A model generated the notes under the pieces. It worked only from the letters and a program-made list of their open reading frames with translations, made no database searches and was not told the origin of the DNA. This document shows positions 1 through 35,147 of a DNA stretch of 35,147 bases, piece after piece; the stretch's first letter is position 1; every line of letters begins with the position of its first letter. The position numbers and the translations under genes were made by a program. The DNA comes from Actinomycetes bacterium (GTDB lineage: Bacteria > Actinomycetota > Actinomycetes > Streptosporangiales > Streptosporangiaceae): positions 1 to 35,147 of the forward strand of contig JAJYUU010000043.1 of NCBI GenBank assembly GCA_021792405.1, given 5' to 3'.

Positions 1-1
1 G

Positions 2-592
2 GCCGCCGGGGCCGGGGCCTGCGCGGCCACCGCGCTGCGGGCCTGGCCGGTGGCGCTGGGCTTGTGGCTGGCCAACCGGCTGCTCGACGGGCTCGACGGG
101 CCCACCGCCCGGGCCGGGGCGCCCACCGACGCGGGCGGGTTCCTCGACATCGTTGCCGACTTCAGCGTCTACGCCGGGATCATCCTCGGCCTCGCGATCG
201 CGGTGCCCGGCGCCCGGCTGGCCTGCGTGGCGCTGCTCACCGCGTACTACATCTCGGGGACCGCGTTCCTGGCCCTGTCCTCACTCGCCGAACGCCGCCG
301 CCAGCAGCTCGGCGATAACAGGTCGCTGCGGTTCGTCGGCGGCCTGGCCGAGGGCACCGAGACCATCGCCATCTACGTGCTGCTGTTCCTGTCTCCGCAG
401 CACGCGACGGTGATCGTGTGGGCGTTCACCGTCGTCGTGGCCATCACCGCCGCACAGCGGATCGTCACCGGCCTGCGGCTGCTGCGCACACCAGCCTTCC
501 GCAGCTCGCCGGGAGTCCCTGTGGCGGCAGCCGCCGGCGGGCGCCAGCACCATGGCGCCGCTCCCGCCGCTCATCAAGAACCAGCGGCATAG
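2..592 (+). CDS. CDP-alcohol phosphatidyltransferase family protein (5' end outside window)
   Basis: The reading frame is open from the first bases of the window, so the true start lies upstream. The signature of CDP-alcohol phosphatidyltransferases, DxxDGxxAR...GxxxDxxxD, is fully present near nt 85-160 (LLDGLDGPTAR, then GGFLDIVAD). These membrane enzymes transfer a phosphatidyl or related group from a CDP-linked donor to an alcohol during phospholipid synthesis. Several hydrophobic segments follow the motif (IILGLAIAVPGA, ACVALLTAYYI, IAIYVLLFL, IVWAFTVVVAITA), as expected for the family. The last 30 residues are Ala/Gly/His-rich and look like a low-complexity tail. The acceptor alcohol cannot be deduced from the sequence. 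There is no link to the redox genes downstream, and no TGTCA-type operator is seen near it. Confidence 0.85.
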   Translation, partial: AAGAGACAATALRAWPVALGLWLANRLLDGLDGPTARAGAPTDAGGFLDIVADFSVYAGIILGLAIAVPGARLACVALLTAYYISGTAFLALSSLAERRRQQLGDNRSLRFVGGLAEGTETIAIYVLLFLSPQHATVIVWAFTVVVAITAAQRIVTGLRLLRTPAFRSSPGVPVAAAAGGRQHHGAAPAAHQEPAA

Positions 593-680
593 CGCAACCC
601 CCGAAAGACCGCGCGCTGACGCCCGCCAGGAACCCGCCCGCCGGGCTGGCTAGGCGACCCGCGGCGGGCCCGGCCGGTCG

Positions 681-900
681 CTGCGCCGCGGCAGCCTGCG
701 GTTCCTGTGCACCGCCGCCCTCCCGGCCGGCCTTCCAGGTCCGGCCCCTGGGTGTCATCACCGGCCCGGCGATCATCGCGGGAACCGCCGACGAACCGGG
801 CGCGCTGACCCAGGTCCTGGCCCTGGCGGCGACGGGGTTCGCGGCGTAAGCGCTCGTGGTCCTCACCCGCCCGTCCGGCGCAGCCGACCGTTGTACGCGT
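681..900 (+). pseudogene. Remnant of an APC-family permease N-terminus
   Basis: Translated in two frames, this stretch parallels the N-terminal part of the intact permease at 7685-9172. Frame one (from 681) gives LRRGSLRFL, matching LRGGRLRFF. Frame two (from 751) gives GVITGPAIIAG...LTQVLALAATGFAA, matching GVVIGAAILAS...LVQVVAAVAMGFVAY. A frameshift separates the two frames near 750, and TAA at 847-849 replaces the Tyr codon, after which ALVVLTR continues to match AFVIFTR. It is a dead fragment. With the terminator at 939-970 it accounts for most of the gap between the first gene and the regulator. Confidence 0.7.
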
Positions 901-938
901 TGAACGGCAGCACGCTGAGCCCGGCCACGACCTGGCTG

Positions 939-970
939 ACCTGACCTGCGTGCAGGTACGCGGGTCAGGT
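939..970 (-). terminator. Hairpin at the 3' end of the Crp/Fnr-type gene
   Basis: ACCTGACC (939-946) pairs with GGTCAGGT (963-970), and after one mismatch GCGT pairs with ACGC, leaving a six-base loop. The hairpin overlaps the stop codon of the regulator (965-967). No T-run follows, which is common for actinobacterial terminators. The role is inferred from position and stem strength. Confidence 0.5.
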
Positions 971-1699
971 GCGGGCGGCGAGGCTGACCCGGTCTAGCAC
1001 CTCGATGGTGCTGTAACTGATCCTGATCAGGCCCTCGCGTTCGAAGTCTTTAAGGACTTTGTTCAGCGAGGGCCGCTGCACCCCGAGCATCGCGGCCAGG
1101 GTCCGCTGCGGCAGTTCCACCCGGCCGTCCACGCTCTCCTCCGCCAGCAGGCCCGCGGCCTGGGCGGCCAGCGATCCGCCCAGCAGCGCCAGGATGCGGG
1201 CCTGGCTCGCCGCCAGCCGCTGCGCCACGCTGGACAGCCACCGGCGGGCGATCCCCGGGCGGGTGGCCAGCAGCTCCTCGAAATCGCCGGGCCCCAGGAA
1301 CAGGCAGGTGACCTCAGAGAGGGCCCGGCCGGTGTAGGGCAGCGGCATTTCCAGCAGCAGCTGGATATCACCGTCCACGTCGCCCGGGCGCAGGAGCTGC
1401 ACAATGGCGCGGCGGCGGCCGGAGCCCACCGACAGCTCAATCCGGCCATCGCGGACGATCCACACCCCGGCTGCCTTCCCGCCGCCGAACAGCACCGAGC
1501 CAGGCTGGAACGTGCGGACCGCCAGCATGGAGGCGAGCGTGGTCACGTCATCTGGGCGAAGCGGGGCGGACTGGCCGCGGCCCACGCACCGCGCTACCCA
1601 GGCGGCCTGCCGGATCTGCGCCTCGCTGAGGCCCGCGGGCACAGGCAGCAGCCGGGCCGCTCGCTGAGCCGCCGCCCCAGGGAGCCGCCGGAAAGTCAT
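965..1699 (-). CDS. Crp/Fnr-family transcriptional regulator
   Basis: This 244-residue protein has a ~50-residue N-terminal extension, a cyclic-nucleotide-binding-like beta-roll (about 52-145) and a C-terminal winged helix (about 170-240). The roll lacks the textbook cAMP phosphate-binding cassette, so the effector is unknown, and no FNR-type cysteine cluster is seen. The recognition helix reads [11 protein letters not shown] (206-216) where E. coli CRP has GCSRETVGRIL: the first Arg is kept, Glu becomes Pro and the last Arg becomes Lys. That fits a half-site of TGTCA rather than TGTGA. A TGTCA-N6-TGACA palindrome lies only 10 bp upstream of the start codon, which suggests negative autoregulation. 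The same palindrome precedes most intact redox genes nearby, so this is their likely local regulator (inference). A broken second copy of its 5' end lies at 3540-3660. Confidence 0.88.
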
Positions 1700-1709
1700 G
1701 GCATCATCT

Positions 1710-1725
1710 TGTCACCTCGCTGACA
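1710..1725. promoter_or_regulatory. Inverted repeat TGTCA-CCTCGC-TGACA (site 1)
   Basis: Perfect 5-bp arms are separated by six bases. The site lies 10 bp before the Crp/Fnr-type gene on the minus strand and 72 bp before a short plus-strand ORF coupled to the glutaredoxin gene. The arrangement suits autorepression plus activation of the divergent genes. Confidence 0.75.
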
Positions 1726-1797
1726 GTTCATTGCCAGTGGACACGGGCTGGTGCTGCAGTGGGTCTGGTGCCGGTCATCGGGGAGGAGCTGATAGCC

Positions 1798-1929
1798 ATG
1801 GCCGACCGGATTGGGGCCTTGCCTGCCCGAGACGGCTGCACAGCCTCCGGGAATGAAACGCCCGACATGGGCCGCAGCCTGGCCGGCTGCACCTGTGGAT
1901 GGCTGCACCGGACGGCGGCGCGGTCGTGA
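1798..1929 (+). CDS. Possible small ORF, 43 residues
   Basis: An ATG preceded by GGAGGAG (about 1781-1787) opens a 43-codon frame ending in TGA at 1927-1929. That TGA overlaps a GTG (1926-1928) in the frame of the glutaredoxin gene. The peptide begins MADRIGALPARDGC and contains the motif GCTCGW; I recognise no family. The strong ribosome binding site, the operator 72 bp upstream and the GTGA overlap suggest a translated leader or small protein coupled to the next gene. It could also be fortuitous in such GC-rich DNA. Confidence 0.35.
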   Translation: MADRIGALPARDGCTASGNETPDMGRSLAGCTCGWLHRTAARS

Positions 1930-2285
1930 CCGCGGAAGCCGGGATACCGGGTCGGGTGCGGGTGTACTGGCGGCCCGGGTGCCCGTTCTGCGCGATGCTG
2001 CGACTGGGGCTGCGCAGTTCGCGGATCCCGGCCGACTGGGTCAACATCTGGAAAGACCGGGCCGCCGCGGCGGCGGTGCGCGCCATTACCGGTGGCGACG
2101 AGACCGTCCCCACCGTCGTGGTCGGTACCCGGGCCATGGTGAATCCGTCGGCGCGACAGGTCATCGCGGCCGTGCGCGCGGGGCAGCCCGGCGTCATCCC
2201 GGCAGCCCGTGCCCGGCCCTCATCGTGGCTCGCTGGGGCGGCTGACCGCCTGACCCGCCGCCGCCGAGCGGGGGAACAGCGCTGA
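1899..2285 (+). CDS. Glutaredoxin-like (mycoredoxin-type) protein
   Basis: The protein has a thioredoxin fold with the redox motif CPFC in VYWRPGCPFCAMLRLGL, and the cis-proline strand ETVPTVVVGTRAMVNPS typical of glutaredoxins and actinobacterial mycoredoxins. Members reduce mixed disulfides, with mycothiol as the usual partner in Actinomycetota. Translation could begin at ATG 1899 (128 residues) or at GTG 1926 (119 residues). The GTG overlaps the stop of the small upstream ORF and leaves a shorter leader before the first strand. A C-terminal extension of about 35 residues rich in Arg and Ala is unusual. The operator at 1710-1725 lies upstream, which links it to the nearby redox regulon. The mycothiol link is strengthened by the mycothione-reductase-like gene at 10085. 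Confidence 0.82.
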   Translation: MAAPDGGAVVTAEAGIPGRVRVYWRPGCPFCAMLRLGLRSSRIPADWVNIWKDRAAAAAVRAITGGDETVPTVVVGTRAMVNPSARQVIAAVRAGQPGVIPAARARPSSWLAGAADRLTRRRRAGEQR

Positions 2286-2388
2286 CGGGCTCCCTGGAGG
2301 CCACACCGCGACTAGGCCGGGCGCCACAGCGCAGCATGTCCCAGGCCCGCATGAACGGGCCGGCGGGCGGGTGTGGTGAAGGAGAGTC

Positions 2389-2682
2389 ATGAGAGTGGAC
2401 ATGAGCGCCGAGGCGGCCGGGCTGATCCGGGACCGCGGCGGGGTGCTGTGGGTCTGGGTCGCCCGCCCGCGGGTGTCCTGCTGGGGTACGCCGGCGTACA
2501 TGCATGCGGCCACGGAGCGGCCGCCCGGTCTGTCCGGGTTCAGCCTGGCGTCGAAGGCGGACGTGGAGATCTGGTTCCGCGCGCCCGCGGGCCGGGTTCC
2601 TGAGGTGCTGGAGATCGGCCTGCGGGGCAGGCGCCGGCCCCGTGCCGAGGCCTACTGGGACGGCTGCCGGATCGCACTCTGA
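2389..2682 (+). CDS. Conserved-looking small protein, possibly HesB/IscA-like fold
   Basis: This 97-residue protein starts at an ATG preceded by AAGGAGAG. Its N-terminus (SAEAAGLIRDRGGVLWVWVARP) resembles the start of HesB/IscA-type A-domains, a helix followed by a beta-hairpin. A single Cys in VSCWGTPAYMHA sits about where the first scaffold Cys of that family would be, but the C-terminal CxC motif is absent, so iron-sulfur delivery cannot be claimed. The end (AEAYWDGCRIAL) carries another Cys. It lies about 100 bp after the glutaredoxin gene in the same direction, with no operator of its own. Function unknown; the fold suggestion is a weak inference. Confidence 0.6.
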   Translation: MRVDMSAEAAGLIRDRGGVLWVWVARPRVSCWGTPAYMHAATERPPGLSGFSLASKADVEIWFRAPAGRVPEVLEIGLRGRRRPRAEAYWDGCRIAL

Positions 2683-2769
2683 CACCGCGCGCAGCACCGC
2701 AGCCCGATTCGCGGGCGCGATCGACCCGGCACGCCCCGGTCCGGTGCTGGTGCGGCAGCAGCCCGGCGC

Positions 2770-3285
2770 GGTGACGAGCAGCCCCAGCGCGGGGCAGGCT
2801 CCGCCGCGCGGGCAGTGCGTCCGCCGAACTGGCCGGAAAACTGGGCGGCCGCCTGCTGGATGGCCAGCGACCAGGTCGGGTAAGCGTGAACCGACTGGGC
2901 GAGCCGACCGGTGAACATGCCGGCGCGCACGGCCAGTGCGGGCTCGTGAATCATCTCCCCCGCACGGGAGGTGACGAGTGTAGCCCCCAGCACCCGCCCC
3001 CCGACAGGCCCCAGCACCCTGGTACCGGCCAGCGATGATCTGCACGAAGCCGTCGGTGCATCCCGCGGTGACCGCCCGGTCGACCTCGCCCATGGGCAGG
3101 TACGCCGCCTGGCCCCGCCTGAGCGCCGGCCTGGGCTGCGGTGAGCCCGGCCTGCGCGGTAATGGCCATGTGCCGGTCCGTCACGACATGGCCGCGCTCA
3201 TCGAGGCGGACTCCCGCGGCCTCCAGGCCCAAGTGGCCGACAACGGCGGGCTGCCGCCTGGCGGCCCCGGCGCGGTCTTGTTAAC
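2770..3285 (-). pseudogene. Decayed copy of the pyridine nucleotide-disulfide oxidoreductase
   Basis: Fragments in several minus-strand frames match, in order, the C-terminal half of the intact flavoprotein at 12277-13704: LGLEAAGVRLDERG, TDRHMAITA, GLTAAQ, GEVDRAVTAG...GFVQIIAGR, then LGATLVTSRAGEMIHEPAL and YPTWSLAIQQAAAQF. The stretch corresponding to about 60 residues between TDRH and GLT is missing, and at least two frameshifts break the frame. The N-terminal FAD/CX4C half is absent. It lies beside the decayed regulator copy and a DUF427 gene, so a second flavoprotein-regulator-DUF427 group probably existed here. Confidence 0.8.
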
Positions 3286-3539
3286 GCGGATTTCCCACGC
3301 AGCCAGTCGAGCGGGACAGCTTCATGGACAAGAGCGCGTCTGACCTGCAGAGATAGGCTCGGCGACAGCCGGCGCGAAGGCCGATATCGCTGCATCGATG
3401 GAACACCGCAACTGTTATGTAACTGCGGCCGACACGCTGAGCCCATCAGCGGCGACCAGCAAGTGAGGGCAAACAGGCACGTTCGTAGTGGGTCCTGCGC
3501 TAGCGGAGAATCATCGCGGCGGGCCTCCATCGCCCGGTT

Positions 3540-3660
3540 TTGGGCGCTGCCCTGGGCGATCGCGGCCCGCGGGATCTGCGCTTCGCTGACGCCCTAGGCA
3601 CGGGCCGAATTTGGGATACATCTACACCGCCTTCGGCGGGAAGCCGCCGGAAACTCGGGC
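3540..3660 (-). pseudogene. 5' remnant of a second Crp/Fnr-type regulator gene
   Basis: Read on the minus strand, this stretch gives FRRLPAEGG...RPVP followed by a degenerate SEAQIRQ-like stretch, matching the first ~45 residues (FRRLPGAAA...LLPVP) of the intact regulator at 965-1699. The match continues into the promoter: the operator lies the same short distance before the relic start as in the intact gene. No cNMP or DNA-binding domain remains. The region 3286-3540 next to it holds nothing I can recognise. Confidence 0.65.
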
Positions 3661-3669
3661 CACCCACCT

Positions 3670-3685
3670 TGTCACCTGGCTGACA
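3670..3685. promoter_or_regulatory. Inverted repeat TGTCA-CCTGGC-TGACA (site 2)
   Basis: Perfect 5-bp arms with a six-base centre. The site ends 67 bp before the first DUF427 gene and sits in front of the decayed regulator copy on the other strand. The same 67-bp spacing is seen at site 4. Confidence 0.8.
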
Positions 3686-3752
3686 CTCCGTCGCCCGTGC
3701 GGCCAGGCCGGTGCTGTACTCGGTGAGACACCACTCAATTGTGGAGGAGATC

Positions 3753-4127
3753 ATGTTCAGGGCCGTGTGGAACGGCGGCGTGCTCGCCGAAAGCGATCGC
3801 ACCGTCAACGTCGAGGGCAACCACTACTTCCCGCCCGAGTCGCTGCACCGGGAGTACCTCACCGCCAGCCCCACCACGAGCACCTGCCCGTGGAAGGGCC
3901 AGGCCCGGTACTACCACGTCCGCGTGGACGGCAAGGTCAACCACGACGCGGCCTGGTACTACCCCGATCCCAGCCCGGCCGCAGGCAAGATCGCCGGGCA
4001 TGTCGCGTTCTGGCGCGGCGTCCGGGTCGAGCGCGTGACCGGCTCGGGCGGGGAAGCGGGCCGAACCAGACGCGGCCCGGCCGTCCGCCTCCTCGCGCGG
4101 CTGCACCCGATGGGGGCGCGCCCGTGA
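3753..4127 (+). CDS. DUF427 domain protein (copy 1)
   Basis: This 124-residue protein starts at an ATG preceded by GGAGGAG. It shows the conserved blocks of the DUF427 family: AVWNGGVLAES, NHYFPPES, TCPWKGQARYY and DAAWYYPDPSPAAGKIAGHVAFW. The biochemical role of the family is not established. The core ends near residue 95, and a basic tail of about 25 residues follows. A second copy (13708-14046) has about the same core without this tail. Both copies have a TGTCA-N6-TGACA operator upstream, which puts them in the redox regulon. Confidence 0.85.
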   Translation: MFRAVWNGGVLAESDRTVNVEGNHYFPPESLHREYLTASPTTSTCPWKGQARYYHVRVDGKVNHDAAWYYPDPSPAAGKIAGHVAFWRGVRVERVTGSGGEAGRTRRGPAVRLLARLHPMGARP

Positions 4128-4250
4128 CAGCGGCCCGGCAACGACAGGCTGATCAAGCTCATCGAAGACTCTGATCGCGCCGTCCTCGCGAGCACGACCT
4201 CAGTACGCAGCTGAAGCACCTGGGAAGGGCAATGAGAGGACGGCGCGGCA

Positions 4251-4733
4251 ATGACCGGGATTATCTCGCCCTGGCCACGACGGACGCGGCCCGCCGACCA
4301 GGCACTGGTCCGCGGCCAGCTGGCGGGCGCGGCGGCCAGCGGTTCGCTGGCGCTCGCCTGGCTGGCGTTGTCGTGGTGGCATCCGAAACTGTCCTACCAT
4401 TTCGGGCCGCCGCTGGCCGCTGCGGCGTGGCCGGTGCTGCTACGGGCAAGGCTGCGCACCCCCGCGCGGTTGGCAGCCGCGCTAACCGCGGTGTCCGCCG
4501 GGCTTCTGGTCGCGATGGCCGCGCTGAGCGTCGCGATGGCGGCGCACTGGCTGCGCGGGCCGGCCCTCATCGGGGCGGCGGGCAGCGTGCCCGCCGAGGA
4601 GGTGGTCCTTTCCGTGGTGGCGGGCGCGTGGGGTTGGCGGGTGGCCGCGCGCCAGAAGCGGGCATGGTTCCTGCCTACGGCGCCAAGTCTAGGAGGCGGC
4701 CCGCCGGCATCCCCGGCAGAACGCGGCCAGTGA
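4251..4733 (+). CDS. Hypothetical membrane protein
   Basis: The 160-residue frame starts at an ATG with GAGAGGA about 12 bases upstream. Three or four membrane-spanning stretches are visible: GAAASGSLALAWLALSWW, LAAAAWPVLL, AALTAVSAGLLVAMAALSVAM and VVLSVVAGAWGWRVA. The N-terminus is short and positively charged (PWPRRTRPAD), and the C-terminal tail is polar and proline-rich. I recognise no family. The plus frame one base away is also open but encodes a charged, low-complexity sequence, so the hydrophobic frame is preferred. No TGTCA operator precedes it. Confidence 0.6.
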   Translation: MTGIISPWPRRTRPADQALVRGQLAGAAASGSLALAWLALSWWHPKLSYHFGPPLAAAAWPVLLRARLRTPARLAAALTAVSAGLLVAMAALSVAMAAHWLRGPALIGAAGSVPAEEVVLSVVAGAWGWRVAARQKRAWFLPTAPSLGGGPPASPAERGQ

Positions 4734-4844
4734 CCGGCCGACAGAGTCATTAAGCCGCCTCGCTCCGGTGAGCCGCGTTCGTCAGGGACGAGCGGCGGGC
4801 GCGGGGACGACGGGGATCAGATACAGGCGCAGATCGAACGCGGG

Positions 4845-5165
4845 ATGGGCATCTGGCTGGACTACCCCTGCTGCTACGGAGCCGCGTACGGGTTCTGGGC
4901 CTGCGACCGCTGGTGCCCGCTGCACGACGGCTCCGACCCGATCGTGTTCGGCGACCTGTACTTGCCGGCCAACCGCCCCGACGGCAGCCTGCCGAAGTCC
5001 CGGCCATGGACCGGTCGGCCTCCCGCGTCTGCCCAGTGCTCACCTTTTGGAACGGGCTCGCCGGATGCCAGCATGAACATTGACGGTCATCTATTCAGTA
5101 ATCCGGTGATCCTGCCATCTAGTAAACCCGTTGGGCCAGCGAGGCGCCGGGGATTGTCTGCCTGA
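4845..5165 (+). CDS. Small Cys/Trp-rich ORF of unknown function
   Basis: The 106-residue frame begins MGIWLDYPCCYGAAYGFW and holds five cysteines within 60 residues (CC, ACDRWC, QC). The frame is open back to the stop at 4731-4733, but ATG 4845 is the only standard start seen. No clear ribosome binding site precedes it. The N-terminal half looks protein-like (aromatic, with a Cys pattern), while the last ~40 residues look like translated non-coding DNA that runs into the operator at 5155. It may be a truncated gene. No function is proposed. Confidence 0.3.
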   Translation: MGIWLDYPCCYGAAYGFWACDRWCPLHDGSDPIVFGDLYLPANRPDGSLPKSRPWTGRPPASAQCSPFGTGSPDASMNIDGHLFSNPVILPSSKPVGPARRRGLSA

Positions 5166-5170
5166 TGACA
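5155..5170. promoter_or_regulatory. Operator-like site TGTCT-GCCTGA-TGACA (site 3) within a longer palindrome
   Basis: One arm differs from the TGTCA consensus by one base, and the flanks extend symmetry to TTGTC-N8-GACAA. A second perfect palindrome, TGCCTGAT-GACA-ATCAGGCA (5159-5178), overlaps it. The site ends 111 bp before the AhpD-like gene, which it probably controls. Confidence 0.6.
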
Positions 5171-5281
5171 ATCAGGCATCTCGTCCGCCTGTCCGCTTGG
5201 TTGCCTGCGGGAGAACGCAGGCCATGCCGTGCCGAGGCAACGACCGCGGCGAACAGGGTTGCGGGCCAGGAGGAGGAAACG

Positions 5282-5845
5282 ATGCCCCGGGTTCCGGTGC
5301 ACGCCATCGATGACGCGCCCGAGCAGTCGCGGGAAGCGCTGCGCGGGCTGGAACGCAGGATGGGCCGACTGCTGAACATTCACGCCGAGATGGCGCACGC
5401 TCCCGTGGTGCTGGCCGCCTACCAGGGCATCCAGCAAGCGATCGCCGTCTACGGCAGCTTCGGCGCCAAGACCCGCGAGGCGATCGCGCTGGCCGTGGCC
5501 GCGGTGGACAACTGCGCCTACTGCCAGTCCGCGCACACCGCGGGCGGGCAGGCCGCCGGCTGGTCGCTGGCGGAGACGGTGGCGATCCGGAACGGCACGG
5601 CCCAGCTTGACCCGAAGCTCGCCTCATTGCTGGCGGTGGCCCGCCAGATCGCCGGGAACACCGGCTACGTCGCGGACGCAGCCTGGCAGGCGGCGCGGGA
5701 GGCAGGCTGGAGCGACGCCGAATTGGCCGAGCTGTTCGCCCACGTGGCGGCGAACCTCTTCACCAACTACTTCAACCACTACGTGCAGACCGAGCCGGAC
5801 CTGCCCGCCGCGCCCGGGCTGGAAGGCTGGTCACCGCGCGACTGA
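5282..5845 (+). CDS. Carboxymuconolactone decarboxylase / AhpD-like protein
   Basis: The 187-residue protein starts at an ATG preceded by AGGAGGAGG. It carries the AhpD peroxidase signature: E66, then CAYC (C78, C81) and H85, with the 12-residue Glu-to-Cys spacing of mycobacterial AhpD. AhpD-type proteins use this Cys pair with Glu and His relays to reduce peroxides or to pass electrons to AhpC-type peroxidases. Family members without a known partner are annotated as carboxymuconolactone decarboxylases, and genuine gamma-carboxymuconolactone decarboxylase activity is unlikely with this motif. No AhpC lies adjacent, although a redoxin is encoded at 9310. The operator at 5155-5170 and the redox neighbours support a peroxide- or thiol-stress role. 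Confidence 0.88.
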   Translation: MPRVPVHAIDDAPEQSREALRGLERRMGRLLNIHAEMAHAPVVLAAYQGIQQAIAVYGSFGAKTREAIALAVAAVDNCAYCQSAHTAGGQAAGWSLAETVAIRNGTAQLDPKLASLLAVARQIAGNTGYVADAAWQAAREAGWSDAELAELFAHVAANLFTNYFNHYVQTEPDLPAAPGLEGWSPRD

Positions 5846-5884
5846 TCGGGCCGCCATGGAGCCGGACCGCCCGTTAACCTGGCT

Positions 5885-5900
5885 TGTCACTCTTCTGACA
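5885..5900. promoter_or_regulatory. Inverted repeat TGTCA-CTCTTC-TGACA (site 4)
   Basis: Perfect arms with a divergent centre, which shows that the arms and not the centre are conserved. It ends 67 bp before the start codon of the broken membrane protein at 5968, the same spacing as site 2 to its DUF427 gene. Confidence 0.75.
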
Positions 5901-5967
5901 CTTTCTTCCCGGTTGCCGGCCCAGTCCGCACTACGAGTCTCCTGCCAGCTCTGCGCGGGATGGGCGG

Positions 5968-6180
5968 ATGAACGCGAGACTCGTGTGGGCCGGGATCGCG
6001 GGCGGCATGGCGATGGCCGCCTTCTCGATGATCGCGATGTGGCTGGCGGGAGCGGGTTCTGGACGCCGCTAAACCTGATCGCGCGCGCGTTCTGGCGGGC
6101 GGCACCGCTGGCCTGCCCACTGCAGGCCGGCGGCGCCAGGCGGGCGGTTGCCCCGGCCGCGCCGCATGGACGCCCGGCAA
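5968..6180 (+). pseudogene. Broken paralogue of the Met-rich membrane protein
   Basis: An ATG opens MNARLVWAGIAGGMAMAAFS...MWLAGAG, then a frameshift near 6055 leads to TAA at 6070-6072. In the next frame the sequence continues FWTPLNLIARAFWRAAPL. The combined reading aligns with the first membrane segment of the intact protein at 6602-7423 (AGLAGGLALIAVMILV...GYATPLNV). After about 6120 the coding signal fades. Three 8-bp GCCGGGGC repeats lie at 6190-6213. The intact operator (site 4) upstream indicates that it was once a member of the same regulon. Confidence 0.65.
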
Positions 6181-6368
6181 GCCCGTGCCGCCGGGGCGCC
6201 GGGGCGCCGGGGCGCGGACCTGGCCAGCTAATGGGGCCTTAATCCACACAACGCCAGCATCCCCGACGCGGCTTCCGGCCCGAATCTCAGCTCTCGGGGT
6301 TTTCAGGTCGAAGTAGCAAGGCTCCCGCCGCGGGCGGCCAGCCTCGCCTGAGCCGGCACGATCAACAC

Positions 6369-6384
6369 TGTCATCCGCCTGACA
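6369..6384. promoter_or_regulatory. Inverted repeat TGTCA-TCCGCC-TGACA (site 5)
   Basis: Perfect arms. The site ends 217 bp before the chosen start of the membrane protein at 6602, the longest spacing of the set. A long leader or an undetected start between 6419 and 6602 would explain the distance. Confidence 0.7.
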
Positions 6385-6601
6385 CAGCACCCGCCGACTA
6401 GCGGGCGCCGGCGATGCAATGAGAGTGCAGGCCGAACGGGCTCGCCCGCCGGGCCGGCAGCCAGAGGCGGACCTGCCGCCACGGCGCTGGCGGCGTGGGC
6501 AAGCCCTCCGGCCCGCAGCCAGCAGGCACCCGGTTGCCGGGGTCGGCAGCCTGCCCGCGGGCCTTCGCAGGCAACGCATTTACGGAAAGGAACCGCAGGC
6601 C

Positions 6602-7423
6602 ATGCAGGCTACGACACATATGGAACGGCTGGGATTGAGGAGCGACACCGCGGTGATGGCCCGGCGTCTGCTCGGGTCGGGGCTGCTCGCCGGGCTGGCC
6701 GGCGGGCTAGCGCTGATCGCGGTGATGATCCTGGTCATGGGCGCGGCTGGGATGGGGTATGCGACCCCGTTGAACGTCGGGATGGCCTCGTTCGTGTTCA
6801 CGGTCACCCCGCCGATGTCGATGCTGCCCACGCTGGTGAGCATGATGGGCATCCGCCTGCCGGCCAGCGCGATGGCTCCGCTTGCCGCGGTGGCCCACGG
6901 CGGCCACCTCAGCCCGGCGATGATGAAGAACCTCGGCGCGATGCTCATGAGCATGCACGTGCCGGCGGCGACCGTGACCCAGATGGGCCTGCTGATGAGC
7001 GGCAAGGCCACCAACTCGACGATGGCCAGCCTGATGTCGGCAATGAGCCCGTCCGCCCGGGCGGCGGTGATGAGCGCGATGCCGGTGTCGGCCGGGCACG
7101 TGGTCGCAGGCGTCATCTTGCATTTCGCGTTCGCCGCGTTCCTCGGCGTGGCCTTCGCCGTCATCATCGGCATGGCTGCCAGGATGGGCGTACCGGGTCT
7201 GCGGACGTCCGCCGGGATCGTCACGGCCGGGGTGGCCGGAGGGGCGATCGTGTACGTCATCCTGCGGTGGGGGCTGCTGCCGGCCGTCAACCCGCTGATG
7301 GCGTTCGTCCCGCAGCTGGCGTTCTTCCTGGCTCACCTGCTGTTCGGGCTGGTGGCCGGGATCGTGCTCGCAGTGGCGTTCCGCCGGGCCGCAATGACCG
7401 CGCCGCAGCATGCCAGCCGGTGA
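6602..7423 (+). CDS. Methionine-rich integral membrane protein of unknown function
   Basis: The 273-residue protein starts at an ATG with AAAGGAA upstream. The frame is open to ATG 6419, but that N-terminal stretch is Arg/Pro-rich and has no ribosome binding site. Membrane segments are visible at the N-terminus (GLLAGLAGGLALIAVMILVMG), in the middle (VVAGVILHFAFAAFLGVAF, AGIVTAGVAGGAIVYVI) and at the C-terminus (LAFFLAHLLFGLVAGIVLAVA). The region between the first and second is rich in Met, Ser and His (SMMGI, MMKNLGAMLMSMHV, MASLMSAMSPSARAAVMSAM). Such a composition can suggest metal or oxidant sensitivity, but no family is recognised. A broken paralogue lies just upstream, and both have a TGTCA operator in front. 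Confidence 0.75.
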   Translation: MQATTHMERLGLRSDTAVMARRLLGSGLLAGLAGGLALIAVMILVMGAAGMGYATPLNVGMASFVFTVTPPMSMLPTLVSMMGIRLPASAMAPLAAVAHGGHLSPAMMKNLGAMLMSMHVPAATVTQMGLLMSGKATNSTMASLMSAMSPSARAAVMSAMPVSAGHVVAGVILHFAFAAFLGVAFAVIIGMAARMGVPGLRTSAGIVTAGVAGGAIVYVILRWGLLPAVNPLMAFVPQLAFFLAHLLFGLVAGIVLAVAFRRAAMTAPQHASR

Positions 7424-7684
7424 GGGACGCAGAAGACCGGGGCTGCCGTCAGCCAGCGCCGGGAAGAGGGGCACCGCGGGTTCAGCTGCTCGCCGGGCGG
7501 CCGGTGCTGGCCTCACCCGGCGCGCAGGCGCGGCGGGCGAGGCCGGGCGAGGGCGGCTGCGGCAGGGGGCCTGGCGGCCGCCTGTGATGCTGCCGTCACC
7601 TCGCCGGGCACCCTCCTCCCGGGGCCTGGCGCATGCGCCGGCGTACCCAGCCAGCGCAGGTGCACCAGGGCGGACGAGCGCGGC
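7424..7684. other. Intergenic stretch with a 12-bp palindrome
   Basis: No gene is seen. GGCGCATGCGCC (7628-7639) is a perfect palindrome 46 bp before the permease start. GTCACCTCGC followed by CGGGC near 7595 resembles one half of the TGTCA operator with the other half lost. Neither has proven function. Confidence 0.3.
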
Positions 7685-9172
7685 ATGAGGGTCGCAGAAC
7701 CGCCGCCTCGGGAAGAGAGCACCGCGGCGGACGCCTACCCGGCCGCGAGGGAAACGGAACGGCTGCGCGGCGGGCGCCTGCGGTTCTTCCGGACGATTGC
7801 CGAGTCGGTCGGGGTTCAGGGTCCCACCGGCGGGGTGGTGATCGGGGCTGCCATCCTCGCCAGCATCTCCGGCGCGGGAACCGCCCTCGTCCAGGTAGTC
7901 GCGGCGGTCGCCATGGGCTTCGTCGCCTACGCCTTCGTCATCTTCACCCGCGGCTTCAACAGCGCGGGCTCGGTGTACGGATTCACCGGCGCCGTCGCCG
8001 GGCCGGTGTTCGGGTTCCTCGCCGCCTGGACGCTCATGCTGGTCTATGTCGACTTTGCCGGCGGGGTGTACACGAGCACGGCCGACGAAGCCCAGCCCGC
8101 GTTCGCCGCCATCGGCCTGCAGCTGAGCTGGCAGGTGTACGCGATCATCGCCTTCGTCCTGGTGATGGCGCTGGCCTACCTCGACATCAAGATCTCGGCG
8201 ACTGTGATCTTGATCCTGGAGGGCACGTCGATGATCCTGGTGATCATCGCCTGCTCCGTCATCCTGGCGAAAGGCGGTTTCCACGGGCACGCATTCAGCT
8301 CCGTCCCGTTCCGGGCGAACGGAGCATCCCTGCCCGTGCTCGGCCTGGGCATCGTCTACTCGTTCTCGGCGTTCTCCGGCTTCGAGGCAGCATCCACGCT
8401 CGGCGAGGAGTCCCGTCAGCCCCGGCGGCTGATCCCGCTGGCCATCGCTGTCTCCCTGGCGGTGGTGGCCATCTACGAGATCGGCGTCGCCGCGGTGGTG
8501 ACAAACGCCTACCCGGGCGTGAGACAGCTCTCCGCCTCCGCGGTGCCGCTGGTGACCGTCACGGACAAGTTCGTGGCCGGCTGGATGGGCGACCTGGTCA
8601 ACTTCGGCGCGGTCGTCAGCTCATTCGGCGCCGCACTCGCCAGCGCCGTCGGCGCTTCACGGATCCTCTTCGCGCTCGGCCGCGACACCGGGCCGGGAAT
8701 GCTGCGGCGGACGAGCCGGCTCACCGGCGCGCCGGCCGGCGCCCTGACCTGGGTAGGTGCGGGCAGCCTGCTCACGATGCTGATCTTCATCAAGGAGCCG
8801 CTGGCAACCCGCGCGGTCGCGATCAGCCTGACGTACGGGGCGGACCTGATCATCGCGGCGTACATCCTGGTCGTCGTCGCGGCCATCGTCTTCACCGTCC
8901 GGCGGCGCATGCACCGGGCCAAAACCGTGATTCTCATCGTCGGCCTCGCGATTCTCGGCTTCGTCGTGAAGGAAACCTTCGTCCCGTTCCCCGCAGCGCC
9001 CTACAACTGGGATGCGCTGGCCGCGGGGATCACCCTGGTCGCCGGGATTGCGCTGCCGTTCGCGTACCCGCCGCTGCGACGCGGGATCCGGAACTCACCG
9101 CTGCTCAGGGCCGGCGCCAGCGCGCTGCTCGGTAGCACTGCCGAGCAGACGGCCCAGCGGCATCGCGGATGA
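7685..9172 (+). CDS. APC-superfamily amino acid permease
   Basis: The 495-residue protein has the amino acid-polyamine-organocation transporter layout: a polar N-terminus of about 38 residues, then about 12 hydrophobic segments. The first helix contains GGVVIGAAILASISGAGTAL, resembling the unwound glycine-rich helix 1 of the fold, and the sixth region has YSFSAFSGFEAASTLGEESRQPRRLIPLAI, the characteristic SGFE...A.E...P.R..P segment. The substrate cannot be told. The start ATG lacks a clear ribosome binding site, and a later start would remove only the polar tail. A decayed copy of its N-terminus lies at 681-900. The gene ends before a convergent redoxin gene. Confidence 0.88.
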   Translation: MRVAEPPPREESTAADAYPAARETERLRGGRLRFFRTIAESVGVQGPTGGVVIGAAILASISGAGTALVQVVAAVAMGFVAYAFVIFTRGFNSAGSVYGFTGAVAGPVFGFLAAWTLMLVYVDFAGGVYTSTADEAQPAFAAIGLQLSWQVYAIIAFVLVMALAYLDIKISATVILILEGTSMILVIIACSVILAKGGFHGHAFSSVPFRANGASLPVLGLGIVYSFSAFSGFEAASTLGEESRQPRRLIPLAIAVSLAVVAIYEIGVAAVVTNAYPGVRQLSASAVPLVTVTDKFVAGWMGDLVNFGAVVSSFGAALASAVGASRILFALGRDTGPGMLRRTSRLTGAPAGALTWVGAGSLLTMLIFIKEPLATRAVAISLTYGADLIIAAYILVVVAAIVFTVRRRMHRAKTVILIVGLAILGFVVKETFVPFPAAPYNWDALAAGITLVAGIALPFAYPPLRRGIRNSPLLRAGASALLGSTAEQTAQRHRG

Positions 9173-9309
9173 TACATAGCGCCAGCCCAGCAGGATCCCG
9201 GTTCCGGCCGCGGAGCCTGGCAGCTTGAGGTGGCGGCGCCACCTGGCTCCGTTCAGCGGGGATCGTGCTCGCCAGGATCGCCAGAGCGCAGCGGCCCGCG
9301 GGTCTGATC

Positions 9310-9846
9310 TCAGGTCAGCCAGGCCCGAGCCGCCGCGACGACCTCGCCGGCCGGCGGGCGGTCGCTGGGCGTGCGGGGCCGCCAGATCTGGCGCACGACG
9401 CCGTCGGCCATGATCGCGTCGGCGCCGAGCTGGCGGGTGTCTTCGACCGCCCTGGCCAGCCGGTGCCCGTGCGCCAGGGCATCCGCGTAGGTGGCGAGCG
9501 TGCGGGGCGAGTACACCTGCCACAGCGGGGCCCGTCCTATCTTCAGGCGCCGGTAGAGCAGGCGCTGCTCGTCAGCCAGGATCCGGCCGGGCCAGCCGAG
9601 GTGGCGGGCGATGGCCGCCAGCGGCCGCGGCGGGCTGAAGCCGACCAGGATAAGGCCGGGCGGCGCATCACCGGATGTCTGGTGCACCTGAACCAGGTGC
9701 TGCTGGCAGGGCAGTCAATGCCGGTGCCGCAGCAGCACCAGCAGCTGGACGCCGGTGATCTCGCCGAGCATCACCGGCTGCCCGCCGGGTGCCTCAGCGA
9801 GCTCCAGGTCAGCTACGTTGATGCTGACGTCGCGGCTGCGCGGCAT
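9310..9846 (-). CDS. Candidate selenoprotein: redoxin (AhpC/TSA-like) with UxxC motif encoded by in-frame TGA
   Basis: A single frame runs from ATG 9846 (GGAGGGGAG about 7 bases upstream) to 9310, interrupted only by TGA at 9717-9715. Upstream of the TGA it reads MPRSRDVSIN...VQLLVLLRHRH; downstream, LPCQQHLVQVHQ...GLILVGFSPP, then IARHLGWPGRILADEQRLLYRRLKIG. This is the AhpC/TSA-type thioredoxin fold: strand, redox motif, helix, strand, and the ILADEQRLLYR block. The TGA falls exactly on the first residue of CxxC, giving U44-L-P-C47. Fourteen bases after the TGA lies a perfect 7-bp stem with a GUU loop, as required for a bacterial SECIS. With Sec the protein is 178 residues and would act as a peroxide- or thiol-reducing enzyme. 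The alternative is a Cys-to-stop mutation in a pseudogene, which cannot be excluded here because no selenocysteine machinery lies in the window. Confidence 0.65.
9684..9700 (-). promoter_or_regulatory. SECIS-like hairpin after the in-frame TGA
   Basis: On the minus strand GCACCTG-GTT-CAGGTGC forms a perfect 7-bp stem with a three-base loop. The loop begins with G followed by U, as in the SelB-binding loop of the E. coli fdhF element. It begins 14 bases after the TGA, and the loop is 21 bases from it, within the usual bacterial range of roughly 16-37. Confidence 0.55.
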
Positions 9847-10084
9847 TGCTTGCTCCCCTCCCTCGGCAGGCACGCCGTCCATGGCGGCATGCGCGTGACG
9901 GTGCGACCTGGCGCGGGCCGGCGCGGTAGCGGTCGCAGATCTGCTGGGGCCGGCGCGGTAGCGGTCGCAGATCTGCTGGGGAGCGGCACCGTCGAAATAC
10001 AGCAGCTTGAGGCACTGCATGAAGACGACCATCCGCCAGGCGTCGTTGGGCCGCAGGCGCCGCCACTCTCGGCTTGTTGTGCTG
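9847..10084 (-). other. Gap with 32-bp tandem duplication and a possible small ORF remnant
   Basis: A 32-bp unit is repeated twice without mismatch at 9916-9947 and 9948-9979. Because 32 is not a multiple of three, the duplication shifts the frame of a protein-like minus-strand reading (WRRLRPNDAWRMVVFMQCLK, then LLYFDGAAPQQICDRYRAG) that begins just after the mycothione reductase stop. I do not recognise that peptide. The redoxin ribosome binding site lies at the low-coordinate end. Confidence 0.35.
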
Positions 10085-11446
10085 TCACAGTTCGAGCAGC
10101 GTCTGCTCGACGGCCTCGGTGAGCGCCGGGTGGATGTATAGGACGCCTGAGGCGACCTGGTCGACGGTGCTACCCAGGCACATGGCCTGAATCAGCGGCT
10201 GTATGAGCGTCGACGCTTGCGGTCCGATGATGTGCGCGCCGAGCAGCAGCCGGGTCGCCGGGTCGGCGAGGACTTTCACGAAGCTGGAAGTATCCTCCAG
10301 CGCCCAGCCGTAGGCCGCCTCACTGTAGGAACGCGTCGCGGCGACGAAGTCACGGCCCTGCTCCCGCAGTTCCTGCTCCGTGGCGCCCACCGTGGCGACC
10401 TGCGGATCGGCGAACACCGCCGACGGGACCACCGTGAACCGGGCGCGCCGTGGCCGGCCAGGGTGGAGCAGGTTCTGACGGACCAGCCCGGCCTCGGCGT
10501 TGGCCATGTGCTTGAGCTGGAAGTGGTTAGCTATGTCGCCGAGCGCCCAGATTCCCGGCACATTCGTCTGGTACGTCTCGTCGGTGCGGACGTGCCCGTG
10601 CGCGTCGGTCTCGATCCCGGCCGCGGCCACGTTGAGCCGGTCGCTGTTCGGAATCCGGCCGGTCGCCACGAGCAGCACCTCGGCTTCGGCGGCCTGCGCG
10701 CTGGACGGGCCTGCCAGATCGACGCGGATCCCTCGTCGCGTCTTCGCGACGTCCTTGACCTCCGCGCCCAGGCGTACATCGAACCGCTGCTGGTACAGCT
10801 CGGTGAACCGCGACCGTATGGCGGCGTCGTGGCCGGACAGCAGCTGGTCGCCGCGCGCGACGATCGTGACCCGCGTGCCGAGCGCGCCGAAGATATGGCT
10901 CATCTCCGCGGCGATGTACCCGCCGCCTAGCACGATCATCGACTTCGGCAGCCGGTCCAGCCGCATGACCGTGTCCGACGTCAGGTAGGGGACGTCTTCC
11001 AGCCCGCTGACCTCCGGGATCCGCGGGCGCGAGCCAGCTGCCAGCACGAACCGCTCGGCGTGGATCTCCTCATCCCCAGCGATCAATACCTTCGGCGCGG
11101 CGAACCGGGCCTCGCCGAGGAACACATCGACGCCGTGCGCCCGCCGGTAATCAACCGCCTGCTCGTGCAGCGGGTCGATTCGGTCGAACACCCGGTCCCG
11201 GATGGCCGGCCAGTCCGCGCCACGCCAGCAGGCGCTGATCCCGAACCGGGCTGCGTGCCGCACGGTCTCGGCGACGTCGGCGGTGTGCACCAGCATCTTC
11301 GACGGGATGCACCCCCGGTTCAGGCAGGTGCCGCCGAACCGGTCCGCTTCCACGACCGCGACCCGCCAGTCAGCGAACTCCTCCGTCGGCAGCATGTTCC
11401 CGCTGCCGGCGCCGACGATCACGAGGTCATAGCTGTGTCTGGCCAC
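10085..11446 (-). CDS. mtr: Mycothione reductase-like flavoprotein
   Basis: This is a 453-residue class I pyridine nucleotide-disulfide oxidoreductase. It starts at GTG 11446, preceded by AGGAGGTTGG; upstream in-frame codons exist but look non-coding. An N-terminal FAD site (VGAGSGNMLP) is followed by the redox pair C41/C46 in GGTCLNRGCIPSKM, the second Rossmann motif (VLGGGYIAAEMSHIFGALG), the ALGDI FAD motif and a C-terminal HPALTE dyad (His and Glu of the active site). The GNMLP...EFAD stretch after the first glycine loop is characteristic of mycothione reductase rather than lipoamide dehydrogenase. Mycothione reductase regenerates mycothiol from its disulfide with NADPH. The operator at 11504-11519 lies 57 bp upstream and is shared with the divergent HAD gene. 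Confidence 0.85.
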   Translation of the reverse strand: MARHSYDLVIVGAGSGNMLPTEEFADWRVAVVEADRFGGTCLNRGCIPSKMLVHTADVAETVRHAARFGISACWRGADWPAIRDRVFDRIDPLHEQAVDYRRAHGVDVFLGEARFAAPKVLIAGDEEIHAERFVLAAGSRPRIPEVSGLEDVPYLTSDTVMRLDRLPKSMIVLGGGYIAAEMSHIFGALGTRVTIVARGDQLLSGHDAAIRSRFTELYQQRFDVRLGAEVKDVAKTRRGIRVDLAGPSSAQAAEAEVLLVATGRIPNSDRLNVAAAGIETDAHGHVRTDETYQTNVPGIWALGDIANHFQLKHMANAEAGLVRQNLLHPGRPRRARFTVVPSAVFADPQVATVGATEQELREQGRDFVAATRSYSEAAYGWALEDTSSFVKVLADPATRLLLGAHIIGPQASTLIQPLIQAMCLGSTVDQVASGVLYIHPALTEAVEQTLLEL

Positions 11447-11503
11447 GCCCCAACCTCCTTCCCGGTCATCGTCGGGCATGGCGGCGGCTTGCTGCACTGT
11501 TCC

Positions 11504-11519
11504 TGTCACCTGGCTGACA
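11504..11519. promoter_or_regulatory. Inverted repeat TGTCA-CCTGGC-TGACA (site 6)
   Basis: Identical to site 2 across all 16 bases. It lies 57 bp before the mycothione reductase start (minus) and 45 bp before the HAD gene start (plus), midway between divergent genes. Confidence 0.8.
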
Positions 11520-11564
11520 GTCCTGGTCCTGCTGACCGCCGGTCCGCCGGTAGCGTGCGGTGTC

Positions 11565-12239
11565 ATGGCCAACCGCCCTGTCGCCGTCGCGTTCGATGTA
11601 ATCGAGACCCTCATGCCGCTGGAGCCGCTCCGCGAGCGGTTCACCCACCACGGACTGGCGCCTCATCTGCTGGAGTTGTGGTTCACGCGTACGCTGCGGG
11701 ACGGGTTCGCGCTGGCCGCTGCCGGGGACTACGCGCCATTCAGTGACGTCGCCACGCAGGCACTGCAAGTTGTGTCGGGCTATCAGGCCGACAAGTCCGC
11801 AACCGCGGCCATCCTGGCCGGGCTGACCGAACTGCCCGCCCATCCCGACGTCCAGCCCGCCGTCCGTATGCTGGCCGGAGCCGGAACTCGGCTCGCGTGC
11901 CTCACAAACGGCAGCGCAGCTGTCACCTCCGCGTTCCTGGAACGGGCCGGTCTGAGCGACTACATCGAGCGGGTCATCTCGGTCGAAGAGGCCGGGATCT
12001 GGAAGCCGCCGGCACAGGTATATCAGCACGCCGCAGAAGTGCTAGGCGTAGAGTCGGCCGACCTCGCTCTGGTCGCTGCCCACGCGTGGGACTGCCATGG
12101 CGCCAAGCGGGCCGGGCTTGTCACAGGCTGGGTCAGCCGTCTGGAACGCCAGTACTCCCCGATCTTCGCCGCGCCCGACGTGACCGGCGCTGACCTCGCC
12201 GAGGTTGCGCTCCGGCTCGTGGAGTTGCCAGTCAGGTAA
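11565..12239 (+). CDS. HAD-superfamily hydrolase, haloacid dehalogenase type II-like
   Basis: The 224-residue protein starts at ATG 11565, which places the first motif at the expected distance from the N-terminus; no strong ribosome binding site is seen. HAD motifs appear in order: FDVIETLM (nucleophile Asp), CLTNGS (motif II), KPPAQVYQ (motif III Lys) and AAHAWDCHGAKRAG, which matches the HAWD..GA motif of type II haloacid dehalogenases. Those enzymes displace halide from 2-haloacids through an Asp ester, but many relatives are phosphatases. The second acidic residue usual after the nucleophile is replaced (DVIET), as in dehalogenases. It is divergent from mycothione reductase and shares its operator. 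Confidence 0.8.
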   Translation: MANRPVAVAFDVIETLMPLEPLRERFTHHGLAPHLLELWFTRTLRDGFALAAAGDYAPFSDVATQALQVVSGYQADKSATAAILAGLTELPAHPDVQPAVRMLAGAGTRLACLTNGSAAVTSAFLERAGLSDYIERVISVEEAGIWKPPAQVYQHAAEVLGVESADLALVAAHAWDCHGAKRAGLVTGWVSRLERQYSPIFAAPDVTGADLAEVALRLVELPVR

Positions 12240-12276
12240 TCCGCCCCGGATCAACCGCGGGGCCGCTTACCGTCGG

Positions 12277-13704
12277 TCAGCGGGCGTTTCGCACGGGTTC
12301 CGGCTGCTCGCTCTTCCCGGTCGCCTCAGCGTCCGGCTCGGCCGGGCGGGCGGTGTGCCCGCCGAACTCGCCGAAGAACTGGGCGGCGGCCTGCTGGATG
12401 GCCAGCGACCAGGTCGGGTAGGCGTGCACCACCTGGGCGAGCCGCCCGGTGAACAGGCCAGCGCGGATGGCGAGCGCAGGCTCGTGGATCATCTCCCCGG
12501 CACGCGCGGCGACGATCGTCGCTCCGAGCACCTTCCCGCCGCCGGCAGTCCCCAGCACCGGGCGGCGGCCGGCGACTATCTTGACGAACCCCTCGGCGCG
12601 GCCTGCCGTGACAGCCCGGTCCACCTCCCCGATCGGCAGGAACGCCACCCGCGCGCCTCGGTGAGCCCGGGCGGCCTGCCCCTCGGTAAGCCCGACCTGC
12701 GCCACCTCGGGGTCGGTGAACACCACCCACGGGATGGGAACGGGGTCGAACCGGGCTCGGGCGGCCCGGCGGCGCAGCGCATTACGGGCAGCGATCCGGC
12801 CCATCGCGAACGCGGCGTGCGTGAACGGCATCCGCCCGGTGACGTCCCCTGCCGCGTAAACGCCGCGGGCGGTGGTGGCCAGGTGCCGGTCGGTGCGGAT
12901 GTAGCCGCGCTCATCCAGCCCGACCCCGGCAGCCTCATGGCCCAGGTCCCCGGTGACCGGCCGGCGCCCGGCAGCCACCAGCAGCCGGTCGGCGGTCAGT
13001 TCCCCACCCGACGCCAGCGTCACTACCACCGCCTGATCATGCGGCCGGACGCCGGCGACCGCCGTCCCGGCGTGCACGCCGATCCCCTCGGCACGCAGCA
13101 CCCCGCTGATGACCTGCGATGCGGCCGGGTCAGCGGCCGGCAGCAGCCGGGCGGCGGCCTCGATGATCGTCACCTGGCTGCCGAGGCGGGCGAACGCCTG
13201 CGCCAGCTCGCAGCCCACCGCCCCGCCGCCCAGCACCGCCAGCCGGGCCGGCACGCTCTCCAGCCCCCAGATGGTCTCGCTGGTCAGGTACGCCACCTGC
13301 GCCAGCCCGGGCACCGGCGGGACAGCAGGCTGCGATCCGGTGGCGACGACGAACCGGCGCGCGCGCACCACCTGCCCGGCCACGCTGAGCGTGAGCGGCG
13401 CCGTGAACTCCGCACGGCCCCGCAGGACCGTCACGCCCTCCCTTGCGAGAACCTCAGCGGTCTCGGCAGCGGCGATCACCCGGACAGACCGTCGCACCGC
13501 CGCCATCGCCTCGCCGAAGCCGTCGCCACGCGCGGCCGCCCCGATCAGCGTCTTCGACGGCACGCACCCAGTGAACGTGCACTCCCCCCCGATCTCCCCC
13601 GCCGCCACCAGCAGCACGCTCGCGCCCGCCGCCGCAGCCGCCCGGACAGCGCCAAGCCCGGCCGCGCCGCCCCCGACCACGATCAGATCCCACCTGGCAT
13701 TCAC
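12277..13704 (-). CDS. NAD(P)/FAD-dependent disulfide oxidoreductase (mercuric reductase/lipoamide dehydrogenase-like)
   Basis: The 475-residue flavoprotein starts at GTG 13704, three bases after the stop of the upstream DUF427 gene, so the two are an operon. The FAD motif GGGAAGLGA, redox pair C42/C47 in GGECTFTGCVPSK, NAD(P) motif LGGGAVGCELAQAFARLG and YAAGDVTG are all present. The C-terminal active-site stretch reads HAYPTWSLAIQQAA: the usual catalytic His before Pro is Tyr and the Glu is Leu, so disulfide chemistry at a lipoamide- or glutathione-like substrate is doubtful. The tail ends Glu/Pro-rich without a terminal Cys pair, so mercuric ion reduction is also unproven. A decayed copy lies at 2770-3285 and keeps YPTWSL, so the substitution is a lineage trait and not decay. 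The substrate is unknown. Confidence 0.85.
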   Translation of the reverse strand: MNARWDLIVVGGGAAGLGAVRAAAAAGASVLLVAAGEIGGECTFTGCVPSKTLIGAAARGDGFGEAMAAVRRSVRVIAAAETAEVLAREGVTVLRGRAEFTAPLTLSVAGQVVRARRFVVATGSQPAVPPVPGLAQVAYLTSETIWGLESVPARLAVLGGGAVGCELAQAFARLGSQVTIIEAAARLLPAADPAASQVISGVLRAEGIGVHAGTAVAGVRPHDQAVVVTLASGGELTADRLLVAAGRRPVTGDLGHEAAGVGLDERGYIRTDRHLATTARGVYAAGDVTGRMPFTHAAFAMGRIAARNALRRRAARARFDPVPIPWVVFTDPEVAQVGLTEGQAARAHRGARVAFLPIGEVDRAVTAGRAEGFVKIVAGRRPVLGTAGGGKVLGATIVAARAGEMIHEPALAIRAGLFTGRLAQVVHAYPTWSLAIQQAAAQFFGEFGGHTARPAEPDAEATGKSEQPEPVRNAR

Positions 13705-13707
13705 GGT

Positions 13708-14046
13708 TCAGCCCGCGCGCCCCAGGTCCGCGCAGGCAGGCGCGAGATCCACCTGCACCCCGTTCCAGAACGCCACGTGGTTTCTGATCTTGCGGGCAAG
13801 CGGACTCGGATGCGGGTAGCACCAGGCGGCGTTGCGGTTCTCCCGCCCGCCGGCCTGCACGGTGTAGTAGCGTGCCAGGCCCTTCCACGGGCACACTGAC
13901 CATGCCCGGGTACTGACCAGATTCTCGCGCCGGACGTCTTCCGGCGGGAAGTACGCGTTGCCTTCCAGCAAGACCGGCCGGCGGGTCTCCGCCAGCACCA
14001 CGCCGTTCCAGGTCGCCCGCGCCACCTGATTGTTCTCGGACTTCAT
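13708..14046 (-). CDS. DUF427 domain protein (copy 2)
   Basis: The 112-residue protein starts at ATG 14046 (MKSENNQVARATWNG). Conserved blocks match copy 1: ATWNGVVLAE, NAYFPPEDVR, CPWKGLARYYTV and AAWCYPHPSPLARKIRNHVAFW. Copy 1 has a longer basic tail. The stop lies three bases before the GTG of the flavoprotein, giving a two-gene operon. The operator at 14152-14167 lies 105 bp upstream. No function is established for the family; coexpression with a flavoprotein oxidoreductase suggests a redox-related role. Confidence 0.85.
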   Translation of the reverse strand: MKSENNQVARATWNGVVLAETRRPVLLEGNAYFPPEDVRRENLVSTRAWSVCPWKGLARYYTVQAGGRENRNAAWCYPHPSPLARKIRNHVAFWNGVQVDLAPACADLGRAG

Positions 14047-14151
14047 CGCTGCTCCTGTCTTTGCTGTCAGCGCCGGCGTACCGGCCCCAGCGCTGCTGGT
14101 ATCGCGGCACCAGGCCAGCATCCCGCACGCCGCCTGGGGGCAGCAGCGCCT

Positions 14152-14167
14152 TGTCACCTGCCTGACA
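14152..14167. promoter_or_regulatory. Inverted repeat TGTCA-CCTGCC-TGACA (site 7)
   Basis: Perfect arms. It lies 105 bp before DUF427 copy 2 on the minus strand and 81 bp before GTG 14249, the start of a truncated flavoprotein on the plus strand, so the original site served divergent genes. Confidence 0.78.
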
Positions 14168-14248
14168 ATCCGGGCCTGCCGCCCGCCCGCGCGTTGCACC
14201 GGCAGGCTCCGGGCGCACTAGGCCTAAGCCTCACGAGAGGAGACGACG

Positions 14249-14305
14249 GTGACAGCAGACCGGACGGACATCTTGGTGATCGGGATGGGGCCGGGGACCT
14301 GGTAG
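14249..14305 (+). pseudogene. N-terminal stub of another FAD-dependent oxidoreductase
   Basis: GTG preceded by GAGAGGAG encodes VTADRTDILVIGMGPG and ends at TAG after 18 residues. The GMGPG loop is the FAD-binding start typical of actinobacterial NAD(P)/FAD-dependent oxidoreductases. Immediately after the loop the sequence becomes an alcohol dehydrogenase fragment in another frame, so a deletion has fused two genes. The ribosome binding site and operator are still intact. Confidence 0.6.
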
Positions 14306-14484
14306 TGGCCCCGTTCATCTACAGCGACATGACCTGCTCGCACTGCCAGCACGGCTCGACGATCTCCTGCAAGCTGGGCGGCAGCTTCGGCGACGGCACC
14401 ATCGACGGCGGGCAGGGCCAGGCTGTCCGGGTTCCGCTGGCGGGCAGCGCCCTGGTGCGCGTTCCGGGCAGCGGCCACTGTGAC
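14293..14484 (+). pseudogene. Zinc-dependent alcohol dehydrogenase, front fragment
   Basis: The frame reads GDLVVAPFIYSDMTCSHC, followed by the GGSFGDGTIDGGQG block and VRVPLAGSALVRVPGSGHCD. This is the structural-zinc and following region of the MDR zinc alcohol dehydrogenase family, with only some of the structural-zinc cysteines present. The first ~85 residues, including catalytic zinc ligands, are missing. The fragment ends at the left edge of the IS1380-like element, and the gene resumes at 15853. Confidence 0.75.
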
Positions 14485-15848
14485 CCGTTTCCGCGAGTAG
14501 GCCGGTGACACGCCCGCGCTAATGCTGATAGGTGCCGCTCTTAGCTGGGATGATGATCATTGCGACATGAAAGATCATCTCAGCTGAGAGGACACCTATC
14601 AGGTGATGAGGATACGCGGCGGGAAGCAGAATCGCCATCGTCCTCGGGTCGGCGCGCCGGACCCGACTTTGACGGCGAATGCCGGGCTGGCCGCGGTGAG
14701 CGAGTTGTGCGGGCGGCTGGACGTGATCGAGGTGATCGACGCGGCGGCCGGGCCGGTCAAGCAGCGCGACCGCGGCTTCGGCGCCGGGCAGCTGCTGACC
14801 GGGATCGCGGCGGCGCAGCTGGCCGGGGAGGACTTCCTTACCGGGCTGGACCGCCAGCGCGCTGATGCGGCCGGGCAGCTGCTGACGCCGGTGCCGGGAC
14901 TGGCGCCGGTGCCGGGACTGGCGCCGGCGACGGCGGCGGCGGCGGGCCTGGCCCGCCGGATCACTCCGGCGCAGTGGCTGCAGGTGGAGACGGGCCTGGC
15001 CGTGGTCACCGGGCGGATGGTCGGGCTGCTGAGCCCGGAGCGGGCGGCGGCGCTGACCGATGGACCGGTGACCATCGACCTGGATGCCACCGACGTGGAG
15101 GTGTATGGCAGCAAGAACCGCGGGGTGGCGTGGAACCTGGTCCGCCGGGTGCGCCTGGACCCGGGCCAGGTGTCAGCGGACCCGCGGTCACGGCGGCGGC
15201 GGACCCTGCACCCCGCCCGGCGGGCGCTGCCGTTCCCCGAACTCGCCGAGGCTGAGGCCATCTACGCCTGCTCCTTCATCCTGACCAGCCTGGACGTGTC
15301 CGATCCGGGCAAGGCCGCAGCGGTGGAGCACTGGTACCGGCACCGGGCCACGGTGGAGAACGTGTTCCGCGACGGCAAGCACGGCGCCGCCCTCCGCCAC
15401 CTCCCCTCCGGTTATCACCAGGTGAACATGGCGTGGATGTGGGGGGCGCTGCTGGCGGCCAGCATGGCCGGCTGGCTGCACCAGCTCACCTCCCTCACCC
15501 GCGGCAGGGACATCCTGGCCGGTCACGGCACCCGCAGCGGCAACGCCATGATCGAAACCCTGCGGTGGCGGCTGATCGCCGTTCCCGGCCGGCTGATCCG
15601 CCACGCCGGGCAGCTCATCCTCCGGCTCCCGCCCGGCCAGCACCTGCTCGCCGAGATACTCGCCAGGCTGCGCGCCCTGCCCGCGGCGTCCTGACCGCCC
15701 CGGCCCGCGGCCCCGACCCGGAAACCTGGAACCCGCGACCCCGGCGCGACACCCGGGCCAGCAGCATGGCCGCGCGCCGGAAAAGCCACGATCAAGATCA
15801 TCATGACGCCCGAAGATCAACCCTGGGCGCTACTCGCGGAATCGGGTC
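14485..15848 (+). mobile_element. Defective IS1380-family insertion sequence
   Basis: GACCCGTTTCCGCGAGTAG (14482-14500) and the reverse complement of 15830-15848 match with one mismatch, giving terminal inverted repeats. Removing 14485-15852 rejoins the alcohol dehydrogenase frame as SGHCD-QTLRSLLTLSD, and TGAC occurs on both sides (14481-14484 and 15849-15852), consistent with a 4-bp target duplication; the exact edges remain ambiguous by a few bases. A further inverted repeat (TGATAGGTG 14526-14534, CACCTATCA 14593-14601) sits just before the transposase start and may hide its ribosome binding site. Confidence 0.75.
14603..15694 (+). pseudogene. IS1380-family transposase with internal deletion
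   Basis: The 363-codon frame keeps the N-terminal part and first catalytic segment (TIDLDATDVEVYGSKNRGVAWN) and the C-terminal part (SFILTSLDVS, VEHWYRHRATVENVFRDGKHG, QVNMAWMWGALLAAS), both typical of IS1380 transposases. Between GVAWN and LVRRVRLDPG, near nt 15138, the stretch that normally carries the second catalytic Asp is missing in frame; complete proteins are roughly 100 residues longer. The frame stays open, but the DDE triad is incomplete, so it should be inactive by itself and mobile only with help from a full copy. A repeated PVPGLA motif near residue 95 comes from a small tandem repeat. Confidence 0.8.
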
Positions 15849-15852
15849 TGAC

Positions 15853-16469
15853 CAGACGCTCCGGTCGCTGCTCACGCTGTCGGACGTGATGGCCACCGGC
15901 CATCACGCGGCGGTCAGCGCGGGCGTACAGCCAGGCGACATCGTGGCGGTCGTCGGCGACGGAGCGGTCGGGCTGTCAGCGGTTCTGGCCGCCCGCAGGC
16001 TGGGCGCCGAGCGTGTCATCGCCCTGAGCCGTCACCCAGGCCGGCAGGCGGTCGCCAAGGCATTCGGCGCCACCGGCATCGTCGCCGCCTGCGGCGACGA
16101 GGCAGCCGCCGCGGTCATGGACCTGACACGCGGGATCGGCGCCGACGCGTCGCTCGAATGCGTGGGAACGCCCCAAGCGATCGCCACCGCATTCGCCATC
16201 GCCCGGCCGGGCTCGACCGTCGGGATCGTGGGCGTGCCGCACGGAGACGTGCCAAGGCGCAAACGTTCTTCCGCAACGTCGGCTGGCGCGGCGGCCCCGC
16301 GTCGGCCCGCATCTACATTCCCGAACTGCTCGGCGGCGTCCTCACGGGCGCGATCAACCCCGGCCTGGTGCTCGACTACGAGACCGGTCTGGACCACGTC
16401 GCGGACGCCTACGCCGCCATGGACCAGCGCCGGGCCATCAAGTCCCTCGTCCGCATCGGCTCGCTGTAG
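15853..16469 (+). pseudogene. Zinc-dependent alcohol dehydrogenase, rear fragment
   Basis: The reading QTLRSLLTLSDVMATGHHA continues the front fragment, followed by the Rossmann motif VVGDGAVGLSAVLAARRLGA and LECVGTPQAIATAFAIARPGSTVGIVGVPHGDVP. Near 16250 a frameshift moves the frame to AKAQTFFRNVGWRGG...VADAYAAMDQRRAIKSLVRIGSL and a TAG at 16467-16469. So the gene was broken twice, by the insertion element and by the frameshift. It ends 9 bp before the DUF2255 gene, so it probably once headed that operon. Confidence 0.85.
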
Positions 16470-16478
16470 GAGAACGAG

Positions 16479-16892
16479 ATGAATGCCGTGACGACATGGA
16501 CATCAGAGGAACTGGACCGCATCGGCCAGGCCGAGGAACTTCACCTTGCCACCCGGCAGCAGGGCGGGATGAGCCGTTACGTGACCATGTGGGTGGCCCA
16601 GGCCGGTGACAGCCTCTACGTCCGCTGCGCGTACGGACCCGGCAACCCGTGGTACCGGCGAGCCAGAGCGGCCGGCGAAGGCAAGGTGCGGGCCGGCGGC
16701 GTCGAGCGCGACGTGACTTTCGCTTCCGCAGTGTCCGCGGTTCAGGGTGACATCGACGCCGCCTATCACGCCAAATACGACCGGTACGGGCCCCAGATCG
16801 TCGGGTCGGTCACCGGGCCGCAGGCGCACGCCGTCACCATCCGGCTGACCAAAGCCGGCCAGCACGACCGAACGGAAGGAAACAAGCCATGA
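16479..16892 (+). CDS. DUF2255 family protein
   Basis: The 137-residue protein starts at an ATG preceded by AGGAGAACG. It shows the family pattern TWTSEELDRIGQAEELHLATR, YVTMWVAQAGDSLYVRCAYGPGNPWYRRA, AGGVERDVTFA and AYHAKYDRYG. The fold resembles split-barrel flavin or deazaflavin-binding proteins, but no activity is established. It overlaps the SDR start by ATGA, so translation is coupled. It probably belongs to one operon with the SDR, cupin and aldo/keto reductase genes. Confidence 0.85.
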   Translation: MNAVTTWTSEELDRIGQAEELHLATRQQGGMSRYVTMWVAQAGDSLYVRCAYGPGNPWYRRARAAGEGKVRAGGVERDVTFASAVSAVQGDIDAAYHAKYDRYGPQIVGSVTGPQAHAVTIRLTKAGQHDRTEGNKP

Positions 16893-17716
16893 GCGCGGTC
16901 ACTGTCGTCATCGGCGCCGGGCAGATCGGCCAGGCGATCGCCCGCCGCGTCAGCGCCGGCAAGCACGTGCTGCTCGCCGATCTCCGGCAGGACAACACCG
17001 ACACCGCCGCCCAGGTGCTGGCCGACGCCGGCTTTGACGTCAGCACCGCCACCGTCGACGTGTCCTCGCGCCCATCAGTGCATGCCCTCGCCGAGGCCGC
17101 CGCGGCGCGCGGCGACGTCAGCGGCGTCATTCACGCCGCCGGAGTTTCACCCAGCCAGGCGGCACCGGAGGTCATCCTCCGCGTCGACCTGTACGGCACC
17201 GCGCTGGTGCTCGAAGAGTTCGGGAACGCCATCGCGCCCGGCGGCTCCGCCGTCGTCATCGCATCACAATCAGGCCACCGCCTCGGCGCACTGACAGCCG
17301 AACAGGACGCCGCCCTCGCCACGACCCCGGCCGATGAACTGCTGTCACTGCCCATGCTTCAACCGGATAAGGTCACCGACAGCCTCCATGCCTATCAGCT
17401 AGCCAAGCGCGGGAACTCACTGCGCGTGATGGCCGAAGCCGTCCGCTGGGGCAAGCGCGGCGCCCGGGTGAACACCATCAGCCCCGGCATCATCATCACC
17501 CCGCTCGCCCGGGACGAGCTGACCGGACCGCGCGGCGAGGGATACCGGCGGATGCTCGCGCTGTCGCCGGCCGTGCGCGCCGGCACGCCGGACGAGGTCG
17601 GCGCCGTCGGCGCGCTGCTCATGGGCCCCGACGGGGCGTTCATCACCGGAAGTGACGTCCTGATCGATGGCGGCGTTACCGCCTCGTACTTCTTCGGTGA
17701 ACTCGCCCCCGCCTGA
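16889..17716 (+). CDS. Short-chain dehydrogenase/reductase
   Basis: The 275-residue SDR has the NAD(P) loop VIGAGQIGQAIARR, a slightly unusual form of TGxxxGxG, then an HAAGVS motif (the NNAG equivalent), a Ser region IASQSG, the catalytic YQLAK (YxxxK) and the NTISPGIIITPL segment after it. An insertion of about 35 residues between the catalytic Ser and Tyr (LGALTAEQDAALATTP...) is longer than in classical SDRs. Its start overlaps the DUF2255 stop (ATGA). The substrate is unknown; reduction of a reactive carbonyl would suit the neighbouring aldo/keto reductase. Confidence 0.9.
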   Translation: MSAVTVVIGAGQIGQAIARRVSAGKHVLLADLRQDNTDTAAQVLADAGFDVSTATVDVSSRPSVHALAEAAAARGDVSGVIHAAGVSPSQAAPEVILRVDLYGTALVLEEFGNAIAPGGSAVVIASQSGHRLGALTAEQDAALATTPADELLSLPMLQPDKVTDSLHAYQLAKRGNSLRVMAEAVRWGKRGARVNTISPGIIITPLARDELTGPRGEGYRRMLALSPAVRAGTPDEVGAVGALLMGPDGAFITGSDVLIDGGVTASYFFGELAPA

Positions 17717-17774
17717 TCAACCCCGTATCCGCGCCGGGAGCACCGCTCACCGGCCATCCCGTTAGGAGAAGCAG

Positions 17775-19155
<1,381 letters not shown>

Positions 19156-19239
19156 CAAGCCAGACTCCGAGCCCCTTACCGCCGCCTCCCGACAGGAGAA
19201 GCGGCTCCGCACATCGCGGCGGCGCCCCAGTAGCTGCCG

Positions 19240-19269
19240 TTGTCGGCCCGCATCCCATTGTGGTACCAT
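19240..19269 (+). promoter_or_regulatory. Promoter of the MazEF-like operon
   Basis: TTGTCG (19240-19245) and TACCAT (19264-19269) are spaced by 18 bp, and the -10 ends six bases before ATG 19276. The mRNA would therefore start at or next to the start codon (leaderless). GGTAcCATATcGGTAT nearby suggests a weak repeated operator for the antitoxin. Confidence 0.45.
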
Positions 19270-19275
19270 ATCGGT

Positions 19276-19512
19276 ATGAGCACGCAAATCGCAGTGCGGC
19301 TGCCCGATGACATGGTGAAGTTCGTCGACCATCTCGTTGAGACGGGCCGCGGTTCCAGCCGGGCAACGGTCATCACGCGGGCACTCGAGCGGGAGCGTCG
19401 TCACGAGATGGCCGTCCAGGACGCTGCCATCTACGCCGGATCAGGCGAGGACAGCGACATAGCTGATCTCGTGCGGTACCTCTCCGGGCATCCCGTGGGC
19501 CTGGATCAGTGA
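19276..19512 (+). CDS. Ribbon-helix-helix antitoxin (MazE-like)
   Basis: The 78-residue protein begins MSTQIAVRLPDDMVKFVDHLVETGRG. This is the strand-helix-helix of the ribbon-helix-helix fold, followed by SRATVITRALERERRHE. The C-terminal half (DAAIYAGSGEDSDIADLVRYLSG) is acidic and would wrap the toxin. The stop overlaps the GTG start of the toxin gene (GTGA), typical of a toxin-antitoxin operon. An in-frame ATG at 19240 exists but lies at the -35 position, so the shorter start is chosen. Confidence 0.85.
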   Translation: MSTQIAVRLPDDMVKFVDHLVETGRGSSRATVITRALERERRHEMAVQDAAIYAGSGEDSDIADLVRYLSGHPVGLDQ

Positions 19513-19808
19513 GGCCGATCCATATCGCGCACCTGGACAAGGCACGCCCGGTCCTGGTACTGACCCGGGAACTGGTCATCCCTGAGCGCACGCAGATAAC
19601 CGTCGCGCCAGTCACGTCTACGGCGCGTGGCCTATCCGTCGAGATCCCGGTCGGCCAAGCTAACGGCCTCGGCCAGGATTCGGTGGTGAACTGCGACAAC
19701 ATAGTCACGATCCCGAAGACGACCCTCGGCGAGCGCATCGGCTACCTGCTGCCAGCACAGGAGCCAGCGCTGACAGCCGCCATCCGCGCTGCCTTCGACC
19801 TCGAATGA
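19509..19808 (+). CDS. MazF/PemK-like toxin (endoribonuclease)
   Basis: The 99-residue protein starts at GTG 19509, overlapping the antitoxin stop. It shows the MazF barrel: RPIHIAHLDKARPVLVLTREL, then TQITVAPVTSTARGLSVEIPVG, QDSVVNCDNIVTIPKTTLGERIGYL and a C-terminal helix ALTAAIRAAFDLE. The conserved positions of MazF toxins (the N-terminal RPVLVL strand, VAPVTST and the VNCDNI strand) are present. Such toxins cut mRNA or tRNA at short motifs. The pair looks complete. Confidence 0.88.
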   Translation: MRPIHIAHLDKARPVLVLTRELVIPERTQITVAPVTSTARGLSVEIPVGQANGLGQDSVVNCDNIVTIPKTTLGERIGYLLPAQEPALTAAIRAAFDLE

Positions 19809-19907
19809 GCCGGCCGGTACCGGAACTGGAACGCGCTTGTAGGTGCCGAATATCCCGCGGGGCCGCCGGAATAGTGTCACCCCTATGCGACCTGGGAGTA
19901 TTCGTGT

Positions 19908-20150
19908 ATCACGCCGCCGAGCCGGTCCTGGCGCAGAACGCGCATACCGGCCACTTCGCGCTTGACCGGGCGGTCCTTTAAACACGAGGTAGTAGTCGCA
20001 CGGATGCCGGCTGATGTCGAGCACGTATTCCTGGCGGCCGTACGTTTTTAAGTCAACCGTCCTGCCCGCCAGGATTCCGAAGATCCCGTAGTGGCGGGCG
20101 GTGATCTCGACGCGGATCTCCAGCTCTGCGCCGCGGCGATTGGCAGGCTC
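19908..20150 (-). pseudogene. C-terminal fragment of an unrecognised protein
   Basis: On the minus strand AELEIRVEITARHYGIFGI, LAGRTVDLKTYGRQEYVLD and ISRHPCDYYLVFK read as real protein, and after a frameshift near 19980 continue DRPVKREVAGMRVLRQDRLGG and VIHEYSQVA to a stop. I cannot assign a family; a transposase C-terminus is one possibility. The stretch 19809-19907 holds nothing else. Confidence 0.35.
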
Positions 20151-20356
20151 CGGCGGGCCGGTAGCGGTGAGGAGACGGCCGCTGCGCTGGCCGCCGCTGC
20201 AGGCGCCGCCCAGCAGGGCCGGCGTGCTGCACGCGGTCAACCATGGCGGCGACAGTGACAGCACCGGCGCGATCTGCGGCAGCCTGCTCGGTACGGCCCT
20301 CGGCGCCGCCGCGATCGACCAAGACCTTGTCGAAGGCCTGGAAGGCAGGGCCATCA

Positions 20357-20707
20357 TCAGCCAGGTCGCCGACGACCTGCACGATGTGTTCGGCCTCGGC
20401 CAGCCTCCGCCAGCGCAGCGGTGTCCGGCCGGCCAGGAAGAAGACAGCTATGAATAGCGAGCACGGGCCGGGTGGCAGATTGCAGGGCGCGTCCAGTCCG
20501 GCGGGAACGCGCAGTGCCCTGGCGGTCAGGTTCGCCGAGCCGGCCGGCACGATCGCCAGCGGCACGCTCGTCCCGGCCAGCGCCTCGGCACAGGCGCGCA
20601 CGGTGCCGTCGCCGCCGACGCAGATGACAAGCTGGGCGCCGTTCTCGACAGCGGTCAGGGCCGCCGCGGAACCGGGTCGGGTTGACGACAACGGCCGGCA
20701 GCCTCAT
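20357..20707 (-). pseudogene. Diacylglycerol kinase-like lipid kinase remnant
   Basis: ATG 20707 gives MRLPAVVVNPTR, the typical N-terminus of diacylglycerol/sphingosine-kinase catalytic domains. The frame then breaks and resumes as ENGAQLVICVGGDGTVRACAEALAG and VPLAIVPAGSANLTARAL, carrying the GGDGT nucleotide loop and the PAGSxN motif. About 30 residues between these blocks are lost with the frameshift, and the C-terminal domain is not recognisable after about 20450. It cannot be functional as it stands. Confidence 0.7.
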
Positions 20708-20744
20708 CGCACTACCATCCGTCGCCGACGGCGCGGCACAACCA

Positions 20745-20814
20745 ACTCCCTAGCTACTTGCTGGCCACGAAACGGGCAAATCGACCTCAGAGAGCCAGCA
20801 AGTAGCTAGGGAGT
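20745..20814. repeat. Perfect 21-bp inverted repeat with 28-bp centre
   Basis: The arms begin ACTCCCTAGCTACTTGC at 20745-20765 and are perfectly complementary to 20794-20814, the match stopping abruptly on both sides. The transcript would form a very strong hairpin, but no T-run follows. It stands just before the lipid-kinase remnant with no gene between the arms. A solo pair of transposon ends or a recombination site fits as well as a terminator. Confidence 0.8.
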
Positions 20815-20974
20815 CGCACTCGGCGCCGGCGAGGCGCGTTGACCTGTCAACCGAGGAGGCCAGCCAGCAGCCGATGGCGCCGCTAGCCGAGTCGACCATT
20901 CGATCCTGATCCTGGACGACGCGATCACCCGGTACTCGCGGCTCATGTCATGTGCGGCGGGCAGCCCCGGCAGG

Positions 20975-21127
20975 TGCCGGAGAGCAGGTCTACCAGGGCC
21001 TGCGTGCGCAGATACTCGGGCTGGACCCGGCGACCGCCGGCCTGCAGCATGGTTCGGCGGACCGGGTCGTCTGGGGCGCGCTGATGGAGAGCGGCTACCC
21101 GCGCGGCACGGCGACCCTGGTAGCCCC
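20975..21127 (+). pseudogene. Fragment of a hypothetical actinobacterial protein
   Basis: The plus frame reads YQGLRAQILGLDPATAG and VWGALMESGYPRGTATLVA, which has the look of an authentic protein interior, then runs straight into the dispersed repeat at 21133. No start is convincing and the C-terminus is gone. A CCCC-GTTA-GGGG mini-hairpin lies at the junction. Region 20815-20974 shows nothing else. Confidence 0.35.
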
Positions 21128-21132
21128 CGTTA

Positions 21133-21346
21133 GGGGTCAGCACCAACTCAGCACGCTATCGGGAACTGACGGGAACCAACCAGGAATAACGGGCAAACGG
21201 CCGACCGCCAGGAACCCGAGTTCACGAGACCCTCCAAGATCCGCATCAGCGCCGTGACCTGCGGTTATTACCGTACGTCAAGCCCGGTGACGGCCCTGCC
21301 GATGATCATGCGCTGGATCTCAGACGTGCCCTCGAAAATCGTGAAG
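21133..21346. repeat. Copy of a 0.2-kb dispersed repeat containing the 3' end of an acyl-CoA dehydrogenase
   Basis: This segment matches 30151-30362 with scattered differences. Both begin GGGGTCAGCACC and both contain the stop codon region and last ~25 codons (minus strand, 21268-21346: [20 protein letters not shown]...) of the acyl-CoA dehydrogenase encoded at 30284-31519, plus about 130 bp of its downstream flank. The match stops where the intact gene continues KIFTIF. Region 21347-21515 shows no gene. Confidence 0.75.
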
Positions 21347-21515
21347 CTCATCGAGGTGCGGGCAGTTCCCGCAGGTAGACGCGCTCTCTCGGCCGGTGTT
21401 ATGTCAGCACGAACTCAGCACCGAATGGGCTCTGCACTCGCGGCTCCCGATCGTGATCGTGATCGATCCGCGCGAGATTTAGACCGGCTGGATACGGGGG
21501 CAGCCGGGCGGGAGA

Positions 21516-21932
21516 TCACCTGTGGCCGGGACTGAACAGGCGCCGCACCGGCTGGCCGGTCACTGCGGCAATCATGTCGTAGTCACTGTCGACGTGGAGC
21601 ACCTCGGCCTCGTGTAGCTCTGCGGTTGCGGCGATGATCAGATCCGGGATCGGGCGTCTGTGGCCGTTGCCGGAATGCGCGGCCAGCAGCCGCTGGACTT
21701 CCAGGGCACGGTCCATGGCCGCCTCAGTGACGGGTAGCCATTCGAGTGCTTTCTGGCCAGCGAGGAGCGCTTCAAGGTCTGCCTGGCTGCGCGCGGAGTA
21801 ACAGATCTCTAGTGCCGTTACGTGGCACGCGGCTATCACGTGGGTGGTGCGCAGGCCGAGGAAGGCAGCCCTGGCGCTGGCATCGCGCCGCGCCCACTCG
21901 AGGGCTGATTTGTCCGCGAGCAGAACGCTCAT
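21516..21932 (-). CDS. PIN-domain toxin (VapC-like)
   Basis: The 138-residue protein has the PIN-domain acidic residues in order: D7 in LLADKSALE, E42 in TALEICYSA, D97 in PIPDLIIAATAE and D115/D117 in HVDSDYDMIA. VapC toxins use these to bind magnesium and cut tRNA or rRNA. ATG 21932 overlaps the antitoxin stop (ATGA), which fixes the start; seven further upstream codons are in frame but lie inside the antitoxin gene. The ending RRLFSPGHR is basic, as usual. Confidence 0.88.
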   Translation of the reverse strand: MSVLLADKSALEWARRDASARAAFLGLRTTHVIAACHVTALEICYSARSQADLEALLAGQKALEWLPVTEAAMDRALEVQRLLAAHSGNGHRRPIPDLIIAATAELHEAEVLHVDSDYDMIAAVTGQPVRRLFSPGHR

Positions 21933-22144
21933 CGGCGCCCGCCGTCTCGCCACGCTCCGCGGAGAGTTTCGTCGGACAGGTCCGTGCCCGTCTCGTCGAG
22001 CAGTTCGAGCATCCGGGCCGCGGCCCGCTGGTTAGCTACGCGGCGCAGCGCGGCATTCACAGTTGCGACTTTGCTCGTTGTGCCTAGCTCCTCGCTGGCT
22101 AGCGAGAGGGCTTCATCATCCAGGTCAACCACAGTCCTAGACAT
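21929..22144 (-). CDS. VapB-like antitoxin
   Basis: The 71-residue protein begins MSRTVVDLDDEALSLASEELGTTSKVATVNAALRRV, the type II VapB pattern of a short strand and two helices. It is followed by a C-terminal segment (LLDETGTDLSDETLRGAWRDGGRR) of the kind that inserts into the toxin active site. ATG 22144 is preceded by AGGGG, and an upstream in-frame start at 22216 precedes the promoter and is rejected. It is cotranscribed with the toxin through an ATGA overlap. Confidence 0.87.
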   Translation of the reverse strand: MSRTVVDLDDEALSLASEELGTTSKVATVNAALRRVANQRAAARMLELLDETGTDLSDETLRGAWRDGGRR

Positions 22145-22183
22145 CAATGTGCCCCTAGTTCTGACATCTTGATACGTGTTTAC

Positions 22184-22189
22184 AGTATA
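22184..22189 (-). promoter_or_regulatory. -10 element of the VapBC-like operon
   Basis: The minus strand reads TATACT 40 bp before ATG 22144, in an AT-rich pocket (GATATACTGTAAACACGTATC) that stands out from its GC-rich surroundings. GTATC/GATAC-type repeats nearby may be the antitoxin operator. Confidence 0.45.
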
Positions 22190-22328
22190 TCGAGTCGGTC
22201 CCTGCCGCGATACCATGTTGAGGCCGCGCTAGAGAACAATTCCACCAGAGGACAGCGGCGGGCCCTGGCGGCTCCAGTGCAACGACTCAGCACCTTGGGC
22301 GTGCAGGGTCTGCGCGGTTAGACCGCGG

Positions 22329-22512
22329 TTAGACCAAGCCGTCCATCGCTAAATCGCTGTAGTGGTACCGAGCTTTCAGGATCTTCACTTGCTTGTCGTC
22401 GGCGCGGTAGAGCAGGCGGTGTTCGTCGTCGATCCGACGCGACCAATACCCAGACAGGTCGCCTTTCAGTGGCGCTACACAGTCCTGGAGCACGTCGAGA
22501 CGCCATGACATC
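22329..22512 (-). pseudogene. YoeB/Txe-type toxin, N-terminus lost
   Basis: The C-terminal half of a YoeB toxin is intact: [23 protein letters not shown], then [12 protein letters not shown] with a short extension. The N-terminal strand and two helices, including the start, are missing. At about 22512 the sequence switches to an unrelated cation-transporter fragment on the other strand. No antitoxin gene is present. It should be inactive because the catalytic core is incomplete, although the key Glu and His are in the remaining part. Confidence 0.75.
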
Positions 22513-22559
22513 GCTGCTGCCCTGGCTACTGCCGATCGCCGGCCGCGCACGAGGATTCG

Positions 22560-22850
22560 GTGCATGCCGGGCCGTCGCCGGAGTGGCTGAAGCTGGCCCG
22601 GCTGCTCTCCTGGGTGACGCTGGCCTGGATGGGCGTCGAGGGCGGCGTGGCGATCGGTGCGGCCATCGTCTCGGAGTCCGTCGCGCTACTCGGATTCGGG
22701 CTCGACAGCGGCATCGAGGCCATGTCGAGCGTCATCGTCATCTGGCGGCTCACCGGCAGCCGGCTGGCAAGCTCGACGTCCGAGCGGCGCGCCCAGCAAC
22801 TCGTCGCGGTCAGCTTCTACCTGCTCGCCCCCTACGTCGCCGTGAGGTAA
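22560..22850 (+). pseudogene. Cation diffusion facilitator-like transporter, N-terminal fragment
   Basis: The frame reads [53 protein letters not shown] and RRAQQLVAVSFYLLAPYVAV, then stops. This is the first three membrane segments of a CDF-type or related cation efflux protein, with the metal-site stretch GFGLDSGIE. About two thirds of the protein is missing, and the frame ends exactly where a HARE-HTH-like fragment begins. GTG 22560 is the first start. Presumably inactive. Confidence 0.6.
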
Positions 22851-22852
22851 AG

Positions 22853-23095
22853 CTGAACTTCGCCGACGCCGCTGCGCAGGTTCTTAGGGAGAACGGCGGC
22901 CCGCTGTCTGTTGCCAAGATCGCGGGCGCTCGAACAGGGACTCATCAGCCCGAAGAGCGACGATCCTGTGACTTACGTCCGGGCCGCGATAAGGAAAGAC
23001 AACCGGCGCCGCGAATCCAGAGGCGAGCCCGTTCGCTTCAGCACGACGGCTCTTGGCGTCTACAAGATCGTCCAAGCAACCGCCTACGCTTGCAC
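22853..23095 (+). pseudogene. HARE-HTH domain fragment with frameshift
   Basis: Two frames combine to one winged-helix domain: NFADAAAQVLRENGGPLSVAKIA, then after a small deletion near 22922, RALEQGLISPKSDDPVTYV, RAAIRKDNRRRESRGEPVRF and STTALGVYKI. This is the HARE-HTH domain found at the N-termini of restriction-type proteins and RNA polymerase delta-like proteins. The downstream partner domain is not identifiable. A later plus-frame stretch, near 23165-23320 (VEETLSVLHLLDTELKFAEP, then DWPADNALAWMKDKSFDA), looks protein-like and may be its remains. Confidence 0.55.
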
Positions 23096-23099
23096 GCTG

Positions 23100-23648
23100 A
23101 GCAGAACACGCCGGGGTCTTCTCGCGCTGCGGGGGCAGCCGCCTGGCAGGTTCTTGAGAGCGCTTCGATGTCGAGGAGACGCTCAGCGTCCTTCATCTCC
23201 TAGACACCGAACTCAAGTTCGCCGAGCCAGACTGGCCAGCTGATAACGCTCTAGCCTGGATGAAGGACAAAAGCTTCGACGCCGCGCCGCTAGACGATCC
23301 GGAGCCCTGGAGGGTTGGCGATGTCCGCGTTGCATTGTCCGCGCCCGCCGCTGCGCCGACAACCGCCGACGACCGGATCCCTGACCAGCGGCCGCGATCG
23401 CCCTATCGCCTGCAGGCACTTGCACTGTCTCGCGCCTTCACTGTAAGCCAATCTTGAACGGTCAACCCTTGCTTTGCTATATGCGTCCTATGAGGTACTG
23501 ACGGGTCGGGCGCCGGGCCGAGGCCGCCCCGATCGATCACGGAGGCATCAGCGTGTTCGGCCGCCTGGCCGTTGCTAGCTCTGGCTGCGCGCTGCTGGTC
23601 GGTTCTGCCACCCCAGCGAGAGATCAGCTAGCCGCATGCCAGGTGCCT
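23100..23648. other. Degenerate stretch without an intact gene
   Basis: Apart from the protein-like reading near 23165-23320, I see only short frames. A plus-strand frame starting at GTG 23553 has GGAGG upstream but runs into the DUF2218 gene on the other strand and has no recognisable features. An AT-rich spot, CTTTGCTATATGC near 23475, could be a promoter of unknown target. Confidence 0.3.
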
Positions 23649-24044
23649 TCAGGCGAGGTTGCCGGAGTCGGAGGTAGCCTCCGGCCCGGACATCGGTTCG
23701 GCCGCGGGCTGCCAGGTTACTTTCAGGCGCTCACGCCGCCCGAACCCTTCCAGCCGTCTCGTGACCATCTGCTGCATCTGCGCGAGGCTGTCCTCTGAGC
23801 CGGCCTGCGCATGGATCGTGAGGATCCCGTCAGCGGCATGCAGGGTGCACCGGCCCAGGCTCAGCACAAGGACCCCATCGGTGTCCGACCACTCGGCGTG
23901 GCGTACCTCCGGCGGTCCGCTGTCGCCGGTGTGGCGGCGCCACTGCTGCCCGAGGTGGCCGCGCATCTTGCCGGCGTGCTGGCACAGCCGGATGAGGTAA
24001 CGGGCCGGGTCGCGGGTCTGTATCTGGGCTTCGGCGGCGGGCAT
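23649..24044 (-). CDS. DUF2218 family protein
   Basis: The 131-residue protein starts at ATG 24044 with GGAGGAG five bases upstream, inside a longer open frame. It shows the family blocks TRDPARYLIRLCQHAGKM, GVLVLSLGRCTLHAADGILTIHAQA and TRRLEGFGRRERLKVTWQ. The conserved RYL..LC.H start is typical; function is not established. It is divergent from the TetR gene, with a strong palindrome between them, and so is the probable target of that repressor. Confidence 0.87.
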   Translation of the reverse strand: MPAAEAQIQTRDPARYLIRLCQHAGKMRGHLGQQWRRHTGDSGPPEVRHAEWSDTDGVLVLSLGRCTLHAADGILTIHAQAGSEDSLAQMQQMVTRRLEGFGRRERLKVTWQPAAEPMSGPEATSDSGNLA

Positions 24045-24102
24045 GAGGACTCCTCCGGCAGCACGGCGGGCGCGAGCCCGCTCCGACCCGGCGAGCTTAT
24101 CA

Positions 24103-24134
24103 AGACACTGTGTCTCTATCAATACACAGTGTCT
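24103..24134. promoter_or_regulatory. TetR-type operator between divergent genes
   Basis: AGACACTGTGT (24103-24113) and ACACAGTGTCT (24124-24134) are perfectly complementary, with ten bases between. Each arm is itself nearly palindromic (GACAC-T-GTGTC), so two repressor dimers could bind. It covers the expected -35 region of the TetR promoter and the promoter side of the DUF2218 gene. Confidence 0.7.
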
Positions 24135-24151
24135 GGCTAGGCGTCAGTGTG

Positions 24152-24157
24152 TACAAT
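24152..24157 (+). promoter_or_regulatory. -10 element of the TetR gene (leaderless)
   Basis: TACAAT ends six bases before ATG 24164, so transcription would begin at the start codon. The -35 region coincides with the right arm of the operator, consistent with autorepression. Confidence 0.5.
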
Positions 24158-24163
24158 TAGCGG

Positions 24164-24736
24164 ATGCCGAAGCTGTGGACTGACACCGTCGGCGAGCACC
24201 GCCGCGCGGTGCGGGAAGCCGCCGTGGACGCCACAGCAAGACTGGTCGCCGAGCACGGTCTCGCTTCGGTGACGATGTCGCAGATCGCCGCCGAGGCCGG
24301 CATCGGCCGGGCGACCCTCTACAAGTACTTCCCCGACATCGAGGCGGTCCTCATCGCCTGGCACGAGCGCCAGGTCAGCGCTCACCTCGACCAGCTGGCT
24401 CACATAGCCGACCAGCCCGGCAGCCCCGGCCAGCGGCTCGAGGCCTGCCTTCACGGGTACGCGCGGATGATCCGCGGCCGGCCGCACGGCGCCGACATCT
24501 CGGCGCTGCTGCACCGCGGCGAGCACGTCGAGCAGGCGCACGAGTTGCTGACCGAGCTCCTCGCAGGCCTGCTGGCCCAGGCCGCCCGCAGCGGCGACGT
24601 CCGTGACGACGTCACGCCCGCCGAACTGGCCGCCTACTGCGTGCACGCGCTCGGCGCCGCCGCGGAAATGCATTCGGAGGCAGCACTGCGGCGGCTTGTC
24701 ACCGTCACCTGCGCTGGGCTGCGCTCGCCGCGCTGA
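24164..24736 (+). CDS. TetR/AcrR-family repressor
   Basis: The 190-residue protein has the TetR DNA-binding domain: REAAVDATARLVAEHGLASVTMSQIAAEAGIGRATLYKYFPDIEAVLIAW (residues about 17-66), followed by a helical ligand domain. The recognition helix is GIGRATLYKYF. The C-terminal half is Ala/Leu/His-rich, including AAEMHSEAALRRLVTVTCAG; the ligand is unknown. The start ATG lies six bases after a TACAAT element, with no leader. The palindrome at 24103-24134 between it and the DUF2218 gene is its likely operator. Confidence 0.9.
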   Translation: MPKLWTDTVGEHRRAVREAAVDATARLVAEHGLASVTMSQIAAEAGIGRATLYKYFPDIEAVLIAWHERQVSAHLDQLAHIADQPGSPGQRLEACLHGYARMIRGRPHGADISALLHRGEHVEQAHELLTELLAGLLAQAARSGDVRDDVTPAELAAYCVHALGAAAEMHSEAALRRLVTVTCAGLRSPR

Positions 24737-25144
24737 CCAGACGCCGGTCCCGCGTGCACGCCGGAGACTCAGGTTCTCGGCGGGCTGTGACTGCCGTCGC
24801 GGCGCCGAACCCGGCGTTGAGCGCGCCAATCGGAGGCGCGCCTGCCGGCGCAAGCGCCTGTCCGTGTTCGGTGCCGGCGAGTGCCACTGCCCGGATGAGC
24901 TCGGGGTAGCCGCCCCGGTCAAACTCGGCGATGAAACTGCGCACTGCCGGGGCCAGTGAAACCAGGAGCTGGAGCCGGCGGGCTTTGATGAACCGGATGA
25001 TGACGCACTTGGCGGTGACGTGCAGCGACCGGACGCCATCGTGACCGGCGGTGAACGCCGACAGGTACGCCGCGACCGGGCAGTCGCTGCCATCGCCGGG
25101 ATCGGCTTGAAGGCCACGACTACTACGTCCGCCAGTTCCGTGAC
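24737..25144. other. Debris: unassigned minus-strand fragment and a DUF2252-like scrap
   Basis: On the minus strand (about 25090-24760) FTAGHDGVRSLHVTAKCVIIRF, IKARRLQLLVSLAP and AVRSFIAEFDRGGYPELIRAVAL form one protein-like frame without a start or a recognised family. On the plus strand at 25104-25150 RLEGHDYYVRQFRDMK matches the well-conserved C-terminal stretch of DUF2252 proteins, and it runs in frame into the next ORF. A long open minus frame over 24137-25459 has no consistent protein character and is rejected. Confidence 0.4.
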
Positions 25145-25483
25145 ATGAAGATCATCCCGACCACCGAGCTTATCGCCCGAGACTCGGCATTTGCCAGACT
25201 CGTATTCGTACTGGACAGTGTGGAGGTGCTGGCGAATCTCGAAGCGCCCGCTTCTGTTCTGCGATGCCTGGTCCGGATCGACATGGGCGAGGTGGTCGGG
25301 AAGGACCTCGAAGGCATCCGCGGCTGGCGCGAAGTGTCTAAGCTCGCGACCGGAATCTCTGGCAGCGAGGATATGGGCCGGGTCTACTACAAGCCGGACG
25401 GCGAGCGCGTCTTGGTGAGCGTTCATGTCAAGAAAGACGCAAAAGAGCAGCGCCGTCACATCGAGCTGCTTCGCTCAATCTGA
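25145..25483 (+). CDS. Hypothetical protein, weak RelE/ParE-toxin resemblance
   Basis: The 112-residue frame is clearly coding-like and lower in GC than its surroundings. Its C-terminal part, GRVYYKPDGERVLVSVHVKKDAKEQRRHIELL, resembles the end of RelE/HigB-type toxins (strand, strand, KK..K....E...A helix). The N-terminus (MKIIPTTELIARDSAF) fits poorly. ATG 25145 lies inside a DUF2252-like relic read in the same frame, so the real protein may be a fusion or the start may be elsewhere. No antitoxin is adjacent. Treat as unknown. Confidence 0.5.
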   Translation: MKIIPTTELIARDSAFARLVFVLDSVEVLANLEAPASVLRCLVRIDMGEVVGKDLEGIRGWREVSKLATGISGSEDMGRVYYKPDGERVLVSVHVKKDAKEQRRHIELLRSI

Positions 25484-25768
25484 CTAATTAGGCAATCGAC
25501 ACCATTCATCGTCTCGGTCTTGACCGTCCTCTTCACGTGGCGCTCCTTGCCGTGACCGGACCGACATCCGCGTACATCCAGGCGCCAGGCTCGGCGATGA
25601 CGGCGGCGGCACGAACGGCGTCTTTCATCACCACCCAGGACGGCGACAACGGCTCCCTGTCCTCCACCAGATCGAGACGCCTGCCAGGCGCATCCGCGGA
25701 ATCAGGCACAAGAGTATGCGGATGCGTGGGCATTGACACTGGTAGCACAAGGTTTACGCTCAGCGAGC
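25484..25768. promoter_or_regulatory. Intergenic region with leaderless promoter of the kinase gene
   Basis: TTGACA (25733-25738) and TACGCT (25755-25760) are spaced by 16 bp, and the -10 ends eight bases before GTG 25769. The rest of the interval holds no recognisable gene. Reading an upstream TTG (25733) as the start would put the -35 box inside the coding region, so it is rejected. Confidence 0.5.
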
Positions 25769-27058
25769 GTGGACGCTGTCATCCCGTCGGGGTCACTTTT
25801 CGCCGACCGGTACCGCATCGATGAGGTTCTGGGCACCGGCGCGCAGAAGACGACCTACCTGGCTTGGGACACCAAGGCCGGGCGCCCGGTCGCGCTGGCT
25901 ATCCTTTCCGCGGACGCCGAGCCGGCGATCGGGCAGCACGAGGCAGCCTTGCTGGCCGGGGTCGGCCCGCACGACAACATCGTCACCTTGTACGACTTCG
26001 GCGTCGAAGCCGACCGCCATTTCCTGGCGCTCGAATACCTGCCCGGCGGCGAGCTGCGCGATCACTGCCACAACGACCAGCATGGCGCCGGCCAGGTGCC
26101 AATGCCGGAGTTCTTCCGCTGGGCCCGCCAGTTGTGCCGGTCGATCAGCCAGATTCACCAGTACCGGATCATCCACCGCGACATCTCGGCGACCAACATC
26201 TGGCTGGATGCCCGCGGCGTCACTCACCTCGGCGACTTCGACACCGCGGTCTTCCTGGACGATCCTCAGCCCGCACCGCACGACTTTTCGACCACCGAGT
26301 CCTACCCGGCTCCCGAGCTGCTGGCCGGGGCGGTCGGCGACGTCCGGACCGACATCTACTCCCTGGGCGCGGTGTTCCATGAACTCCTGACCGGCACCGT
26401 CCCGCCCGCGCCGACAGGACCCGGCGTGGCCATTCCGCCTCCGTCTCAGTCACGCGACGATGTTCCGGCCAGCCTCGATGACCTGATCTTGTCCATGCTC
26501 GCCGAGGACCCCGCCGCCCGCCCGGCGAGCGCAGACGCGGTGCTCGCGGCGTTGCGCAAGATCGAGCCGACAGCAGATCTCGAAACGCTGATCGCCAACG
26601 GCGAGAACGCCACGGTGGAGTTCAAGCAGACCATGCGATGGGACATCGAGGCGTCGAAGACGAGCGCAGAGGTCCTCAAGATGGCCGTCAAAGCCGTCTG
26701 CTCCTTCCTCAACGGCGACGGCGGAACGCTGCTGATCGGGGTCTCCGACACCGGCGAGCTGACCGGGCTCGCTGACGACATCGGCGCCCTCACCAAGCCC
26801 TCCCTCGACGGTTTCGAGCTGGCCTTCAGGCAGGGCCTGGCTAACGGGCTGGATCCCGATGCCGGTCATCTGGTCACACTGTCCTTCCCGACCGTGCGCG
26901 GCGTGCAGATCTGCCGGGTAGAAGTCAAGCCAGCGCCGACGCCGGTGTTCCTGGTCGGCAAGAGCGTGCCACCCGAGTTCCGCGTCCGGAAAGGCAACGC
27001 CTCGCCGGCCCTGGACGTAAAAGATGCCTACGAATACATCCGCGAACACTGGGGCTGA
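25769..27058 (+). CDS. Ser/Thr protein kinase fused to an AlbA_2 (Schlafen-type) domain, WNK-like lysine
   Basis: The protein has 429 residues. The kinase spans about 15-265: glycine loop LGTGAQKTTY (21-30), HRDISATN (136-143), DFD in place of DFG (156-158), APE (181-183) and DIYSLG (195-200). The usual beta-3 lysine position reads VALAIL, with Ala44, while K27 in the loop occupies the place of the WNK-kinase lysine (GSFKTVY), so activity through K27 is plausible. Residues about 277-429 form an AlbA_2-type domain: ENATVEFKQT, AVCSFLNGDGGTLLIGVSDTGELTGL and PPEFRVRKGNASPAL. That domain binds nucleic acid in Schlafen-like and bacterial regulators. The GTG start is set by the promoter and is probably leaderless. 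A kinase that senses nucleic acid through its C-terminus and signals to its neighbours is an inference. Confidence 0.85.
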   Translation: MDAVIPSGSLFADRYRIDEVLGTGAQKTTYLAWDTKAGRPVALAILSADAEPAIGQHEAALLAGVGPHDNIVTLYDFGVEADRHFLALEYLPGGELRDHCHNDQHGAGQVPMPEFFRWARQLCRSISQIHQYRIIHRDISATNIWLDARGVTHLGDFDTAVFLDDPQPAPHDFSTTESYPAPELLAGAVGDVRTDIYSLGAVFHELLTGTVPPAPTGPGVAIPPPSQSRDDVPASLDDLILSMLAEDPAARPASADAVLAALRKIEPTADLETLIANGENATVEFKQTMRWDIEASKTSAEVLKMAVKAVCSFLNGDGGTLLIGVSDTGELTGLADDIGALTKPSLDGFELAFRQGLANGLDPDAGHLVTLSFPTVRGVQICRVEVKPAPTPVFLVGKSVPPEFRVRKGNASPALDVKDAYEYIREHWG

Positions 27059-27614
27059 CAGCGTTGAACGGCTGGTGCCGGTGCCGCGCGTGTCGGCCGA
27101 CGGCTTCGCCGTGTTCAGCGAGATCCGCACCAGCAGACAGCACCCGCTGGCGCTCTGCGACGCGGTCAGGGCGGGCAGGATCCCGGGAAGCGACCTCCCG
27201 GAGATCATCGCCAATATCTGGACCCGGGATGACTCACCGACCTCGGATCTCGCCGAAGCGGACTGGCTGGAGATCTTCCGCGCCACTGCGTTCTTCTCGT
27301 ATCCGCCGCTTGTGGTCCGGCAGCCCGACGGAACCCGGCTCCCGCTGGCGCGTCCCAGCTCGGCGGTGACGCTCTACCGGGGAAGCCTGGCCGACCGGGT
27401 GCGCCGGATGTCGTGGACGTCCGAACGCGAACTGGCGGAACAGCTCGGAAGACGACACACGCCCTACGGCCCGGCGGTCCTGTACAAGGCGACGGTCGAG
27501 CCATGCGCGATCCTCGCCTACCTGGAGCGCCGCGGCGAGGGCTGGACCGTCGTGGTAGACCCCGCGGGGCTCGCGAGCATCGAGCGCCTCGGGGACATAG
27601 CCGGTCCTCGGTGA
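27024..27614 (+). CDS. Unknown protein with ADP-ribosyltransferase-like R-S-E pattern
   Basis: The 196-residue frame starts at ATG 27024, overlapping the kinase gene by 35 bases; GTG 27075 is an alternative start. I know no exact family. The C-terminal half reads TLYRGSL (R119), RRMSWTSERELAEQL (S130-T132, E134), GPAVLYKATVEPCAILAYLERRGEGWTVVVDPAGL (E172). That order, a YRG arginine, an SWT segment, then a strand with AILAY and a GE followed by VVDP, resembles the R-S-E class of ADP-ribosyltransferase folds. The ExE is incomplete, so activity is unproven. The overlap means translation is coupled to the kinase, and the two probably act together. Confidence 0.6.
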   Translation: MPTNTSANTGADSVERLVPVPRVSADGFAVFSEIRTSRQHPLALCDAVRAGRIPGSDLPEIIANIWTRDDSPTSDLAEADWLEIFRATAFFSYPPLVVRQPDGTRLPLARPSSAVTLYRGSLADRVRRMSWTSERELAEQLGRRHTPYGPAVLYKATVEPCAILAYLERRGEGWTVVVDPAGLASIERLGDIAGPR

Positions 27615-27713
27615 GGGCGAACATCGCTCCCGCGCAGGCGAGCCAAAATCGAGACAGCGTCGGCGATCTCCCCGTGGGTGCACTCACGCAAAACGGCAGG
27701 CGGCCGTGGGAGC

Positions 27714-28484
27714 ATGGTCGCCGTGAAGACCGACCCCGGTGAGGCACTGTTCGAGCGCTACCTCAAGGCCAACGGCTACGACGTCCTCGCTTACGAGCCC
27801 GACCTCGGCACGACGAAACGCCCGGATTACCTCGTCCGGGCCGCCGGGCAGGACGTTGTCGTTGAGGTGGAGTCGTTCAACACGCCGCCCATGCCGCTCA
27901 CACCACGGAGCGGGTTCGTCAATATGACACCGAAGCTCAAAACGGTACGGAACAAGATCACGGCCGGAGCAGAACAACTCAAGGGGATCGAGGGCCATCC
28001 GCTCGTCATCGTGCTGGCGAACCCGCGCAACTCGTGGGTGCCGCTGGAAGGCCCCGTGTTCATCGGCGCCCTGTTCGGCGACTCGCAGGTCAGCTTCACA
28101 CCTGATGGTGAGCTCTTCTTCCGCTCGGGCCGCAACGGCAGGCTGCATGTCAAGGAGCCTGATGGCTCCATGCGCGGAAACCACCCATACCTAAGCGCAG
28201 TCGCTGTCCTCCGGCTCGTTTACCCGCAAGCTGCATGGGCGGCCGCCATGCAGCAGAGCCAGGACGTCGGCAACACAACCCCCCTCGCCATCCTGCGCGA
28301 GGCACATCACCTGCTGGGACAGCAAGACGATGCAGCGGCCGAAGCCATCTGCCTTGATGTCTATGAGTGCCTGAGCGAGTCGGCCGTCCCGTTGCCTCGC
28401 GAGGTTTTCGCCGGCCCGCACGACACGCGCTGGGGCATCACCAGTCCGGGCCAATACGGCCAGGTCGAGGGGCCGCCAGGGTAA
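27714..28484 (+). CDS. PD-(D/E)XK nuclease-like protein
   Basis: The 256-residue frame starts at ATG 27714 or GTG 27723; a GGGAG sequence suits the GTG better. The N-terminal 60 residues give the nuclease-fold signature: E14 in ALFERYLKANGYDV, D38 in KRPDYLV, then VVVEVESF (E51-V-E53). In active PD-(D/E)XK enzymes the last is usually E-x-K; here Lys is Glu, so catalysis is doubtful unless another Lys takes over. The rest includes a VIVLANPRNSW strand and an Ala/Gln-rich C-terminus without known motifs. It lies 100 bp after the ADP-ribosyltransferase-like gene in the same direction. Restriction-like effectors in defence cassettes commonly look like this (inference). Confidence 0.65.
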   Translation: MVAVKTDPGEALFERYLKANGYDVLAYEPDLGTTKRPDYLVRAAGQDVVVEVESFNTPPMPLTPRSGFVNMTPKLKTVRNKITAGAEQLKGIEGHPLVIVLANPRNSWVPLEGPVFIGALFGDSQVSFTPDGELFFRSGRNGRLHVKEPDGSMRGNHPYLSAVAVLRLVYPQAAWAAAMQQSQDVGNTTPLAILREAHHLLGQQDDAAAEAICLDVYECLSESAVPLPREVFAGPHDTRWGITSPGQYGQVEGPPG

Positions 28485-28831
28485 CCATGTCCTCTTGCTG
28501 TAGAAGCCGCCTTCAGCGAGCAAAAGGCGTGAGATGACCTGGTGCCCATTGTCAGTGCTGCTAGCCGCCGCCGAGGAATACCACCACTACCGCGCCTCGT
28601 TGGCATTGAGAGCACTGATCTGCTAGCAGAGCAGCGGACTATTAATCCGCGGGTTCCAGCAGGTCACAGCGCCGCCGGCTGCGTGCTGTTCCGAGTGTTC
28701 GCCACCGAGCAGAAGGACGCGGATCTCGCCTGACGACGAGGCCTGGCCGGCGCCCACCGGCCTGTACCAGGCGGCATTGCTGAAGATCGCCTCGTCCAGC
28801 ACGCCGCACCGATGGCCGCCCCGGGCCGTGT
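28485..28831. other. Gap with tRNA-like remnant
   Basis: AGAGCAGCGGACTATTAATCC (28628-28648) resembles the D-arm end and anticodon arm of a bacterial tRNA, Lys-like in sequence: stem CGGA/TCCG and a seven-base loop, CTATTAA. The T-arm and acceptor are not recognisable, so it is at best a pseudo-tRNA. CGCCTT/AAGGCG (28508-28529) could form a small hairpin after the nuclease-like gene. No protein gene is convincing here. Confidence 0.4.
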
Positions 28832-29119
28832 TCAGCGCCGGGGACAGGGCCCGTTACGGGAATTCCCGCCATCACGGCCAGCCGGGTCGTTCCTGGCGTA
28901 GCCGAGGTAGTCGTCCAGCTCGCCTTCCAGGGCTCCCTCGAGCACCATCTTGGTCAGCTGGCCCAGCAGCCCGCCCTGGCCGGTCAGCTTCAGCCCGCCC
29001 GCGCAGGCCCGCTCGGTCATCTCCCGCAGCAGCTGCTCATCCGCAGCCCCCAGGACCGGCGGTGCCGCCTCCTGCCGCTGCTCCGCTGCCACGTCCGCGC
29101 TGTCTATCATGCTTGTCAC
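28832..29119 (-). pseudogene. IS256-family transposase, N-terminal remnant
   Basis: The frame reads LREMTERACAGGLKLTGQGGLLGQLTKMVLEGALEGELDDYLGYARNDPAGRDGGNSRNG, the well-conserved start of IS256/mutator transposases. It then stops at RR where the protein should continue for about 300 residues. The 5' side (29120-29176) has an AT-richer stretch, ACACCGTTAAATTTACAG, resembling the terminal region of such elements. The rest of the element is lost, so it is an inactive relic. Confidence 0.8.
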
Positions 29120-29191
29120 TGGTGTCTCACTGTTTGTCAGGAGTTACACCGTTAAATTTACAGTCCCGTGACCCCACCACCGGCGTAGCGG

Positions 29192-30010
29192 TCATTCGGT
29201 CAGGTGGTACCAGTTGTGCTCAAGTTCTTCGTCATGATGGTTGATCCGGTTGTCGAAGATGATCCGCCGAAGCTCGACGGTGCGCGGGTCGAAAACCATA
29301 CAGGCCGCGCGGTATGCCTTGACCTGGTATTTCTTGGCGGCCAGGTAGTCGGTCAGCTCCTGTTCCAAGTCCTCATCTGATTTGTCCGGCCCTGCGCATA
29401 CCCACACGAGGACACACGGCCGGTCTGCCGAGTCAGCCATCAGCCACGTCAGCATGTGGTGCTGTCCATCGCGTTTGACCTCGCGGGCCAGCTTGGCGGC
29501 GTACCCGCCGAAGCTGTGCTGGGCCTTGGCACTGCCCTCAAGCAGCAGCGTGGCGGTCGAGAGCCACCCAGGCGCGCACAAGGCGGTGACCGCGTCGACG
29601 ATGTGCAGCAGTTTCTGGTCGCCCGTGTATCGCGGCTTGTCGGCGGGCGGTTTGGCCGGGTCGAGGACAGAGGCGTACCAAGCGTCGAGTGGGCGGGTGC
29701 GGCCGGGGATCATCTCCGGTTGCTGCCTGGCGTACCTGCGCTGCGCCGCGACTGACGGCTGTCCGGTTCCGGGGAAGATCTCGGCGAGCCGGTTCGGGTC
29801 GGGCTCGACGAAGAGCCCTCTGGATTGGAAGAGCACGAACAGGTCGAGTTCGTCCACCGCCAGGAACATCGACGTGGTCTCGGGCTGGGTTCTGCGCCGT
29901 AGGTACAGCAGCAGTTCGCTTGGCCGTTCGGTCAGTTCGCAGATGATGCGCAGGTCGTGGACCGACACGGTCCAGGGGATATGGCCGCTTCCCAGCACGC
30001 CAGCATGCAC
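29192..30010 (-). CDS. Unknown protein, probably C-terminal part of a larger family member
   Basis: This is a 272-residue frame with good coding character: PWTVSVHDLRIICELTERPSELLLYLRRR, AVDELDLFVLFQSRGLFVEPDPNR, QKLLHIVDAVTALCAPGWLSTATLLLEGSAKAQ, and a well-ordered end HHDEELEHNWYHLTE. I know no function; the beginning looks like the interior of a longer protein, a TAA lies 27 bases upstream in frame, and no ribosome binding site is seen, so 5' truncation is likely. It is on the opposite strand to the kinase cassette and separated from it by the IS256 relic. An N-terminal nuclease domain might have been lost (guess). Confidence 0.55.
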   Translation of the reverse strand: MHAGVLGSGHIPWTVSVHDLRIICELTERPSELLLYLRRRTQPETTSMFLAVDELDLFVLFQSRGLFVEPDPNRLAEIFPGTGQPSVAAQRRYARQQPEMIPGRTRPLDAWYASVLDPAKPPADKPRYTGDQKLLHIVDAVTALCAPGWLSTATLLLEGSAKAQHSFGGYAAKLAREVKRDGQHHMLTWLMADSADRPCVLVWVCAGPDKSDEDLEQELTDYLAAKKYQVKAYRAACMVFDPRTVELRRIIFDNRINHHDEELEHNWYHLTE

Positions 30011-30150
30011 CAGCAGCGAGGTCGCGGTCGTTACGCCGGAGAGGTCTTCCGCTGCGCGCGTCGGCTCGGATACGTTCGCGCGGTCGCTCCGCGCGCTGAC
30101 TACCCGCTGTAACCGCGATCGGTCATTTGTCGGCGGCCGGGCCGCCCCGG

Positions 30151-30362
30151 GGTCAGCACCGATCTAGCACCACGTTGGGAACCGACGGCAACCAACGGGA
30201 AATAACGGGCACACAACCAGCCGCCCGACTCCCCCGCTCAGCCCGCCAAACCAACCCCGCATCAGCGCCATGACCAGCGGTTATTAGCGCACGTCAAGCC
30301 CGGTGACGGCCCTTCCGATGATCATGCGCTGGATCTCCGACGTGCCCTCGAAAATCGTGAAG
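30151..30362. repeat. Source copy of the 0.2-kb dispersed repeat
   Basis: It matches 21133-21346. Here it overlaps the 3' end of the intact acyl-CoA dehydrogenase gene and its downstream flank, so this is probably the original and the 21.1-kb copy the transplanted one. Confidence 0.75.
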
Positions 30363-31519
30363 ATCTTCGCGTCCCGGTGCCAGCGCTCGACCGGGAACTC
30401 GCGGGTGTAGCCGTTGCCGCCCAGGATCTGGATTGCCTGTTCCGTCACGCGCACCGCGGTCTCCCCCGCCACCAGTTTGGAAATCGAGCCCTCGGCGTGC
30501 TCGAACGGCAAGCCGTGCCTGGCCATCCAGGCGGCGCGCCAGGTCAGCAGCCGGGCCGCGTCGACCGCCGCGTGCATGTCCGCGAGCATGAAGGCGACAC
30601 CCTGGTTCTGGCCGATCGGGCGGCCGAACTGGACCCGCTGCGTCGCGTACTGCGTCGCGTACTCGGCGGCGGCCCTGGCAACGCCGACGGCCATCGCCGC
30701 GACACTCGGCCTGGACCGCTCGAAGGTCTTCATCGCGGCCTGCTCGCCGGCGCTGCCGCCACCGGCAATCCGGGCCAGCCGGGCGTCCAGCCGGTCCTTG
30801 CCGCCGACCAGGCAACGGCCGGGTACCCGGACGTCATCCAGGATGACCTCGGCGGTGTGCGAGGCCCGGATGCCGTGCTTGCGGAACTTCTGGCCCTGCG
30901 ACAGCCCCGGCGTTCCGGGCGGCACGATGAACGTGGCCTGGCCGCGGCTGCCGAAAGCCGGATCGACCGAGGCCACCACGACGTGGACGTCGGCGATGCC
31001 GCCGTTGGTTGCCCAGGTCTTCGTCCCGGTCAGCACCCATTCGTCGGTTGCCTCGTGGTAGACCGCCCTGGTGCGGATGGCGCCGACATCGCTGCCCGCA
31101 TCAGGTTCCGAGGAGCAGAACGCGCCCAGCTTGACGTCGCCGGGACTGCCGAACATCTGCGGCAGCCACTCCCCGATCTGCTCATCGGTGCCGTTACTGG
31201 CCACGGCGACCGCGGCCAGGCCCGACCCGGCGAGGGACAGCCCGATCCCGGCATCGCCCCAGAACAATTCTTCGAAGGAAACGACCATCCCGAGCCCGCT
31301 CGGATCCATCCACTGGGTGGCGAAGAAGTCGAGCGAGTACAGGCCGATCTTGGCTGCTTCCTCGATGATCGGCCATGGCGTCTCCTCCCGTTCGTCCCAC
31401 TCGGCGGCCGCCGGCCTCATCACGTCCCGCGCGAACTCGTGCAGCCAGTCCCTGGTCTGCCGGACGTCGTCGGACAACGCGAGCGAAAACCCGGCCATGG
31501 TCTCGTCAGAGCCGCTCAT
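30284..31519 (-). CDS. Acyl-CoA dehydrogenase family protein
   Basis: The 411-residue protein starts at ATG 31519 with GGGAG four bases upstream. The three-part acyl-CoA dehydrogenase fold is clear: helical N-terminus ([20 protein letters not shown]), beta domain ([39 protein letters not shown]) and C-terminal helices ([44 protein letters not shown]). The catalytic Glu is in [14 protein letters not shown]-dependent alpha,beta-dehydrogenation of an acyl-CoA thioester is expected; chain specificity is unknown. A small YATQYATQ repeat lies in the C-domain. It is divergent from the enoyl-CoA hydratase that would act next in beta-oxidation. Confidence 0.93.
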
Positions 31520-31676
31520 CTCGCTCCCTGGCTCAGTAAGTTACCCCCTGGTAATAGAAACTGTATGCCGCGGCCCGGGGCCGCGCTACTTCGGCCCCGG
31601 GCTCCGCGCTTTACCGGGAACGGGCTATTTTGCGTCATGGACTCCAGCCCGGCCAGTGAAAGGAGAGCCGATCCGG

Positions 31677-32465
31677 ATGGATCTCGCTAGCTATCAGCAC
31701 CTGAAACTCGAGCGCAAGCCCGGCAACGTCCTGCTCATCACACTGAACCGGCCGGAGGTGCTGAATGCCGCGCACGAGGCAATGCACTCCGAACTGGCGG
31801 AAATCTGGGCGGATATCAGCCGCGACGAGCAGACTCGGGTGGCCGTCGTCACCGGGGCGGGGCGCGCGTTCTCGGCGGGCGGCGACCTGCACATGGTGGA
31901 GCGGCAGATCGGCAATTACGACCTGGTCACCAGCATGCTCAGGGAAATGAGCGACCTGGTGTACAACATGGCGAACTGCTCCAAGCCGATAGTGTCGGCG
32001 ATCAACGGCGTGGCCGTCGGCGCCGGGCTGGTGGTGGCGCTCCTGGCCGACATCAGCATCTGCGCCAGCGACGCGCGCCTCGGCGACGGCCATGTGCGGC
32101 TCGGGGTGGCGGCCGGCGATCACGCCGCTATCATCTGGCCGCTGCTGTGCGGGCTGGCGAAGGCGAAGTACTACCTGCTGACCGGTGAGATGGTGACCGG
32201 CGAGGAGGCGGAGCGGATCGGCCTGGTGTCCAGGGCACTGCCCGCCGCGGAGGTGCTACCGGAAGCCATGCGGGTCGCCACTCGCCTCGCGGCCGGACCA
32301 CAGCTAGCCATCCAGCTCACCAAGCGGGCGCTGAACGGGTGGGTGCGCGACGCCGGGCCGATCTTCGATCAGTCAGCCGCCTACGAGATGCTCACCTTCA
32401 TGGGCGAGGACATCAAGGAGGGCCTGGCGTCGCTGCGCGAGAAGCGCGAACCGCGGTTCGGCTAG
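31677..32465 (+). CDS. Enoyl-CoA hydratase/isomerase family protein
   Basis: The 262-residue protein starts at ATG 31677 with AAGGAGAG nine bases upstream; an earlier in-frame reading to 31071 overlaps the acyl-CoA dehydrogenase and is not coding. The crotonase fold shows NRPEVLNAAHEAMHSEL, the oxyanion-hole segment AGRAFSAGGDLHMVE, and the second loop KPIVSAINGVAVGAGLVVALLADISICASDARLGDGHVRLGVAAGDHAA. The first catalytic Glu of classical hydratases is replaced by Val/Ala-type residues near GVAVGAG, while GDHAA suggests a variant active site, so hydratase activity is not certain. It shares a 157-bp divergent promoter region with the acyl-CoA dehydrogenase. Confidence 0.9.
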   Translation: MDLASYQHLKLERKPGNVLLITLNRPEVLNAAHEAMHSELAEIWADISRDEQTRVAVVTGAGRAFSAGGDLHMVERQIGNYDLVTSMLREMSDLVYNMANCSKPIVSAINGVAVGAGLVVALLADISICASDARLGDGHVRLGVAAGDHAAIIWPLLCGLAKAKYYLLTGEMVTGEEAERIGLVSRALPAAEVLPEAMRVATRLAAGPQLAIQLTKRALNGWVRDAGPIFDQSAAYEMLTFMGEDIKEGLASLREKREPRFG

Positions 32466-32730
32466 TCGGCTGCGTGCCGGTCGAAGGAAGTCGAGCACGT
32501 CGGTCTCGTCCACGCCGGGGAAGCTGCCGGACGGCAGCGCGAGCAGGATGTGCGAGTGGGCTCGCGCCGACGGCCACGCCATCCCCTCCCACCGGGCCGC
32601 GAGCGCGGCAGGCGGGCGCTGGCAGCAATCCGGATCCGGGCAGCGCGAGCGCGTGCGGATCGTCGTGTCCCGGCCGCGGCCGCGACGCCCCCACCGTCAT
32701 CATCACCAACGAGCACCAGGCCACGCTAAG
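32466..32730. pseudogene. Decayed transposase, left part, and an unassigned scrap
   Basis: At about 32660-32730 the plus frame reads APTVIITNEHQATL, the part of a DDE transposase lying directly before the IS1634 insertion; its continuation is at 34804. On the minus strand near 32580-32490 HSHILLALPSGSFPGVDETDVLDFL is protein-like but unassigned. There is no intact gene here. Confidence 0.5.
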
Positions 32731-34803
32731 CCGAAGTTGCGGTAGCTCTCCGTAGATCATTCGCGTCCTGACCTGGGCGGACAGTGTTCTCAGGCCATTC
32801 TAGTGTAGCCATAAAAATCTTGTAATTCAATGGCTCTGGGCGGCGTTTCCCGATATCATCCGGGTATGGCAGCCCAGCCGCCCGCGATGCACGTGGCCAG
32901 GATCCGCAGCTCCTACACCGGCAAGGACGGGGAGCGCCGCGACTATGAGTCGGCCTACCTGCGGCGCACCTACCGCAAGGACGGGAAGGTCAGGCACGAG
33001 ACGCTGGCGAACCTGTCCGGCCTGGCCGATGGCGTGGTGAACGCGATCGAGGCCGCGCTGAAGGGCACGCCGCTGGTCCCGGCCGGCGCGGCGGTGTCCA
33101 TCAGCTCGTCGGTGCCGCACGGGCACGTCGCCGCGGTGCACGCGATGGCGGTGCAGCTGGGCCTGCCTCAGCTGCTGGGCCCGGCCGGCCGCCAGCGGGA
33201 CCTGGCGCTGGCGATGATCGAGTCCCGGGTCGTGCGGCCGTCCTCCAAGCTGGCCGGCCTGGCCTGGTGGTCTGATGTCACCCTCGGCACGGACCTGGGC
33301 GTCGCCGGGGCGTCCACGGACGAGGCCTACGCGGCGATGGACTGGCTGGCCGGCCGCCAGGACGCCATCGAGAAGCAGCTCGCCGGCCGGCACCTGGGCC
33401 CGCAGGCCAATCCTTCGCGGATGGCGCTGTTTGACCTGTCCAGCTCGTGGATGGAGGGCACGCACTGCCCGCTGGCAGCGCGGGGCTACTCCCGTGACGG
33501 GAAGAAAGGCAGGCTGCAGATCGAGTACGGGCTGCTCACCGACCCGGCCGGCCGGCCGGTGGCAGTGCGGGTGTTCCCCGGCAACACCGGCGACCCTACC
33601 GCGTTCGCGGCCCTCGCCAGGGTGGTGCGGGAGAGGTTCGGGCTGGAGCGCATGGTCATGGTCGGCGACCGCGGCATGATCACCACGGCCCGGATCACCG
33701 CCCTGAACAAGCCAGACAGCGACAGTGACAGCAGTGACGCCGCTGCCGGCAAGAGCATGGCCGGCAAGGGCAGGCGCAAACCCGGCGCCGAGGCCGGGGC
33801 CGCGCTGCCCGGCGGGCAGTACGGGTGGATCACCGCGCTGCGCGCCCCGGCCATCAAGAAGCTGATCGCCGAGGACGGCCCGCTGCAGATGAGCCTGTTC
33901 GATCAGCAGAACCTGGCCGAGATCACCAGCCAGGACTTCCCCGGCGAGCGGCTGATCGCCTGCCGCAACCCGGTCCTGGCCGCCGAGCGGGCCCGCAAGC
34001 GCCAGGACCTCCTGGCCGCCACCGAGAAGGCCCTCGCCCCCATCATCACCCGCGTGACCGCCGGGCGGCTGTCCGGCAAGGACACCATCGGCATCGAGAC
34101 CGGCAAGGTAATCGGCAAGTACAACGTCGCCAAGCACTTCGACGTCACGATCACCGACGACAGCCTCACCGCCGCCCGCCGCCAGGACCAGATCGACGAG
34201 GAAGCCGCCCTGGACGGGTTCTACGTCATCCGCACCAGCGAGCCCGCAGCCGGCCTGGACTCAGCCGCCGTAGTGGCCGCCTACAAGAACCTCAAATACG
34301 TCGAGCGGGACTTCCGCCACATCAAGGCCGACGACCTGGACCTGCGCCCGGTCTTCCACCGACTCGAGGACCGCGTCAGGGCGCACGTGCTGATCTGCAT
34401 GCTGGCCTGCTACCTCACCTGGCACCTGCGCCGGGCCTGGGCGCCGCTGACCTACACCGACCCCCAGCCACCCCGCCGGGAAGACCCCGTCGCCCCCGCC
34501 CGCCGCTCAGCAGAAGCCGCGGCCAAGGCCGCATCCAGGCACGACCCGGACGGCCAGCCCGTCCGCAGCTTCCGCGGCCTGCTCGCTCACCTGGGCACCC
34601 TGACCCGCAACCAGGTCACCTTCGCCGGCACCACCCAGGCCGTCGCCATGCTCGCAGACCCCACCCCCGCCCAGCGCCGCGCATTCGAGCTCATCGAAGC
34701 CCCGATACCCCTCGTCCTGAAGTAGCCAGAACACAAACCCGCAGACCGAGCAAAAAAGCCAGGTCAGAGCCACATTCAGCTACCCCACGAGCCGTAACTT
34801 CGG
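32731..34803 (+). mobile_element. Intact IS1634-family insertion sequence
   Basis: Terminal repeats CCGAAGTTGCGG (32731-32742) and CCGTAACTTCGG (34792-34803, inverted) match with one difference. The flanks are GCTAAG on both sides (32725-32730 and 34804-34809), a perfect 6-bp target duplication of a size typical for this family. The 2.07-kb length and a single transposase gene agree. The fresh duplication indicates recent transposition. Confidence 0.88.
32866..34725 (+). CDS. IS1634-family transposase
   Basis: The 619-residue DDE transposase contains VARIRSSYTGKDGERRDYESAYLRRTYRKDGKV at the N-terminus, FDLSSSWMEGTHCPLAARGYSRDGKKGRLQIEYGLL (first catalytic Asp region), MVGDRGMITTARI (second Asp) and AYKNLKYVERDFRHIK (third acidic region, YxxLxxVE). 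ATG 32866 is chosen over ATG 32830 because the family begins close to HVARIRS; no ribosome binding site precedes either, and GATATCAT just before 32866 might be a -10 element. An insert rich in Asp/Ser and Gly/Lys (about 285-315) separates the second and third acidic regions. It appears intact and able to act. Confidence 0.92.
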   Translation: MAAQPPAMHVARIRSSYTGKDGERRDYESAYLRRTYRKDGKVRHETLANLSGLADGVVNAIEAALKGTPLVPAGAAVSISSSVPHGHVAAVHAMAVQLGLPQLLGPAGRQRDLALAMIESRVVRPSSKLAGLAWWSDVTLGTDLGVAGASTDEAYAAMDWLAGRQDAIEKQLAGRHLGPQANPSRMALFDLSSSWMEGTHCPLAARGYSRDGKKGRLQIEYGLLTDPAGRPVAVRVFPGNTGDPTAFAALARVVRERFGLERMVMVGDRGMITTARITALNKPDSDSDSSDAAAGKSMAGKGRRKPGAEAGAALPGGQYGWITALRAPAIKKLIAEDGPLQMSLFDQQNLAEITSQDFPGERLIACRNPVLAAERARKRQDLLAATEKALAPIITRVTAGRLSGKDTIGIETGKVIGKYNVAKHFDVTITDDSLTAARRQDQIDEEAALDGFYVIRTSEPAAGLDSAAVVAAYKNLKYVERDFRHIKADDLDLRPVFHRLEDRVRAHVLICMLACYLTWHLRRAWAPLTYTDPQPPRREDPVAPARRSAEAAAKAASRHDPDGQPVRSFRGLLAHLGTLTRNQVTFAGTTQAVAMLADPTPAQRRAFELIEAPIPLVLK

Positions 34804-35147
34804 GCTAAGGAACCTGATCAGCCAGTACGCCCGGCGGATGACCATCGAGCGGCAACCTCAACGTCGACCTCGACATCATGCTGTGCGTCCTGGCCCAGTC
34901 CCTGCTCGCCGCGTTCTGTACCCGGCTCGGCGCCGGCTACGCCGCCGCCACTCCCGACACCCTCCAGCGGCGCTTCCTCGACAGCTCCGGCACCATCACC
35001 ACCGCCGGCGATACCGTCAGAGTGCGGATCGACCGGCGCGCCTACTCACCCGCCTCCGCCAGGCCACCCTCCCCCCGGACCGGCCATTCGCGCAGAACGG
35101 CGGATCCGGCGCGCAGGACGCCGATCAGCTCAGTCGACGAAAGGATC
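34804..35147 (+). pseudogene. Decayed DDE transposase, right part (continues beyond window)
   Basis: Joined across the IS1634 copy, the frame reads TNEHQATL-RNLISQYARRMTIER. Then a deletion with frameshift, and after it LNVDLDIMLCVLAQSLLAAF, AATPDTLQRRFLDSSGTI and VRIDRRAYSP; another frameshift follows near 35045. The blocks are those of a DDE transposase common in Actinomycetota. It was already broken or broke later, since its frameshifts are independent of the insertion. Confidence 0.7.

Follow-up and report, generated by a model that had tools for sequence, protein, structure and literature searches.

SelL carries the motif UxxU, and typical peroxiredoxins carry the peroxidatic motif TxxC. 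Within the openly available text of the literature, SelL is described as having two selenocysteine (Sec) residues close together (PMC3316567), Sec peroxiredoxins are given the motif TxxU (PMC9312934), and the GOS work treats SelL as a Prx-like selenoprotein and reports UxxU in a Prx-like 2 family (PMC2398784). Two reviews (PMC9312934, PMC13188914) describe, in their available portions, Prx-like thiol:disulfide oxidoreductase selenoproteins (UxxC/UxxU) and peroxiredoxin-like cd02970 selenoproteins (UxxS), and the accessible part of a 2006 survey gives 12 selenoprotein families in Actinobacteria (PMC1794560). As the available text of these reviews, the GOS work and the survey lists such Sec redoxins and selenoproteins, a Sec redoxin of the kind analysed here is already known. 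Neither NF040769 nor the name SelL occurs in the main text of PMC13188914, and none of the terms sought occurs in the main text of the deep-Sep paper (PMC12013277). In the available portions of the open-licence literature we found no description of the clade to which our gene belongs, of its SECIS registers or of its neighbours.

The window (the whole 35,147-nucleotide stretch of DNA that was analysed) is contig C15 of a 5.39 Mb assembly in 314 contigs, 98.4% complete and 0.6% contaminated. On its minus strand a frame starts with ATG at 9846, runs for 43 codons to a TGA at 9717–9715, continues for a further 134 codons and closes with a terminal TGA at 9312–9310. The original prediction had this frame (9846–9310) interrupted solely by the TGA at 9717–9715, and its coordinates and residues proved exact. 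Codon 44 lies in the context ...LLRHRH-U-LPCQQHLVQV. We conclude that 9846–9310 very probably encodes a working selenoprotein in which TGA 44 is read as Sec; the insertion itself is what we infer from conservation of the TGA, purifying selection past it, covariation of a hairpin across the family, Sec machinery in the genome and the predicted fold. If the TGA is treated as a stop, gene finders end or discard the redoxin gene. The features of the gene are:

9310–9846, minus strand: probable selenoprotein redoxin gene, 178 residues with Sec44, predicted thioredoxin fold and UxxC active site; the terminal stop is also TGA
9853–9864, minus strand: purine-rich stretch ahead of ATG 9846, resembling a ribosome-binding site in sequence; putative role
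9715–9717, minus strand: TGA codon 44, probably read as Sec; same column is TGA in 4/4 close and 26 inspected distant genes, Cys in 6 aligned Cys relatives
9706–9708, minus strand: Cys47 codon, second UxxC residue, invariant in the family alignment
9684–9700, minus strand: SECIS-like hairpin, 7-bp stem and GUU loop, starting 14 bases past the TGA

The best family match is NF040769 (SelL-related redox protein), which covers nearly the whole length (E 2.8e-24). Its scores, 85.7 bits for the window protein and 83.2 and 88.2 for two close relatives, are all below the curated cut-off of 120. The protein is related to SelL, a diselenide redoxin, through this NCBI family name, but the window has one Sec and one Cys, and its clade shows UxxC in place of the strict UxxU. 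It also departs from the TxxC/TxxU motif of typical peroxiredoxins, with H41, R42 and H43 preceding Sec44. The reviewed Prx-like and cd02970 selenoproteins are likewise redoxin-type with Sec at the first motif position, but in the available text they are listed under PF00578 or with UxxS. Against PF13911 (AhpC-TSA_2, gathering score 27) the window protein scores 26.4 bits, that of a relative in the same taxonomic family (genome G062) 27.3 and that of Segeticoccus rhizosphaerae 25.8.

An AlphaFold2 model (36 sequences; pLDDT 94.7, pTM 0.90) predicts a thioredoxin-type fold, with a strand at 33–38 and residue 44 immediately preceding the helix 45–58. The model thus places a CxxC-like active site at a helix start, as expected of a PRXL2/PF13911 protein. 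The best structural match is human prostamide/prostaglandin F (PGF) synthase (9usa; Z 16.9, r.m.s.d. 2.7 over 155 residues; Foldseek TM 0.71/0.77), known as PRXL2B. Bcp4 (Z 16.3) is tied with it by the rule of the search tool, with several peroxiredoxins next at 15.9; the structural rank is thus not decisive in itself. A profile built from 36 relatives placed the wild-type chain of PGF synthase first (1.3e-18), its CxxC falling on the U/C column; PGF synthase, a PRXL2/AhpC-TSA_2 protein, has Cys where our protein would have Sec. Weak matches were all that phmmer returned for the single protein against the PDB, and tblastn against plasmids gave no match. By its model and profiles, the protein is a predicted thioredoxin-fold redoxin, closest to human prostamide/PGF synthase and to the SelL-related family NF040769.

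Close relatives were sought in 9 genomes of the genus, in 150 of the family and by a pattern-based scan of 84,980 species genomes, which detects close relatives only. Within the genus the gene occurs in one of the nine genomes, the window's own. Matches in the family came from three of 150 genomes; besides the window's own, these are G062, at 73% identity, and G036, at 76% over the available part of a gene divided between two contigs at the TGA. The wide scan added Segeticoccus rhizosphaerae (61% identity; locus L019, NZ_VOHR01000014.1, match 3001–3516). These four genes come from four genera, have TGA at the identical codon in 4/4 and show no further internal stop in their available parts, and conserved coding sequence lies on both sides of the TGA. 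Past it, pN/pS (Nei–Gojobori) is 0.36–0.50 in all six pairs, which shows that selection acts on the part of the protein encoded there. Before it, the ratio is 0.67–0.76 in the three pairs with 42–43 codons; for the three pairs involving G036, just 8 codons are available in that part. When the four genes are aligned, the TGA lies within the longest invariant run (39–54).

These comparisons bear on two readings in which the TGA is a true stop. In one, the gene is a pseudogene whose Cys codon mutated to TGA and whose remainder is decaying, a fate suggested by the neighbouring fragments at 9940–10083 (glycosyltransferase) and 2796–3120 (reductase) and by transposase-like ORFs in the window. Against decay stand the TGA shared by four genera with no other internal stop, a pN/pS past the TGA no higher than before it, and TGA-bearing relatives across the phylum whose hairpin covaries; with dS past the TGA at 0.58–1.04 between the four close genes, it is not tenable that all of them descend from one gene inactivated long ago. 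We reject this reading on the shared TGA and the downstream selection, and consider it extremely improbable. The original prediction would have fallen had close relatives with this TGA carried other disabling mutations; instead, all three are open past it and under purifying selection.

In the other reading, the TGA is a regulated stop that releases a 43-residue peptide, the downstream ORF being started separately at GTG 9687, from which a 125-residue ORF is indeed listed. Such a stop would fall inside the fold, between strand 33–38 and helix 45–58, and within the longest invariant run, and the downstream piece alone would be without the active site and a central strand. On the position of the TGA within fold and invariant run we reject stop and restart too, and give it as little credence as decay.

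The selenoprotein reading extends to distant relatives. When the four-gene profile was searched against genomes of the class and of the phylum, 18 of 394 and 41 of 396, respectively, gave a match, with the window's own counted in both. Exactly one TGA is present in 33 of the 44 non-self matches of the phylum sample. We inspected 26 distant TGA genes (25 of those 33 and one class match), and in 26/26 the TGA lies on the first residue of UxxC. Six aligned Cys relatives (L046, L048, L082, L084, L087 and L090) have Cys in the U column. Homologues thus have either Cys or TGA in the same column, with Cys homologues at the Sec position as in a selenoprotein family, and the earlier placement of the TGA on the first redox-active Cys holds. 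Most other weak class matches are AhpC/TSA-like proteins with CxxC and were excluded from alignment and tree; the 36-row alignment leaves out 12 further Cys or CxxC class matches along with L049 and L060. In the tree, a long branch leads to the four close genes, which group with full support (100/100); support for the deepest forks is weak (49/22), and the Cys label requires three changes.

Bacterial SECIS elements are selectively constrained hairpins that closely follow the UGA and carry a G in their apical loop. The window hairpin, GCACCUG-GUU-CAGGUGC, folds alone to −9.8 kcal/mol; its loop starts 21 bases past the UGA and G is the first loop base. All details foreseen for it (a perfect 7-bp stem, GUU, 14-base spacing, the loop G and the 21 bases) are correct. 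Taken by itself, it does not exceed synonymous-codon shuffles of its own gene in stability (42 nt past the TGA; z −0.59, p 0.31), because HLVQV written in preferred GC-rich codons is almost palindromic, and the 45 nt from the TGA onward are not more stable than dinucleotide shuffles (z −0.31). We therefore rejected the folding energy of the window's lone hairpin as evidence. The original prediction went too far in arguing that the hairpin would not be expected from a Cys-to-stop mutation: codon bias alone nearly yields it. The four close genes have one and the same stem, so that the window's clade shows no covariation.

The hairpin exceeds chance in the family comparison only, not from the window alone, and it is at this level that it has the properties of a SECIS element. 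Folded against their own codon shuffles, 30 Sec genes have a mean z of −0.73 (t-test p 5e-6) and 18 Cys genes a mean of +0.06 (Sec versus Cys, Mann–Whitney p 0.002), these p-values being too small because the genes are related; L049 and L060, class matches without CxxC, were left out. Single genes rarely stand out (z < −1 in 9/30 Sec and 4/18 Cys genes). In 18 HLV-type genes, positions +15 to +20 pair with +26 to +31 in 99.1% of cells, against 32–51% in slid controls. This stem has 8 double-change cells (shuffled mean 2.6) and a covariation score of 0.224 (0.076 in shuffles), each reached by 0/500 shuffles. Compensating changes take GC to CG at the outer pair in 6 genes and CG to UA at another pair in 2 genes, the latter together with a change of Val to Met. 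Two other covariation measures of the HLV-type stem are ordinary (pairs with changes, 110/500 shuffles; pair types, 345/500), and RNAalifold recovers the same stem unaided. TGA homologues thus do keep the stem through compensating changes in these 18 sequences, a point that the original prediction had put forward as a check.

A second register is seen in 11 'QL' genes, whose hairpin lies about 4 bases further on (+19 to +36) and covaries weakly (33/500 shuffles as good). Codon choice in the hairpin is locked: one group has CTC in 14/14 and GTG in 14/14, and the 'QL' genes have TTG in 11/11, though TTG accounts for only 25 of all 164 Leu codons in these genes, those of the hairpin counted. At +25 to +30 past the UGA of the 'QL' genes, Gln CAG and Leu TTG are invariant (11/11 each), an unusually strong codon constraint. 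One gene, L063, belongs to neither hairpin group. What emerges from the comparison is a set of probable Sec redoxins widespread across the phylum rather than one gene. The set shows two registers of the hairpin and constraint on its codons, and some members have FAD reductases as neighbours.

The window's genome has the means to insert Sec. Contig C277, assigned to one genome with C15 by binning, carries a tRNA-Sec with anticodon UCA (73.9 bits, gathering score 47; ARAGORN agrees), SelA (437 bits, cut-off 267.9), SelB directly after SelA (286.5 bits, cut-off 242.25) and SelD (370 bits, cut-off 125). All four components of a selenoprotein-making genome are thus present, each over its curated cut-off, and the absence of Sec genes, which would have told against the original prediction, is not what we found. 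G062 has tRNA-Sec, SelA and SelD. G036 (84% complete) has tRNA-Sec and SelD; SelA was not found in the search there, and the best SelB match is an EF-Tu-like ORF. At the locus of one distant Sec redoxin (G828:C274, L077), the redoxin gene (216–707), selD (900–1844, 288 bits) and the start of selB (1855–2205, first 117 residues available) directly follow one another on one strand. RF01852 matches at four loci (L006, L007, L038 and L040) were discarded, being tRNA-Ser and not tRNA-Sec by ARAGORN.

These genes also weigh on a reading in which the UGA is read through without Sec, by near-cognate suppression or TGA reassignment, to give Cys or Trp. It would suit Segeticoccus, whose TGA gene is intact although searches of the assembly revealed no Sec machinery, but sits poorly with the machinery in the window's genome and in G062 (tRNA-Sec, SelA, SelD), with the redoxin that adjoins selD-selB in G828, and with a TGA that falls exactly on the redox-active residue and alternates with Cys among relatives. 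Such readthrough is further opposed by the TGA that serves as the normal terminal stop of the redoxin gene. On Sec machinery, the G828 linkage, the position of the TGA and its use as the gene's own stop, we reject generic readthrough; it is very improbable, if a shade less so than the two true-stop readings. Decoding as Sec is the reading we retain.

Segeticoccus rhizosphaerae presents an oddity of its own: its TGA redoxin is intact and under the same selection, in an assembly in which tRNA-Sec, SelA, SelB and SelD were not found. The best matches there are at 19 bits for SelA and 20 bits for SelD, with EF-Tu as the best SelB match and tRNA-Ser as the best tRNA-Sec match. Missing sequence, recent loss of the machinery, recent arrival of the gene or a misassigned contig are possible explanations.

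Occurrence of SelA does not distinguish TGA from Cys carriers. Among 26 distant TGA genomes it is over cut-off in 21, in pieces in three (G770, G672 and G699) and not found in two (G580 and G761); among 19 Cys genomes it is over cut-off in 12 (21/26 versus 12/19, Fisher p 0.31), and we rejected it as a discriminator. The comparison drew on 57 genomes searched, leaving out the four close genomes and eight with an uninspected match (G561, G683 and G825, and one TGA each in G595, G654, G679, G682 and G703); 6/8 of the latter have SelA over cut-off. SelA is also over cut-off in 4/5 other genus members listed and in 92/150 genomes of the family sample, where the redoxin is in 3/150. Given how common SelA is among the Cys genomes and in the family, it proves little by itself.

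In the mechanism that we propose, SelA would charge tRNA-Sec(UCA) with selenium from SelD, and SelB, directed by the hairpin that begins 14 bases after the UGA, would bring the charged tRNA to codon 44. The redoxin so made would have 178 residues and a thioredoxin fold, with its active site, Sec44-x-x-Cys47, where a helix begins. Sec44 would most likely attack an oxidized substrate, which may be a peroxide or a disulfide; an arsenic or selenium species is a less certain candidate. Cys47 would then resolve the selenenylsulfide. The redoxin may be restored by mycothiol or by one of the neighbouring FAD disulfide reductases, which resemble mycothione reductase and MerA. The genes around the redoxin on which this proposal draws are:

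10085–11644, minus strand: mycothione reductase-like FAD disulfide oxidoreductase, the next intact gene upstream; candidate electron donor
12277–13704, minus strand: MerA-like FAD disulfide oxidoreductase, below the cut-offs of the models matched
9940–10083, minus strand: 48-residue C-terminal remnant of a glycosyltransferase of the TIGR04283 type, with 54% identity to the complete gene in the G036 cluster
5165–5845, plus strand: AhpD/carboxymuconolactone decarboxylase-like protein, with an 84–91% copy (by stretch compared) after the G036 redoxin

The reductase at 10085–11644 scores 593 bits on one model (cut-off 501) and 540 on another (cut-off 636), and it has a copy of 81% identity close to the G036 redoxin. 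Copies of the reductase at 12277–13704 stand next to the G062 redoxin (70% identity) and to 3/26 distant redoxins (L064, L068 and L070; 44–45%), in two of these three adjacent on the same strand; a Cys locus, L062, has a weaker match (35% over 160 residues). The recurrence, a matter of counts, suggests that FAD disulfide reductases beside the redoxin would serve as its electron donor. That the redoxin is the redox partner of such a reductase seems to us an evenly balanced proposition. The set of redoxins offers a testable enzyme–reductase pair, along with sequences for studying SECIS recognition in the phylum.

Other neighbours touch on arsenic. In G036 and Segeticoccus the redoxin follows an MFS transporter and a fused metallophosphoesterase–radical SAM protein (58% identical between the two; the closest model, that of the Rv1681 radical SAM family, is matched below its cut-off). 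The G036 cluster adds a fused TIGR04282–TIGR04283 ('arsenosugar biosynthesis') glycosyltransferase over both cut-offs, the C-terminus of which the remnant at 9940–10083 in the window resembles. Beside the Segeticoccus redoxin are ArsI/CadI and ACR3 genes over cut-off, an ArsR-type regulator and, downstream, an arsenate-reductase-like gene below cut-off. From these contexts we derive a tentative and rather unlikely reading, that the window clade (RHRH-U-LPCQQHLVQV) is a Sec redoxin specialized for a pathway that handles metalloids or selenium. A mycothione-reductase-like partner would then supply the electrons with which the redoxin reduces an intermediate containing arsenic or selenium.

The window and G062 loci share a neighbourhood, as judged by the 70% identical reductase, a permease (46%) and a stretch at 35–493. 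This last stretch (plus strand) is 82% identical over 154 residues to a gene upstream of the G062 redoxin (L021:382–1107), which weakly resembles archaetidylinositol phosphate synthase, below cut-off. A partial second copy of the 12277–13704 reductase lies at 2796–3120 (minus strand), in fragments that match its C-terminal part at 84% and 66% identity. Between the glycosyltransferase remnant and the redoxin, and overlapping the end of the remnant, lies a perfect 32-base tandem duplication (9915–9981, 2.1 copies). Elsewhere in the window, DDE transposase-like ORFs are found at 14603–15694 and 32830–34725 (both plus strand), and at 25733–27058 (plus strand) a protein kinase domain is fused to a Schlafen/AlbA_2 domain.
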